This document shows, piece after piece, positions 1 to 64,000 of a stretch of 64,000 nucleotides of DNA. A model generated the notes under the pieces. That model was not told the DNA's origin. It saw only the letters and a program-made list of their open reading frames with translations, and searched no databases. The translations under genes were made by a program, and so were the position numbers. The stretch is from Halomonas sp. Lineage in GTDB: Bacteria; Pseudomonadota; Gammaproteobacteria; Pseudomonadales; Halomonadaceae. Each line of letters begins with the position of its first letter. The first letter of the stretch is position 1. The stretch is from contig NZ_DRFS01000002.1 of assembly GCF_011050415.1 (NCBI RefSeq), positions 1 through 64,000 on the forward strand, read 5' to 3'.

Positions 1-145
1 GTTCAAGATTACGCCACTCGCTGGCTCTGGCATTACAATAACGAGCGCCCTAATATGGGGCTCGGAGGGATTACCCCTCAACAGAAACTGGCCGCTGTGG
101 TCTGAAGTCTACTTTTGAAACCCTCTAAAAATGGGGGGATTACCA
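1..145 (+). mobile_element. 3' end of an IS3-family insertion sequence: transposase OrfB C-terminus (VQDYATRWLWHYNNERPNMGLGGITPQQKLAAVV*) plus right terminal repeat ending ...GGGGGGATTACCA
   Basis: Reading frame open from base 1 to the TGA at about 103-105 gives the typical IS3 integrase C-terminus (YNNERPNMGLGG.TP); the following sequence ends in CA as IS3 termini do. Confidence 0.85.
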
Positions 146-387
146 CGGCAACTACCTAACGGATTCCGCACCCTTATCTTTTCGCCCTTAGTTTCGACAT
201 ACGGGACGCGAGCATTACGCCTTATCGCCATGCCGCTGGTCGGGCTTTGCACTTGCGCTGGTGTAACTGAGCTGTCATCGAGACTTATCAGCAACGGAAC
301 ACGACCATTGAGCTGGTGCACAACGCTTTTAGTGCGAGTTTTATTGACGCCATCTTGTCGCGCATCCTTTAAGTTCCCCAACGTCAT
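109..387 (-). CDS. Hypothetical ORF running into the IS end; probably truncated by the insertion
   Basis: Begins directly downstream of the ABC exporter on the same strand; its last ~12 residues are translated from the IS terminal repeat. No family recognised. Confidence 0.3.
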   Translation of the reverse strand: MTLGNLKDARQDGVNKTRTKSVVHQLNGRVPLLISLDDSSVTPAQVQSPTSGMAIRRNARVPYVETKGEKIRVRNPLGSCRGNPPIFRGFQK

Positions 388-391
388 AAGT

Positions 392-2107
392 TTAATTCCC
401 CTGCTCCGCTAAAATCGGTGCTTTGTACGATTCGACATCAATGAACTCATCAGCAAGCACAAGTACCTGCTCACGGTGGCTTACTACCACCAGGGTCCCA
501 ACGCGTGACCTTAGCGCCTGCATGAGCTTTATCTCGCGCGCACTATCCAGCGCTGCCGTGGGTTCATCGAGGATCATGGTGCGTGTGCCGCGCAGCAGTG
601 CTCTGCCAATAGCGATGCGCTGTTGCTCCCCACCGGAAAGATTTCTTCCTTGTACGCCGACATCTCGATCCAGCACACCTTCTCCAGAGGTTTCACCGCC
701 GATCCGTTCTAGATCCAGCAGTTTGATGAGTGCCAGGAGCTCTAGGTCAGGCACAGGCTGAGGATGCGCGTACAGAAGATTTTCGCGAACGCTACCGCTG
801 AAAATCAGCGGTGCTTGGGGAACGACACTTACTTCGCTAAGAATATCCTCCGGTGAAAGGTGGCGAACACTGATACCGTGGAAGAGGATCTCGCCTGCAG
901 CTTGAGGTTCAAGCCCCAAAAGGGTTCTTAACAGCGTGGATTTTCCGCTACCTGATGGGCCGCGCACCCCGTACATTTTACCTGACTGAATTTCCACACT
1001 GAGCGGCATAGCGGAAGTGGCGTCATCGGCGCGTAAGGTTACCTCGCGTAGCGTGAAGACAGGCTGCTGATGATCCAGAGTGATATCGGCCCCGGCCTGG
1101 GGATCGGTCGGCAGGTCAAGGTATCTAAGGCCGTCACCTAGAGCGACGTAGTTCTTCTTAAGGTCGATCAGCGCCGCCGCAATCATGACGAAGGGGGAGG
1201 TGAGTTGAACCACATAGGTCGTGATCATGATGAAATCGCCGACTTGATAGCGCTGGCGTAGTGTTTCGCTGACGGTATAGAGGGTGAACCCACCCAGCAC
1301 GGCGCCCACAGCGAGAACTTGTCCACCCATCAAACCGCTGAGCTTCGCATGGGTCCCGTATACCGTGTGAACATAGGTGCTCAGATACTGGTCGAGTTTG
1401 CGTTCTTCATGTCCAACCGCGAGGTTGATTTTAATGTCGTACAGGGCACGTAGGCGCTCGGCGAGGAATTCACTCAGCTGAGTATGCGTCTGGTAGAAGC
1501 GCTTATGGATGCGGGTCGTCGTATCGGCAATTCGGTAGGTCAACGTGAAGAGCACAACAATGGCCAGAATGAAGGCGGCTGCGAAGGTGAGGTTGATCAC
1601 CTGCCACAGAATACCAAAGACAAAGCAAAGCTGGATCACAACCGGAGTGATGGTCCAGAAGAGGGCGTGGTTGATAAGGCCAAAGCTGCTCATCGCCCGG
1701 TTCACGTCGGCCATGACCACACCTGTATCAAGCTGATGCTGCGCTTGGTAAGGTAACCGTAGCAGACGCCGCACAATACTCGAATACACGGCCGCATCGC
1801 ACCTAGCCATTACATATGCACTGGCTAGATTCTTTCCCCACTCCATCATGTTGCTTAACGTCCAGCCGACTGCATAGGCAGTAGCGAAGACGTAGATCAT
1901 ACCTACTGCCGCCTCACCCGAATCCTCTACTAAGAGGTTGGTTGTTTGCCGCAGTAAATAGGGAACAGATGCGCCCACTGCCGCTATGCTGATCATGAGA
2001 AGCAGTACTAATATAAGGTGGATAAAAAATCTTGGATAGCGAGTTCGGATCAACTCGAGTCCACGCCGATAGGTGGCTAGATATGATGGAGAATACGTAT
2101 CTTTCAT
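392..2107 (-). CDS. ABC transporter (fused permease/ATPase), putative lasso peptide exporter (D protein)
   Basis: Walker A GPSGSGKST, signature LSGGEQQR, Walker B TMILDEPTAALD, N-terminal TM domain. Start chosen at MKDTYSP, which does not overlap the upstream gene. Confidence 0.85.
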   Translation of the reverse strand: MKDTYSPSYLATYRRGLELIRTRYPRFFIHLILVLLLMISIAAVGASVPYLLRQTTNLLVEDSGEAAVGMIYVFATAYAVGWTLSNMMEWGKNLASAYVMARCDAAVYSSIVRRLLRLPYQAQHQLDTGVVMADVNRAMSSFGLINHALFWTITPVVIQLCFVFGILWQVINLTFAAAFILAIVVLFTLTYRIADTTTRIHKRFYQTHTQLSEFLAERLRALYDIKINLAVGHEERKLDQYLSTYVHTVYGTHAKLSGLMGGQVLAVGAVLGGFTLYTVSETLRQRYQVGDFIMITTYVVQLTSPFVMIAAALIDLKKNYVALGDGLRYLDLPTDPQAGADITLDHQQPVFTLREVTLRADDATSAMPLSVEIQSGKMYGVRGPSGSGKSTLLRTLLGLEPQAAGEILFHGISVRHLSPEDILSEVSVVPQAPLIFSGSVRENLLYAHPQPVPDLELLALIKLLDLERIGGETSGEGVLDRDVGVQGRNLSGGEQQRIAIGRALLRGTRTMILDEPTAALDSAREIKLMQALRSRVGTLVVVSHREQVLVLADEFIDVESYKAPILAEQGN

Positions 2108-2123
2108 AGCAGGGCTCTGTGGT

Positions 2124-2822
2124 CTAGATTTCAACAATCGGACACATTCTCTCAGGCAAGCTCGGGTCATCGCCTAGCACTTTTCCCTCAACCTCAACCC
2201 AAGCGTGTGACAAGAAGTCGTATCGCTGAACTCCTATACGGAACGTGATACAGACACCAAGTGAAAGAAGTAGTCGTGATAGCGACATGGAAAACTCCAG
2301 GCATTCCACACGATAAGGCACCCAGAGTGCTACCTCTGCTATAGCGTTAGCAGCGCACGCGCAAATTCGATTATGCTCACTGGTTTCAGACGGTATGCGT
2401 ATTGAATGCGCCTGTGCAGCTTTTAGCGCACGTAGACTATTCATTGCAGTGTGAAACCCTCGCGTCGATAGCAAAGTCTTGATCCAAAACAAAGTTTGAA
2501 GCGCGCGGAGACTCATCCATTTAACTGAAACTGTTTGGTGAAATTGGCGAGCAAACCGCCACTCGTAGTCGCCAATCCCGTGTTCCTGTACGGTCACTCT
2601 CCGGATCGACTGCCGTTGGCTGGAGAGTTCGAGTAATCCTGAATTGAGCAGTTCTTGAACGAGCGCTGACTGTTTGTTTCCCTCCATTAGCGCCATCTCA
2701 AGTTCTAGGCTGGTCGGTGCTTCTAAGATGACGTAACGGTCTCGTTGCTCATCAAGAATGATGAATTCACCATTAAGAAGGACGTAGTGAACAAATTTGC
2801 TAAACGTGGGATAAACCTCCAT
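2124..2822 (-). CDS. Lasso peptide biosynthesis B protein (N-terminal PqqD-like RRE + transglutaminase-like leader peptidase)
   Basis: C-terminal VECLEFSMSLSRLLLSLGVCITFRIGVQRYDFLSHAWVEVEGKVLGDD matches the Cys/His/Asp B2 pattern; N-terminal FVHYVLLNGEFIILDEQRDRYVIL resembles PqqD/RRE. The longer ORF-track start (2915) lies inside a hairpin; MEVYPTF at 2822 has GGAG 7 nt upstream. Confidence 0.85.
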   Translation of the reverse strand: MEVYPTFSKFVHYVLLNGEFIILDEQRDRYVILEAPTSLELEMALMEGNKQSALVQELLNSGLLELSSQRQSIRRVTVQEHGIGDYEWRFARQFHQTVSVKWMSLRALQTLFWIKTLLSTRGFHTAMNSLRALKAAQAHSIRIPSETSEHNRICACAANAIAEVALWVPYRVECLEFSMSLSRLLLSLGVCITFRIGVQRYDFLSHAWVEVEGKVLGDDPSLPERMCPIVEI

Positions 2823-2891
2823 GTCATGGCTCCGGGGTTCGCTGGACAGGGATGGCCGCATGTAAAAGGCGGAACATAGAAGTGACAATGA

Positions 2892-2918
2892 GGCATGTCG
2901 CACTAGGTGCGACATGCC
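2892..2918 (-). promoter_or_regulatory. Perfect 12-bp stem / 3-nt loop hairpin between lasso precursor and B gene
   Basis: GGCATGTCGCAC-TAG-GTGCGACATGCC read directly; no T-tract follows on the coding strand. Confidence 0.7.
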
Positions 2919-2934
2919 AGTTAGGCACTAGGCC

Positions 2935-3084
2935 TTAGGTCCACGGATCCCGCCAAACAGCATAGGAACCCTCAATAATGGCACCGCCGCCTCCCCCGCG
3001 AGTTGCACTGCTCGCTTTAAAGGTAGATGCCTTTTGACGTAGCACGCTGGGTAGGTGCTTCTTCACGATATTTTTCTTCAACAT
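2935..3084 (-). CDS. Lasso peptide precursor, 49 aa: MLKKNIVKKHLPSVLRQKASTFKASSATRGGGGGAIIEGSYAVWRDPWT
   Basis: Hand translation; AAGGAG ribosome-binding site before ATG. Thr at -2, Gly at core +1, Glu at +9 (9-residue macrolactam geometry). Immediately upstream of the B protein gene. Confidence 0.85.
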   Translation of the reverse strand: MLKKNIVKKHLPSVLRQKASTFKASSATRGGGGGAIIEGSYAVWRDPWT

Positions 3085-3388
3085 GTCTTTCTCCTTTTAA
3101 GGCTTTGTTTCAATTCCGACGTCGGCCTAATGAGGTTATCGGGGATGATAAGACTGCGCACCTGTCCATCTGGATAGTCATATGCTGGCTTACCCCGCAT
3201 TCGAGCAACACTTGCCATATTCTTGTGATTACATGACAGCCACTTGCTAGCTCGACAGCTAATAGATAGTTATCAGGTTCAGTCATGGAGAAGAGCACTA
3301 GCCAGAAGAGTAAATTGAGGCCGGTTAATACACTCTTACCCTACGGCGGTGATCGGTAAAATAAGACAGTAAAGAATAGAAATTGGGG

Positions 3389-4126
3389 TTAGAGATGTAC
3401 TTGGCAGTGGCATTGAGATGTTCGTTCCAGCTTTTCTTTATGTGCGAACTTGGCTTGTTTCATCATTACCAAAAAACCAGCGCGTCGTTTAGCAATAAGC
3501 GGATCGCTGCTGGACCGAAACTCATCCCAGTCGAGGGTAGCGAAAATAGGTGCATCACGATCAGACTGATGACGATCCCATGTTCTGGGATGGCAGGGGA
3601 GGCCGTGCAGTCTTAAGGCTCGAAGTAATCGACTAGTACCGATCATGTACACCTTATCGATTTGGTTTAGAGCACAAAAAGTGTAAAGCAGCTTTAAGAT
3701 CAGACTAGTTGCGGTTTGATCATCTGAAAAAGCGAAGCGACGAAACGCTGGGGCTACTGCTAAGCGTGATACCTCACAGGCACCAGGTCGTCTTAGTGAA
3801 CAACCTGTCGGCGCGATGTCAGAAAAAACACTATCGATCATCCAAGGCGCCCAATAAGGGTGGACTCTTAAATAAGCTGCTAGTTTACCCTGAGCGAGGA
3901 CACCTAAATGCCAAACGCTATCATCGAAAGCATCGACTTCTCGCAATAGCCCTGCGTGGCCTACCCACCCAAGCTCACTACAGAAGACCTTGGCTCTGAG
4001 TTCGAATGCTTGAGTTAAATGACAGTCGCACAATGGATATTCAAGATGGTACTCATGGTGATCAAGTGTGAGTGGCTTTACTTCATCAGGACTTGAGAAG
4101 GATGATTTCGCTTTTTTTGCACCCAT
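3389..4126 (-). CDS. LuxI-type acyl-homoserine-lactone synthase (autoinducer synthase family)
   Basis: LRAKVFCSELGW...REVDAFDD...LRV...CEVSRLAV retains the R-F-W / E-D-D / R / E-SR pattern of LuxI proteins. Confidence 0.75.
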   Translation of the reverse strand: MGAKKAKSSFSSPDEVKPLTLDHHEYHLEYPLCDCHLTQAFELRAKVFCSELGWVGHAGLLREVDAFDDSVWHLGVLAQGKLAAYLRVHPYWAPWMIDSVFSDIAPTGCSLRRPGACEVSRLAVAPAFRRFAFSDDQTATSLILKLLYTFCALNQIDKVYMIGTSRLLRALRLHGLPCHPRTWDRHQSDRDAPIFATLDWDEFRSSSDPLIAKRRAGFLVMMKQAKFAHKEKLERTSQCHCQVHL

Positions 4127-4258
4127 GTATATACCAGTATCGTTATCGTCATTTTCTGCATTAGAATTAACTTTATTGAGAATGATGGCTACTAACCGAA
4201 TGGATAGGTAGAAACAGCTGGAGTTAACTATAGGTTCAGTTTATAGGAGGTAAGAGCA

Positions 4259-4351
4259 ATGAGTGAGAAGTACACCACTCGGCTGATCACTGCATGGCAC
4301 TACATGAGAGGGCTTATCCAACTACTACACACAGTTATTTCCCCAAGGTAG
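4259..4351 (+). CDS. Candidate 30-aa small ORF (MSEKYTTRLITAWHYMRGLIQLLHTVISPR)
   Basis: Near-perfect SD AGGAGGTAAGAGCA-ATG; lies between divergent luxI and luxR and ends within a hairpin. Confidence 0.4.
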   Translation: MSEKYTTRLITAWHYMRGLIQLLHTVISPR

Positions 4352-4374
4352 CGGGTTATACCGCGCCACCTTGG
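4343..4374 (+). terminator. Hairpin CCAAGGTaGCGG-GTTATA-CCGCgccACCTTGG at the end of the small ORF
   Basis: Inverted repeat read directly; no strong T-tract, so terminator versus leader hairpin is undecided. Confidence 0.4.
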
Positions 4375-4447
4375 ATGTGTAATATTAGTAATATCCGTAG
4401 AGATGCTGTAACGGGCCGAGGTCTTGAATAACATAGGGGGAAACGAT

Positions 4448-5170
4448 ATGTCCGATGACTTGGATCAAGCGACTCTTATCGGCCTTATTGACCATATGAA
4501 AAGCTGCCTTTCACAGCCAGAACGAGGTGTCTCAGACACGCTGGATTGGCTTCGTGACCTCAGCTGTTGCGATGGCATCATTCTGTGCCAAGCAAAACAT
4601 CCATCCGCTTCCTCAGTCAGGCATCTTGTTAGCCATGACTATCCTCCGAAATGGATACAAACTTACTTGGCACAAGATTTTGGTAAGGTCGACCCAGTGA
4701 TACGTTATGCATCTTTAGCCTCAGATATTTACTCTTGGAAAGACGCTTATACACACTTTGGAAGTTACTGCCCGCCTGCGTTTTTTGAAAAAGCCGCTGA
4801 TTATGGGTTGCACACTGGGGTCGCGTGTAGTTTTGCGCAAGAGCACTCCGATATAGTCACAATCTGTTCTATTTGCGTCGATAACAACGCGCTACCCCCA
4901 GCAGCCCAATGGGCACTTAGTAACGTCATGCCAGCGTTGCATGCAGCAACCGGATGTATAAAGCAGCATACGTCTATACAGCCACTGACCGTGCGTGAAT
5001 CGGAAGTGCTAAAGTGGTCAAGTGAAGGTAAAACGGTATGGGAAACAGGAATGATCCTCAGCCTTTCTGAGGGCACTGTGAAGTTTCACCTGAGCAACAT
5101 CTACCGGAAATTAGATGTAACCAATCGAGCGCAGGCTATAGCTGCTGCTGCACACCAGGGGCTGATTTGA
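4448..5170 (+). CDS. LuxR-family transcriptional regulator (autoinducer-binding + GerE HTH)
   Basis: C-terminal LTVRESEVLKWSSEGKTVWETGMILSLSEGTVKFHLSNIYRKLDVTNRAQAIAAA is a LuxR HTH; N-terminal region fits an autoinducer-binding domain. The start could be 4424 or 4448. Confidence 0.85.
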   Translation: MSDDLDQATLIGLIDHMKSCLSQPERGVSDTLDWLRDLSCCDGIILCQAKHPSASSVRHLVSHDYPPKWIQTYLAQDFGKVDPVIRYASLASDIYSWKDAYTHFGSYCPPAFFEKAADYGLHTGVACSFAQEHSDIVTICSICVDNNALPPAAQWALSNVMPALHAATGCIKQHTSIQPLTVRESEVLKWSSEGKTVWETGMILSLSEGTVKFHLSNIYRKLDVTNRAQAIAAAAHQGLI

Positions 5171-5250
5171 ATTAAGAGGCGGATTCGTAGACCCCATCTC
5201 AAAAATACTCCCTGTCTTTTGGGACTCGGTTGGTCTTGATCCGGGGCTCA

Positions 5251-6483
5251 CTAGCTCTCCAGAGCTTCAACATCGAACGGCTCAATAGATTTGAACACTC
5301 CCGTCTTGGTCATTTTTCTCCGCAGTTCGAAACGCTCTAGGGTTGCCGGTGGCTCAATGTTGGCCAAGGCCTTGAAATTGATTTCTCGCCACTGAGGCTT
5401 GGTAACCAGGACACTGTACAGATAGCTTTCAGTGGGCTGCCCAGTCCCGGTGTCGAGTGCCGGTACGTAGGCCGATACAAGCGCTAGCTGAACGGTTGGA
5501 AGACGGTGATATATTTCACCGAGTACGCGCATCGCCACGCCATGAGCGTAGTCGCGATACAGAATGCGCCGACGAGTGGCGGCAATTTTTTTGACAGAAA
5601 CTTTCGGTTGTTTAGCGGCTAGGGTGTATTCCACGTCTGGGAAATCATTCTCTTCGGGTAGCTCAATGTCGATAGCGATGGTGCTAGCATCATCTCCGAG
5701 ATCAAAGCTCACGCTCGTCTCCCTGGGCCACGGAATTTCCCCCAGGTGTTCCTCAAGAACATTGGCCATGGCATCAAGATTCGTCAGCACTAACTCGGTT
5801 TCCTGCTCACGCCGTTGCCGCTCCTGCTCGTTAAAGGCCCGCGCTGCCTCCTCCCATTCGCTAAAGGCGCGTACGTATTGTTCCGTCCACCGCTCGTTTT
5901 GTTCTGCTAGCCGACGTTTAGCCGGGGGCCAGATACGGCTCCAGAGTGTTGGCTGAAGAAGGGGCTTGCGTTGGGGTTCGGGTTCGGGAAATGCTCGGCT
6001 CTGAAATACAGGCTTGTCTTGTGGGGATAGCGTATCGCAATGCACTGTCGCCAGCGCCGAGAGGTCGGCGTTCAGCCGATCACATGCTTGTTGGAGCATA
6101 TCGCGCATGCCTTCTCCAGCGTACTTACGAAGTACACGGAGCTCTGTCTCGTCATATGGCTGGCCACCATCGTCAGTGATCACGAGCTCGCCGTCATCTT
6201 GTACACGGACACGCACCACTGCAGAGCTCCCTGCCTTGAGCTGCTGCTCAAGTGCTTTGCCGGGAGAGAGCGCTACCGCCTGGGTGCTCCGTCCTCCGCG
6301 CTTGTTGAGCTTTTCACGGTAGGCTAGGCCGGTACCCGGCAGGCCCACGTTGCCATATACACCGCGACTACTCACGTTTATTTTGGCGCCACTAGGGCCT
6401 ATTGAGGCCCCGATTCCGCTTTTGCTGAGGTTCAGGCTAATGCCTGGGGCAATACGGATACGCCGATTAAATCGAAGTGCCAT
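5251..6483 (-). CDS. DUF4236 domain-containing protein
   Basis: N-terminus RFNRRIRIAPGISLNLSKSGIGASIGPSGAKINVSSRGVYGNVGLPGTGLAYREKL is characteristic of DUF4236. Confidence 0.8.
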   Translation of the reverse strand: MALRFNRRIRIAPGISLNLSKSGIGASIGPSGAKINVSSRGVYGNVGLPGTGLAYREKLNKRGGRSTQAVALSPGKALEQQLKAGSSAVVRVRVQDDGELVITDDGGQPYDETELRVLRKYAGEGMRDMLQQACDRLNADLSALATVHCDTLSPQDKPVFQSRAFPEPEPQRKPLLQPTLWSRIWPPAKRRLAEQNERWTEQYVRAFSEWEEAARAFNEQERQRREQETELVLTNLDAMANVLEEHLGEIPWPRETSVSFDLGDDASTIAIDIELPEENDFPDVEYTLAAKQPKVSVKKIAATRRRILYRDYAHGVAMRVLGEIYHRLPTVQLALVSAYVPALDTGTGQPTESYLYSVLVTKPQWREINFKALANIEPPATLERFELRRKMTKTGVFKSIEPFDVEALES

Positions 6484-6937
6484 TCTCCGCTCCCTGTCTT
6501 ATTACTCGTTATTATCGTCTTCAGCCTTGTTCCTACGTCTCGGCATGACATCGCTGAAGCTGCCGCCAAGATGCCGGTGTTAAGTCCCCTTGCCGCACGA
6601 TATTGAGTGTGGCCACGTTCCACCGGAGCGATGACCACCATCAAGCTCACTGTGCTTGGAAGCCGAGGCAGTGTCGACGGCCTGTGGCCGTAGTGCGAGG
6701 TAACCGTTGATAGCTAGAGTGGGACAAGTCAGCTTAGGGTGCTAGTCTTAATTTAAGTATAGTATAACGACAATTCTCATACGTAAGGGATGGCTCTATG
6801 CCAACGGCTTTCACCTCAATCTTCATCACCACCAGAGATGCACGAGTGATTATTGGTGGCGCCATGCATGGTGACAGCTATCGACCCAAAGCGGCCATTC
6901 CGGGCAAATATTGCTGGCACACGAGTTTTGGATATAT

Positions 6938-7064
6938 AGCCTAATGGAAATTAATATATCAAAGAGTCATAGGTTTGGGAGAATCTGGCAGGCTGCATTT
7001 GCCGGGAAAAAGTGCCAGCACGTTCATTCAATCATAGAACGCGCCGTCTAATACGCTGTTAGGT
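6938..7064 (+). other. Possible degenerate attC-like site upstream of first cassette
   Basis: GCCTAAT ... TACGCTGTTAGGT bracket a ~125-bp region with an internal CTGGCA/TGCCAG dyad. Confidence 0.3.
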
Positions 7065-7096
7065 TTCGAATCTCGAATTCAGCAATAGGTAGAATA

Positions 7097-7387
7097 ATGG
7101 AAGAAGCACAGGTCTGGATGAAGATAGTAATTCAAGCCGTTGCTTGCCTGATAATGGTTGGCGGTATCATCGGCATTTTTATAGAGCGCGCTCGAACTAA
7201 ACGAGGTGTCGGAGTCCGTGTAATACAGCTGGCGACAGTATTGCTAGTTCTGCCAGTAATCTTAATTCTGGCACTTGAAGGCGTATTAGAAAACCAGACC
7301 ACAGCGGCTCTGTTAGGTACAGTGGTTGGGTATGTTCTATCTGGAATCGGTAAAGATGAAAAAACCAAGCCCAGCAGCTCGAACTAA
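7097..7387 (+). CDS. Small membrane protein (2 predicted TM segments), integron cassette ORF
   Basis: Hydrophobic segments VIQAVACLIMVGGIIGIFI and VIQLATVLLVLPVILILALE; stops just before attC1. Confidence 0.55.
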   Translation: MEEAQVWMKIVIQAVACLIMVGGIIGIFIERARTKRGVGVRVIQLATVLLVLPVILILALEGVLENQTTAALLGTVVGYVLSGIGKDEKTKPSSSN

Positions 7388-7465
7388 ACCTAACCAGACC
7401 ATTAAGTTCGCGCACTGCGTGCGCCGGACCTCATTTCACTCGGCCGCTTATGGCGGGCGTTAGCT
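7388..7465 (+). other. Integron attC recombination site (attC1)
   Basis: CCTAACCAGACCATTAAG...CTTATGGCGGGCGTTAGC: outer CTAAC/GTTAG boxes and inner ACCATTAAG/CTTATGGC near-complement with one extra base. Confidence 0.75.
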
Positions 7466-7467
7466 AT

Positions 7468-7896
7468 ATGAACGAAGAAGAATGCTGGAATCACATCGTG
7501 TCGCTTGATGAAGAGCTCTTAAAGGGCGGGGTCATCCTGTCAGAGTGGTGCTCTTTTATCATCCGAGAATCGGACTTGGCGTTTGTGCATGGAGCAAACC
7601 TAGCATCAATATTGACGGCAGTTTCTGGGATTGAAACCTATCTGCGCTCCGAGTATTCCGAGAAAGAGCGCAGCAGCCTCTTTGAGCTAATTGACCGTAC
7701 TCCCATAGCAGACGACCTTCGATCTGATTTGCACAAGTTACGGAAGTACCGAAATAAGTGGGTGCATATAAATGACCCATGGGATGATCAGAAGCTGCTT
7801 GATGATCCTGAGGCGTCGGAAAAAGAGCTAGAAAAAATGGCTCTGTTCGCTGCTAGAGCGCTTAGAAGAACGATTTATGAGAGTCATTGGGTCTAA
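7468..7896 (+). CDS. Cassette-encoded hypothetical protein with HEPN-like Rx4H motif (RNKWVH)
   Basis: ORF between attC1 and attC2; LRKYRNKWVHINDPW fits the HEPN RNxxxH signature in an all-alpha context. ATG at 7468 preferred over 7450, which is inside attC1. Confidence 0.6.
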   Translation: MNEEECWNHIVSLDEELLKGGVILSEWCSFIIRESDLAFVHGANLASILTAVSGIETYLRSEYSEKERSSLFELIDRTPIADDLRSDLHKLRKYRNKWVHINDPWDDQKLLDDPEASEKELEKMALFAARALRRTIYESHWV

Positions 7897-7899
7897 AAT

Positions 7900-7977
7900 G
7901 GCTAACCAAGCAATTAAATTCGCTCCCTATGGTCGCCGGACGCTCGTTCCTCGCGCCGTTTATTGCGGGCGTTAGCA
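7900..7977 (+). other. Integron attC recombination site (attC2)
   Basis: GCTAACCAAGCAATTAAA...TTTATTGCGGGCGTTAGC: GCTAAC/GTTAGC and GCAATTAAA/TTTATTGC pair with one extrahelical T. Confidence 0.8.
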
Positions 7978-8011
7978 GTTCAGGTAGTTTCGGAGTTATT
8001 TGTGAGGGAAT

Positions 8012-9397
8012 ATGGCAAAAGATGAAGGATTGATTATTCACTTTGATGAAGAACAAAGAAAAGATCTAATCAAAGGTGATAACGAGGGAGCTAATTTTTC
8101 TGATGCTCTTAGCGTTCCTGATTGGGAGATGAAACAGTTACAAGTTGTATTGTTATCGTTCTCGGGTACAACTATTGATTATATTTGTCTTGCAAAAAAA
8201 GGAAGCAGAGTAGCTACAGCAAAATCACGTGTAGAATTTTATGATCTAGTTGAACTTGATAATGTAAAACTATCAGAAATAGAAGAAAAGCTTGGGGTTC
8301 AGAAAAAGTTAGTATTTGTTAAAAGTTCAAGTGGTCAAGGTGGTCGAATTCCTACTAAGACTTGGGTTGCTACATTGGAAATACTTAAGGAGTTGCGGAC
8401 ATACAAAAAGAGTGAAATTGAACGCCTAATTTCTCTCAAATCGGTCTCAAAATATACCTTTGGAGGGGGTTACGCGGATCAACTAAGCCAGGAGCGAGAA
8501 GCATTGGGTGCTGCACTTGATATATTCAGTGGGTCAAATATTTTGAGAAAAGAAGTCCTTAGTTCTTGGGCTCCTAACATTGAAGATGTTAAAGACTTGG
8601 ATGATGGTGATTTAACTGCGACGTTATCGATTAATGATATGCAGAAATCTAGTTTTATATCAGGCATAGCTTCGCGTCACATACAAGAAGAATCTGCTCT
8701 TCAGCATGATCTCGTCAACTGGGAGGGAGAGTCTGCACAATTTCATGAAATGGGGGTGTCTTCATTTCAACAAGGTAGCAGAATCCTAGATATTGTTTAT
8801 GCAAATAAGAACTCTTTAGAACATACACTTGGTGTCGATCTTATTTATTATAACCAAGAATTTCATTCTTTTGTTCTAGTTCAATATAAGTTAATGAAAG
8901 ATAAGAGTGATGCAGAGGGGTACTACTATAGGCCTGACGGACAACTAGAAAAAGAACTAGCACGAATGGATGAGTTTTCAAAACAATATCCTGCTGATAG
9001 TGAAATAAATAGCCATGAACAGTACAGGTTAAACCCTGATGGTTTTTTATTTAAAATGGTTCCATGCAGGGGAGTTCAAGCAGCCTCATCGCAGCTTATT
9101 TCCGGAATGTACATTACTCGTGAGTATATGCAGTTTCTTCTTGGGAATGGAGGCCCTAAAGGAAAAAATGGAGGGCGAATTATTAGCTTTAAAAATTCCC
9201 CACGATACCTTACTAATACAGAATTTTCTTCCTCAGTGAATCGCGGCTGGATAGGCAGTAAGATGAATCAAAGTGATATTTTAGAAAAAATCGTCAAAGT
9301 ATTTTTAGAAACAGGCAGGGCCATTATTGTCGCTGTCGAGAGAGAAACTGCTAACAAATCAAATCACTCGGACAGCACAAGCGCTCCCGGTGTTTGA
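8012..9397 (+). CDS. Hypothetical 461-aa protein with PD-(D/E)xK-like signature (VDLIYYNQEFHSFVLVQYK)
   Basis: Long ORF, low-GC relative to neighbours; D...QxK pattern on alternating hydrophobic strands. Confidence 0.5.
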   Translation: MAKDEGLIIHFDEEQRKDLIKGDNEGANFSDALSVPDWEMKQLQVVLLSFSGTTIDYICLAKKGSRVATAKSRVEFYDLVELDNVKLSEIEEKLGVQKKLVFVKSSSGQGGRIPTKTWVATLEILKELRTYKKSEIERLISLKSVSKYTFGGGYADQLSQEREALGAALDIFSGSNILRKEVLSSWAPNIEDVKDLDDGDLTATLSINDMQKSSFISGIASRHIQEESALQHDLVNWEGESAQFHEMGVSSFQQGSRILDIVYANKNSLEHTLGVDLIYYNQEFHSFVLVQYKLMKDKSDAEGYYYRPDGQLEKELARMDEFSKQYPADSEINSHEQYRLNPDGFLFKMVPCRGVQAASSQLISGMYITREYMQFLLGNGGPKGKNGGRIISFKNSPRYLTNTEFSSSVNRGWIGSKMNQSDILEKIVKVFLETGRAIIVAVERETANKSNHSDSTSAPGV

Positions 9398-9423
9398 GGC
9401 TTTAGCACTATCGAGAGGTAAGG

Positions 9424-10440
9424 ATGCTCACTTTTCAGCAAGCTATAGATGAATCTCAACAATATAATATAAGACATGCCTTACTTGGGAACGGTTTCAG
9501 TATTTCTTGCAGGCCTGACATTTTCGTATATGGAAGGCTGTTTGAAAGAGCTAATTTCAGAGGTTTATCACCATCAGCAAAATTAGCTTTTGAAGCTCTA
9601 GCTACACAGGATTTTGAAAAAGTAATCAGCGTCTTGCGAGATACTAGTATTGTGCTCTCGGCCTATAAAGGAGTCAAATGCGATTTATTAAAACAGTTGC
9701 AAGAAGACGCCGATGGACTTCGAGAAGTTCTTGTCCAGGCTATAGCATCTAGTCACCCTGATTGGCCGGGTGATATATCGGATTCGGAATATGCAAATTG
9801 TAGAGTGTTTCTGTCTAACTTCAATAATGTTTACACATTGAACTATGATCTTCTGCTGTATTGGTCAGTAATGCACGACGCAGACGGGAAGAAGATAAAA
9901 TCAGATGATGGATTTAGAACCCCTGAAGATGATTTTGATTCTGAATATGTCGTCTGGGAGCCCGGCACAAGCAGGAACCAGAATATCTGGTATCTTCATG
10001 GTGCGCTGCACGTATTTGATGCAGGCATAGAAATACAGAAATATACATGGGTAAATACAGGTAAAAGGTTAATAGAGCAAGTTCGGAATGCCCTCGAAAT
10101 GAACCTATTTCCTTAGTTTGTTGCTGAAGGAACAAGTAGGGAGAAACTTGACCGGATCATGCACAGCGAGTATTTGGCCAAGGGGAAGCGGAGTTTTTCG
10201 AATATACAGGGTGCACTGTTTATACATGGTCATTCTTTGGCACAAAATGACGAGCACTTTCTAAAAGTCATCGAAAAAGGAAAGATAAAGCATATTTATG
10301 TTGGCCTCTTTGGTGATGAGCATAGTGATGGTAATAAAGCGATCAAGAGTAGAGCGTTAAGAATGACGCATAACCGTGCACAATCAAAACCTCTCAGGGT
10401 CACTTTTTATGACTCGGATTCAGCACGTGTTTGGAACTAA
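9424..10440 (+). pseudogene. DUF4917-like (possibly SIR2-like fold) protein interrupted by in-frame TAG at 10114-10116
   Basis: LLGNGFSISCRPDIFVYGRLFERANF, YTLNYDLLLYW, WYLHGALHVFDAG, then ...LFP*FVAEGTSREKLDRIM...ALFIHGHSLAQNDEHFL...YVGLFGDE...VTFYDSDSARVW in the same frame on both sides of the amber codon. Confidence 0.7.
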
Positions 10441-10442
10441 AG

Positions 10443-10503
10443 TGTTAACAAAAGCGTCAACCAGGACTCTCGCAAGCTCGCACTTATTAAGCGGGCGTTA
10501 AAT
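10443..10503 (+). other. Integron attC-like site (attC3)
   Basis: GTTAACAAAAGCGTCAACCAGGACT...ATTAAGCGGGCGTTAA follows the two-gene cassette; same GCGGGCGTTA terminus as attC1/2. Confidence 0.65.
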
Positions 10504-10578
10504 CGCTATATCAGTGGCTCCTAAAAGGCCGCTCCTGGCCGAGAACTGCCGCACCAGTACCGGTATTGTCAGTTTTGA

Positions 10579-12876
10579 TTACAACCTTCCCATCCCACTA
10601 ACCCTCATAACCTCCCTAGTCACCGCATCATTCAATATCCCCCGTTTGGCTTCGATCAGCGTGAGCCAATCGCGGGCGCGGGTGATGCCGGTGTAGACCA
10701 GTTCGCGGGTGAGGATGGGGTTGGGCGTTTGCGGTAGCAGTAGGGCGGTGTGCTGAAACTCGGAGCCTTGGGATTTGTGTACCGTCATCGCGAACACGGT
10801 TTCTACCGCGTGCAGGCGGGAAGGCAGCACCCAGTGAATTGGGTTTTCTGCGTCACTGGTCGGAAAGGCGACTCTTAAGAGCGATCTTCCTGGCGCTCCT
10901 GATGAAGAGCGGGGATCAGGTACTGCCATTGTGATGCCGATATCGCCGTTCATTAGTTTTAGGCCGTAGTCGTTTTGGGTGACCAGCACCGGGCGGCCTT
11001 CAAACCAGCCTTTCTCTAATGTGTGGTCGTTGCCGAACAGCAGCTTTTCGCGGCGCAAGGTTTTAGCGATGCGCAGGTTTAAACCTTCTACCCCCCACGG
11101 TCCTTTGCGTAGCGCGCACAGCAGCTGAAAGCGGCTGTAAGCCTTAAGTACTTGCTTCGCCCAGGCATCGTAAATCTCACCGTTCTCTTCAAATGCCAAG
11201 GTGGTATCAGGCCTTTCACTCGCTAGGGTATTCAGGTAGTGCTGGTAGCCGGTGGGCGGTGCCATTGGCTCGCCCTTGAAATTGGTGCGGCCTTCGCCTG
11301 CGTTGGGAAAACGTTGCGGGCTGCCGGTGATCACCAGGCGCTCTAGGGCGCTGTCTTCGTTTTGTGCGTCTGGCTTCAACACTAAATGGTGCAGGTCGGC
11401 GTAGCCGTTATTCAGTACGCCATGCACGGCTTTGTGTTTATCCCGTTCCCGCAATGCCTCACTTAGCGGTTGGTTAATCGCCAGGGCGAGCTGGCCGATG
11501 CCGCTTGTTTCAGTAAAGCGGTGGCTTACCCGTAGCATGGTAATGGCTTGGTCCAGCGGCTGGCCGTCCGGGTCGATTAATGCTTCTGGCAGCGGGTGGT
11601 CGGTGAGTTCGGCTAGCCACTGCGCCGTGGCGGGTGTGTAGTGGGCAGCGTCGGCGCGGCGGCAAAGGTCACCTAGTACGGCGCCTGCTTCTACCGATGC
11701 CAACTGGTCTTTATCCCCCAGCAGCACCAGCTTGGTGCTGGCGGGCAGGGCGCTGAGTAGCGCCGTCATCATTTCGATATCCACCATCGAGGCTTCATCC
11801 ACCACCAGCACATCCAGCGCCAGCGGGTTGGCGGCGTTGTTGCGGAAGTGGCGGGTGTCGGCGCGGGCGCCAAGTAGTCTGTGGATCGTAGTGACTTCTG
11901 TCGGAATTTCTATTGCGTTCGATGAAGAAGCGGCAGTGTGCTCACCTAATAGCGATTCCAACCTGCTAAGGGGGAGGTCTTTCACCTGCCCGGCGATGGA
12001 TTCATTCAGCCGTGCGGCGGCTTTGCCGGTGGGGGCGGCTAGGCGAATGCGCAGCGGGTGGGCGTTGGGCTGGGCCAGTTGCAGGGTTTGCAGCAGGGCC
12101 AGCAGGCGTACCACGGTAGTGGTTTTGCCGGTGCCGGGGCCGCCGGTGATGATCGCGAAGGGGCTGCGGGCAGCAAGGGCGCAGGCGGTTTTTTGCCAAT
12201 CCAGGGTGGTGGTGGCCGGAAATAGCGTATTTAGTGCGCTTTTGAGTAGTGGGCTATCCGCTTCATTACCGGCGCCAAGCCGGTTGGCAATTTCCTGGTG
12301 TAGGGTTTGTTCGAACTGCCAGTAGCGGCGTAGGTAGAGTTTGCTGGTGTTATCGCTGTGGCTTACCACCAGCGGCGTATTGCCGGGGCCGTCGCTGATC
12401 AGCGTGGGGTGGTTGAGCGCGGCCTGCCACTCAATTAGCGTTAGCGTGGCTAGCACATGGCTGGGCAGCGGCGGCGGGTCGTTCAGGTCGTCGCCTTCCG
12501 GCGGTAGCGAAAGCGCAAAATCCGGCGCTTCCAGCGTCGCGGCTATGTCCAGGCACACATGACCACGGCCAAGCTGGTGGCTGGCCAGCGCCGCGCCCAG
12601 CAACAGCAGCGGCGGGGCGTTCTGGGTTTCACGGTCCAGAAAGCGCACCAGGGCCAAATCCAGATCCCGCAGCCAGCCACGGGAAACCCAGCGCTCACAC
12701 AGTAGGAATAGAGCCGCGGTGTCGCTTAGCGCAGGGTGCGGTTGGGTAGCACTGGCGGCTGATTCTGTCGGTGGTGTTACCGATGCGGTTGAATCAGGTG
12801 CAGCGGGCGGCGCGTCATCGGCGAACAGGTCAAGGTTCATGGAGTCGTTCTTGGAAGCCGTGTCTCGCTTACTCAT
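10579..12876 (-). CDS. recD: Exodeoxyribonuclease V alpha subunit RecD
   Basis: Walker A ITGGPGTGKTTTV, LVVDEASMVD, C-terminal TVHKSQGSEF...LVYTGITRA; overlaps recB. Confidence 0.95.
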   Translation of the reverse strand: MSKRDTASKNDSMNLDLFADDAPPAAPDSTASVTPPTESAASATQPHPALSDTAALFLLCERWVSRGWLRDLDLALVRFLDRETQNAPPLLLLGAALASHQLGRGHVCLDIAATLEAPDFALSLPPEGDDLNDPPPLPSHVLATLTLIEWQAALNHPTLISDGPGNTPLVVSHSDNTSKLYLRRYWQFEQTLHQEIANRLGAGNEADSPLLKSALNTLFPATTTLDWQKTACALAARSPFAIITGGPGTGKTTTVVRLLALLQTLQLAQPNAHPLRIRLAAPTGKAAARLNESIAGQVKDLPLSRLESLLGEHTAASSSNAIEIPTEVTTIHRLLGARADTRHFRNNAANPLALDVLVVDEASMVDIEMMTALLSALPASTKLVLLGDKDQLASVEAGAVLGDLCRRADAAHYTPATAQWLAELTDHPLPEALIDPDGQPLDQAITMLRVSHRFTETSGIGQLALAINQPLSEALRERDKHKAVHGVLNNGYADLHHLVLKPDAQNEDSALERLVITGSPQRFPNAGEGRTNFKGEPMAPPTGYQHYLNTLASERPDTTLAFEENGEIYDAWAKQVLKAYSRFQLLCALRKGPWGVEGLNLRIAKTLRREKLLFGNDHTLEKGWFEGRPVLVTQNDYGLKLMNGDIGITMAVPDPRSSSGAPGRSLLRVAFPTSDAENPIHWVLPSRLHAVETVFAMTVHKSQGSEFQHTALLLPQTPNPILTRELVYTGITRARDWLTLIEAKRGILNDAVTREVMRVSGMGRL

Positions 12877-15800
12877 GCCAGTGCCTCCTGGTGGCTTGCT
12901 GCTGACGCTGTTGCTGTGCCTGTAAACAGTGCATCCAGCGCTTCGATCAGCGCGACCGGCGCGGGCACGGCGTGTACGCCGCGGGCGGTGGTGCGGCTGC
13001 CGCGTAGAAATACCGTCATCGAGCCGCCCAGGTGTTGGTGCGGGTCGTAGTCGGGCAGGCGCGCTTTTAGCAGCCGGTGGAGGGCGAGCATATACAGCGC
13101 CGCTTGCAGGTCGTAGCGTTTTTCGAGCATGGCATCGCGCAGGGCGTCAGCGGTGTAGGCGCTGTCGTCGCTGCCCAGGTAGTTAGATTTCCAGTCGAGT
13201 ACATAGAAGCGGCCTTCATGCTCAAAGGCGAGGTCGATAAAGCCCTTGAGCATGCCGTTGAGGGTGTCGGCATCCAGTACGGGGCGTGATACCCCTGGCA
13301 GTAAGTGGTCACTGACCAGCTCATCCAGCTTGCGCGTTTGTACCTGGTGCGCGGCAAACCAGAACTCCAGTTCTACCTGATAGCTTTCTAGTTCGCATAG
13401 CGCCACCTGGCTGCCTTCGCTGGGCTCTGTCAGGGACGGGGCCAGTGACAGAGAGTGAGGCAGGGGAAGCGGCGTGGCGAGCAGTTCTTCCAGCCAGCCC
13501 GCCAGGGTGTCGTGCCATGCTTGCCAGCCGCGCAGCTGCACGCGCCGCCGCAGCATGTCTTCCCGGGCGGCGGGGTCTTTCAGCGCACTGTTAAAGCCTA
13601 GCTGGCCCGCCCACTCCAGCAATCCATGCAGGAAGGTGCCGGGGCCAGGGCCACGCGGAAAACGGTGCAGGTGAAACGCTTCGGTGTTGATGGCGTTGTC
13701 GTGGGGTTCATCCAGCACTTCCAGGGTGGTGGCTTCCTGGGGGGTGGTGGGTTCCGGCGTGGGCGTTGGCTGCGCCGCCCCTGGCATCGTTTCAGAGACG
13801 GCCCCAGAGGTGCGCAGCGCCGAGTAGCTGGCGATCCACCACTGTTCACGGGCGGGGCGCAGCGGGGTGCGGGCGTGGCCCAGTGCCTGCTGTTCCGGTG
13901 CGGGGGTGAAGCGCAGCGCGGTGGGTTCCGGGGCGTCACTTAACGCGATATCGCTGCCTTTCACCAGTTTGCCTAGCGCGTGGGTGAACGCGCTGGGGGC
14001 AATGGCCTTGCCGCCGTTGATCAGGTGGCCGATGGCGCTGTTCTCGCTGCCTTTCAGCGGCGCCAGCCCCAGCCAGGTGGCGTGGCGGGCGCGGGTGAGT
14101 GCCACGTAGAGCTTGCGCAGGTCTTCGCCCAGGCGTTCGCGGTCGGCGGTGGTAAGCGTGGCTTCATCGGCGCTCAGGCTGAGTTGCAGCGTGCCTTCGC
14201 TATCGTGCCAGCGCAGCGGCAGGTCGGTGTCGCTGACCGAGCGGTGGTTGGCGATAAACGGCAGGAACACCAGCGGGTACTCCAGCCCCTTGGATTTGTG
14301 AATGGTCACGACCTTGACCAAGTCGGCATCGCTCTCCAGGCGCAGCTTGTGGCTGTCGCCGTGGCTATCCGGGTCGGCAATGGCTTCGGCTAGAAAGCGA
14401 ATCAGCGCGTGTTCGCCATCCAGCTCTTGGCTGGCGTGCTGCAGCATTTCGCCCAGGTGGAGCAGGTCGGTTAGCAAACGCTCACCCTCGGCGAACTCCC
14501 CCAGCAGCCGTGCGGCGATATCAAAATCGACCATCAATCGGCGTACCAGCGGCAGCACGCCCTGGCGCTGCCACAGGCGGTGGTAGTCGCTGAACTGCTC
14601 GACCCGCGCTTCCCAGGCCAGCTCGCTCTGGTTGAGGTAATCGAGTGCTTCAAGGCTTAGCCCAAGGACCGGCGTTGCCAGGGCGGCGCGCAGCTTGGCT
14701 TCCGCTTGGCGCGAGTTGGCCTGGGGCTCGGCGCAGGCGCGCAGCCAAATGGCCAGCTGCGGGGCGATGGGGGAACTGAACACCTTGTCGTGATCGGAAA
14801 GGTAGACGCTCTTGATGCCCCGGCTGGCCAGTGCCAGCCGAATCGCCCGCGCTTCCTGCAGGCCGTTGACCAGCACGGCCATGTCCGAGGGGGCCAGCGG
14901 AGTGAGTGATTGCTCTCCACTTCTCACACTGCTATCGCCCGTCGCACTGTTATCGACCGCCTTAGCAAAGCCTGCTTGCTGTTGGCGGCCAGCTTCCAGA
15001 AGCGCTGCCATGTGCGAGGCGCAGCGCTCGGCCATCTCCGTTTGGTAGGTGGTTTTGGAGAGCGGCTCGGCGCTTTCCAGTGGCCACAGGGTCATCGCGG
15101 GTACCGGCTTTCCTTTGAGCACCAGCGTGTCGCTGGTGCCTTTGGCGTTGACGGGGTTAAACGGCAGCGGGTTGTCGCCACCTTCTGCGCGGAACAGAAA
15201 GGCCCCGGCGCTATGCTGGTCGGCGTAGTGAAAGCAGTGATTGACCGCCGCTACCATGGCGCGGCTGGAGCGAAAGTTGGTGCCCAGCGTGACGTGGCGG
15301 CCATCGGCGTCTTGGCGGGCCTGCAGGTAGGTAAAGATATCCGCACCGCGGAATGCGTAGATCGCCTGCTTGGGGTCGCCAATCAGCAGGATGGCGCTGT
15401 CGCGGCGGGGCGTTGCGACGTCATACACGGCGTTGAAGATGCGGTACTGAATCGGGTCGGTGTCTTGGAACTCGTCGATCAGTGCCACGGGGAACTGGCG
15501 CTGGATCTGCGCGGCCAGGGCCTCTTTGTTGGGGCCTTGCAGGGCGCGATCCAGATGGGTGAGCAGGTCGTTGGGGCCCATTTCGGCGCGGCGTTCCTGT
15601 TCGCGCTCTAACCGGGCGCGGCACCACTGCACGGCGTGAATCAGCAGGTCGTTGCGTGGCTCGGGGAGGGCATCCAGTGCTTGCGGTAGCTGAGCCAGCG
15701 CTTCCCAGGCTTGCGGGCAGGGCGGTGCGCCTTCTTTCCAGATATCGGCCATGCCGTCGGGCGTCATGCGTTTCCAGGCGGCGTCGGTGAGCGCGGGGCG

Positions 15801-16817
15801 GTCGGCCTCCGTTTCGCACCATTCGCGTAGTGCGCCTAGCCAGTTGGCGCGGCTTTTGGCGTTGAAGCTCTGGCCCTTGAAGGCTTTGCGTGTGGCAGCG
15901 TCTTCCAGGGCGGGCACCAGCTCGTCCAGCCAGGCGGCCCAGGGGGCTTTGAGTTCGCTGAGTTGGGCGGTGCGTTCGGCCTGGGTAGCGGCCAGGGTCT
16001 CGCTGGGTTGGGGTTTTTCGTCGCCCAGCGCGTCGCTTTCTGGCAGTAACCGTTGCAGCGGAACGTGCAGGTCGTCCGGTGATTTCCAGTAGCGGGTGAC
16101 AATGCCGAGGGCGTCGCTGTCCAGCGGGTAGTAGAAGCTGCGCCAGTAGTCGCGCACCACTTCTTGTTCCAGTTCGCGCTGGTCGTTCTCCAGGTTGAGA
16201 GAGAACAGGCTGCCGCTGTCGAAGGCGTGTTCGCGCAGCATTCGGTAGCACCAGCTGTGGATGGTGGAAACCGCGGCTTCGTCCATCCATTCAGCGGCCA
16301 GCGCCAGGCGCCGGGAGCAGGCGGGCCAGGTGGCTGGGTCGTATTGGTCGCGGAGCTGGAGCAGCAGTGGATCATGAGCAAGTGGCACGGAAGCAGGCCA
16401 CTGCGAGGGCGCTGTGAACCCGTCCTTGGGCGCTATTTTTTCCATCTGACCGCCATGGATGGCGGGAATGCCGGAATCGTCTGGAACATTTTCCGGCCCT
16501 GGAAAAAGACCCTCTTCGTGACCTGCTTCCTTAGCATCTGGAGTCTCACGAAATACGTCTGCTGCTTCTACCAGCCGATTGCGTATCCGTTCGCGTAGCT
16601 CTTGGGTGGCGGCGTTGGTGAAAGTAACGACCAGGATTTCCGGTGGTGTGAGCGGGCGCAAAAACGCCGTGTCGTCGTCAACGCTGTGGCCGCCGAGCAC
16701 CAACCGCACGTAGAGCAGCGCGATGGTAAAGGTTTTGCCGGTGCCTGCGCTTGCCTCTATCAGTCGGCTGCCGTGGAGCGGAAGGCTCAGGGGGTCAAGA
16801 GATGAGATAGAAGGCAT
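12873..16817 (-). CDS. recB: Exodeoxyribonuclease V beta subunit RecB
   Basis: UvrD-type IEASAGTGKTFTIALLY, LIDEFQDTDPIQYRIF, VVTIHKSKGLEYPLVFLP, C-terminal nuclease FIDLAFEHEGRFYVLDWKSN. Confidence 0.95.
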   Translation of the reverse strand: MPSISSLDPLSLPLHGSRLIEASAGTGKTFTIALLYVRLVLGGHSVDDDTAFLRPLTPPEILVVTFTNAATQELRERIRNRLVEAADVFRETPDAKEAGHEEGLFPGPENVPDDSGIPAIHGGQMEKIAPKDGFTAPSQWPASVPLAHDPLLLQLRDQYDPATWPACSRRLALAAEWMDEAAVSTIHSWCYRMLREHAFDSGSLFSLNLENDQRELEQEVVRDYWRSFYYPLDSDALGIVTRYWKSPDDLHVPLQRLLPESDALGDEKPQPSETLAATQAERTAQLSELKAPWAAWLDELVPALEDAATRKAFKGQSFNAKSRANWLGALREWCETEADRPALTDAAWKRMTPDGMADIWKEGAPPCPQAWEALAQLPQALDALPEPRNDLLIHAVQWCRARLEREQERRAEMGPNDLLTHLDRALQGPNKEALAAQIQRQFPVALIDEFQDTDPIQYRIFNAVYDVATPRRDSAILLIGDPKQAIYAFRGADIFTYLQARQDADGRHVTLGTNFRSSRAMVAAVNHCFHYADQHSAGAFLFRAEGGDNPLPFNPVNAKGTSDTLVLKGKPVPAMTLWPLESAEPLSKTTYQTEMAERCASHMAALLEAGRQQQAGFAKAVDNSATGDSSVRSGEQSLTPLAPSDMAVLVNGLQEARAIRLALASRGIKSVYLSDHDKVFSSPIAPQLAIWLRACAEPQANSRQAEAKLRAALATPVLGLSLEALDYLNQSELAWEARVEQFSDYHRLWQRQGVLPLVRRLMVDFDIAARLLGEFAEGERLLTDLLHLGEMLQHASQELDGEHALIRFLAEAIADPDSHGDSHKLRLESDADLVKVVTIHKSKGLEYPLVFLPFIANHRSVSDTDLPLRWHDSEGTLQLSLSADEATLTTADRERLGEDLRKLYVALTRARHATWLGLAPLKGSENSAIGHLINGGKAIAPSAFTHALGKLVKGSDIALSDAPEPTALRFTPAPEQQALGHARTPLRPAREQWWIASYSALRTSGAVSETMPGAAQPTPTPEPTTPQEATTLEVLDEPHDNAINTEAFHLHRFPRGPGPGTFLHGLLEWAGQLGFNSALKDPAAREDMLRRRVQLRGWQAWHDTLAGWLEELLATPLPLPHSLSLAPSLTEPSEGSQVALCELESYQVELEFWFAAHQVQTRKLDELVSDHLLPGVSRPVLDADTLNGMLKGFIDLAFEHEGRFYVLDWKSNYLGSDDSAYTADALRDAMLEKRYDLQAALYMLALHRLLKARLPDYDPHQHLGGSMTVFLRGSRTTARGVHAVPAPVALIEALDALFTGTATASAASHQEALA

Positions 16818-17158
16818 GACGGTATCCCGAGCTAAATTCACTGGTCAGCACTGCATTGCGCTGGTGGGCAAGGCTTGTCTAGGGCTTATTTGAACACGAT
16901 TAGGCAGGTGGGTAGAAGCCAGGTAATTCATGAAGGGAGTGGTTGGCCGAGTAAGGACACCTATATTTAATATCCTAGCAGTCTTAAAATTTTAAGTCTT
17001 AGTAAAAAAGCTTTGGTTGAAGTGCCTTGGGAGTGCTGAAAAATAGGTTTTATATTTTGAATATAATTTCAAATAAAATAGTGTTTAGAAGTACGGCTTG
17101 ATAAGAGTGGTTTGATAAGGGTAGCTGGCATGCGTTTAGGCGGTTTATGTTTTTTATT

Positions 17159-18058
17159 TTATAAAGGTAGCGTAATAGGTCGCAGCCTTAAAATGTTTAT
17201 AATTTCTTGAGCGGCTTTAGTTAATATACGCCCTCGGCGAACACAGAGAATAGTCGTGGCAAAAGGGATTTCTTTTTCGGCTATATCGACGATTGCCATT
17301 TTATTATGCTGTTTTTCGTGGCTAACCGCATAATCTGGCAAGATGGTGATATTGCCTGTCTGTAAAACGTGCACCTTGATCAGTTCGATATGATTTAGCT
17401 CGAAACCAATCCTGACATTTAAGCCCTTCTGAGATAAAGACAAGTCCAATGCACGACGGGTATGAAAGGTGGAGTCGAGCATGGTTAGCTCATAGGGCAC
17501 GAGATCTTCAAGGTGGAGTGTTTTACGTTGAGCCAGGGGGTGTTCATGAGACATGGCCGCCTTGAACGGGGTGGTGAATTTTTCAACAATGCCAATATCC
17601 GGGTAAAAGTCATCATACATGGTGATCCCGAAATCGACCTGATCATTTTCAAGTGCTTGGTAAACCGCTTCAGCGCCTGAAATAAACCCCTTAAACTTGA
17701 CGAGTGGGTAGGTGCTTTGAAAGTCGGCGATGGCGGGAAATAACCAAGCTCTGACGACTCCTTCTATGGTGGCATATCTCACTGTTCCCGCTGTTAAGCC
17801 ATGAATATCGGCAATTTTAGCTCTGGCCAACTCCATTTCACGCATGGTGCGCTGCATGTGTAGCGCTAGAATCCGGCCTTCTTCTGTCAGTAACATTCCA
17901 TCCGCGCAGCGATCAAACAGCGTTGTCTGAAAGCTGTGCTCCAGGTTTTGAATTTGGCGACTAATGGCCGAAGCGCTCACGTGGAGAGTGAGGGAAGCTT
18001 GGCGTATCGACCCTGTTTCCGCGACGGCCAGGAAGTACTTAAACATCGAAATCTGCAT
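17159..18058 (-). CDS. LysR-family transcriptional regulator
   Basis: N-terminal MFKYFLAVAETGSIRQASLTLHVSASAISRQIQNLE HTH; divergent from the transporter/nitrilase cluster. Confidence 0.9.
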   Translation of the reverse strand: MQISMFKYFLAVAETGSIRQASLTLHVSASAISRQIQNLEHSFQTTLFDRCADGMLLTEEGRILALHMQRTMREMELARAKIADIHGLTAGTVRYATIEGVVRAWLFPAIADFQSTYPLVKFKGFISGAEAVYQALENDQVDFGITMYDDFYPDIGIVEKFTTPFKAAMSHEHPLAQRKTLHLEDLVPYELTMLDSTFHTRRALDLSLSQKGLNVRIGFELNHIELIKVHVLQTGNITILPDYAVSHEKQHNKMAIVDIAEKEIPFATTILCVRRGRILTKAAQEIINILRLRPITLPL

Positions 18059-18375
18059 AGCTTTTCCCTGTTTTATTAGTAAAATCATGTGCTTATTTTG
18101 GTGTTTACATTTCGGCAACGCCTCGTGCTAACAATAGCGTTTTTCGCACACCCCAGCGCTTCCTATTCTCTACCTTACTGCAATGCAGTACTTAGGTATC
18201 TCTTGATAGCGGCAGCTGTGAGCTCAGTAAGCTATGTGCAAGCGTATGTGAAGACATAGGTGAAAACATAGCTTAAGGATAGTCGAGACGCTTGCTCAAC
18301 ACGGCTTGCTATAAAACTAATAAATAAAGCTAAAAAGAGATGTTGGCTTTGGCTCTACGCTTAAAGGTGACTTCA

Positions 18376-18624
18376 ATGTTGACTGGAAAGAAACGCAAGT
18401 TGTTTTGGATAGTGCTTATATTGGCACTTATTGGAAGCTGGCTTCCCTATTTTAATATTCTTAATGAACTGGTTTGGATCGGTCCACTCTCTCTTCCGCT
18501 AGCCTGGGTTTTAACCTGTAACGTGGTGTTGACTCTCTGTGCAATTGCACTTTATCCGCTTTACTTCAAACCGCTTTCTGAACGTATCGACGAGTTTGAA
18601 CGTCAGGAGGGCGGGCATGAATAG
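18376..18624 (+). CDS. DUF3311-type small membrane subunit
   Basis: Two-TM small protein directly preceding a sodium:solute symporter, with overlapping reading frames. Confidence 0.7.
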   Translation: MLTGKKRKLFWIVLILALIGSWLPYFNILNELVWIGPLSLPLAWVLTCNVVLTLCAIALYPLYFKPLSERIDEFERQEGGHE

Positions 18625-20122
18625 TACAGCCGTCACTATCATTATACTGATCGCGTTTATCGCTATTTTTGTCGCGATATCTCTGCGTGCTCGGCAGCAT
18701 AATGCGTCTACGATTGACGACTATGTGGTTGGTGGCCGCTCCATGAATACCGCGTTGCTGCTGATGTCCATGGGGGCGACGTATTTCTCCACGTGGACGC
18801 TGTTGGGCTCCTTCGGTGTCTATTATCGGGAGGGAATCTGGTTTGCGGGGTTTACCACTTGGGCGATTATCCAAGGCAGTGTGTTTATTTGGCTGTTTGG
18901 TACGCGCATTTGGTATATCGGGAAACGCTTTAACTTCATTACCCCTGGGCAAATGGTAGAGCACTATTATTCAAGCCCTGCGCTTCGTTTGCTGTTTTCT
19001 ATTGTCGGTATTATCGCGTTAGTGCCGGTAATGCTGATTCAAGTAACCGGCAGTGCCAGGGCGCTGGAAAGCCTCACCGATGGGGCTATCCCGTATGTGG
19101 TAGGGGTTATTATCACAGCGGCAGTGGTTGGTTTCATTGTGCTTTGGGCTGGCTTTAGGGGCACGGCATGGGCGGATGCCTTTATGGGCACATTCTTCGC
19201 GACAGTGCTGGTGTTTACGGCGGTATTTATTGTTGGCAAAGCGGGTGGTTGGTCGTTTTTGCAGAACGTGGCCGAAGTAGAGCCACAGCTGTTGACCAAC
19301 AAAGGTAACCCGGTGGCGATGCTGGAGTTATGGGTTGGTCTAAGTTTCGGGGCATGGGCTTTGCCGCATATGTGGCAAAAATTCTACTCGGCTCACTCCG
19401 CCAAAGTACTGGGCAAAGTGGCTATGTTTACCCCTTTCTGGAACTCCTGGATGATGGCGTGCATTCCCCTGGTGATCGGGATTTCGGCCAATATTCCTGG
19501 GCTGGTACCTGGAGCAGCAGAAAACAGCGATGCCATTCTTCCCCTTATCTTTGCGGAATATGCACCCATCCTCGGCTCATTTGTGGTCGCAGGTATCCTC
19601 GCAGCTGCTATCTCAACTATCAACAGTCAGCTTCTCTCCTCCGCTAGCCTGGTAGCTGAAGACATATGGCGGCGGTTCTTTGACAAAGATATGAGCGAAA
19701 AACGCTTACGCCTCGTCAATAAAACGGTGGTCGGCTTGATCACCAGCATTGTGCTTGTACTTGCCCTTAGCCCCACCGGGGCCGGTTATCTAGTGCCGGT
19801 CGCTTCACTGGGCTTCAGCCTTGGCTTGCAGCTGGTACCCACCGCTTTGGGCATGCTCTATTTCCGCTGGATTACGCCTGCGGGTGCTTTAACCGGGCTG
19901 GTGCTGGGTGTCATCACGCTGTTCTTAAGTGCTGCCACCGATTTCACACTGTTCTTCGGCCCTGGCATTAGCGCCATCATTGTGAATTTCCTGTTGGTCA
20001 TCCTTGTTAGTCGTTTTACCCAGCCCGCGCTATTGAGCGGCGATAATGACTACCATGCTCTGTTTGCTCAGCTTTATGGCAAACAACCTACAAAAAAGGT
20101 AACTGCAAATGCAATCAGCTAA
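18617..20122 (+). CDS. Sodium:solute symporter (SSS family)
   Basis: Multi-TM; DDYVVGGRSMNTALLLMSMGATYFSTWTLLGSFG typical of the SSS family. Start at the SD-preceded ATG 18617. Confidence 0.9.
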   Translation: MNSTAVTIIILIAFIAIFVAISLRARQHNASTIDDYVVGGRSMNTALLLMSMGATYFSTWTLLGSFGVYYREGIWFAGFTTWAIIQGSVFIWLFGTRIWYIGKRFNFITPGQMVEHYYSSPALRLLFSIVGIIALVPVMLIQVTGSARALESLTDGAIPYVVGVIITAAVVGFIVLWAGFRGTAWADAFMGTFFATVLVFTAVFIVGKAGGWSFLQNVAEVEPQLLTNKGNPVAMLELWVGLSFGAWALPHMWQKFYSAHSAKVLGKVAMFTPFWNSWMMACIPLVIGISANIPGLVPGAAENSDAILPLIFAEYAPILGSFVVAGILAAAISTINSQLLSSASLVAEDIWRRFFDKDMSEKRLRLVNKTVVGLITSIVLVLALSPTGAGYLVPVASLGFSLGLQLVPTALGMLYFRWITPAGALTGLVLGVITLFLSAATDFTLFFGPGISAIIVNFLLVILVSRFTQPALLSGDNDYHALFAQLYGKQPTKKVTANAIS

Positions 20123-21044
20123 AAAAGTAGCCGTCGTACAGGCGGGGTCTATTCCGTTCGAGCCGCTTCAGACTGCCGAAAAAGGTGCCGGCTTGATCAG
20201 CGAAGCCGCCGCTGAAGGCGCGACCGTAATCGTGTTCCCTGAAGCTTTTTTAGGTGGCTACCCCAAAGGTGCCAGTTTCGGAAGTCCTGTAGGCAAAAGG
20301 ACGGAAGAGGGACGTGATGAGTTTCTTCGCTATTATCGAAGCGCTATTGACCTTGATGGACCTGAGCTAACCCTGATTATCGATGCTGCTCAAGCGCATA
20401 ATATTTTTGTGGTATTAGGAGTGATTGAACGCACGGCCTATACCCTCTACTGCTCGGTGCTTTATATAGACCCTGAGCATGGTTTAGTGGGTAAACATCG
20501 CAAACTTATGCCTACCGGCGGTGAGCGTGTTATCTGGGGGTTCGGCGATGGTTCAACGTTGCCGGTTTTCAAGACCGGCGTAGGCACGGTAGGCGCGGTC
20601 ATTTGTTGGGAGAACTATATGCCCATGATGCGCTCGGCCATGTACAGCAAAGGGGTTGATGTTTACTGCGCCCCGACCGCCGATGACCGCGATACCTGGA
20701 TAGCCAGCATGCAACATATTGCTCTTGAAGGGCGCTGCTATGTTCTTAGTGCTTGCCAGTACTTGACCCGCGGCGATTTTCCGGATGACTACGACTGCCT
20801 GCTTGCACCTGCAAACGAGCCTGAAACGGTGCTCATGCGCGGCGCCAGTATGATCGTGAGCCCGATGGGTGAAGTCCTTGCTGGTCCCTTATTGAATGAA
20901 GAAGGGATTCTATATGCGGATGTTTCCAACGACCTTATCGTGCGTAGCAAGCTCGATTTTGATCCCGTCGGTCACTACGCACGCCCCGATGTATTCAGCC
21001 TGCATGTGGACACGGAAGCGAAATCGCCCGTTAGAAGTGACTGA
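20109..21044 (+). CDS. Nitrilase (aliphatic/aryl nitrilase family)
   Basis: FPEAFLGGYPKG (Glu), HRKLMPTGGERVIWG (Lys), GAVICWENYMP (Cys) catalytic motifs. Confidence 0.92.
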   Translation: MQSAKKVAVVQAGSIPFEPLQTAEKGAGLISEAAAEGATVIVFPEAFLGGYPKGASFGSPVGKRTEEGRDEFLRYYRSAIDLDGPELTLIIDAAQAHNIFVVLGVIERTAYTLYCSVLYIDPEHGLVGKHRKLMPTGGERVIWGFGDGSTLPVFKTGVGTVGAVICWENYMPMMRSAMYSKGVDVYCAPTADDRDTWIASMQHIALEGRCYVLSACQYLTRGDFPDDYDCLLAPANEPETVLMRGASMIVSPMGEVLAGPLLNEEGILYADVSNDLIVRSKLDFDPVGHYARPDVFSLHVDTEAKSPVRSD

Positions 21045-21146
21045 GCATATTTAAGCTTGCTATGAAATTAACTCATTAGATGGCTGTTTCATGTACGACT
21101 GGTTAATACACTACTGAAACAGTCATCTTTGAGATGGAGTATTGCT

Positions 21147-22205
21147 ATGACGTTTCATATTGACTATCCCAGAGTAGTGCCGGAGCGGCGGCCTGCTGGT
21201 CATGAGCCTGCGGCCCCTCGCCACACTTTGCGTTGGACAAGACCGGTAAACCAACTTTGCTGTGTTTATTACGCCATTCAGGGGCGTGAGCTTGGTTGGC
21301 ATGATCAGGCGGCATTTTTCAGTCGTATCAAAGACTCCTTTAGCATTGACTGTGCGCCTGAAGCCCACGAAACGCTTCGTTTTATCGATGAGGCAGGTTA
21401 TACCAATGCCGTACTGGTCGCATACTGGACTGACCCCTCGGCCTATATGGCGTGGCAACGCGATGCTGAGTTTATTCAGTGGCTCGAGGAGCCTCAGCGC
21501 ACTAACGATGAGTTCGGTTATTGGCGGGAAACCATTCATGTGCATTATGACCGCCATGAAACCATCTACTCAGAAGGTAACTATCGGATAGGCCTGGGGC
21601 GCTGTCCTGACACTCAGGTGGTTCCCATGACCACCAACGGCTACTTTGGCGCAGCTCGCGACCGCTTTCCGGTTTCGGCGGTGGATCCATTGGTGAGCAC
21701 CTTTAACGTTAAGATGCCTACACCAGGAAGCAAAAAGACACTCGGACGACGTCTGTTTGCCCAGGTGCCTCATAACCTGACCTCAATCCGTTCCGGTCAG
21801 TACTGGGGAGAGGCGAAGCAGGAGCAGTTTGAGGACTACGAGGAGTCGTTGCGCCCCAAGTTGATGGAGGGCATGAACTACCTGCTCGACAATAAGGAGC
21901 AGACAGGTACGCTCTGCTTAAGGGTAATGTCAAACCTCGACGATAACGGGGACGAGCGCTACGAAACCTCGGTACACGCTTACTTTGCCTCGTTGGAGGA
22001 GATGGAAAGCTGGGCCAGCTCTCACCCTACTCATAAGACCATCTATGACCATGCCATTGCTAAAAACAGGCAATACGGAAAAAAACGCGAAGTGGTGACC
22101 TGGCACGAAGTCTTTCTGCTAAACGAAGGCGTGCCATTTGAATATATTAATTGCCACCCTGGAACCGGCGTATTGCCATTCTGCACGCTTTACGAGCGTT
22201 TTTGA
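21147..22205 (+). CDS. Phenylacetaldoxime dehydratase family (heme aldoxime dehydratase)
   Basis: Whole-length similarity by eye to Oxd proteins; conserved SHPTH and WHEV...FEYINCHPGTGVLP near the C-terminus; next to the nitrilase. Confidence 0.85.
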   Translation: MTFHIDYPRVVPERRPAGHEPAAPRHTLRWTRPVNQLCCVYYAIQGRELGWHDQAAFFSRIKDSFSIDCAPEAHETLRFIDEAGYTNAVLVAYWTDPSAYMAWQRDAEFIQWLEEPQRTNDEFGYWRETIHVHYDRHETIYSEGNYRIGLGRCPDTQVVPMTTNGYFGAARDRFPVSAVDPLVSTFNVKMPTPGSKKTLGRRLFAQVPHNLTSIRSGQYWGEAKQEQFEDYEESLRPKLMEGMNYLLDNKEQTGTLCLRVMSNLDDNGDERYETSVHAYFASLEEMESWASSHPTHKTIYDHAIAKNRQYGKKREVVTWHEVFLLNEGVPFEYINCHPGTGVLPFCTLYERF

Positions 22206-22416
22206 TCATTGAGTCTTGGATAATTGAAGGTTGATCGTTGAGTTGTTACTCCTTGCAAAGCAATGCAGCGCGTTGCTGATCACTTATGTTTTTACGCATA
22301 AGTATATGGGGTTAGCTCAAGCACATTGATGTGGGCGCTGTATGGCGGCCGCATCACCTGCTAATCTTACCGGCTAGCCACTTTTGGCGATCTGTTTACG
22401 CTGACGATGAGATTCC

Positions 22417-23595
22417 ATGCTGACCTCGCTGCTGGATAATGACTTCTATAAAATCACGATGCAGAACGCCGTGATTAAACGCTTTCCCTATGCCCAGGCG
22501 CGTTACGCCTTTATCAATCGTGGCGAGCACGAGTTTCCTGAAGGATTCGGCGCTGAGCTTCGCCATGAAGTCGATAAGATGGCGAGGCTTCGTCTGAGTG
22601 ATGAAGAAAAACGCTATCTCGAAATCACGTGTCCTTATCTTGACCCTACCTATCTCGACTTCCTGGCTGGGTTTCATTACGACCCCGCTGAGGTCATCGT
22701 TGAGCAGCAGGGTAGCGATCTTTCAGTGATTATCGAAGGGCCTTGGTACCGCACTATTCTTTGGGAAGTGCCGCTGATGGCGTTGATCAGCGAGCTTTGG
22801 TATCGATTGCGCGGTGTATCGATTACTCACGAGGCCGATGCGATGATTGAGCAGCGTGCCCAGGAGAAGATCGAACTCTACCGCCGTTTAGGCCTTAAAA
22901 TTGCTGAGTTTGGCACTCGGCGGCGCTTCTCTTCTGACGTTCACGACCGCGTAGTAGGCGCGCTTAGTCACCATGGCGGCGAGGCATTCAGTGGCACCAG
23001 CAATGTGCTGATGGCCATGCGGCACGGCGTTAAGCCGATCGGTACCCATGCCCATGAGTGGTTTATGTTTCATGGTGCCCGCTTCGGTTTCAAAATGGCC
23101 AACAGCCTTGCACTCGAGCATTGGGTGGATGTATACCGCGGTGATCTGGGTATCGCCTTGACCGATACGTTTACCTCGCGAGCCTTTTTTGACAGCTTCG
23201 ATAAGAAGTTCGCCAAGCTATTCGATGGCGTGCGCCACGATAGCGGTGACCCTATCGATTTTGCTTCCCAAACCATTGCGCACTATGAGCGCTTGGGTAT
23301 CAATCCGCTGAGCAAGACGATTATCTTTTCTGATGCGCTTACGCCTGAGAAGGTCGAGCGCATTCACGCTTTTTGTGAGGATCGCATTGGAATGGCATTT
23401 GGCATCGGCACCAACTTTACCAACGATGTGGGGGCCGAGCCGATGAACATGGTGATCAAAATGGTCGAGGCGCGCCCAGAAGGGCAGCAGTGGCTGCCGG
23501 TGATCAAGCTTTCTGATGTGCCGGACAAGCACACCGGCGACCCTGAGATGATCTCGTTGGCGAAGCGGGTGCTCGCGGTTGGTCGGAAGGTCTAA
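22417..23595 (+). CDS. pncB: Nicotinate phosphoribosyltransferase
   Basis: LDNDFYKITMQNAV, FGTRRRFS, GVRHDSGDPIDFA, FGIGTNFTND motifs. Confidence 0.95.
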   Translation: MLTSLLDNDFYKITMQNAVIKRFPYAQARYAFINRGEHEFPEGFGAELRHEVDKMARLRLSDEEKRYLEITCPYLDPTYLDFLAGFHYDPAEVIVEQQGSDLSVIIEGPWYRTILWEVPLMALISELWYRLRGVSITHEADAMIEQRAQEKIELYRRLGLKIAEFGTRRRFSSDVHDRVVGALSHHGGEAFSGTSNVLMAMRHGVKPIGTHAHEWFMFHGARFGFKMANSLALEHWVDVYRGDLGIALTDTFTSRAFFDSFDKKFAKLFDGVRHDSGDPIDFASQTIAHYERLGINPLSKTIIFSDALTPEKVERIHAFCEDRIGMAFGIGTNFTNDVGAEPMNMVIKMVEARPEGQQWLPVIKLSDVPDKHTGDPEMISLAKRVLAVGRKV

Positions 23596-26500
23596 TCCTT
23601 TACCGCACGGTGCAGCGGCGCATAAAGGGCTTCAGTCAGCGTGGCAAAACTGTGCCCCAGGGTTTGCTCATTAAATAGCCGCTCAAAGCTTGGCCATTGA
23701 TGGGAGAGGTAGGCACTTTGGGCGACTTCGCCGGTTTGAAAGCGGCCCCCTTCGTAGGCGGTTTCGGCGGCGGCGTAGGCGTCGCTGTCGGGTTCTGATT
23801 CTGTCGTGCCTAGCTTGGCCAGCCAAGCGAAAGCCGCCTGGGGGGCCAGAGGAAGCGGGGTTTGCATGCCATCACACCATGCGCTGAGCAGGGCTTCTAG
23901 CTGGTAGCGGGCATTCTCGGCGTCTAAAGGCTCAAGCCTAACATGGCCCGCTTTCGAAAGTAGCTGGGTGGTCATTGGGCGTTCTACATTGCCCGCTAGA
24001 TGCGCTACCCAGGGGCGCAGTAGATGCGTCCAGCGGTATTGACCACGGCCGCGCCCTTGGCTGATTAGGCTGCTGCTGAGTAGCAGCAGGCGGCAGCGGT
24101 TGCCCGCATCATCCTGGCGTAATTCTCCCAGCCAATCTTCCAGTGTTACTCGCCCTTCAGCTGTTTCAACAACATGCACCGCCTGTGGCGCTGCTACCAC
24201 GTGTGGCCACTCTTGCAGCGCCTCTTCGTAGGCGCCAAACAGTGCTTCCATTGGCTCGGCTAGTGCTTCGCGCATCCGCTCGCCAAAGGCGCCCACCGCC
24301 AGCACACCCTGGCCTTTGAAGCGCTCCAGTTCTGCATGCAGCGCTTCCATTCTTGGCTGGCCATTATCCACGGCGTGGCGCTGGGCGGCGATTAACTGAT
24401 CCTGCAACTGCCAGTTCTGTAGTCCGTCTAACGTGAAGGGTTCAACATCCAGCTGGGTGAGTTCTTCCTGCTCGAAGTAAACGCCCAGGCGGGTATTGAA
24501 AAATGCCTTGGCCGGTTCGCGTAAAAAGCTGCCCAGTTGGGCCAGGGTAAGCGTGCCTTGCTGCTCACTGTCTGGCCCGAGTTTTGATGTTTGTGCCCTT
24601 TGGGAGCTTTCGCCGCTTGGGGCATGCAGTGCGTGCCACTCGTGGGCGTATGTAAATAACCGTGCTTGGGCGGGGGAGTCGCTGGCTTGTTCGGTAAAGT
24701 AGCGGCGGCTAAAGGGCTGTAACGGGTGCTGGGTGGTTAACGCTTCCAGCACTGGCTCGCCATTTTGCGTATGCCAGCCCGCTTCAAGATGATCGCGCAA
24801 CTGGCCGACCAGCACCGAGGGCGGCATGGGGTTGTTGTCAATCTGGCTGCGGCCAACCCAACTGATATAGAGCTGCTGTCGGGCGGAGAGTAGCGCTTCC
24901 AGAAACAGGTAACGGTCATCTTCCCGCCGGGAGCGGTCGCCGGGGCGGTAGTCGCTGCCCATCAAATCGAAATCCAGCGGTGGCTGGGAACGCGGGTACT
25001 CGCCGTCGTTCATGCCCAACAGGCAAACACGTTTGAAGGGGATCGCTCGCATGGGCATTAGGGTGGCGAAGTTGACCGCACCGGCCAGAAAACGCTGAGA
25101 AAGACTGTGCTCATCGATCTGCCCCAGCCAGTGTTCACGCACCATGGAGAGCGGCAGAGGATCATAAAGCTCCGCTTCTTCTGTGCTGTCCAATAACTGC
25201 TGCAGCGCGGTTTCAAGCTTGGTGAGCATGACGCTCTCTTGGGCGTCATCGGTCAGAAAATAGGTCTCTAATAGCTCGCGCAGCCTAGCCACCCAAGTGG
25301 CGGTATCGGTGGGCTGGCAGAAGGTTTCCCAACTGTTTTCCAGTTTCTGTAACAGATTTGCCAAGGGGCCCGCCAGTGATGCCTCCAGCCCGCCAATATC
25401 ATCAAAGGGCTCGATGCCTTGCCAGGCGTCGGCACTGCCGACGGTGTAGCCCAACAGCAGGCGACGCAGGCCAAACGCCCAGGTGTTTTGGGTTAGTCCT
25501 TCGGGTAGGTCCAGCCGGGTACGCTGCTGTTCGTTCAGCCCCCAACGAATGCCCGCGCCTTCAATCCAGCGGCTCAGGGTGGGCAGGTTGTGCTCTTCAA
25601 TGCCAAAACGCGCCCGCAGTGCCGGGACTTCCAGGAGGTCTAACAGGTCGCTCACCGAGAGGCGCAGCTCCGGCAGACGTAGCAGCTTTTCCAGCGCAAT
25701 CATCAATGGCAGTCGGTGGCGGCTGGCTTGATCGGAAAGCGTGTAGGGAATATAGCGCGGGTCGTCGGGTTTCGAGTGATAGCTACCGAAAGCGGAACGG
25801 TACTGACCGAACACGGCTTCGATGTGCGGCGCGTAGCGGTCAACATCCGGCACCATGACAATGATATCCCGTGGGCGCAAATCCGGGTCGGCGCTGAACG
25901 CGGCCAGTAACTGGTCGTGAAGAATCTCCACTTCGCGCTGGGGGCCATGGGCGATATGAAACACGATGGAGTCATCGCTGGCCGGGTCTAATGCGGGCCA
26001 GTGGGTTTGCGTTTCAGCTACCGGACGCAGCTCGCGGATATCGTCCTGCAATTGGCTAAGCAAACAGTTGTGCTCGTCGCTGCTAAACGGCTCGAACATA
26101 TCGATACGCAGCGCCTGTTGTTCAAACAGGGTTTGGTAGTTGCCCGAATTGTCGTGCTCGTCTAACAAGCGTAGGTAGTCGCGCCCTTGCTTACCCCAGG
26201 CGGCTAGCAGTGGCTGGGCGTGCAGGTGTAGGGCATCGCTGGCGTCACCGGTGCCGAGCACGTCCAGAGCATCGGGCATGCCTGCTTTTCGCTTCTGACG
26301 GTAACGGCTGGCGCGGAGCAGGTCTTTATGCTCGATAATATCCGCCCAGTAGAACTGGCAGGGGTTGTGCACGCACAGCACGATCTGGCAGCAGCGTGAC
26401 AGCGCCGCCAAGGCTTCCAAAGTCTGTTGTGGCAGTGATGAAATACCGAAAATAATCAGTCGTCGCGGCAGGCCGTTCGGGCAGGCTTGGCCTTCTAGTT

Positions 26501-27203
26501 GCTTGGCAGCGTCTAGAAAACGACTATGTACCTGGGCGCGGCTGCTGTTAAGGCCCGCGTTGCCTTGGGTGTTGGCCACATCGTCGCGTAGGGCACGCCA
26601 TAAAGCGGGCTGCCATAGCTGATGCGCCTCCAGCGGGCGAAATTCGCCGCGGGCGGTGATCAGCACATCGTTGCCTTTTGCCCAGGCGTCCAGCCAGTCG
26701 GCGCGATAAACTTGATACTGGTCAAACAGATCCGCCAGTCGTTCGGCAAGCTGATAGTGCTTGCGCTGGTCGCGATCGACTTCTAAAAAGCGCGCCAGCG
26801 GTGCGAAAGCCTCTTGCTCGGCAAGGCTGGGCAGCAGACGCAGCAAGCGCCAGATTAAGCGAGATTTATCAAACGGCGAGGTTTCGGGAACTGCTTCTTT
26901 GTCTGCCGTCGTGTGGGTCAATACAGTGCGGTAGGCCTGCCACAAAAAGCGCGCAGGCAGCGTAACGTTCAGCGCCGCTGCTATGCCCGCACCGCCTTGG
27001 GCGGGGTCTTCCGCCAGCGCCAGCTTTAGCCACTGCCCAATGCCGTTGCTCTGCACCAGAATGGTTTCATTTTCCAGCGGTGCCAGCGGGTGCTGTCGCA
27101 TCCACGCCACCGCCAAGCCGCGCAAATCTTCCAGGCGATTGGCGTGCACCACCATAAAGCCCGGCGTTAACGGCGTTTGTGAGAGCAGCGAGTTTGCAGA
27201 CAT
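23592..27203 (-). CDS. recC: Exodeoxyribonuclease V gamma subunit RecC
   Basis: ~1200 aa; FMVVHANRLEDLRGLAVAWM, DIIVMVPDVDRYAPHIEAVFG, LLGMNDGEYPRSQPPLDFDLM. Confidence 0.95.
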   Translation of the reverse strand: MSANSLLSQTPLTPGFMVVHANRLEDLRGLAVAWMRQHPLAPLENETILVQSNGIGQWLKLALAEDPAQGGAGIAAALNVTLPARFLWQAYRTVLTHTTADKEAVPETSPFDKSRLIWRLLRLLPSLAEQEAFAPLARFLEVDRDQRKHYQLAERLADLFDQYQVYRADWLDAWAKGNDVLITARGEFRPLEAHQLWQPALWRALRDDVANTQGNAGLNSSRAQVHSRFLDAAKQLEGQACPNGLPRRLIIFGISSLPQQTLEALAALSRCCQIVLCVHNPCQFYWADIIEHKDLLRASRYRQKRKAGMPDALDVLGTGDASDALHLHAQPLLAAWGKQGRDYLRLLDEHDNSGNYQTLFEQQALRIDMFEPFSSDEHNCLLSQLQDDIRELRPVAETQTHWPALDPASDDSIVFHIAHGPQREVEILHDQLLAAFSADPDLRPRDIIVMVPDVDRYAPHIEAVFGQYRSAFGSYHSKPDDPRYIPYTLSDQASRHRLPLMIALEKLLRLPELRLSVSDLLDLLEVPALRARFGIEEHNLPTLSRWIEGAGIRWGLNEQQRTRLDLPEGLTQNTWAFGLRRLLLGYTVGSADAWQGIEPFDDIGGLEASLAGPLANLLQKLENSWETFCQPTDTATWVARLRELLETYFLTDDAQESVMLTKLETALQQLLDSTEEAELYDPLPLSMVREHWLGQIDEHSLSQRFLAGAVNFATLMPMRAIPFKRVCLLGMNDGEYPRSQPPLDFDLMGSDYRPGDRSRREDDRYLFLEALLSARQQLYISWVGRSQIDNNPMPPSVLVGQLRDHLEAGWHTQNGEPVLEALTTQHPLQPFSRRYFTEQASDSPAQARLFTYAHEWHALHAPSGESSQRAQTSKLGPDSEQQGTLTLAQLGSFLREPAKAFFNTRLGVYFEQEELTQLDVEPFTLDGLQNWQLQDQLIAAQRHAVDNGQPRMEALHAELERFKGQGVLAVGAFGERMREALAEPMEALFGAYEEALQEWPHVVAAPQAVHVVETAEGRVTLEDWLGELRQDDAGNRCRLLLLSSSLISQGRGRGQYRWTHLLRPWVAHLAGNVERPMTTQLLSKAGHVRLEPLDAENARYQLEALLSAWCDGMQTPLPLAPQAAFAWLAKLGTTESEPDSDAYAAAETAYEGGRFQTGEVAQSAYLSHQWPSFERLFNEQTLGHSFATLTEALYAPLHRAVKD

Positions 27204-27346
27204 GTACAGTGTTCCTTAATGTAGGGTTCCTTCACGGCAGGGTCGAGGCGGCTAAGTGTATGGTGCCATAAGTTAATCATCTTGCGGGATGCGATATATA
27301 TCGCCAAGCTATGCGGATACCGTGAACAACGCTAAGAGAGAACCCT

Positions 27347-29032
27347 ATGACCGAGTCATCACAAAACGCCCGCCGTCACTCCTCCAAAGTGGTGGATGGC
27401 CCTGGCAAAGCCGCCAGCCGCGCCATGCTGCGCGCAGTGGGCTTTAACGATGCCGATTTTAAAAAGCCCCAAGTAGGCATTGCCTCTACCTGGAGCATGG
27501 TGACGCCGTGCAATAGTCATATTAATGAGCTGGCTGAGTTTGCCCGGGATGGCGCTGATGCTGGCGGTGGTAAAGGTGTAATTTTCAATACCATCACCAT
27601 TTCCGATGGTATTGCCAACGGCACCGAGGGCATGAAGTATTCGTTGGTGTCACGAGAGGTAATCGCCGATTCCATTGAAACGGTGGCAGGCTGTGAAGGC
27701 TTTGACGGCCTGGTGGCCATTGGTGGCTGCGATAAGAATATGCCGGGTTGCCTGATGGGATTGGCGCGATTGAACCGACCCAGCGTGTTTGTTTACGGCG
27801 GCACTATTATGCCCGGAAAAGGGCACACCGATATTGTCTCGGTCTTTGAAGCCATGGGTGCCCACTCCCGCGGTGATATCGATTTGATCGAGCTTAAAAA
27901 CATCGAAGAAACCGCCATTCCCGGGCCCGGCTCCTGTGGGGGTATGTACACCGCCAACACCATGGCGTCTGCCATTGAGGCGCTGGGCATGAGCCTGCCG
28001 GGTAGTTCGGCGCAGAACGCTATCTCTCAAGAGAAGCGCGACGACTGCAAAGCAGCTGGTGAGGCGGTGCTGGCGCTGCTGGCTGACGATATCAAACCCT
28101 CCGATATCATGACCCGGGAAGCGTTTGAGAATGCGATTACCGTGGTAATTGCTTTGGGCGGCTCCACCAACGCGGTGCTTCACTTAATCGCCATGGCGCG
28201 CACCATTGACGTTGAGTTAACCCTTAACGACTTTACCGAGATCGGCAAACGTGTGCCGGTACTTGCCGATCTGCGCCCCAGCGGCCACTACATGATGAGC
28301 GAGCTGGTGGCGATTGGCGGTATTCAGCCAATGATGAAAATATTGCTGGATGCGGGCCTACTGCACGGCGACTGCCTGACGGTGACTGGCAAAACATTGG
28401 CAGAAAATTTGGCGGATGTGGCGCCTTACCCTGCAGAGCCGCCAATCATCGCTTCATTGGGTAACCCGATTAAATCAGAGAGCCATCTGCGCATGCTTTA
28501 TGGCAACCTGGCACCGGAAGGCGCGGTGGCCAAAATTACCGGCAAAGAGGGTACGCGCTTTACTGGTTCTGCGCGGGTGTTTGGTTCTGAAGAAGAGGCT
28601 CAGGCGCGGATCAATGATGGAACCGTGGTGGCTGGTGATGTCGTGGTTATTCGCTATGAAGGCCCGAAAGGTGGTCCCGGTATGCGCGAAATGCTCACAC
28701 CAACATCTGCCATTATGGGCCGTGGCCTAGGTAACGACGTGGCGTTGATTACCGATGGGCGTTTCTCTGGCGGCAGCCACGGTTTTGTGGTCGGCCATGT
28801 GTCGCCTGAAGCGTTCGACGGTGGTCCGCTGGCGCTGGTGGAAGATGGCGACACTATTACCATTGACGCCGAAGCGGACACAATCGATGTGGATGTGTCT
28901 GACGACGAGCTAATTCGTCGTCGCGCTGCCTGGCAGCAGCCTGCACCTCGCTATACGCGAGGCGTGCTCGCCAAGTATGCCCGTCAGGTTAGCTCCGCTA
29001 GCACCGGCGCAGTCACTGATGGGGATGCTTAA
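27347..29032 (+). CDS. ilvD: Dihydroxy-acid dehydratase
   Basis: [58 protein letters not shown]. Confidence 0.95.
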
Positions 29033-29059
29033 TCCTGTTTTAGGCTAATTGCTGGCGGC

Positions 29060-29416
29060 TTATTGTGGCTCTTCATCTTTAAACGCTTTTAAGCCGCCTT
29101 CAATATTGACGACCTGGGTGTAACCGAGCTGCTGCAGTGTGTCGGCGGCTAATGCGCCACGGTTACCTCCAGCGCAGTGGCACACAATCGGCGTATCTTT
29201 ATCAGGCACTGCCTCCAGGATACGCATTTCTAAAGTGCCACGGCTGATATTCACAGCATTATCGATATGCCCCTGCTCAAACTCCTCTTTATCGCGTACA
29301 TCCAACACTAAATGTCCTTCAGCGATGCGTGCTTTGGCTTCGTTGGGGGAGATTTGCGTTGTACGTTGTTTTGCCGCCTCGGCAAGGCGTAAGAACTCGT
29401 CAGAATGGGTAGCCAT
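29060..29416 (-). CDS. Rhodanese-like domain protein
   Basis: LVLDVRDKEEFEQGHIDNAVNISRG ... PIVCHCAGGNRGALAADTL. Confidence 0.85.
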   Translation of the reverse strand: MATHSDEFLRLAEAAKQRTTQISPNEAKARIAEGHLVLDVRDKEEFEQGHIDNAVNISRGTLEMRILEAVPDKDTPIVCHCAGGNRGALAADTLQQLGYTQVVNIEGGLKAFKDEEPQ

Positions 29417-29557
29417 TAAGAGCACCTTAAGTCGTTGAATATGTCACCACTGATCTTGGTAAGCTGTCATCCTAATGTCAATCGACTCATCTAAACTGTT
29501 GATTTTGGCTAACACCCTTTTTCTTACATGATGATTCAAAAATAAGGAGCCGGCGCT

Positions 29558-30751
29558 ATGTCGGAAATATCGCACCCTCGCGCTCGGGTAAAAGAAGTCT
29601 TCCTCGCTTTTCTACTGCTGGGGCTGACTTCGTTCGGTGGCCCGATAGCGCATTTAGGCTATTTTCGCACTGAGTTTGTAGCACGGCGTAAGTGGCTTAC
29701 CGAGCAGGCCTATGCCGATCTAGTGGCGCTTTGCCAGTTTTTGCCGGGGCCCGCGAGCAGCCAAGTGGGGTTTGCCCTGGGATTAATGCGCGCAGGCCCA
29801 TGGGGGGCTGCGATGGCGTGGCTGGCGTTTACGCTGCCTTCCGCCATTGTGCTGGTGCTGTTTGCCTTCGGCGCGGCGGTGCTGGATGGCCCGATTGCCA
29901 GCGGTATTATTCATGGCCTAAAAGTGGTGGCGGTGGCCATTGTGGCCCATGCGGTGTGGGGCATGGCGCGCAATCTTTGTCCGGATAAAACCCGTGCGGG
30001 CATTGCCTTGGCGGCGGTGTTTACAGTGGTAGTAGTGAGTGGCCCCTTGGGCCAAGTGGCAGCCATTGTGTTGGGGGGGCTGGTTGGATTGGCGTTATGT
30101 CGCGATAGCGCTGCGGCCACGAACAGCGAGCCGCTGCATTTTCCAGTCTCTCGCCGCGTAGGAAGCATCGCGCTGGGGCTATTCGCCGCGCTGCTGGTGC
30201 TACTGCCGCTACTGGCAGGCAGTGCTATATGGTTAGCGATTGCCGATGCGTTCTACCGTTCCGGCGCACTGGTGTTTGGTGGTGGTCATGTTGTGCTGCC
30301 GCTACTTGAAGCCGAAGTGGTGCAGTCGGGCTGGATAACGCCGGATCAGTTTTTAGCGGGCTATGGCGCGGCGCAAGCGGTGCCGGGGCCACTGTTTACC
30401 TTTGCAGCTTACTTGGGTGCGCTGCTACCCGGCATCAACGGGATATTGGGTGCGTTGTTAGCGTTGGTGGCAATCTTTATTCCGGGTTTTTTGCTGTTAG
30501 TCGGTGTGCTGCCATTTTGGAATCAGTTTCGTCAGTGGGGCAGCGCCCAGGCGCTAATGCGCGGTGCTAACGCGGCGGTCGTGGGTATTCTAGGTGCGGC
30601 GCTTTATCAGCCTGTCTGGACCAGTGCGATTATTGGGCCTTACGAGTTTGTGCTGGCGCTCACTGGCTTTTTGCTATTAACCATCTGGAAGCTGCCCGCT
30701 TGGGCGGTGGTCGCCATCGTGTCCTTCGGGGGAATTGTGATTGCGCCGTAG
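29558..30751 (+). CDS. chrA: Chromate transporter ChrA family (two-domain)
   Basis: Tandem CHR domains: LTSFGGPIAHLGYFR...LPGPASSQVGFALG and LVFGGGHVVLPLLE...YGAAQAVPGPLFTFAAYLG. Confidence 0.9.
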   Translation: MSEISHPRARVKEVFLAFLLLGLTSFGGPIAHLGYFRTEFVARRKWLTEQAYADLVALCQFLPGPASSQVGFALGLMRAGPWGAAMAWLAFTLPSAIVLVLFAFGAAVLDGPIASGIIHGLKVVAVAIVAHAVWGMARNLCPDKTRAGIALAAVFTVVVVSGPLGQVAAIVLGGLVGLALCRDSAAATNSEPLHFPVSRRVGSIALGLFAALLVLLPLLAGSAIWLAIADAFYRSGALVFGGGHVVLPLLEAEVVQSGWITPDQFLAGYGAAQAVPGPLFTFAAYLGALLPGINGILGALLALVAIFIPGFLLLVGVLPFWNQFRQWGSAQALMRGANAAVVGILGAALYQPVWTSAIIGPYEFVLALTGFLLLTIWKLPAWAVVAIVSFGGIVIAP

Positions 30752-30829
30752 GTGGTTATCCATACGAAGTAGGAGGTAGCTTTAGCTCGCGACGATATTG
30801 GTATAAGAAATAATATAAAAACTATTATC

Positions 30830-30850
30830 AGACCGCCGAGTGGCGGTCTG
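30830..30850. terminator. Hairpin CAGACCGCC-GAG(T)-GGCGGTCTG between convergent genes
   Basis: Perfect 9-bp inverted repeat in the convergent intergenic gap. Confidence 0.6.
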
Positions 30851-30887
30851 TTGCTAAATGGGCGCTAAGAAAGCAGGTGAGTAGCTG

Positions 30888-31214
30888 CTATGGCGCCTCC
30901 AGCTCTAAGGTGCGACGTAAGACATTGAGTTCGTCAACGCCTAGATGCTCAAGCCTACCGGCGAGCAAATCGCTAATTTTCTGAACGGGAAGCCCAGCCC
31001 GGCGGGCTATTTCTCGGCTTCCAAGGTCTGATACTGCGATCAGACGCGTGATAATACGCATTAAGCGCGTACGTTTTTCTAGTTCCCTGACATCGAGGTC
31101 AGGGCTGCATCGCGGAGGATCTAGCTGTTCCGCATTCGCAATTGCGCGTGCCGTACTCATGTGGCTCCAACAGTCTGAAATGACAAACACACAATGCAGC
31201 CAACTGATGCGCAT
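30888..31214 (-). CDS. XRE-like helix-turn-helix protein
   Basis: LIAVSDLGSREIARRAGLPVQKISDLLAGRLEHLGVDEL HTH pattern. Confidence 0.6.
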   Translation of the reverse strand: MRISWLHCVFVISDCWSHMSTARAIANAEQLDPPRCSPDLDVRELEKRTRLMRIITRLIAVSDLGSREIARRAGLPVQKISDLLAGRLEHLGVDELNVLRRTLELEAP

Positions 31215-31381
31215 TTCAATGCCTAATTTGATGAAAATTTCACTACGTCGGGAAAGCCCGCAAACGGCCTAGCTCTGGTAAACTATGCGACTTCCTATTT
31301 TTCTGTGTATCGGTGTCGATGCACGCTGCCTTTTCGCATTTTTGTCTCGCTTTTATAGGCCGTTGGGCCGAGGAGTTTTGC

Positions 31382-31897
31382 ATGTCGTCGAACAGCGCAC
31401 CCAAGGTGGGCGTGATCATGGGGTCTAAGTCTGACTGGCCGGTCATGGAGCACGCAGTGGCGATGCTGGAGCGCTTGGGCGTGGCATATGAAACCCGCGT
31501 GGTGTCCGCGCACCGTACGCCTGATTTGCTGTTCGATTACGCTAAGAGTGCCTCTGAGCGAGGGCTGCAGGTGATTGTGGCGGGCGCTGGCGGCGCTGCC
31601 CATTTGCCGGGCATGGTGGCTTCTCAAACACCGCTGCCGGTACTGGGGGTGCCGGTAGAGTCGAAAGCATTGAAAGGCTTGGATTCGTTGCTCTCCATTG
31701 CGCAGATGCCTGGCGGCATCGCCGTAGGTACGCTGGCGATTGGTAAGGCGGGCGCCACGAATGCAGGCTTGCTGGCGGCGCAGATTGTTGGTTTGCAAGA
31801 CGCAGCAGTGCGTAGTGCGGTAGAGGCATTCCGTACTGAACAAACCCAGAAAGTACTCGATAACCCTGATCCGCGCCCTGAGCCGGAAGCAGAATAA
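31382..31897 (+). CDS. purE: N5-carboxyaminoimidazole ribonucleotide mutase
   Basis: [17 protein letters not shown]...SAHRTPD...[13 protein letters not shown]. Confidence 0.95.
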
Positions 31898-31938
31898 GGA
31901 AGCTTTCGATGAGCGGTAGCATTTCAAAAGGTACGGGC

Positions 31939-33066
31939 ATGGCAACGCGTATTGGCGTATTGGGTGCAGGCCAGCTAGGCCGTATGTTGGCCCTGGCGGG
32001 CTACCCGCTGGGCAACCGTTTTACCTTCCTGGATACCACGGGTAACCCCAGTGCGGGGATCGGTGATGTGATCGTCGATCCCGATAACCACCACTTGGCG
32101 GAGTTTTTGGCTAAGGTCGATGTGGTGACCTACGAGTTTGAGCATCTACCCGTTGAGCTTGTGCGTGAAATTGAACAGCACAAGCCGGTCTATCCTAGTA
32201 GCCGTGCGATAGAGGTGTGTCAGAACCGGGTTGAAGAGAAGACACTGTTTGACCGCTTAGGCATTCCCACGCCTGCTTACCGTGTGGTTGAGAGCGCCGA
32301 ACAGCTTGAAGCTGCCGCCCGTGAATTGGGTTGCCCGGTCGTGGCTAAGTCGGTCACTGAAGGCTACGACGGCAAGGGTCAGGCGGTATTGAAACAGCCC
32401 GAGCAAGCAGCCGCAGCGTGGAGAGATATCGGTCACTCGCAGTTGGTCGTTGAGGCATTTGTCGACTTCGTGCGCGAAGTTTCGATGATTGCGGTGCGCG
32501 GTCGCGATGGCCAAGTGGTGTTCTACCCCATGGCGGAAAACCAGCACGTTGATGGTATTCTGCGTTACTCCGTGGCACCGCTGCCAGATTTGGATGCCAG
32601 CGTTCAACAAACTGCCGATAGCTATATTCGCTCGCTGCTGGATGAACTGGATTACGTTGGCGTGCTGGCGCTTGAGCTGTTTCAAACCCGCGATGGCAGT
32701 CTGCTGGCTAACGAAATGGCGCCCCGTGTACATAACTCTGGTCACTGGACGATGGATGGCGCGGTGACCAGCCAGTTTGAAAATCATCTGCGTGCGATAC
32801 AGGGATTGCCATTAGGCGATACCCAAGCGATTGCCCCCACTTGCATGATCAACGTGATTGGCCGTGAAGGCGATAATGCGGCGATCCTGGCGCTTGCTAA
32901 TACCCACCTTCACCGCTATGACAAAGCTGAGCGTGCAGGCCGTAAGCTTGCCCACGTCAATATCCTCGCGGCTAACCACGCCGAACTGCTTGAAAAGGTG
33001 CGCGCTTGTAGCGTGCTACTGCCGGGGGCACCGGCCCCTGAGTTAAGTTTTGCTATCAAGCAGTAA
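31939..33066 (+). CDS. purK: N5-carboxyaminoimidazole ribonucleotide synthase
   Basis: IGVLGAGQLGRMLALAG; ATP-grasp; NEMAPRVHNSGHWT. Confidence 0.95.
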   Translation: MATRIGVLGAGQLGRMLALAGYPLGNRFTFLDTTGNPSAGIGDVIVDPDNHHLAEFLAKVDVVTYEFEHLPVELVREIEQHKPVYPSSRAIEVCQNRVEEKTLFDRLGIPTPAYRVVESAEQLEAAARELGCPVVAKSVTEGYDGKGQAVLKQPEQAAAAWRDIGHSQLVVEAFVDFVREVSMIAVRGRDGQVVFYPMAENQHVDGILRYSVAPLPDLDASVQQTADSYIRSLLDELDYVGVLALELFQTRDGSLLANEMAPRVHNSGHWTMDGAVTSQFENHLRAIQGLPLGDTQAIAPTCMINVIGREGDNAAILALANTHLHRYDKAERAGRKLAHVNILAANHAELLEKVRACSVLLPGAPAPELSFAIKQ

Positions 33067-33091
33067 GTTTGTATATCTGCCCGCTTTATAT

Positions 33092-33135
33092 GCACCTCCG
33101 CCTTTGGATTAGTCACAAGGGCTGAGGTGCTTTTT
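33092..33135 (+). terminator. Terminator after purK
   Basis: GCACCTC...GAGGTGC followed by TTTTT. Confidence 0.6.
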
Positions 33136-33312
33136 CATTTTTGAGCTAAGTGGCTAAAACAGCGTTCATAAATTTTAACAATTGATGAAGTGCTAATGAG
33201 CAGCCTTTTACTTACCCTTGCCTTATCGCTTATTCGAAGGTTTTTCAGCGGATAGCTTTTAAATCATAGTTTTTTAAAATTTTCTTGGCATTGCAAAAAT
33301 ATATGGAAGTTT

Positions 33313-34851
33313 ATGTATAACTCATCCGATGAGCAAACACACTCCCAGCGTCTGCGTAACGAAAAAATACGGTTGTTATATGGCAATATTTGGCAACCCG
33401 TTTGTGCAGGTATTTTAGGCGCTGCTTTATTAGTTTTTCTCATGTGGGAAATGGCTGATACGACTGTATTAGTTAGCTGGCTTATCGCAATACTGTTGGT
33501 TTATGGGCTACGTATAATAATAGCTGTCTACTTTTTACGCTCTTCTTCAGCAGAGCAACGACATCCACGTTGGCTGCGTATGTTTGTCCTTGCGGTCTTA
33601 CTGACGGGATGTATTTGGGGCGCTGGCGGCGTACTGATGTTTGACGGCAACCAGCCTGAGCAGACGGCAGCCTTAGCTATCGTGCTAGCTGGTGTGGCGG
33701 CCGGTTGCGTGACGATGTTATCTGCTATTTGGTGGTTAGTTCTTTTCTTTATTTTACCTATTGCGATTCCACTTCAGCTATTGTTTATCTTCTCTAATGC
33801 TCCCACGCATACCATTATCGGCATTTTGCTAGGTCTTTTTGTATTGTTATTAATCGCAACTAGCCATCGTTTAGGTCGCCTGATCCATAACAATATTGAA
33901 TTAAATCTTACTATGGCAGCCCGTGAAGCACAGTTACTTGAAAGTGAAAATCGCTACCTTTCAATTTTTAAACATTCCCCATTAGGTGTGCTGCATTTCA
34001 ATCAACAAGGCTGTGTGACTGATTGCAATGAAAAATTGTTGGAAATGCTAGCGCTTGATCGTTCTAAATTATTAGGGTTATGCATTCTGAATTGTGAACA
34101 TGCAGGGATTAAAACAGCGACGCAAAATGCGTTGAATAGAGGTGCTGGTTACTACGAAGGGACTTTTTCTGTGCTTTATGTTCCCAATAGCTCAGAAGGT
34201 ACACCGGTACGAGCCTTCTTCAACGGTGTACACAGTGTGGACGATGAGATCGTAGGTGGTGTGGTCATTATTGAGGACTTCACCGAGCGCAAGCGCAACG
34301 AAGAGGTAATCTACCGTCAGGCATACTACGACGCGCTAACGGATTTGCCCAATCGACGCCTATTGATCGAGCGATTAGCAACGCTTTGCGATGATTCTCA
34401 AATAGAAAAGCAGGGCGGTCTGCTGATGTTTTTAGATATGGACCGTTTCAAATTGATTAACGATACCTGGGGGCACGCCACGGGGGATGATTTGTTGGTA
34501 CAAGTGGCTCGCCGTTTGGAAGGCTGCCTATGCGAGGGCGATATAGTCGCACGGCTTAGCGGTGACGAGTTTGTGCTCTTAGGACTGTTTGAGGAGTGCT
34601 CCGAGCAAGTACTAGAGGCCCATGCAGAAGCCTATATGCGTGCGGTGCAACAGGCACTCTCACCACCCTACCGGCTGGCCAATCGCGAGGTAGAGGTAAC
34701 GCCCAGCATTGGGTACACCTGTTTTACAGTTGCCGCCTGTGACCACGAAGAAGTGCTCAAACAGGCGGATCTGGCCATGTATCGTGCTAAAACAGAAGGA
34801 CGCGCACGGCTATGTCGCTTTCAGCCCTGGATGCGTGAAGCAATGCATTAA
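33313..34851 (+). CDS. Membrane-anchored PAS-GGDEF diguanylate cyclase
   Basis: ~5-6 N-terminal TM helices, PAS domain (NRYLSIFKHSPLGVLHFNQQG), GGDEF domain with RLSGDEF. Confidence 0.9.
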   Translation: MYNSSDEQTHSQRLRNEKIRLLYGNIWQPVCAGILGAALLVFLMWEMADTTVLVSWLIAILLVYGLRIIIAVYFLRSSSAEQRHPRWLRMFVLAVLLTGCIWGAGGVLMFDGNQPEQTAALAIVLAGVAAGCVTMLSAIWWLVLFFILPIAIPLQLLFIFSNAPTHTIIGILLGLFVLLLIATSHRLGRLIHNNIELNLTMAAREAQLLESENRYLSIFKHSPLGVLHFNQQGCVTDCNEKLLEMLALDRSKLLGLCILNCEHAGIKTATQNALNRGAGYYEGTFSVLYVPNSSEGTPVRAFFNGVHSVDDEIVGGVVIIEDFTERKRNEEVIYRQAYYDALTDLPNRRLLIERLATLCDDSQIEKQGGLLMFLDMDRFKLINDTWGHATGDDLLVQVARRLEGCLCEGDIVARLSGDEFVLLGLFEECSEQVLEAHAEAYMRAVQQALSPPYRLANREVEVTPSIGYTCFTVAACDHEEVLKQADLAMYRAKTEGRARLCRFQPWMREAMH

Positions 34852-35666
34852 GTCAATTGACCGCTAAGTAGCAGCCATAACGCGATTAACGCAAAGTGAC
34901 CGGGGTACCACGCCAACCATAAGCGGCGGGGCATCACGACATTGACGGTAGGTATACGTTGGGCTGCACCCGCCGCTAGAATAAGCACTACCACACAAGT
35001 ACCCACGGTAAACGATTTAGCCATATCGGATGCGTTCATCTGCCCGGCGATCCAGAGTACTGGAAAGGCCGCTAGCCCTGCCCATAGGCGTGCTTGGAAG
35101 TGATTTTCTGCCTGACTTAATGCGTGCATCGCAAACATCAGTAGCGGTATCAACAATAATCCGTTGTGGCCATACTCAACCCAGAATCCGAGCAAGTACC
35201 AAACCGTCACGCCGACAGCCGCGCCTGCCAATAACCAGGGTAAGCCTATTGTTTGCCGTTGATAGTGCTGCCAGCCCAGGCGTACCAGTGTGCCTAACGC
35301 AAGGCCACTGGCCAGGGTGAAGCAGACATTTAAGATAAACGCATCAGAGGCGCGAGGCATCATCATATAAGGTAGCTGGGCGACGAGGCCGATGACTAAA
35401 ATGCGGCGTGAATAGCGTAGTGGGTTACGGGTATTGAACAGCCCGTGCCACGCTACCATGGCGGCAAACAGCGGAAAGGCGATGCGGCCAATCGAAGCAC
35501 CCGCCCAGCCTAAATCCCAATCACCGGGCAGTACGTAACGAGTGAGGTGGTCAATGGTCATGGTAATCAGCGCCAGCCATTGCCCCCAGCCTGTCCAGTG
35601 GGAAGAGGGGCGCAAAGGCGCATCAGTCTCTGTTGCTACCGAGAGGGCCGCTGATTTTTCAACCAT
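34848..35666 (-). CDS. TraX family protein
   Basis: Multi-TM; WLALITMTIDHLTRYV, GRIAFPLFAAMVAW, RYSRRILVIGLVAQLPYM. Confidence 0.75.
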   Translation of the reverse strand: MVEKSAALSVATETDAPLRPSSHWTGWGQWLALITMTIDHLTRYVLPGDWDLGWAGASIGRIAFPLFAAMVAWHGLFNTRNPLRYSRRILVIGLVAQLPYMMMPRASDAFILNVCFTLASGLALGTLVRLGWQHYQRQTIGLPWLLAGAAVGVTVWYLLGFWVEYGHNGLLLIPLLMFAMHALSQAENHFQARLWAGLAAFPVLWIAGQMNASDMAKSFTVGTCVVVLILAAGAAQRIPTVNVVMPRRLWLAWYPGHFALIALWLLLSGQLT

Positions 35667-35744
35667 GGTACCTCCTTGTAGATTTCTATTATGGGGTAAA
35701 GACCCGAAATGCTCCCGCTAGTTCGCAGTCATTACTTCTTCAAT

Positions 35745-36887
35745 TTAGTTGGTATAGACCGGCTTACCTAACGCCCATACTTGGTCAATCGCCCAGCGGC
35801 CATCTGCAAGTACAATAAAATCTGCATCGCTACCGGCCATCAGGCGACCTTTATGGGGCAGCTTTAATATGTCGGCAGCGGATGTGGCTGCACAGCGCAG
35901 TGCATGCTCGAAGGTGATTTTGTGCTCATTGATACACTCCCCCAACACTTCAAATAGGCTGCTTAGTTTACCCGGTTTTAAGCCGATAAAACGGCGCTGG
36001 TCATCAAATTGCGGTAATGATGCGTTGGCATCAGATGAAAGGCTGATGCGTGCTGGCTCAATGAGGGCGTGCAGCGCGCGGGCTACCGCTTCTGCTGCTG
36101 GTACTTCACCACTCGCCAGTAGTTCAGGCGTGGTGCTCGTGGTGAAATCAATGCGGCCACCTTCGCGGGCAAAGCGCAAACCATCTTCAAATAGCGCTGG
36201 GGTGCGGTTGATATGGGTAGGGTAGAACTGCGCAAGAGGAATGGCGCTATGCTTGGCGACGCTGCGCAGCGGCTCTAGATGGGAGTCAGCATCGCCGGTA
36301 TGAATAAACACGATGCCTGATTTTCCTGCTAGCAACCCGGCGGTGCGTGCATCAGACGCTAGCCGGGTAAGTTCGTGAGTGCTTGGCTGGGAACCGCGGT
36401 GGTCGCTAATCGCCACCTCGCCAACACCAATAAACTCAGGAATATAAAGAATGTCGCTGGCCACCGACCCGGTCAGGGTGACGGGAGGCAGCTGGTAAGA
36501 GCCGGTATAGGCGTAAGTGGTTAAGCCACCTGCAGCAAGCTCCCGAGCTTTGCCGATTAGATTAGCCGGGGTGCGCGTTAGCGCATCGGTGCCCAGAGCG
36601 CCCACTAGGGTAGTGACTCCCGAGGCGCAGGCGTCTTCAAGGCTGAGTTCCGCTGTACGATTGCCAAAACCACCTTCACCGCCGCCGCCGATATAGTGAA
36701 CCAGTGGATCTACCAAGCCTGGAATAACGCGACGGCCTTCTAGATCCGCTGTGGTAATCAATGAACCTAGGTTAAACGTTTCTGCGGCATCGATGACCGC
36801 TGCGATACGCTGGTCGGCGATTAATAAATGGCACAAGCCGCGGGACTCTGGCGCGTAAAGGTGAGCGTTTTTAACTAGCGTAAGCAT
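35745..36887 (-). CDS. iadA: Isoaspartyl dipeptidase (beta-aspartyl-peptidase)
   Basis: GRRVIPGLVDPLVHYIGGGGEGG, VIFIHTGD, amidohydrolase layout. Confidence 0.9.
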   Translation of the reverse strand: MLTLVKNAHLYAPESRGLCHLLIADQRIAAVIDAAETFNLGSLITTADLEGRRVIPGLVDPLVHYIGGGGEGGFGNRTAELSLEDACASGVTTLVGALGTDALTRTPANLIGKARELAAGGLTTYAYTGSYQLPPVTLTGSVASDILYIPEFIGVGEVAISDHRGSQPSTHELTRLASDARTAGLLAGKSGIVFIHTGDADSHLEPLRSVAKHSAIPLAQFYPTHINRTPALFEDGLRFAREGGRIDFTTSTTPELLASGEVPAAEAVARALHALIEPARISLSSDANASLPQFDDQRRFIGLKPGKLSSLFEVLGECINEHKITFEHALRCAATSAADILKLPHKGRLMAGSDADFIVLADGRWAIDQVWALGKPVYTN

Positions 36888-36919
36888 CGCATTCCTTAGT
36901 TTTTGATTTTAGACGACAA

Positions 36920-36945
36920 GAACGCCGACCCTTGGGTCGGCGTTC
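36920..36945 (-). terminator. Perfect 12-bp hairpin GAACGCCGACCC-TT-GGGTCGGCGTTC
   Basis: Inverted repeat just downstream of binding-protein gene 1. Confidence 0.65.
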
Positions 36946-36961
36946 TCACACCTTTGCGTGC

Positions 36962-37759
36962 TTAGAGGCGCACATCATAGTTGAAGTAACGGTTCATTAT
37001 TTCATCATAAGTGCCATCGTCTTTTATGGCACGTAAGGCTTCATTGAAGCGTTCAGCCAGCGCTTCATCGCGAGGCCGAAAAGCCACGCCTACCCCTTGG
37101 CCGAAAATATGCTCCGGCTGCTTGATGAAATCACTAATGCGCTGGAAATCACTGCCCTCACTATCGATGTCAATAGCGGCTTCGGCGATGGGGTAGTCCA
37201 TGAAGGTGAGATCCAGGCGCCCGGCTAGAAGGTCAGTCACTACATCATCTACCCCTGTATAGCGGCGGATCTCAAGGATGTCTCCATATAGCTCAGTGAC
37301 GTAGTTATCTTGTAGGGTGGCCCGCTGCACTCCCACGGTTAACCCTTCCAAACTGTCGCGATCTTCAATATTGATATTGTGCTCATTGGTGGTGATCCAA
37401 GCACTGGGGGTGGTGTAGTAGGCTTCTGAGAAAAGCACACGCTGGGCGCGCTCCTCGGTAATCGCCATAGAGGACATAATGGCATCGTAGTTACGCGCCA
37501 GTAGGCCGGGAATAATGCCATCCCAGTCCTGCTCAACCCAGGTGCAGCTTACTTCCAGGTATTCGCAGACGGCGTTACCCAGTTCGATCTCAAAACCGGT
37601 AAGGGTGCCGTCGGCTTCACGGTACATAAAGGGTTCGTAGGGCACATCGACGCCGAGGCGAATCTCGTCGTAGTCGCGTGCAGTGGCGGGAGTCGAAACA
37701 AACGACGTCGAAAAACCGACCGCCAAGGCAGCGGCCAGAGTCAGCGTTGCAGAACGCAT
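36962..37759 (-). CDS. Amino-acid ABC transporter substrate-binding protein (paralog 1)
   Basis: Signal peptide; DYDEIRLGVDVPYEPFMYREADGTLTGFEIELGNAVCE; SBP family 3. Confidence 0.9.
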   Translation of the reverse strand: MRSATLTLAAALAVGFSTSFVSTPATARDYDEIRLGVDVPYEPFMYREADGTLTGFEIELGNAVCEYLEVSCTWVEQDWDGIIPGLLARNYDAIMSSMAITEERAQRVLFSEAYYTTPSAWITTNEHNINIEDRDSLEGLTVGVQRATLQDNYVTELYGDILEIRRYTGVDDVVTDLLAGRLDLTFMDYPIAEAAIDIDSEGSDFQRISDFIKQPEHIFGQGVGVAFRPRDEALAERFNEALRAIKDDGTYDEIMNRYFNYDVRL

Positions 37760-38038
37760 AGTCAGTCTCCTGAAAACGATTTTTTTAGGTAGTGAGTGTT
37801 ACAAGTGCGCAGGCGGTGAAATACGCTAAGCACAAGGATTGCTGTGCGTTATAAACACACGGCAATAGTCACGCGCAGGGGCGTGGAATGGCACGGGCGT
37901 GCCAAAGGGGGAAGACTATTCGTCGAACCACTCGCTCAGGTAAAAGCTGTCAAAGTAGCAGCTTGTACCTGGGCGTTGTGCGCTTGTAAGAAGCGCTTGA
38001 AAGGCAGGGCTATTGATCATGATTGCTTCCGCTTAGAC

Positions 38039-38066
38039 TCCTCCCCAGCGGGGGCGCTGAGGAGGA
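38039..38066 (-). terminator. Hairpin TCCTCCCCAGCG-GGGG-CGCTGAGGAGGA
   Basis: 12-bp stem with one mismatch downstream of paralog 2. Confidence 0.55.
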
Positions 38067-38074
38067 GAGAGCGA

Positions 38075-38851
38075 TTACTCTTGGTCGTCTTCAAAGTAAC
38101 GGGCATGAATACTATCGTAGGTGCCATCTTCTTTAACTGCAACGATTGCCTCGTTAAAGCGTTCAGCTAACGCTTCGTCGCGGGGGCGCAGGGCAATGGC
38201 AAGTCCGTCACCGAAATACTCATAGGGCTCATTGATCATTTCGCCAATGACACGGTAGTCACTTCGTTCACTATCAAGCAGCGTGGTTTTACCCACTGGG
38301 TAATTTACAAACACAATATCGACACGCTCTGCTTCCATATCCAGCAGCATGTCATCCACGCTGGCGTAACGACGAACAGTTGCGATATCACCATAGAAGT
38401 CGGTGGCATAATTATCTTGCAGGGTACCGCGCTGAACACCCAGCGTTAGCCCCTCTAGGTTAGCTTCATTAATTTCTTCAAACTCAACCTTCTCAGGCCC
38501 AAACCAGGCAGAGGGGACGGTTAGATAGGAGTCGGTGAATAAGACCTGAGCGCGACGCTCATCGTTAATGGTCATAGAGGACATGATAGCGTCGTAATTG
38601 CGGGCTAATAGTCCAGGGATTATCCCATCCCACTGCTGTTCAACCCATTCGCAGGTAACTTCCATTTGCTCGCAGAGAGCGTTACCAAGATCAATATCAA
38701 AACCTGTCAGCTCCCCGTCAGGCGTTCGGTACTCCATTGGCTCGTAAGGGACATCAACACCAAAACGTATATGGTCGTAACTGTCGCGAGCTTGAGCGTA
38801 ACCCGCACTGAGCGCGAGGGCGGTTATCGATGTTAGAATAATCGTTTTCAT
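38075..38851 (-). CDS. Amino-acid ABC transporter substrate-binding protein (paralog 2)
   Basis: MKTIILTSITALALSAGYAQARDSYDHIRFGVDVPYEPMEYRTPDGELTGFDIDLGNALCE; start at MKTII preferred to the ORF-track start. Confidence 0.9.
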   Translation of the reverse strand: MKTIILTSITALALSAGYAQARDSYDHIRFGVDVPYEPMEYRTPDGELTGFDIDLGNALCEQMEVTCEWVEQQWDGIIPGLLARNYDAIMSSMTINDERRAQVLFTDSYLTVPSAWFGPEKVEFEEINEANLEGLTLGVQRGTLQDNYATDFYGDIATVRRYASVDDMLLDMEAERVDIVFVNYPVGKTTLLDSERSDYRVIGEMINEPYEYFGDGLAIALRPRDEALAERFNEAIVAVKEDGTYDSIHARYFEDDQE

Positions 38852-39012
38852 AATGTTCCCTGTCAGAATATATGAATCAAATAGCATTGCCTTGCACCGT
38901 AAAATATATTGGTAAGGCAAAAAGATGGCGCTAATGAACTTAGCTGTAAGCGGTGCATTCGCACTCTTTATGGTATTGATTGAACTGGCGATTTTAATCG
39001 GCATTAACGAAA

Positions 39013-39034
39013 CGCCCCCGGCTAGGCGGGGGCG
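39013..39034 (-). terminator. Hairpin CGCCCCCG-GCTAGG-CGGGGGCG
   Basis: 8-bp GC stem downstream of paralog 3; T-rich on the minus strand. Confidence 0.6.
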
Positions 39035-39045
39035 AAGTGCATCTT

Positions 39046-39822
39046 TTACTCTTGGTCTTCACCAAAATAACGGGTGTAGATTTCGTCGTAAGTACCGTCT
39101 TCTTGCAGCTCGGCTAAGGCCTCATTGAAGCGCTCGGCCAGGGCCTCATCACGTTGACGGAAGGCGATACCAAAGCCGTCACCAAAATACTCTTTAGGCT
39201 CGGTGATGGTTTCGCCAATCAGTACGTACTCACCATGCTCGCTGTCTAACAGGGTGGTTTGCCCGATAGGGTAATCTAGAAAGACGATATCCAGGCGCTC
39301 GGCTTGCATGTCCAGCACCATATCGTCGGCGGTGGAATAGCGGCTAACGCTGGCAACACTACTGTAATTGTCAGTGACATAGTTATCCTGCAGGGTGCCG
39401 CGCTGTACACCGATAGTCATGCCGTCCAGTGTTTCTTCATTGGCTTCGCTGATATCCAGGCTGCTGGGTGCGAACCAGGCAGAAGGCATAGTGATGTAGG
39501 GGTCAGAGAACAGCACTTGCTCACGACGCTCGTCATTAATGGTCATCGAGGACATGATGGCATCGTAGTTGCGCGACATCAGGCCTGGAATGATGCCATC
39601 CCACTCTTGCTCGATCCATTCACAGGTAACGCCGATGCGTTCGCACAGTGCATTGCCCAGATCAATGTCAAAGCCGGTCAGCTCGCCATCTGCTGTGCGG
39701 TACTCCATTGGCTCGTATGGCACATCAACACCGATACGAACGTTGTCATAGTCGCGTGCTTGGGCCGAAGATGCGGCAGCGACAGCTAAGCCAAGTAGTG
39801 AAACAGACAGCAGCTTTTTCAT
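39046..39822 (-). CDS. Amino-acid ABC transporter substrate-binding protein (paralog 3)
   Basis: MKKLLSVSLLGLAVAAASSAQARDYDNVRIGVDVPYEPMEYRTADGELTGFDIDLGNALCE. Confidence 0.9.
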   Translation of the reverse strand: MKKLLSVSLLGLAVAAASSAQARDYDNVRIGVDVPYEPMEYRTADGELTGFDIDLGNALCERIGVTCEWIEQEWDGIIPGLMSRNYDAIMSSMTINDERREQVLFSDPYITMPSAWFAPSSLDISEANEETLDGMTIGVQRGTLQDNYVTDNYSSVASVSRYSTADDMVLDMQAERLDIVFLDYPIGQTTLLDSEHGEYVLIGETITEPKEYFGDGFGIAFRQRDEALAERFNEALAELQEDGTYDEIYTRYFGEDQE

Positions 39823-39951
39823 TCTTTTTAACTCCGTGAGTATCAATTTCACCTTATGGTGATCCCCTTTAAGCTAACCCAGGTTGGCGCTAACGAAAAG
39901 AGGGGACCCGTATAGTGAACCAACGTTTGTTTTACGTTCATTTAAAAAGTG

Positions 39952-40698
39952 CTATGACGTTTGTGGCCTCAGGTGGGCCAGTAGCTTCTTCTCCAAATAG
40001 CGGAAGAAATACAAAATGGCGAAGGTCAGGCACAAATAAATCGCGGCGACAAACAGAAACGCTTCAAACGGTGCATAAAAACGCGCGTAGACAAAGCGTG
40101 CGGCGCCGGTTAAATCCATCAGTGTCACTACGCTTGCAATGGCACTCGCATGCAGCATAAAGATCACTTCATTGCCGTAGGCGGGCAGGGCGCGACGAAA
40201 GGCACTGGGCAGAATAATTCGCCGCATCATTAGCCGTGGCGACATGCCGTAGGCGCGGGCAGCTTCAATTTCACCTTGTGCAGTGGCCTTAATGGCGCCA
40301 CGAAATATCTCAGTGGTGTAGGCGGCAGTATTCAGCGTGAAGGCAATCAGCGCGGGGTAGAAGGCCTCACGCAGGATTGGCCACAGAAAGGTCTGCTGTA
40401 TGCCGTCAATAAACACCACCCCGTAATAGATGATATAGAGCTGAATCAGCAGTGGGGTGCCGCGAAATACGTAGGTGTAAAAGTAAACCGGGAGGCTAAT
40501 CCACTTATGCTTGGAGCTGCGCATAATTGCCAGTGGTACGGCTAGAATCAGTCCAGCAACAAGCGAAAGGAATACTAACTGGGAGGTCGTAACTAAGCCT
40601 TCCCAGTAGTAGCCAAGCGTCGTAGGCGTGAAAATAAGATTTCCAGCCAGAAGGTCGTTAAACCATGCAGAAATATCGAGCATGCTATTGCTCCCCAA
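39952..40698 (-). CDS. Amino-acid ABC transporter permease (HisM/ArtM type)
   Basis: YVFRGTPLLIQLYIIYYG; EAARAYGMSPRLMMRRIILPSAFRRALPAYGNE. Confidence 0.9.
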   Translation of the reverse strand: MGSNSMLDISAWFNDLLAGNLIFTPTTLGYYWEGLVTTSQLVFLSLVAGLILAVPLAIMRSSKHKWISLPVYFYTYVFRGTPLLIQLYIIYYGVVFIDGIQQTFLWPILREAFYPALIAFTLNTAAYTTEIFRGAIKATAQGEIEAARAYGMSPRLMMRRIILPSAFRRALPAYGNEVIFMLHASAIASVVTLMDLTGAARFVYARFYAPFEAFLFVAAIYLCLTFAILYFFRYLEKKLLAHLRPQTS

Positions 40699-41386
40699 AG
40701 CCGATGTCGTAGCGTTTTTGCAGCCGCGAGAAGATCCATTCGGATACGCTTGCGATCAATAGATAGACCGCCGCAACAGGTAGCAAAAATGTAAAGGGTT
40801 CATGGGTCGCACGTGAGGCTTCTGCCGCGACTCGAACCATATCGGTCAGGCCGATTACCGAGACGAGCGCGGTGGTTTTAAGCAGTACCATCCAATTGTT
40901 TGAGAGGCCAGGGAGTGCATGGCGCATCATCTGTGGAAAACGGATGCGAAGAAACACGAGACTATCGCTCATTCCGTAAGCTTTACCGGCTTCTATTTGA
41001 CCGTTTTCTACCGCCATAAAAGCGCCACGAAAGGTTTCACCCATATAAGCCCCAAAGATGAAGCCAATGGTGAGTACGCCTGCGGCGAAGGCGTTGAAGT
41101 TAATGTAGATATCAATATCGTAGTTGTCATAAAGCATATCGCTAACGGCATTAACCCCAATTTGACCGCCAAAAAACAGCAGCATCATCAAAACGAGATC
41201 CGGTACACCGCGAATCAGTGTGGTGTAAACCGTTGCCGTGCGGCGCAATAGCCAGTTGCGTGACATCTTTGCACTAGCGGTCAGTAGTCCAAGCACAATC
41301 GCTAGAATTAACGACAGCACTGCCAGTTGAATGGTCACGCCAGCCCCTTCGATCAGCCGGGGGCCATAACCTTGCAAATCAAGCAT
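40685..41386 (-). CDS. Amino-acid ABC transporter permease (HisQ/ArtQ type)
   Basis: LIRGVPDLVLMMLLFFGGQ; EAGKAYGMSDSLVFLRIRFPQMMRHALPGLSNN. Confidence 0.9.
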   Translation of the reverse strand: MLDLQGYGPRLIEGAGVTIQLAVLSLILAIVLGLLTASAKMSRNWLLRRTATVYTTLIRGVPDLVLMMLLFFGGQIGVNAVSDMLYDNYDIDIYINFNAFAAGVLTIGFIFGAYMGETFRGAFMAVENGQIEAGKAYGMSDSLVFLRIRFPQMMRHALPGLSNNWMVLLKTTALVSVIGLTDMVRVAAEASRATHEPFTFLLPVAAVYLLIASVSEWIFSRLQKRYDIGFGEQ

Positions 41387-41401
41387 GGTGAGCCTCGCGG
41401 A

Positions 41402-42172
41402 TCAGTATTTAGGGGCCAAGAACTGTTTCAGGCGTGGTGACTGAGGATTACCCAATACATCAGCAGGCGCTCCCGCTTCTTCCACTAAGCCTTGATGAAG
41501 ATAAATCACTTGGCTGGAAACATCGCGAGCGAAGCTCATTTCGTGGGTCACCACCACCATGGTGCGGCCTTCCTCGGCCAAGCCGTGCATTACCTTAAGC
41601 ACGTCGCCGACAAGTTCTGGGTCAAGCGCAGAGGTAGGTTCGTCAAATAGCATGACTTCAGGGTCCATCGCCAGTGCGCGTGCTATCGCGCCACGCTGCT
41701 GCTGACCACCGGACATCTGGGCGGGGTAGGCATTTGCCCGGGCGCTTAAACCCACCTTTTCCAATAATGCGTGGGCATGTTCCAGCGCTTCTTTTTTGGG
41801 TTTTTTCAGTACATGAATAGGCGCTTCAATGATGTTTTCCAGCAGCGTCATGTGGGCCCATAGATTGAAACTTTGGAACACCATGGAAAGCTTGGCCCGC
41901 ATGCGGACTACCTGCTTCCAGTCTTCCGGTTCGCGGCCATGCTTCGTGGTTTTAAAGCGGATGGGTTCGCCGTGAACAATAAGGTCGCCATCGTCTGGCT
42001 GTTCTAGCAGATTCATGCAGCGTAAAAAGGTGCTTTTACCCGACCCAGAGGCACCAATAAGGGTGATCACATCTCCCTTTTGGGCTTGTAGCGAGAGACC
42101 TTTTAGCACTTCCGTATCGCCGAAGCGCTTCTTAATATTACGCACTTCAAGGGGAGTAGGCGTAGCGGCCAT
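41402..42172 (-). CDS. Amino-acid ABC transporter ATP-binding protein
   Basis: [53 protein letters not shown]. Confidence 0.92.
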
Positions 42173-42376
42173 AACATTGGCTCCAGTACAGAGTTGCCGC
42201 AGCAACAGGTTAACAAAAAGCTGTGATGCGGCTGGCGCGAAAAAAGGGGCGATTCTATCAGGCTGAGCGCATTATGCGCGCTTTCCTTATAACTTTAAGC
42301 ACTCGACGTTGGTCGTAACAACATCCAGTGCTCTGTTTTCGCCTCATCGTTATTATTGTCAAATTCGTGGTGACAC

Positions 42377-43354
42377 TTAGCTAATGGGCGCTACCAATAG
42401 CGCTGCGCGGGCCCCCACTTCAACATTGGCATTGGGGAATACCACATAGAGTGGCGTATCTCTTACCCAGAAATCACCGGCTTCACCATCTTGTGCGAGC
42501 AAGGTGCCTGGTTCAAAGCGGCTAAAATTGGCGGTGTCTTCCGCAAAGCAAAGCTGAAAGGCATCTGTCTGGCGTATTAACTCGTGATGTACCTGAAAAA
42601 ACAGCATGGGGCTGGTTGATGTGCTCGGTGGAGGTTGGCCTTCGCTTAATGCGCTAAGCAGCTTCCCCATCGGTTTCAGAGACGCCATATCGTTTTGCCC
42701 AAAGGGGGCTACGCGGCCTAACTCAAAGGTAAACGCTTGAGCTGCATGGTAATGCTTACTGTAGTGGGAGAATGTCCAGCTGTGCTGATGTTGGTGCAGC
42801 ACCGCTTGCATATCTGCCGCCGCTAGCCAGCGCCAGTGTTCAACATCGGTAGTGGACTCAGCAAATGGTTCGACGACGAAACGTGGGTAATGGCTACCCC
42901 GAATCGCGGTATGCAGGTCGTAGTGCAATTTGGGTAGCGCTGAATGGCGCGAATAAAACCCATCCACCGCGGCCATTAATTCTCGGGCGCGGTCTGGCTC
43001 ATCACCTTCTGCCGTTAAGTCACGGTTGAACAGGCGATTTAAATTGGTGGTAATAAAACGTTGTTGAGCTTTAAGGGCTGGCAGATTGCCAAGAATCACC
43101 AGCACGGGGGCACCTAGCGTCACAGCACCTGCTTCTAGGGCGCTTAACCACTCCCCCACTAATTCAACCGGTGCGGTTTCGTTGCCGTGGATCGCCGCTG
43201 AAAAAATGCACGCGCGGGCGTCTTGGCGCTGTGCAGTGGGAGTGAGCTCCAAAATGCCGGGCGCATGCAACTGGTAAGTGCCGCTTGCGAAAATACCGTT
43301 GGTGGCATCGGGGAGCAGCCCGTCAAGCGACCAATCGAGCCATTGCCCTAACAT
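42377..43354 (-). CDS. astE: Succinylglutamate desuccinylase/aspartoacylase family
   Basis: AAIHGNETAPVELVGEWL ... NLNRLFNRD ... YDLHTAIRGSHYPRF. Confidence 0.88.
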   Translation of the reverse strand: MLGQWLDWSLDGLLPDATNGIFASGTYQLHAPGILELTPTAQRQDARACIFSAAIHGNETAPVELVGEWLSALEAGAVTLGAPVLVILGNLPALKAQQRFITTNLNRLFNRDLTAEGDEPDRARELMAAVDGFYSRHSALPKLHYDLHTAIRGSHYPRFVVEPFAESTTDVEHWRWLAAADMQAVLHQHQHSWTFSHYSKHYHAAQAFTFELGRVAPFGQNDMASLKPMGKLLSALSEGQPPPSTSTSPMLFFQVHHELIRQTDAFQLCFAEDTANFSRFEPGTLLAQDGEAGDFWVRDTPLYVVFPNANVEVGARAALLVAPIS

Positions 43355-43490
43355 TGTCAGCTCCTTAGCAGGTTGTTGTGCGCATAAACATGCGTTTAGG
43401 TTTACCACGCTGAGTGCGCGCGGCAAGCCTAAAGGTCGTTCAGGTGAAAAAGCTCAGTTTTTTTGTGCAACCATTCGTTCCAATCATAGA

Positions 43491-43524
43491 AAAAGCGCCC
43501 ATGCATGAAACATGAGCGCTTTAT
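43491..43524 (-). terminator. Terminator downstream of hemerythrin-like gene
   Basis: AAAAGCGC...GCGCTTT stem; T-rich on the minus strand. Confidence 0.55.
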
Positions 43525-43563
43525 TGTTAACCCGTGAATTCAGGCCTTAAGATAATCAGCTGT

Positions 43564-44004
43564 TTACAAGGAGCGCTGTCGCTTCATCTCTTCTTGATAC
43601 TCGCCGGCAAGCGATGTTTTTTGCTTCTCTTGTAACCCGCGCCCAGCCAGTTGGAAGACCTCTTGCTCTTCTTCGTCAAGATGATGAGTTACTAACTCTT
43701 GCAGCTGTTTAGCGTGGGTTAGCCAATGGGTAGCGCTATACTCGGTCTCATCCAGTAATTCTATTAGCTCATCAATTTCATGATGTTCTGCGACGCTATG
43801 GCGCGCTTTTTCTTGCGTTAAATCAATCGACATCATTGGAATATATAAAGCCCGCTCTTCCGCTGCCGCGTGGTATTGCAGCTCAGCACGCACCTGCTGA
43901 TAAAGGCTATCGCGCTCTTCACTGTCGCCGTGTGTTTCAACTAGCTGGGCGAGCAGGTCACGCTGAATATCATGATCCTTGCGCAGGGCTTCAAAAATCG
44001 TCAT
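43564..44004 (-). CDS. Hemerythrin HHE domain protein
   Basis: KDHDIQRDLLAQL, YHAAAEERALYIPM, EHHEIDELIELL, HHLDEEEQEVF. Confidence 0.88.
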   Translation of the reverse strand: MTIFEALRKDHDIQRDLLAQLVETHGDSEERDSLYQQVRAELQYHAAAEERALYIPMMSIDLTQEKARHSVAEHHEIDELIELLDETEYSATHWLTHAKQLQELVTHHLDEEEQEVFQLAGRGLQEKQKTSLAGEYQEEMKRQRSL

Positions 44005-44210
44005 TCCAGGCTCCTTGGAAACGTTTGGGGGATAGGCAAGACAAAATCTAGTGGTGGATGGCGCAAAGTGCAAGGTGAAGTCCGTTGATGAAATCGATGC
44101 TCCCAGTCGAAAACATTCGCTTTTATCTACTATTAGGTGAGCTATCTTGTGTTTACAGGCTTATTGGGCATAAGCCCATCGCACCGCTAAACAAGGCAAA
44201 GGAGTTAGTA

Positions 44211-44810
44211 ATGACAAAGGTACTGGTACTTTATTATTCCATGTATGGACATATTGATAAGATGGCTCAGGCTGTCGCTGAGGGTGCTAAAGGCGTAAGC
44301 GGCGTTGAAGTGACCGTTAAGCGCGTACCTGAAACCATGCCTGAAGATGCCTATAAAAATGCAGGGGGTAAGCAGGATTTCGATACACCTGAAGCTACTC
44401 CCCAAGAGCTTGCTGATTACGACGCGATTATTTTTGGTACGCCAACTCGCTTCGGTAATATGGCGGGTCAGATGCGCACGTTCTTGGATCAAACCGGCGG
44501 CCTGTGGGCGAAAGGTGCACTACGTGGCAAGGTAGCTAGTGTATTTACCTCTACCGGTACTGGCGGTGGTGATGAAATGACCATTACCTCTACCTGGACC
44601 ACGCTGGCTCACCACGGCATGATCATTGTGCCGATTGGCTATGGCCTTGAAGAGCAGTTCGATATTTCCAAAGTTAGCGGCGGCACGCCTTACGGCGCAG
44701 CGACGTTAGCCGGTGGTGATGGCTCACGTATGCCTGATGATCGCGAATTGAAAATCGCCCGCTTCCAGGGTGAGTTAGTCGCTAAAACAGCGGCGAAACT
44801 GGCAAGTTAA
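44211..44810 (+). CDS. wrbA: NAD(P)H:quinone oxidoreductase, WrbA type
   Basis: [55 protein letters not shown]. Confidence 0.95.
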
Positions 44811-44866
44811 TGACCTGATTTCATAGCGACTAATGTCGTTATTTGAAACGCAGTAGTGCGTGATTC

Positions 44867-44902
44867 AAAAGCCTCGTCAGATGTGTCTGGCGAGGCTTTT
44901 TT
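44867..44902 (+). terminator. Rho-independent terminator after wrbA
   Basis: AAAAGCCTCGTCAGA-TGTG-TCTGGCGAGGCTTTTTT. Confidence 0.85.
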
Positions 44903-44970
44903 GAGGTTGAGCTGTAAGAGATATTAAACCGAGCGATAACTAGCTTTAACTAATTAATATTTTTGAAGTT

Positions 44971-45654
44971 TTATCTGGAAGGGGCTCTCAATCGAGCCAA
45001 GCTAAGATAGCGCTCTTTTGAAGGGGACAAATGATCCTTGCATAGTTGGCAAAGCCTTTCTCGGTCCTGTTTTTGTATGGCATCAATCATGGCAAAGTGC
45101 TCGTCGCAGGCTCTCTGCAGGCTAGCAGCATCTGAGATAGCCATAAATCTGATGGCGTGTGCTTTCTGGGCAAACTCGTTTATGCAGTCTGAAAGATAAC
45201 TGTTTCCAGTAGCTGAAAAGAGCGTTCGGTGAAATGCAATATTTAAACGAAATACGCGGTGTAAATCCTGCTGGTTGACCGCGTCACTGTGCTGCTCCTG
45301 AACAGCAATCAATGCATTGAGCATGTCATTTGGAGCTGGCAATGGAATTGATCTAGCGCCTGCTATTTCTAAAAGCTCACGCATGGCATATAGCTGCTCT
45401 ACTTCGTCAGGCGTGTAAGCTTTTACAAAAGCTCCCCGGTTTTTAATGCGCTCAACCAAGCCAATGGTTTCAAGATGAAACAGTGCCTGACGGACCGCAT
45501 GTCGTTTGCAGTTGAAACGCTCAATAAGATCTTCTTCGACAAGTCTTTCCTTAGGATTGAGCCGTCCTAGTACAATATCCTCTTCAACTGCTTCGACTAT
45601 TTGATCAATACCAAACGTTTCAGAGGGAGAGGAGGCGTAATTGAACTGTGTCAT
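44971..45654 (-). CDS. GntR-family regulator with FCD domain
   Basis: GRLNPKERLVEEDLIERFNCKRHAVRQALFHLETIGLVERIKNRGAFVKAYT wHTH plus FCD. Confidence 0.9.
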   Translation of the reverse strand: MTQFNYASSPSETFGIDQIVEAVEEDIVLGRLNPKERLVEEDLIERFNCKRHAVRQALFHLETIGLVERIKNRGAFVKAYTPDEVEQLYAMRELLEIAGARSIPLPAPNDMLNALIAVQEQHSDAVNQQDLHRVFRLNIAFHRTLFSATGNSYLSDCINEFAQKAHAIRFMAISDAASLQRACDEHFAMIDAIQKQDRERLCQLCKDHLSPSKERYLSLARLRAPSR

Positions 45655-45761
45655 AAGTAATGGCTGTCATCCTTGCCAAAGCATTAGAGAGTAAATAATC
45701 GGTATCCATTCAACCAGGATACCGATTATGGTAACAAGAACAGTTTGTTTATCAGACGGAA

Positions 45762-47501
45762 TTAATGGCCTCTTGGGATTTGCGAGGTGGTGGCCGGGCG
45801 ACAGAAGTCAAAATCACAGCCTTGTTCAGCCTGCAGGATGTGTTCGAGAAATAAACGGCGATATCCACGCTCTTTTTCAGGTTCAATAGTGGGTTTTAAT
45901 GCCGCTCTGCGTATATCCAGTTCAGCCTCATCCACCATTAAGTTCAAATGACGCTCGGCAACATCTAACTGAATTAGATCGCCATCTTGTACCAGCGCAA
46001 GAGGCCCCATTTCAGCTGCTTCAGGAGAAATATGTAGCACTATGGTGCCTGATGCCGTGCCACTCATTCGCCCATCCGAAATTCTTACCATGTCTTTAAC
46101 ACCTTGTGCGGCCAGCTTTTTAGGTATCGGTATATAGCCTGCCTCAGGCATTCCAGGGGCTCCCTTTGGACCTATGTTTTGTAAAACCAACACATCATCT
46201 GCATTTACATCAAGCTCGGGGTCATCAATACGCTTGGCAAGGTCTTCTAAGCCGGTAAAAACGACCGCACGACCGGTATGACGCATGAGTGTTTCTGAAG
46301 CTGCAGACTGCTTAATGATTGCTCCACGAGGTGCCAGATTACCCTTTACAACTGCCATGCCCCCTTGCGCATAAATAGGATTCTCTTTATTACGCACAAC
46401 CTGCTGGTTAAGAATATGTGGACTTGCATCCAGATTTTCTCCCAGCGTGCGCCCATTGATGGTGACGGCATCTAGGTGTAGCAACGGGCGAATTTCTCGC
46501 AGTAGTGCAGCCAATCCACCGGCCTGATGTAAATGCTCCATGTAATGTTCGCCTGATGGCTTCAGGTTAACCAATACTGGGGTTTCACGGCTCATCCGGT
46601 CAAATTGCTCGAGATCAATATCTATGCCCAATCGGCCCGCGATAGCGGCCATATGAATAAGACCATTTGTAGAGCCTCCCAAAGCAAGAAGTACACGCAA
46701 TGCGTTTTCAAACGCCTCCTCGGTCATGATGCTTTGTGGCGTAATTTGCTCTACAGCGAGACGCACAGCTTCGGTGCCTGTTTGCTCGGCAATGCGTAAA
46801 CGGTCAGCAAATACGGCTGGTGCCGTAGCGCTGCCGGGTAACATCATACCCATTGCTTCAGCTAGGCAAGCCATGGTGCTAGCGGTTCCCATCACCGAGC
46901 AGGTTCCCACAGTTGGGACCAGCTTATCGTTTACCTCTGTGATTTCTTGCTCATCAATCTCTTGTCCACGGTAGGCCGCCCAATAACGTCGGCAATCCGT
47001 ACAGGCTCCTACACGTGTACCTCTGTGTGATCCACTTAGCATGGGGCCAGTGACCAATTGGATGGCAGGAACATTAGCGCTGGCTGCCGCCATTAATTGT
47101 GCAGGAACGGTTTTATCGCAACCGCCGATCAGTACAACGGCATCCATTGGCTGAGCGCGAATCATCTCCTCGGTATCTAGCGCCATCAGGTTGCGCAGAT
47201 ACATGCTAGTGGGGTGAGAGAAAGATTCATGTAATGAAATAGTTGGGAAATCGACAGGTAGTCCTCCCGCGAGCATGACACCCCGTTTTACGCTTTCAAC
47301 CAATCCTGCAACATTGCCATGGCAGGCGTTGTAACCGCTGTAGGTATTGGCAATGCCGATTACAGGGCGTGAAAGAGCATCATCAGTGTATCCCATACCC
47401 TTAATAAAGGCTTTGCGTAGAAATAGCGAAAAGCCTTCATCGCCGTAATTTGTCAGCCCTTTACGCATCCCTTGGGAGCGGTTGTGATTATTAGTTTTCA
47501 T
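45762..47501 (-). CDS. IlvD/Edd-family dehydratase (acid-sugar dehydratase type)
   Basis: IANTYSGYNACHGNVAGLVE, IGGCDKTVPAQLMAAASA, VGTCSVMGTASTMACLAEAMGMMLPGSA. Confidence 0.88.
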   Translation of the reverse strand: MKTNNHNRSQGMRKGLTNYGDEGFSLFLRKAFIKGMGYTDDALSRPVIGIANTYSGYNACHGNVAGLVESVKRGVMLAGGLPVDFPTISLHESFSHPTSMYLRNLMALDTEEMIRAQPMDAVVLIGGCDKTVPAQLMAAASANVPAIQLVTGPMLSGSHRGTRVGACTDCRRYWAAYRGQEIDEQEITEVNDKLVPTVGTCSVMGTASTMACLAEAMGMMLPGSATAPAVFADRLRIAEQTGTEAVRLAVEQITPQSIMTEEAFENALRVLLALGGSTNGLIHMAAIAGRLGIDIDLEQFDRMSRETPVLVNLKPSGEHYMEHLHQAGGLAALLREIRPLLHLDAVTINGRTLGENLDASPHILNQQVVRNKENPIYAQGGMAVVKGNLAPRGAIIKQSAASETLMRHTGRAVVFTGLEDLAKRIDDPELDVNADDVLVLQNIGPKGAPGMPEAGYIPIPKKLAAQGVKDMVRISDGRMSGTASGTIVLHISPEAAEMGPLALVQDGDLIQLDVAERHLNLMVDEAELDIRRAALKPTIEPEKERGYRRLFLEHILQAEQGCDFDFCRPATTSQIPRGH

Positions 47502-47674
47502 GGCAAACCCCTTCTTGTTGTTCACATGGTTCAGCTGGTCTTCGGTTTTATTGTTAATAAGATTATTGACAATCTTATTGTCAATGTACTAGTTTTTTCT
47601 AGGCATGCCAAATAAAAGTCCACATGCATCACAACCTAGACACCAATACAAATACGATAAATAAGGTGGCAATA

Positions 47675-48640
47675 ATGAAGACCAAACTACTCTCGATTTC
47701 CGTGCTCATGGCAGTAACCGCTGTTCCTCTTGCAGTACATGCCGAGTACTCAGTAACTGATGAAATTCGTGTTTTGCAGGGGTTTCAGGCAGGGGGCGGA
47801 AGTGATGCGCTTGCTCAGCTGGCTCATCCGTATCTACGGGAAATTCTCGGGGTCAATTTCATCAACGAATATATTCCAGGTGCAACGGGTGCTATTGCTT
47901 GGACACGACTTTCTCATCAGTCGCCTAAAGACGGTACGGTTATCAGTATCACCAACACACCAATGTTGATGACCAACTACATCATTAATGACTCTATCTC
48001 CTACAACATCGATCAGTTAACGCCGATCGCCAATGTGGTGACTGACCCTGGGGTAGTCGTGGTGCATCCCGATAGCCCTTATCAAACAATTGAAGACCTG
48101 CTCGCAGCTGCTGAGGAAACACCTGGGCGCATCACTATCGGTAACTCGGGTATTGGCGGCGATGATTATTTCTCCACGATCATGGTGGAAAACGCTTCAG
48201 GGCTAAGCTTTGAGAAAGTCCCCTTTGCTGGCGATGGCCCTTCTGCAACAGCAGCCATGGGTGGCCAAATTGATGCGTCGTTCAACAACGTAGGTATCGT
48301 CTACGGTCATCTACAAGCCGATAGTTTGCGTGCTCTGGCTGTGCTATCTGCAGAGCGTCTGCCCATGCTTCCCGATGTGCCTACGCTCAGAGAGATTGGC
48401 TACGACGTAGTAAATGGTTCTTCACGGGGTTATAGCGCTCCTGCGGGTATTCCGGATCAAGCGCGCGATGAGCTAATTGCTGCTTTTGAAGAACTCGCGA
48501 CGAACGAAGAGTTTCTGCAACGCGCCGAAGAGCGTGCTTTTTATATCGATATTGTGACCGGCGATGATTACATGGAAATGATGAAAAACATGGAAGAGAC
48601 CTTCTCCAATATTTGGGATGAGTTGGATGAAGATGCCTAA
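47675..48640 (+). CDS. Tripartite tricarboxylate transporter substrate-binding protein (TctC/Bug family)
   Basis: Signal peptide; VLQGFQAGGGSDALAQLAHPYL; upstream of TctB/TctA-like genes. Confidence 0.85.
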   Translation: MKTKLLSISVLMAVTAVPLAVHAEYSVTDEIRVLQGFQAGGGSDALAQLAHPYLREILGVNFINEYIPGATGAIAWTRLSHQSPKDGTVISITNTPMLMTNYIINDSISYNIDQLTPIANVVTDPGVVVVHPDSPYQTIEDLLAAAEETPGRITIGNSGIGGDDYFSTIMVENASGLSFEKVPFAGDGPSATAAMGGQIDASFNNVGIVYGHLQADSLRALAVLSAERLPMLPDVPTLREIGYDVVNGSSRGYSAPAGIPDQARDELIAAFEELATNEEFLQRAEERAFYIDIVTGDDYMEMMKNMEETFSNIWDELDEDA

Positions 48641-48667
48641 TCATTAAAGCGCCAGGAGCATGTTGAT

Positions 48668-49144
48668 ATGAATATGAGTCGCTTGTCGCTAGGCGTGTTT
48701 GGAGTGGGCCTAGCGGTATTCTTTTTTGTCCAGAACATGGGTTATCCGGCGCGAGCGGCTCAAATTCCGCTAATGTTTGCCACGGCTGTTGGCCTTTTGT
48801 CTTTGGCATGGATCGTTCAGGAAGTTTGGTCGACCAGCAAACTACTGCGAACAAGGGCGTGTCCTTCCTCATCTGATAGCGATTCCATAAGTTCTGCACC
48901 AAGAACCTATAACCAATATATAAAAGCATTCAGCATTTATGCCCTTGCTTTGATGTATGCATATTCCATTGGTTTGGTTGGTTATTTCCTTGCGTCAGCG
49001 CTGTTTATGGGATTTGCATTACTCATTGTCCGTGAAGTGGGATTTCGATACGCGCTTATAGGCTCTATTGCGCTTTTGGGTACGATTGGCCTGGTGTTTT
49101 TCTACTTCCTGGGTCTGAACATGCCCATGCTTCCCACCTTTTAA
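48668..49144 (+). CDS. TctB-like small membrane subunit
   Basis: Four-TM small protein between TctC and TctA genes. Confidence 0.8.
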   Translation: MNMSRLSLGVFGVGLAVFFFVQNMGYPARAAQIPLMFATAVGLLSLAWIVQEVWSTSKLLRTRACPSSSDSDSISSAPRTYNQYIKAFSIYALALMYAYSIGLVGYFLASALFMGFALLIVREVGFRYALIGSIALLGTIGLVFFYFLGLNMPMLPTF

Positions 49145-49170
49145 TAATTATCCTGCATATGGAGTGAGTC

Positions 49171-50685
49171 ATGGACTCGAGTATGTTGATGGCAGGTATC
49201 GCCAATGTTCTATCGTGGTCGAATCTACTATTGATCATTGGCGGCACGTTGCTGGGAATGTTTGTAGGTGCCATGCCTGGTCTATCAGCCACCATGGCAC
49301 TGGCTTTATTACTGCCTGTAACGTTTAGTATGGAACCGGGTGCCGGACTAAGCATGTTGGCATCCCTCTACTTGGGCGCCTCTTATGGTGGTTCCATCTC
49401 CGCTATTTTGCTCAATACACCCGGTACTCCCTCTGCAGCAGCCACTGTTTTGGATGGTTATCCTCTCTCTCAGCAGGGCAAAGCTGGCAAAGCGTTGGGT
49501 GTTTCACTTTTTGCATCGTTTTGCGGTGGCTTAATGAGTGGCATTGCACTATTGGTGGCCGCTCCATTACTTGGGATTGTTGTTCTTAAGTTTGGTCCAA
49601 TTGAGCTGTTTGCAGTTGCTGTATTGGGCATCACGATTATTGGTTCTTTATCCCAGGGCTCGGTGGTATCGGGGTTGTTGTCAGGGGGGATCGGCCTACT
49701 GGTAAGTACAGTAGGAATGGATCTAATTACTGGTACTCCCAGGATGACCTTTGGGCATATGAATCTGTTTTCTGGCATCAGTTTTACGGTGGCACTAATT
49801 GGGCTTTTTTCGATTCCACAGGCACTACTGCTAATTGAAAAAAGTGGTCAGGGGAAAAAGAAAGTTGCCAACAAAATTACTGATAGGTTAATGCCTCTTT
49901 GGGCTGATATTAAAACATTGATGCCCAATATTGGTCGGTCCGGATTGATCGGGATTATTACGGGCCTAATACCCGGCACCGGTGGTGATACCGCCAGTTG
50001 GTTTGCCTACAACGAAGCCAAGCGCTTTGCCAAGGACAAAAGCCGTTTTGGAAAGGGAGATTTGGCAGGTCTTTCAGCGCCGGAATCAGCCAATAACGCC
50101 GTGGTGGGGGGCGCTTTAATCCCAACTATAGCACTGGGAATACCCGGTAGCTCTTCTACAGCCATTCTGTTAGGAGCTCTTATGGTTCATGGGATTCTCC
50201 CAGGACCCAATCTGCTAACGGAGCATGGAGAAGTCACCTACACACTAATTTGGGCTGTCATCATTGCTAACTTTGCATTGCTTGGTGTGGGGTTAATGTT
50301 CACTCGCATGTGCGTCGCTGTGACCAAAGTGCCAGATGGATTTGTCGCCTGCGCCATTATTGTGCTTTGTATTGTGGGATCGTTTGCTATCAACAATAGC
50401 TTTTTTGATGTCGGCTTAATGTTTGCCTTTGGGCTATTTGGCTATTGGATGCTGAAAGCCGGTATGGCACCTGCCCCAATGGTAGTCGGGCTAATTCTTG
50501 GGCCGGTAATGGAAACTAGCTATCAGCAGTCAATGTTGATTGGAGGTGGAAGTTTTATGGTTTTCGCTAAAAGCCCGATTGCTTTGTGCTTGTTGATTCT
50601 TGCTCTGTTTTCAGTACTCCAAGCGACACCATTGCTGGGCATTATGCGTCAACGTTTTGGTAAGCGGTCAACCCATAGTGGATGA
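49171..50685 (+). CDS. TctA-like large permease
   Basis: GAMPGLSATMALALLLPVTF, GLIPGTGGDTASWFAYNEAKR, ALGIPGSSSTAILLGALMVHGI. Confidence 0.92.
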   Translation: MDSSMLMAGIANVLSWSNLLLIIGGTLLGMFVGAMPGLSATMALALLLPVTFSMEPGAGLSMLASLYLGASYGGSISAILLNTPGTPSAAATVLDGYPLSQQGKAGKALGVSLFASFCGGLMSGIALLVAAPLLGIVVLKFGPIELFAVAVLGITIIGSLSQGSVVSGLLSGGIGLLVSTVGMDLITGTPRMTFGHMNLFSGISFTVALIGLFSIPQALLLIEKSGQGKKKVANKITDRLMPLWADIKTLMPNIGRSGLIGIITGLIPGTGGDTASWFAYNEAKRFAKDKSRFGKGDLAGLSAPESANNAVVGGALIPTIALGIPGSSSTAILLGALMVHGILPGPNLLTEHGEVTYTLIWAVIIANFALLGVGLMFTRMCVAVTKVPDGFVACAIIVLCIVGSFAINNSFFDVGLMFAFGLFGYWMLKAGMAPAPMVVGLILGPVMETSYQQSMLIGGGSFMVFAKSPIALCLLILALFSVLQATPLLGIMRQRFGKRSTHSG

Positions 50686-50749
50686 CCCGATGGTTGGTAA
50701 AGTCGCTTAATAATTAACAACAAATAAATGGATAACAAGAGATAACATT

Positions 50750-51871
50750 ATGGGCATCATTAAAGACGTTAAAGCTATTACCGTTAGTATTCCACTCGAT
50801 CACCCAACTAGCTTTTCTAGTCGGCAAGTATTAAAGCGTGATTATGCGCTGGTGGAGATCACCTCCGATAGCGGCCATGTAGGCATAGGATTCTGTTATG
50901 GAGGAAGCAATGCTGGCAGCTTAGTTACGCAGGCGGTGCGCGAATTGTTGCGTCCCTTGCTGCTGGGTCAAGAGACCTATCAGGTGGAAGGGCTATGGCA
51001 GAAAATGTATCAGGAAGCATTACTACATGGACGTACAGGATCTGTGATGCGTGCGATAAGTATTGTCGATACAGCGCTTTGGGACCATAACGCACGGGAG
51101 GTTGGACTGCCACTTTACAAGCTGCTTGGCGCTCATGCTTCGGATAGCGTACCGGCATACGCGAGTGGCGGCTATTACCTAGATGGAAAGAGCCCTGAGG
51201 ATCTGGCTGACGAGATGAAAGGCTATGTAGCTCAAGGCTTCAGGGCTGTGAAACTCAAGGTAGGGCGTGAAAGTCTTGCAAAGGAAGAGGCCCGCCTTGC
51301 TGCAGTGCGCGAAGCCGTTGGACCCGACATATTAGTGATGATGGATGCCAATAATGCATGGCGGGATTTGCCTTCAGCGCTGGCATTTATGCGTATGGCA
51401 GAACCCTATGACCCCTACTGGATTGAGGAGCCTTTTAGCCCTGATGACATCGATAACCATCGACGCCTGGCCCAGCGCACTTCGGTGCCAGTGGCGACAG
51501 GGGAAATAGAAGCAGGGCGCTGGCGCTTCAAAGACATATTGGATCAGGAAGCCGCCATGATTCTCCAAACGGACGCAGCGGTATGCGGTGGAATTACCGA
51601 GTTCCGGCGTATCACAGCCACTGCGTCAAGCTTTGGGGTCGATGTTTGCCCTCACTGGTTCCACGATCTTCATGTGCATTTAGTTGCATCATCACCCAAT
51701 ACTCCTTTTGTTGAGTATTTCGCAGACGATCAGGTGCTTAATTTTCGACGTTTGATTGATACCCAGCTGGTAGCAAAAGAAGGACGACTTTTATTGCCAA
51801 CCGCGCCGGGACTTGGATTCGGTTTCGATGCGAAAAGCGTTGCCCGTTATGCTGTCGATGAGTGGCAATAG
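50750..51871 (+). CDS. Mandelate racemase/muconate lactonizing enzyme family protein
   Basis: KLKVGRESLAKEEARLAAVREAVG, MMDANNAW, WIEEPFSPDD, HWFHDLHVHLVAS. Confidence 0.9.
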   Translation: MGIIKDVKAITVSIPLDHPTSFSSRQVLKRDYALVEITSDSGHVGIGFCYGGSNAGSLVTQAVRELLRPLLLGQETYQVEGLWQKMYQEALLHGRTGSVMRAISIVDTALWDHNAREVGLPLYKLLGAHASDSVPAYASGGYYLDGKSPEDLADEMKGYVAQGFRAVKLKVGRESLAKEEARLAAVREAVGPDILVMMDANNAWRDLPSALAFMRMAEPYDPYWIEEPFSPDDIDNHRRLAQRTSVPVATGEIEAGRWRFKDILDQEAAMILQTDAAVCGGITEFRRITATASSFGVDVCPHWFHDLHVHLVASSPNTPFVEYFADDQVLNFRRLIDTQLVAKEGRLLLPTAPGLGFGFDAKSVARYAVDEWQ

Positions 51872-51890
51872 CCAAGAGGAGAAGATCACC

Positions 51891-52811
51891 ATGAGCCAGA
51901 ATTCCCGGCAAGGGCAGGTATGGTCGCCCGTTATTACTCCCTTCAGTGCCGATTTATCCCCAGATGCCAAGCGTCTTTTCAACCACTGCCGTTGGCTGCT
52001 GGATCATGACGTAGGCTTGGCAATTTTTGGCACCAATTCCGAAGCTAGTTCGCTTACCGTGGCAGAAAAACGCCAGTTGATAGATCACCTCGCTGGTAAT
52101 GGCATTCCCACTGACCGACTGATGCCCGGCGTGGGGAGCTGTAGCATCGGTGATACGGTCGAGTTAACCCAACATGCTGTAGAGGCGGGCAGTCCAGGTG
52201 TACTAATGTTACCGCCCTTTTATTATAAGGGCGTCTCTGAGGAGGGACTGTTTCGCTACTTTTCTGAAGTGATTGAACGAGTTGCGTCCACCCGCTTAAA
52301 GGTTTACCTCTACCATATTCCACCGATTTCGCAGGTTCCCATTACTCTGGCTCTGGTTGAGCGATTGATATCACGTTATCCCAACACTATTGCAGGCCTC
52401 AAGGACAGCTCCGGGGAATGGGCCAATACTGCAGCTCTGATTAACGCTTTTGGTAAAGACCTAGATATTTACGCTGGCAGCGAGCATTTCCTTTTGGAAA
52501 CGTTGCGTACTGGGGGCGCGGGTTGTATCAGTGCAACAGCCAATGTGAACCCCGGCCCCATCGCGGCACTGGCACGGCATTGGCAAGATGACAGCGCAGC
52601 TCAACAACAAGCAGCACTCTCGACAATAAGAAAAGCGTTTGAAAGATTCCCGGTGATACCGGCACTTAAAGCGGCCACGGCCCATTACAGTGGTGACGAT
52701 GAGTGGTGTCGGCTACGACCGCCATTGGTGGAACTGACCGCCGGGCAACGCAGCGAACTGGAGAGTTCACTAAAGTCGCTAGGTTTCACTATGCCGGACT
52801 ACCCAGGTTAG
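51891..52811 (+). CDS. Dihydrodipicolinate synthase/KDG aldolase family protein
   Basis: SPVITPFSADLSPD, GTNSEASSLT, VYLYHIPPISQVPI, GLKDSSGEW (Schiff-base Lys). Confidence 0.9.
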   Translation: MSQNSRQGQVWSPVITPFSADLSPDAKRLFNHCRWLLDHDVGLAIFGTNSEASSLTVAEKRQLIDHLAGNGIPTDRLMPGVGSCSIGDTVELTQHAVEAGSPGVLMLPPFYYKGVSEEGLFRYFSEVIERVASTRLKVYLYHIPPISQVPITLALVERLISRYPNTIAGLKDSSGEWANTAALINAFGKDLDIYAGSEHFLLETLRTGGAGCISATANVNPGPIAALARHWQDDSAAQQQAALSTIRKAFERFPVIPALKAATAHYSGDDEWCRLRPPLVELTAGQRSELESSLKSLGFTMPDYPG

Positions 52812-52884
52812 CCCTAGCCTGATACCCCATGATGTAACGGCTATTAGGCTGTTAAAGCGGCTACACCCGACCGAGAGTGCAATC

Positions 52885-54438
52885 ATGAACACTTTTTTTA
52901 AACAAGGCGGCAATCCCCCGGCGGCGACTATTCGTTTGCATCCACACGATAACGTCGTTGTGGCTAGACGTGATATTCCAGAAGATACCTGGGTGGAAAC
53001 GGAAGACATCACCAGCCGCACCAATGTGCCCGCTGGCTATAAGCTGGCGACGCGCCGGATTCATCAAGGGGAGCCCGTCCTCAAGTACAGCGTAACGATT
53101 GGTTTTGCCGCCAGTGATATAGAAGCTGGAGACCTGGTGCATAGCCATAATGTTGCCTTCGAGGAGTTTGATAGAGACTACCGCCACGCCGAAGATTTTG
53201 TCCCGGTAACGCCTCTCCCCGCAGATCAGGTGGCTACTTTCGAAGGGTTTGTGCGTGACAATGGTCAGGTTGGCACACGTAATTACATCGCCATCCTGTC
53301 GACGGTCAACTGTTCTGCAACGGTGGTTCGTAAGGTGGCTGACTGGTTTACCGAAGAGCGTATGGTTGACTATCCCAATGTCGATGGGGTGGTGGCCTTT
53401 CCCCACTCACTGGGGTGTGGAATGGAGATGTCCGGCGAGCCGATGGCGTTACTGCAACGTACTATGGCGGGATATGCACGGCACGCAAACTTTGCCGCCG
53501 TGTTGGTCGTGGGCTTAGGTTGTGAGCGCAATCAGCTTGATGGGCTAATGGAAGAGCAAGGGTTGAATGCTGGCAGACGGCTTAAAACTTTTACTATGCA
53601 AGCCATGGGCGGAACCGCTAAAACCATCGCGGCATGCATTGATGCAGTTAGAGAACTATTGCCTGAAGCTAATGATGTGCGTCGGCAGCCTGTTTCCGCC
53701 GCGCATCTTACTGTTGGCCTACAGTGTGGGGGTTCCGATGGTTTTTCATCAATCACTGCTAATCCGGCATTGGGGCGGGCCGTCGATTTGCTGGCGCGTC
53801 ATGGAGGAACCGCCATTTTATCAGAAACTCCTGAAATCTATGGTGTAGAGCATACTTTGACCCGCCGTGCTGCCAGCCGGGAGGTGGGCGAGAAGCTGAT
53901 AGAGCGGGTGCTGTGGTGGAAGAACGACTATTCAGTTGGTAGGGATGTGCAAATTAATGGCAAGGTCAGTCCAGGCAATCAGGTGGGGGGCTTGGCCAAT
54001 ATTTTCGAGAAGTCATTAGGTTCATCCATGAAGGGGGGGACAGGGCCCTTAATGGATGTATATCGTTACGCAGAACCAGTGACTGCCAAGGGCCTAGTGT
54101 TTATGGATACACCTGGCTATGACCCGGTTTCCATTACCGGGCAAATTGCGGGCGGAGCCAATCTGATTGCTTTTACGACAGGGAGGGGTTCCATGTTTGG
54201 TGCCAAACCAGCCCCTAGCATTAAATTGGCAACCAACACACCTATGTATGAGCGACTAAGCGATGACATGGATTTTAATTGCGGAGCCTTGCTGGACGGG
54301 GACTGCGATATGGAAGAGATGGCACAGCGTATCTTCGAGCTAATGCTGGCTACGGCCTCGGGCCAGCGTTCCAGAAGTGAAGCACTGGGACTGGGGGATA
54401 ATGAATTTGTGCCCTGGCATATTGGCATAATGAGCTAG
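52885..54438 (+). CDS. UxaA-family altronate/galactarate-type dehydratase
   Basis: N-terminal SAF domain; GFVRDNGQVGTRNYIAILSTVNCSATV; GLQCGGSDGFSSITANPALG. Confidence 0.92.
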   Translation: MNTFFKQGGNPPAATIRLHPHDNVVVARRDIPEDTWVETEDITSRTNVPAGYKLATRRIHQGEPVLKYSVTIGFAASDIEAGDLVHSHNVAFEEFDRDYRHAEDFVPVTPLPADQVATFEGFVRDNGQVGTRNYIAILSTVNCSATVVRKVADWFTEERMVDYPNVDGVVAFPHSLGCGMEMSGEPMALLQRTMAGYARHANFAAVLVVGLGCERNQLDGLMEEQGLNAGRRLKTFTMQAMGGTAKTIAACIDAVRELLPEANDVRRQPVSAAHLTVGLQCGGSDGFSSITANPALGRAVDLLARHGGTAILSETPEIYGVEHTLTRRAASREVGEKLIERVLWWKNDYSVGRDVQINGKVSPGNQVGGLANIFEKSLGSSMKGGTGPLMDVYRYAEPVTAKGLVFMDTPGYDPVSITGQIAGGANLIAFTTGRGSMFGAKPAPSIKLATNTPMYERLSDDMDFNCGALLDGDCDMEEMAQRIFELMLATASGQRSRSEALGLGDNEFVPWHIGIMS

Positions 54439-54445
54439 GAGGTCA

Positions 54446-55423
54446 GTGATGAAAAAGCGAGTAGTAGCCGTACGTCGACTGCATGCTGAACATCTCGACC
54501 AGCTTAAGCAGGAGTGTCAAGTCGATTATTTTCCCGAGCTTAATCATAGCAACATGGATGATTTTCTCTCGTCAATGGCGCAGGCTCACGGCCTGATTGG
54601 TGGCAAATTGGCTATTGATGAAGGGCTTTTGGAGCGATCGCCTCACCTGGAAGTAGTGGCTACTATTTCGGTGGGCTATGACAACTTTCCGGTTGAAGTC
54701 ATGACGCAAAAAGGCATTGCGCTGTGCAATACCCCAGATGTACTTACCGAAACCACGGCGGATACCGGCTTTGCATTGATCATGGCAGCATCACGGCGTG
54801 TGGCGGAGCTGGATCGCTGGGTACGGGAGGGGCAGTGGCGTGCTCATATCGGTGAGCCACAATTCGGTTGCGATGTGCATGGTAAAACGCTGGGGATTAT
54901 CGGCTTGGGACGTATCGGGGCTGCAGTCGCGCGACGTGGGGCATTGGGGTTTGGTATGCCTGTTCTCTACAGTCATTCATCCCCGAAGCCGCATCTTGAA
55001 ACGACGCTGGGGGCAAAGCGGTGTTCGATGGATAGCCTGCTTGAGCAGTCTGATGTCGTGTGCGTCACGGTTCCCCTCACCCGCGATACCTACCATTTGA
55101 TTGGTCTCGATGCCTTTAAGGCCATGAAACCTTCAGGCATTTTCGTTAATATCTCGCGCGGGGCCGTGGTGGATGAAAAGGCATTGATCACAGCGCTACA
55201 GGCTAATGAGATCGCTGGAGCCGGGTTGGATGTTTTCGAGCTGGAACCGCTACCGAGTGATTCGCCCCTTATGACCATGCCCCAGGTGGTAATACTGCCA
55301 CATATTGGTTCTGCAACGCATGAAACTCGTGCGGCTATGGCCCAGTTGGCCGTGGATAATTTGTTGACTGCACTACGTGGTGAGCGCCCCGCTAATCTGG
55401 CTAACTCCCAGGTATGGGTGTAG
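54446..55423 (+). CDS. D-2-hydroxyacid dehydrogenase (GhrB-like)
   Basis: GKTLGIIGLGRIGAAVARRG; MKPSGIFVNISRGAVVDEKALI; LDVFELEPLPSDSPL. Confidence 0.9.
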   Translation: MMKKRVVAVRRLHAEHLDQLKQECQVDYFPELNHSNMDDFLSSMAQAHGLIGGKLAIDEGLLERSPHLEVVATISVGYDNFPVEVMTQKGIALCNTPDVLTETTADTGFALIMAASRRVAELDRWVREGQWRAHIGEPQFGCDVHGKTLGIIGLGRIGAAVARRGALGFGMPVLYSHSSPKPHLETTLGAKRCSMDSLLEQSDVVCVTVPLTRDTYHLIGLDAFKAMKPSGIFVNISRGAVVDEKALITALQANEIAGAGLDVFELEPLPSDSPLMTMPQVVILPHIGSATHETRAAMAQLAVDNLLTALRGERPANLANSQVWV

Positions 55424-55477
55424 CAGTTCTGGATAGCATTGCTTAGCTATCCAGCTAAGGGGTGTCTAGATTAAGAG

Positions 55478-55514
55478 TGGCACACCCCTTGTGCTTCAGG
55501 GTGTGCCATTTTTT
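55478..55514 (+). terminator. Terminator at end of acid-sugar operon
   Basis: TGGCACACCC...GGGTGTGCCA followed by TTTTTT. Confidence 0.8.
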
Positions 55515-56586
55515 ACTTCGCCAACCTAGCCGCAATCGCCTTGCCCAAACTTTCCGTCGTACCTTGTCCGCCTACATCGCGGGTAAGTACTTGGCTGTCG
55601 CCTTCGCTCAGCACTTCCTCAATAGCGGTTACGATCGCATCACCTGCTTCTTTGTAGCCAAGATGCTCCAGCATCATCGCGCCCGACCAGATCTGGCCGA
55701 TGGGGTTGGCGATGCCTTTACCGGCGATATCCGGTGCGCTGCCGTGAACCGGCTCGAATAGGCTAGGGAAGTTGCCTTCTGGGTTGATGTTGGCGGAAGG
55801 CGCAATACCGATAGTGCCGGTGCAGGCGGGGCCTAAGTCGGAAAGGATGTCGCCGAACAAGTTGCTGCCCACGACTACATCGAACCAATCTGGGTGAAGT
55901 ACGAAATTGGCAGTGAGGATATCGATATGGAATTTATCTACTGCGATCTCAGGGTAGCCTTTAGCCATTTCGACCACGCGCTCATCCCAATACGGCATGG
56001 TGATGGAAATGCCGTTTGATTTAGTCGCAGACGTCAGCTTTTTGCGCGGGCGGGTTTGGGCTAGCTCAAAGGCGTACTTCAGCACCCGGTCAACGCCGGT
56101 GCGGGTCATAACCGTGTCTTGAATCACCACTTCACGGTCGGTGCCTTCAAACATTTTGCCGCCAACGCTTGAGTACTCACCTTCGGTGTTTTCACGCACC
56201 ACGTAAAAATCGATATCGCCGGGTTCGCGGCCTGCTAGGGGGCTTTTGATGCCTGGCATTAGTTTGCAGGGGCGCAGGTTAATATACTGATCAAAGCGGC
56301 GACGGAACTGAAGCAGTGAGCCCCACAGGGAAATATGGTCGGGCACTTTATCGGGCCAACCCACTGCACCGTAAAACAGTGCATCAAAATCTTTTAACTG
56401 TTCGAACCAGTCATCGGGCAGCATTTTGCCGTGTTCTAGATAGTAGTCGCAGCTACCAAACTCAAAGGTGGTGAACTCAAGGTCAATATTGAAGCGCTTA
56501 GCCGTGGCCTCAAGGGCGCGAACACCTTCGGGCATCACTTCGGTGCCGATGCCGTCGCCGGCGATAATGGCAATACGATGGGTCAT
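55513..56586 (-). CDS. Tartrate/D-malate dehydrogenase (isocitrate/isopropylmalate dehydrogenase family)
   Basis: IAIIAGDGIGTEVMPEGVRALEA; VVRENTEGEYSSVGG; GTIGIAPSANINPEGNFPSLFEPVHGSAPDIAGKGIANP. Confidence 0.9.
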   Translation of the reverse strand: MTHRIAIIAGDGIGTEVMPEGVRALEATAKRFNIDLEFTTFEFGSCDYYLEHGKMLPDDWFEQLKDFDALFYGAVGWPDKVPDHISLWGSLLQFRRRFDQYINLRPCKLMPGIKSPLAGREPGDIDFYVVRENTEGEYSSVGGKMFEGTDREVVIQDTVMTRTGVDRVLKYAFELAQTRPRKKLTSATKSNGISITMPYWDERVVEMAKGYPEIAVDKFHIDILTANFVLHPDWFDVVVGSNLFGDILSDLGPACTGTIGIAPSANINPEGNFPSLFEPVHGSAPDIAGKGIANPIGQIWSGAMMLEHLGYKEAGDAIVTAIEEVLSEGDSQVLTRDVGGQGTTESLGKAIAARLAK

Positions 56587-56748
56587 AGAGACTCCTTATC
56601 TTGTTAGTTATGACAACTGAGTTATTAACCGCTTGATCTGACGTCTACTACCGATACTGAATAGAGTGTAGCGGCTATTTTGCGAAAGATAATCAGGCTA
56701 CTATTCAATCTATTGTTGCTTAAAAGTGAAGAGTGGCTGAGGTATGGC

Positions 56749-57672
56749 ATGGCACACCTGGATGATTTAGCGTTTTTTCAGCACTTAGCCCGGGCGGGCA
56801 GTTTAACGGCGACGGCCCGTGAACTGGGGCTTTCGCTATCGGCAGTGAGTAAGCGACTCAAGCTTTTGGAAGCGCGCTTGGGCGTAGAGCTAGCCGCGCG
56901 TACCACGCGGCGTTTAACGCTTACCGCTGAAGGTGAGCGCTATTTTGCTCGCGGCGCGCTGATTTTGGACGAGCTGGATGAGCTAGAAAATTCATTGGGT
57001 GAAAAAGCCAACCAAGCGCTTAGTGGCCGGTTGCGGGTGAACGCTACGTTTGGATTTGGCCGCCGCCATATTGCGCCGCTGCTGTCGCACTTTTGTGCCG
57101 AACACCCTGAGGTGGAGGGTTGGTTAGAGCTGACTAATTTCCCCCTTAACTTGAGCGATCATGGTTTCGATATCGGTATTCGGGTGGGTGAGCCATCTGA
57201 GTCACGGTTGGTCGCACGGCGTATTTTGGCCAACCGGCGCGTGCTATGTGCATCTCCGGCTTATATTGCTCAAGCGCCAGCTCTCAAAGTGCCGGCTGAT
57301 TTGCTGCAGCACGCCTGCCTGGTCATTCGCGAAAACGACAGTGATTTTCCACTCTGGCGTTTTGAGCAAAGCGACCAGCCAACTAAAATACAGTCTGTAA
57401 AAGTGAGTGGCCGGTTGGCCAGCAACGATGGCGAAGTGATCACCCGCTTGGCGTTAGATGGCCATGGGGTGATGCTGCGTTCCTGGTGGGATGTTAACGA
57501 GCATCTTGCCAGCGGTGCTCTGGTGGCTTTATTACCCGGCTGGCAAGGCGTACGGGCAGATTTTTATGCGGTATATGAGCAGCGCCGCCATGTGCCCGCC
57601 CGGCTGCGCGCTTTTATAGACTATGTACAGCGTGAGATGGCGGGGCGGGTGTCAGTGTTGCCTGAAAGCTGA
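56749..57672 (+). CDS. LysR-family transcriptional regulator
   Basis: LAFFQHLARAGSLTATARELGLSLSAVSKRLKLLEARLGVEL. Confidence 0.92.
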   Translation: MAHLDDLAFFQHLARAGSLTATARELGLSLSAVSKRLKLLEARLGVELAARTTRRLTLTAEGERYFARGALILDELDELENSLGEKANQALSGRLRVNATFGFGRRHIAPLLSHFCAEHPEVEGWLELTNFPLNLSDHGFDIGIRVGEPSESRLVARRILANRRVLCASPAYIAQAPALKVPADLLQHACLVIRENDSDFPLWRFEQSDQPTKIQSVKVSGRLASNDGEVITRLALDGHGVMLRSWWDVNEHLASGALVALLPGWQGVRADFYAVYEQRRHVPARLRAFIDYVQREMAGRVSVLPES

Positions 57673-57693
57673 TGGGCGACGCATAATCGACTA

Positions 57694-58227
57694 TCAGCTA
57701 GGACACTCATCTCCCTGGGTAACGTCTATGAGTTCATCAATGGGGAAATCTAGTTCAGCGGCCCGCTGACGAAGGCGGCTTTCGGTTGCGCTATCCATCT
57801 CCGGCGTGCGTGAAAGTATCCACAGGTAGTCGCGGTTAGGGCCTGCTACTAATGCCCACTGGTAGTCATCATCTAGTTCAAGCACGTTATAGCCGCCATA
57901 GAAGGGGCCAAAAAAGCTCACTTTCAAACGCCCGACGCTTTCATCGTCAATGAAGTAGGCGCGGCCTTCGGCTTCATCCCACTCTTGCTCCTCCAGGTTA
58001 TAGCCCCGGTTGATAACCCTCACGCCGTCGTCATCACGCAGGCTGTAGTCAGCTGTGACACAATCCAGACCGCGCTCAAAAGAGTGGTCTAAGCGGGCAA
58101 TTTCATACCACTGGCCTAAGTAGCGGTCTAGTTCGAATCCAGTGACGGGCTGAGTGCCTTCTGGAATACCGGTACATCCTGTCAGTAGTGCCACACTAAC
58201 TAAGCTGCTTCCTGTCAGAGTTTTCAA
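57694..58227 (-). CDS. blc: Outer-membrane lipocalin
   Basis: Lipobox LLTGC; DRYLGQWYEIARLDHSFERGLDCVTADYSLR. Confidence 0.92.
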   Translation of the reverse strand: MKTLTGSSLVSVALLTGCTGIPEGTQPVTGFELDRYLGQWYEIARLDHSFERGLDCVTADYSLRDDDGVRVINRGYNLEEQEWDEAEGRAYFIDDESVGRLKVSFFGPFYGGYNVLELDDDYQWALVAGPNRDYLWILSRTPEMDSATESRLRQRAAELDFPIDELIDVTQGDECPS

Positions 58228-59018
58228 TGGGGGCTCTCCTTGTCGGTGAATCTTTTCAGTGGCTGTTGATTAAAATAGCGGCACAGCAGGTCGTAAAGCT
58301 CTGGATAAGCATCATTTAAAGTAACGGGGTCACTAAAAAATAGCTCACAGCAAACGGCATAGCACTCGCCGGGGTGGCTGGCCGCGTAATCATCAATGGG
58401 CGTTACTTCTCCCCGCCTAAGGCGGTTAGTCAGGTCATTCCAGACACCGCTAAACACGCGGTGCCACTCACTTGGGCTGATTTCCCGTGGCAGTGGCGGG
58501 AAACCATCAGTATCGATGGAATTGCCCATGTCGAGTTTATGGGCAAGTTCGTGAATGAGTACGTTGTAACCGTTAAAACCGCCGCTCTTCATAAGGTCGG
58601 TAAACGAGAGGATGACCGGCCCTTGGTAAGACGTTTCCCCGGCAAGTGTGTTGCTATATAGATGAACCACGCCCGTTTCATCCACTTCTTCCATCTGGCG
58701 ACTGAACCCATCGGGTAGAATGAGTATCTCATGCACGTTGGTGAAGGCTTCTAGATGCTCGGCTTCTGTCCAGCCTAGGGTTAGCAGGCAGGCTTGTCCG
58801 GCCAGTACCATCTGAGCGGCAAGATCAAAGGGGGTATCGCGAAGATCTGCATGCAGGGTAATACGTTTATGGTTTAAAAAGTGCCATGCCCGCTGGCCCA
58901 GACGTTCGGCGTCGGTCTCATTTAAGGTGGCAAGCAAGGCAACGCGTGCTTGGGCTGCCCGCCATTCAGTAGCAGGTAGCGTTTGCGCAGTGAATCGATC
59001 AAACCAGCGGTGAATCAT
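58224..59018 (-). CDS. mtfA: Zinc-dependent peptidase, MtfA family (M90)
   Basis: NVLIHELAHKLDMGNSIDTDGFPPLP (HExxH); overlaps blc by 4 nt. Confidence 0.9.
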   Translation of the reverse strand: MIHRWFDRFTAQTLPATEWRAAQARVALLATLNETDAERLGQRAWHFLNHKRITLHADLRDTPFDLAAQMVLAGQACLLTLGWTEAEHLEAFTNVHEILILPDGFSRQMEEVDETGVVHLYSNTLAGETSYQGPVILSFTDLMKSGGFNGYNVLIHELAHKLDMGNSIDTDGFPPLPREISPSEWHRVFSGVWNDLTNRLRRGEVTPIDDYAASHPGECYAVCCELFFSDPVTLNDAYPELYDLLCRYFNQQPLKRFTDKESPH

Positions 59019-59137
59019 TGGCTATCGGCTACTTTTAATGGTGTTGAATTGCGAACAGTTGAATGTCGTTATTTTGCCACACAACAAGAGCACGCTGGTG
59101 ATGACGTGCCTCATACAGTGAAAACAACGGAGTGTTT

Positions 59138-59566
59138 ATGTGGTATCAACAGGAAATCCATTTACCGGAATTATCTCGCGGCTTTCACCTGATTACCGAT
59201 GATATAGCACGAGCGCTGCCATGCTTAAGCGATTGTCACATTGGTATGCTGCATTTACAGCTGATGCATACTTCCGCCTCGTTAACGTTGAACGAAAACA
59301 CCGACCCGGACGTGCGTCATGACTTAGACGCATTTGTGCGTCGGCTAGTGCCTGAAGAGTTACCTTATTTTCGCCATACGTTAGAAGGGCCTGACGATAT
59401 GCCCGCCCACGTGGCTGCCAGCCTGATGGGAACGCAACTGACATTGGCAGTGCGGGATGGCCGTTTAGCATTGGGTACTTGGCAGGGGATATGGCTGGGA
59501 GAGCACCGCGACCAAGGAGGGCCGCGGCGGATATTGGCCACATTAAATGGCTGTGAAGCAACCTGA
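59138..59566 (+). CDS. yjbQ: YjbQ/UPF0047 family protein
   Basis: GMLHLQLMHTSASLTLNENTDPDVRHDL; HVAASLMGTQLTLAVRDGRLALGTWQGIWLGEHRDQGGPRRI. Confidence 0.92.
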   Translation: MWYQQEIHLPELSRGFHLITDDIARALPCLSDCHIGMLHLQLMHTSASLTLNENTDPDVRHDLDAFVRRLVPEELPYFRHTLEGPDDMPAHVAASLMGTQLTLAVRDGRLALGTWQGIWLGEHRDQGGPRRILATLNGCEAT

Positions 59567-59578
59567 TGTCGGTGAAGC

Positions 59579-60517
59579 TTACAGATTAAAGCGCTCTTCA
59601 ATCACTGGCCATGCGGGGTCGCCGTCTGTGGTAGTGACGTCGGCTAGCATTGCTTCGATACGCTCAGAATGGTCGTTGATCCACTGTTCGGCGACCTCGC
59701 TAAGGTCACGCTCTTCCTGGCCAAACGCCTGAATCATCCAGCTCTGCTCTTCTGCGGTGAAAGTGAACTGTTCAAAGAGCGTCACCACATTGGGGTTGGC
59801 GTCCGCATAGTCGCTGCGTAATAGCGTTAGCACGTCGCTTTCGCCGTTATTTTCACCGAATAAATTCTCAGGATCATCCAGATAGCGCATCGGTAATTCA
59901 AGGTTCATCCAATGGGGCGTCCAGCCGACCCAAACGATGGCCTCTTCACGGGAAATTGCATCACGTGCAGCCGACAACATACCGACTTCACTGGTATCGA
60001 CCAGCCGCCAGTCACCTAGCCCCCAGGTGTCGTTATCAATCGCATCATGCAGAATCTCACTGGCGGCAGAGCCTGCACCAAAGCCATGAATTTGGCCATT
60101 GAACTGGTCACGATGTTCATCCAGGTCGGCAAAACTCTGAATGCCGTTCTCATACAGATATTCCGGCACCGCCAGAGTCATTTGCGCCCCATCGACGTTA
60201 TTGGCGACATCAATCAACACACCCGACTCCTTACGCGGATTAAACATCTCGCGTTGCGCAGGTAGCCAAGCGCCTAGGAAGGCGTCGATATCGCCACTTT
60301 CGATCCCTTGATAAATGACTTGTAGGCCAATTTCGTGAGTGCTGGTTTCGTAACCCAGTGGGTTCAATAGCTTTTCAGCAATGGCGGTTTTTACCGTAAT
60401 GCCGGGCCAGGCGGGCACTCCGAAGTCGAGGGTTTGGTCGTCAGCGTGCGCCGCCGAGACGAATAACGCGGCGGTGGCGAAGGCAATGCCTGAGGCGAGA
60501 GGTTTAAGGTGTGTCAT
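59579..60517 (-). CDS. Glycine betaine/choline/carnitine-type ABC substrate-binding protein (OpuAC/ProX family)
   Basis: DFGVPAWPGITVKTAIAEKLL; EEAIVWVGWTPHWMNLELPMRYLDDP. Confidence 0.88.
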   Translation of the reverse strand: MTHLKPLASGIAFATAALFVSAAHADDQTLDFGVPAWPGITVKTAIAEKLLNPLGYETSTHEIGLQVIYQGIESGDIDAFLGAWLPAQREMFNPRKESGVLIDVANNVDGAQMTLAVPEYLYENGIQSFADLDEHRDQFNGQIHGFGAGSAASEILHDAIDNDTWGLGDWRLVDTSEVGMLSAARDAISREEAIVWVGWTPHWMNLELPMRYLDDPENLFGENNGESDVLTLLRSDYADANPNVVTLFEQFTFTAEEQSWMIQAFGQEERDLSEVAEQWINDHSERIEAMLADVTTTDGDPAWPVIEERFNL

Positions 60518-60581
60518 AGGATCTCCTTGCTAGGTTTTTGTCCGATAGGTGTTGTTGTTAAACAGTTATTATGGAATACCG

Positions 60582-61763
60582 CTAAACGTGGCGGGCTAGC
60601 ACACGGAGCCGTGAAGCCAGCATATCGCGGTCTAAATAGGTTCCCTGCAAATGGCGTGCGCCGCTGTTAGGGTCGAACTCGCGCCGCCCGTGGAGTACCC
60701 GGCGGTTATCAAAAGCGACCATCTGACCTGGGAGAAGCGTGAACTCTAGCTGGTGCGCTTCGCTGTGGAACAGTGTCCACAGTAGTGCGTAGGCGCTGTA
60801 CCAGGCGTCCATCTGCTCTACCGGTAGGTGAAGGGCATCGCGAATCCAGTTGTTTAGCCGCATTTCGACTAGATTACCTTTGGCATCTAGCGTGATAACG
60901 GGTGCGCGGGTGGAAATGTCATGGGTTTCATCCTGAAAGCGAAAATCGATCGGTGTTTCGCTGAGGATGGCTAGCGCTGCAGGGTCTTGCTGGCGTAGTG
61001 CTTCTACCACGCGCGCGCCGTCGGCAAATAGCGATTCGCCGCCACTGGCTTCGTTCTGTAGGCAGTAGAGCAACTGAATATCCGGCGGCTGGCGCCAGTT
61101 GGGTAAGTCAATATGCAGTGGTAATCCCACCGCAGTGTAGGCCGCATTATTGGGATTGGGCTTGGAGCGTACATCAAAGCGGGCGCCAAAGTTGGTGGCG
61201 CGCAGGGGACCAATTCGTTCAGCAAGGCGGCTCACTTCCTCTTCTAACAAAGGGCCATCGGTAATCAGTGCCAGCCCATCCCGCAGCATGGCCGTTAGCC
61301 AAGTTTTTTCGCCTTGGAGTGTTAAAAAATCCGCATGGCGGATGCGCTCAGGAGCAAAGTGATCACCCCACGGCTGGACGTTGGGTACCGCCGAGTGACG
61401 TATAACCTCTGGGCGGCGCTGGTAAAGCCAGCCGCTATGAAAAGCGCTGACATGACCATCCTGCCAATGCAGGTGTAAGTGCCCTTCCAACAGTACAACG
61501 CTTGGTGGCTCAGTGATGGGTTCAAGCGGTAGGTAGAGCCTTTCACGGGTCTGCGGGTGGCGGCAGGCGTGGCAGGCACAGTGGTCGCGCAGCCAGCGTA
61601 ACGGCAGCGTCGTCTGCAGTCCGTCTTGCCACTCAAGGCTAACACCCAGTGGCGTGGTTGCTGCTTGTGTGAGTGAGGGTTCGGTGTCGTAAGAGGTTAG
61701 CTCGCCCATCTCTGGTGCGTGAGTATTGCTCGTCGTGGGTATGGATTGTAATGCGCTATTCAT
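60582..61763 (-). CDS. Gamma-butyrobetaine hydroxylase-like 2OG-Fe(II) dioxygenase
   Basis: LRWLRDHCACHACRHPQTRERLY (N-terminal zinc-binding Cys); LPLHIDLPNW (HxD); QMVAFDNRRVLHGRREFD (distal His/Arg). Confidence 0.88.
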   Translation of the reverse strand: MNSALQSIPTTSNTHAPEMGELTSYDTEPSLTQAATTPLGVSLEWQDGLQTTLPLRWLRDHCACHACRHPQTRERLYLPLEPITEPPSVVLLEGHLHLHWQDGHVSAFHSGWLYQRRPEVIRHSAVPNVQPWGDHFAPERIRHADFLTLQGEKTWLTAMLRDGLALITDGPLLEEEVSRLAERIGPLRATNFGARFDVRSKPNPNNAAYTAVGLPLHIDLPNWRQPPDIQLLYCLQNEASGGESLFADGARVVEALRQQDPAALAILSETPIDFRFQDETHDISTRAPVITLDAKGNLVEMRLNNWIRDALHLPVEQMDAWYSAYALLWTLFHSEAHQLEFTLLPGQMVAFDNRRVLHGRREFDPNSGARHLQGTYLDRDMLASRLRVLARHV

Positions 61764-61901
61764 TAAAACTCCGAAGGGCTCCCTTTGCTGCAGTGCATGA
61801 GGGTCGTGCATAACTCCTATTAAGGATGATGAGTGGCGGCGGCGCTGACAAACGATTAATCTGGCCCCTGAGGCCATGTTTTACTTATAGGTTGCTTTTT
61901 C

Positions 61902-62768
61902 ATGAGTCAGTTACCGCCCCTTTTATGGTTACAAGCCTTTGAATCTGCGGCACGCACGCTAAGCTTTACCGCCGCAGGTAACGAGCTGGGCGTCACCCAA
62001 GCGGCCATTAGTCAGCGTGTTCGGCTGCTGGAAGACCGGGTCGGTCAGAAATTGTTTGTACGACACGCACGTAGCTTAACGCTCACGCCCGCCGGGCAAG
62101 CGTGGTTGCCGAGTATTCACGATGCCTTTACACGCATCAGCGAAGGCACGTTGGAAGTCTTTGGGAGTACTTCTGAGCAACCTGTCACGCTACGCACGAC
62201 GCCGGTGATTCAGCAGTCATGGTTGGCGCCGCGATTAATCGCATTTCATCGTGCTTATCCCCACGTCGCTTTACGTTTGGTCAGTGCTATCTGGCCGGAT
62301 GACTTTGGCCCTGAAGGAGCGGATATCGAAATTCGTTACGGTAAGGGGGAGTGGTCAGGTGTAGAGATGCAGTCTTTGGGAAAGGAGCGGCTGCTGCCAG
62401 TCTGCTCGCCAGCGTTGGCGAAACAGCTATCAATCCCAACCGATCTGACGGGGCATACCTTGCTTCATGCGGCCGGGTTTGGCATAGGCTGGCCCGGCTG
62501 GCTACAGGAAGCTGGGGTCGCGCACTTGGAAGCGCAGTGCCGGTCGCTCACATGTGATAATCAAGTAATGACATTAGCACTTGCCAGCCAGGACGGCGGC
62601 ATTGCACTTACCCATCTAAGGCTATTGGAGCAGCGCACGGATCTGGTAGCCCCCTTTAAGCTCAGCGTACTCAGCGATGAACAATTTTGGTTAGTTCGCC
62701 CTAGCCGCCGGCAAGTAGGCGAAGATGCCGCGCTTGTCTGGCAATGGTTAAGGAATTCTATGAGATAA
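61902..62768 (+). CDS. LysR-family regulator, GcvA-like
   Basis: LQAFESAARTLSFTAAGNELGVTQAAISQRVRLLEDRVGQKLFVR; divergent from the dioxygenase. Confidence 0.92.
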   Translation: MSQLPPLLWLQAFESAARTLSFTAAGNELGVTQAAISQRVRLLEDRVGQKLFVRHARSLTLTPAGQAWLPSIHDAFTRISEGTLEVFGSTSEQPVTLRTTPVIQQSWLAPRLIAFHRAYPHVALRLVSAIWPDDFGPEGADIEIRYGKGEWSGVEMQSLGKERLLPVCSPALAKQLSIPTDLTGHTLLHAAGFGIGWPGWLQEAGVAHLEAQCRSLTCDNQVMTLALASQDGGIALTHLRLLEQRTDLVAPFKLSVLSDEQFWLVRPSRRQVGEDAALVWQWLRNSMR

Positions 62769-62869
62769 GTGGTTATTGCTGATTTAGTGGGTTTTTACCA
62801 ATTTTCTTGCCATTTTGGTGCAGCCGTGAAGAATGATGCGCTTTCAATGCTAAAAAAGGCGTCTGATAC

Positions 62870-64000
62870 ATGGATTTTTCTCTTACAGCGCTAGTGGATC
62901 GTAGCAACGGCCTGCTGTGGGGCAGCGTACTGATTTATCTATTGATTGGTGCGGGGCTCTATTTCACGGTAATGACCAGGGGGATACAGATACGCTACTT
63001 CGGTCATATGTTTAAGCTGCTGCGCAGCTCCCGCGAGTCCAACGGCGGCATCTCTTCTTTTCAAGCACTTTCCACAAGTTTAGCGGCACGTGTAGGCACC
63101 GGTAATTTGGCGGGTGTGGCGGTGGCGATCTACTTTGGCGGCCCCGGCGCGATTTTCTGGATGTGGATGACGGCCATGGTGGGCATGGCGACCAGCTTTG
63201 TAGAGTCGACCTTGGCTCAAGCGTATAAAACGGATCACGGTGATAACACTTTCCGTGGCGGCCCCGCTCGTTACATTGAGCATGGTCTTGGCTTGCGCTG
63301 GCTGGCCGTACTGTTTTCGATCTGTTTGATTATTGCTTTTGGGTTGGCGTTTAACAGTGTGCAGGCCAACTCTATCGCCCAGGCCATGGAGCAGGCATTC
63401 GCCATTCCCACCTGGGCAATGGGGTTAGTCTTGATGGCGGTGGTCGCGCCGATCATTTTTGGTGGTTTGAAATCGATTGCCAAAGTGGCGGAGCTGGTTG
63501 TACCGCTGATGGCACTGCTTTACTTGGTGCTGGCGCTGATCGTCGTCGGGTTAAATATTAGCGATTTGCCTGCGGCGATCATGACCATAGTGCGCAGTGC
63601 GTTTGGCCTTGAGCAAGCCGCGGGCGGCGCCGTGGGGTACGCGGTGTCTCAAGCGATTATGAACGGTATTCAGCGGGGCTTATTTTCAAACGAGGCGGGC
63701 ATGGGGTCGGCGCCTAATGCGGCAGCAACGGCGTCTACCCGCCCGAATCACCCGGCCGCTCAAGGGTTTATTCAAATGCTTGGGGTGTTCCTGGATACCC
63801 TGGTGATTTGTACCGCCACGGCGGCGATCATCATTATGGCCGGGCCAGAATTAATGGCGGGCGATGAGAACAATGGCATTCAGTTAACGCAAATGGCGCT
63901 GTCTAGTCATGTGGGTGAGTGGGGCGGCATGTTTATCGCTGTTGCGATTCTGCTGTTTGCGTTTACGTCTGTTATCGCTAACTACTCTTACGGCGAATCC
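62870..64000 (+). CDS. AGCS-family sodium:alanine/glycine symporter, truncated by window end
   Basis: Hand translation MDFSLTALVDRSNGLLWGSVLIYLLIGAGLYFTVMTRGIQIRYFGHMFKLL...GTGNLAGVAVAIYFGGPGAIFWMWMTA; no stop before 64000, hence absent from the ORF track. Confidence 0.93.
   Translation, partial: MDFSLTALVDRSNGLLWGSVLIYLLIGAGLYFTVMTRGIQIRYFGHMFKLLRSSRESNGGISSFQALSTSLAARVGTGNLAGVAVAIYFGGPGAIFWMWMTAMVGMATSFVESTLAQAYKTDHGDNTFRGGPARYIEHGLGLRWLAVLFSICLIIAFGLAFNSVQANSIAQAMEQAFAIPTWAMGLVLMAVVAPIIFGGLKSIAKVAELVVPLMALLYLVLALIVVGLNISDLPAAIMTIVRSAFGLEQAAGGAVGYAVSQAIMNGIQRGLFSNEAGMGSAPNAAATASTRPNHPAAQGFIQMLGVFLDTLVICTATAAIIIMAGPELMAGDENNGIQLTQMALSSHVGEWGGMFIAVAILLFAFTSVIANYSYGES

Follow-up and report, generated by a model that had tools for sequence, protein, structure and literature searches.

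The left end of contig C2 of Halomonas sp., analysed as a stretch of 64,000 nucleotides (the window), very probably carries what is left of a lasso peptide operon, ordered lasA-lasB-lasD-lasC, that was quorum-controlled and functional until recently; its present carrier would be an immune, signalling non-producer. An earlier note on this DNA had recognised a 49-aa ORF on the minus strand as a lasso precursor next to a leader peptidase and an ABC exporter, had treated the cluster as functional and had not found a cyclase gene. This interpretation is partly supported: the precursor and its neighbours were confirmed, but lasC does exist and is interrupted by an IS element, and the strain therefore probably makes no lasso peptide. 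Furthermore, a luxI/luxR pair and lux boxes, absent from the earlier note, lie beside lasA. The locus is a lasso cluster by descent and probably not a working one. Its features are listed in Table 1.

Table 1. Features of the lasso peptide locus of Halomonas sp. and predicted precursor cores of related loci (positions refer to the window unless another contig is named)
Feature	Position	Strand	Evidence or remark
lasA, lasso precursor, 49 aa	2935..3084	-	translation; homologues in four halomonad loci and plasmid ring homologues
lasA, predicted leader, 29 aa	2998-3084	-	
lasA, predicted core, 20 residues, GGGGGAIIEGSYAVWRDPWT	2938-2997	-	same core in L050
lasA, stop codon	2935-2937	-	
AAGGAG ribosome-binding site of lasA	3091..3096	-	6 nt before ATG; kept in all four aligned loci
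palindrome CTATCCAGATGGACAG before lasA, lux-box-like	3162..3177	-	imperfect CT-N12-AG; kept in four aligned loci
lux-box-like site CTAACCGAATGGATAG in the luxI-luxR interval	4192..4207	+	near copy of the lasA palindrome; identical in G875
lasB, leader peptidase, B2 domain and probable N-terminal RRE, 232 aa	2124..2822	-	NF033537 lasso_biosyn_B2 E 8.2e-20; PF13471 E 5.7e-17
lasD, ABC exporter and presumed immunity protein, 571 aa	392..2107	-	PF00005, PF00664
lasC 5' part, first 81 codons	145..387	-	48-64% identical to the C N-terminus in relatives
lasC remainder, 443 codons	contig C31, L002:150-1481		second copy of the target-site duplication at 146-149
IS3-type element, right end: end of transposase ORF and terminal repeat ...GGGGGGATTACC	1..144	+	PF13683 rve_3; identical ends at C26 and C31
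ACGG target-site duplication (4 bp) on both sides of the IS	145..148	.	matches ACGG on the C31 side
luxI-type autoinducer synthase (probably acyl-homoserine-lactone), 245 aa	3389..4126	-	PF00765 E 4.5e-10
luxR-type autoinducer-binding regulator, 240 aa	4448..5170	+	PF03472 E 8e-16; PF00196 E 5e-19
Core of L051, GTGGGAIIEGTYAVYRDPWS			
Core of L052, GTGGGAIIEGTYAVYRAPWS			
Core of G875, GSGGGAIIEGTYAVYRDPWT			
Core of Rhizobium leguminosarum, GQGGGAIVEGSYAVYRDLTGPGDDDWCGEGYFVPWCPNTW			boundary set by alignment
Core of E. coli pMS1718-3, GTGGGSIIEGSYTVYRCDGGSVPSRPFGPPFCP			boundary set by alignment
Core of Pantoea pCFSAN047154_3, GNGSGSLVEGRRRVYRCSSSSGIGFSVC			boundary set by alignment
Two lasso precursors of contig C20, MLHMDRKTYEVPSLQELGAMKEITENGSQAFSDTFQGQDGTAFDVGS and MLKTDRKTYEAPMLQELGAMKDITEAGDRPNADTMNGRNGTAWAPGPDS			YxxP-type

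Translation of the ORF gave MLKKNIVKKHLPSVLRQKASTFKASSATRGGGGGAIIEGSYAVWRDPWT, in agreement with the sequence and position proposed before, and the AAGGAG motif that had been claimed as its ribosome-binding site is likewise present. A second copy of lasA was not found elsewhere in the Halomonas sp. genome. At four other halomonad loci, the gene is kept at the same position with approximately 80-88% identity, and in one of these, a Halomonas MAG (L050), the core is identical. Three of the loci (L050 and, from Aidingimonas, L051 and L052) were obtained by a contig scan with the C31 part of LasC, to which they show 87-91% identity, and a survey of the family added the fourth, G875. Precursors with the same ring motif also precede C-B-D genes on plasmids of Rhizobium, E. 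coli and Pantoea. Short ORFs are frequent, and the ORF might be a product of chance or encode an unrelated small protein; but position, sequence and partner genes are all conserved, which refutes this reading and leaves it a vanishingly small probability. Judged by sequence and gene context, the ORF does encode a lasso precursor, and its peptide is uncharacterised.

The nine-residue ring between Gly1 and Glu9, which had been predicted for the core, is well supported as a prediction since the core is conserved and the partners B, C and D are present. Both residues are retained in the five halomonad precursors as well as in those of Rhizobium, E. coli and Pantoea. The halomonad core consensus is GxGGGAIIEG(S/T)YAV(W/Y)RxPW(S/T), with G1, G3-5, AIIEG, YAV, R and PW constant in all five and position 2 free (G, T or S). 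The five ring glycines emphasised in the earlier note are present in the window core but are not a conserved trait, and a pentaglycine as the defining property of the family was ruled out by the relatives, whose ring consensus is G-x-G-G-G-A-I-I-E. Similarly, the Thr at position -2 occurs in the precursors of the window, L050, G875, Rhizobium, E. coli and Pantoea, but it is no invariant of the family, as Ile replaces it in the two Aidingimonas precursors (L051 and L052). For the dehydrated cores, [M+H]+ values of 2030.97 (window and L050), 2051.98 (L051 and G875) and 2007.99 (L052, Aidingimonas halophila DSM 19219) were computed. Core fragments were absent from the open-licence literature searched, which does not prove novelty. 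Neither B nor the cores had a relevant relative in the PDB, and a plasmid search with the precursor alone as query found nothing.

The product of lasB had been described as an RRE-B2 leader peptidase. The B2 half was confirmed by domain matches, with those to NF033537 and PF13471 above their cut-offs (the earlier note had named a B2 match and conservation of the ORF in related loci as checks, and both were found), and the Cys (CLE) and His (SHAW or AHAW) motifs are retained in eight homologues. The RRE half was not confirmed, as LasB matched no RRE model of Pfam or NCBIfam. In an hhalign comparison with stand-alone B1/RRE proteins, a plausible strand segment aligned weakly (probability 7%, p 0.005), and in an AlphaFold model of low confidence (pLDDT 48.5), which is too poor for a fold search, the N-terminus forms three strands and then helices. 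An RRE is described as three N-terminal strands with three helices behind them, and E-B fusions are reported from lasso clusters (PMC7549694); the modelled N-terminus of LasB fits this description but does not prove an RRE. The gene of the ABC exporter LasD follows lasB on the same strand, in line with the earlier note, and LasD is 87-92% identical in the relatives. Pairwise dN/dS values ranged from 0.15 to 0.25 for lasB, from 0.14 to 0.23 for the C31 part of lasC and from 0.07 to 0.12 for lasD across all six halomonad loci, including a further one, G886; those of the short lasA were too noisy to be used. Because the values for lasB and lasC are low, both genes were, by this sequence measure, under purifying selection until recently. 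The lasD values also indicate purifying selection.

The clusters of microcin J25 and capistruin (mcjABCD, capABCD) likewise comprise a precursor, a transglutaminase-like B, an Asn-synthetase-like C and an ABC exporter D, and the capistruin ring also has nine residues (PMC6963729). The halomonad cluster differs from them in the order A-B-D-C, the core GGGGGAIIEGSYAVWRDPWT, the adjoining luxI/luxR genes with a lux box and the interrupted lasC. The same ring motif was detected in uncharacterised loci on the plasmids pMS1718-3 of E. coli (NZ_CP097714.1; GTGGGSIIEGSYTVYR) and pCFSAN047154_3 of Pantoea (NZ_CP034477.1; GNGSGSLVEGRRRVYR), which also possess a fused B as well as C and D, but have longer, Cys-bearing tails, the order A-C-B-D and a B with 27-29% identical amino acids; no lux genes are annotated in the stretches of these plasmids that were examined. 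On pRlBT01d of Rhizobium leguminosarum (NZ_CP125637.1), the core starts with GQGGGAIVEGSYAVYRD, Thr is found at -2, and B and C are 36.5% and 30% identical, respectively; this locus differs by a 40-residue core with two Cys and by the order A-C-B-D. Pandonodin, a class IV lasso peptide with a long tail (PMC13352647), is also a proteobacterial lasso peptide with A, B, C and D genes. Compared by description, the long-tailed plasmid homologues with two Cys may resemble pandonodin, whereas the halomonad core is short and free of Cys.

Beside these comparisons, several precursors came to light on the plasmids. The precursor of the E. coli plasmid (L082, 782-970) is listed as a 'hypothetical protein'; 23 E. 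coli plasmids of the collection carry a relative of lasB, and this lasso peptide may be common but overlooked. In Rhizobium leguminosarum, the long-tailed precursor with two Cys and the same ring family (L060, 2039-2257) is unannotated, and so is the Pantoea agglomerans precursor upstream of the C gene at position 1644 of L081, where C, B and D are annotated.

A search of the genome (34 contigs) with PF00733 detected, right at the beginning of contig C31, an Asn-synthetase-like ORF listed with 449 aa; with this part found, a plain absence of lasC could be discarded. C2 and C31 both start with ends of one IS3-type element, whose transposase contributes its 3' end to positions 1-144 of the window and its 5' end to positions 1-145 of C31; the rve_3 match of the window fragment (E 4e-5) is slightly under the family cut-off as the fragment is short. 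Three right and three left ends of this element are present in the genome, and the bases outside them pair unambiguously through 4-bp duplications (C2/C31-left ACGG, C26/C16 ATAA and C31-right/C24 TCTC). The window frame 387-145 (MTLGNLKDARQ...KIRVRNPLGSCR) starts just past the lasD stop and is continued in phase by the C31 frame. The uninterrupted site was seen in three relatives (L050, L051 and L052), and lasC comprises 524 codons in L050 and L052. Because of the matching duplication, the common frame and the empty site in the relatives, we infer that one IS3-type copy splits lasC after codon 81 and that C2 and C31 are joined through their contig ends. By this reading, the cyclase gene of the cluster is present in this genome but not intact. 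Approximately 1.3 kb past lasC on C31 (L015, 2803-3531), a further LuxR-like regulator was noticed beside a LysE-like exporter gene, both recognised by eye.

As far as the gene structure tells, Halomonas sp. probably makes no lasso peptide and retains an intact exporter. A cluster that is still productive, either through a truncated LasC from a start at or after the IS or through a cyclase acting in trans, appears quite improbable. An open frame does run from a TTG in the IS end into lasC, TTG and GTG codons follow the break, and the SGGxDS motif is encoded beyond it; but LasC, a protein of 524 aa, loses its first 81 residues through the break, and its N-terminal region is conserved to 48-64% in the relatives. 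As for the action in trans, contig C20 (approximately 142000-145700; L001, L021) harbours another lasso cluster that looks complete; its 646-aa cyclase could in principle act on the lasA product, although the C20 precursors are of a different type and B1 and B2 are separate there, versus the fused B here.

The matches of LuxI and LuxR to PF00765, PF03472 and PF00196 are all above the cut-offs. The luxR copies are 69-90% identical at all four related loci, and luxI/luxR take the same place as in the window in L050 and G875 and lie beyond lasC in Aidingimonas. The palindrome (in G875 CTATCCGGACGGTTAG) accompanies lasA in five loci. The pattern CTANCCNNATGGANAG has three occurrences in the 4.7-Mb genome, two of them at lasA and luxI/luxR; as it was derived from these sites themselves, the count is descriptive. 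One and the same set of five genomes, out of 275 of the family, contained luxI (at least 65% identity) and lasB (at least 70%); these are not five independent events. It is likely from these sequence features that lasA is switched on via a LuxI/LuxR-dependent AHL signal. The lux genes might also be neighbours by chance and exert no control over the lasso operon: lux boxes are short and degenerate, the role of the regulator is predicted from sequence, and two lux-box matches in the window alone, with two mismatches allowed, are no rarity (9 of 100 shuffles). The argument for AHL control rests on conservation and placement. Against mere neighbourhood, which seems unlikely, speak the luxI/luxR pair that is linked to the cluster at every one of the five lasA-bearing loci despite the change of side in Aidingimonas, the palindrome that remains with lasA there, and the co-occurrence in the same genomes.

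The control of lasso gene expression has been called poorly understood, and the local regulator of capistruin is listed as unknown (PMC6963729). No described case of a lasso cluster with luxI/luxR, an autoinducer synthase or an IS-broken cyclase gene was found among the open-licence papers listed, which again is no proof of novelty. Next to luxR, the window encodes a DUF4236 protein (5251-6483), and a similar gene lies beside luxR in G875 (L072, 11378-12655), a member of a different genus; the block common to both may extend past luxR.

The gene order A-B-D-C is present in L050, L051, L052 and G875. In G875, lasD and lasC are separated by an IS21-type element with AATC on both sides; by eye, its two ORFs resemble istA/istB, and as read from the sequence it lies in codon 5-6 of lasC. 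G886, a third species, possesses a full-length lasD (87% identical) and only the last part of lasB, so that lasD stands there outside a cluster and next to a decayed lasB end (L080, contig C3, 7326-9330); lasA, lasC or lux genes were not detected within the 18 kb examined. Biosynthesis genes are damaged in three of the six halomonad loci, lasD in none. The exporter gene kept beside damaged biosynthesis genes suggests immune non-producers, and three cases are few.

Such a loss may have been selected, with immune non-producers living beside producers; this would add to the explanation given above and does not compete with it, and we consider it possible while leaning against it. In its favour, different IS elements have entered lasC in two species, IS3-type here and IS21-type in G875, and G886 has retained its exporter gene but only the end of lasB. 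However, the cases are only three, IS elements strike many genes, and D may carry another substrate. Doubtful is also the wider proposal of a lasso peptide with a dedicated AHL circuit whose production genes transposition has removed again and again, whereas the exporter and, in many cases, the signal genes persisted, with immune signalling non-producers across the halomonads as the outcome.

For the remnant of a quorum-controlled operon, the following course is proposed. In intact relatives, LuxI would synthesise an acyl-homoserine lactone, and at high cell density LuxR would bind to the lux boxes before luxI/luxR and before lasA. LasB would cut off the 29-aa leader, LasC would activate Glu9 and link it to Gly1 around the tail, giving the predicted threaded topology, and LasD would export the 20-residue lasso peptide, which is probably antibacterial, and protect the producer. 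In Halomonas sp., with lasC split after codon 81, the precursor could still be synthesised and cleaved, but its ring would not be closed, and the intact exporter and signal genes would leave the strain a probable immune, signalling non-producer.

The lasso precursor of the window is real. Its cluster is ordinary in kind except that the core is uncharacterised, an AHL switch is likely and, in this strain, the cyclase gene is interrupted. The core belongs to an uncharacterised ring family, GxG(G/S)G-A/S-I/L-I/V-E-G, which extends across halomonads, rhizobia and enterobacterial plasmids, and the cluster offers with luxI/luxR a candidate for a local regulator. Because related species hold intact and broken versions of the cluster, the halomonads could serve to test whether production is lost while immunity is kept.
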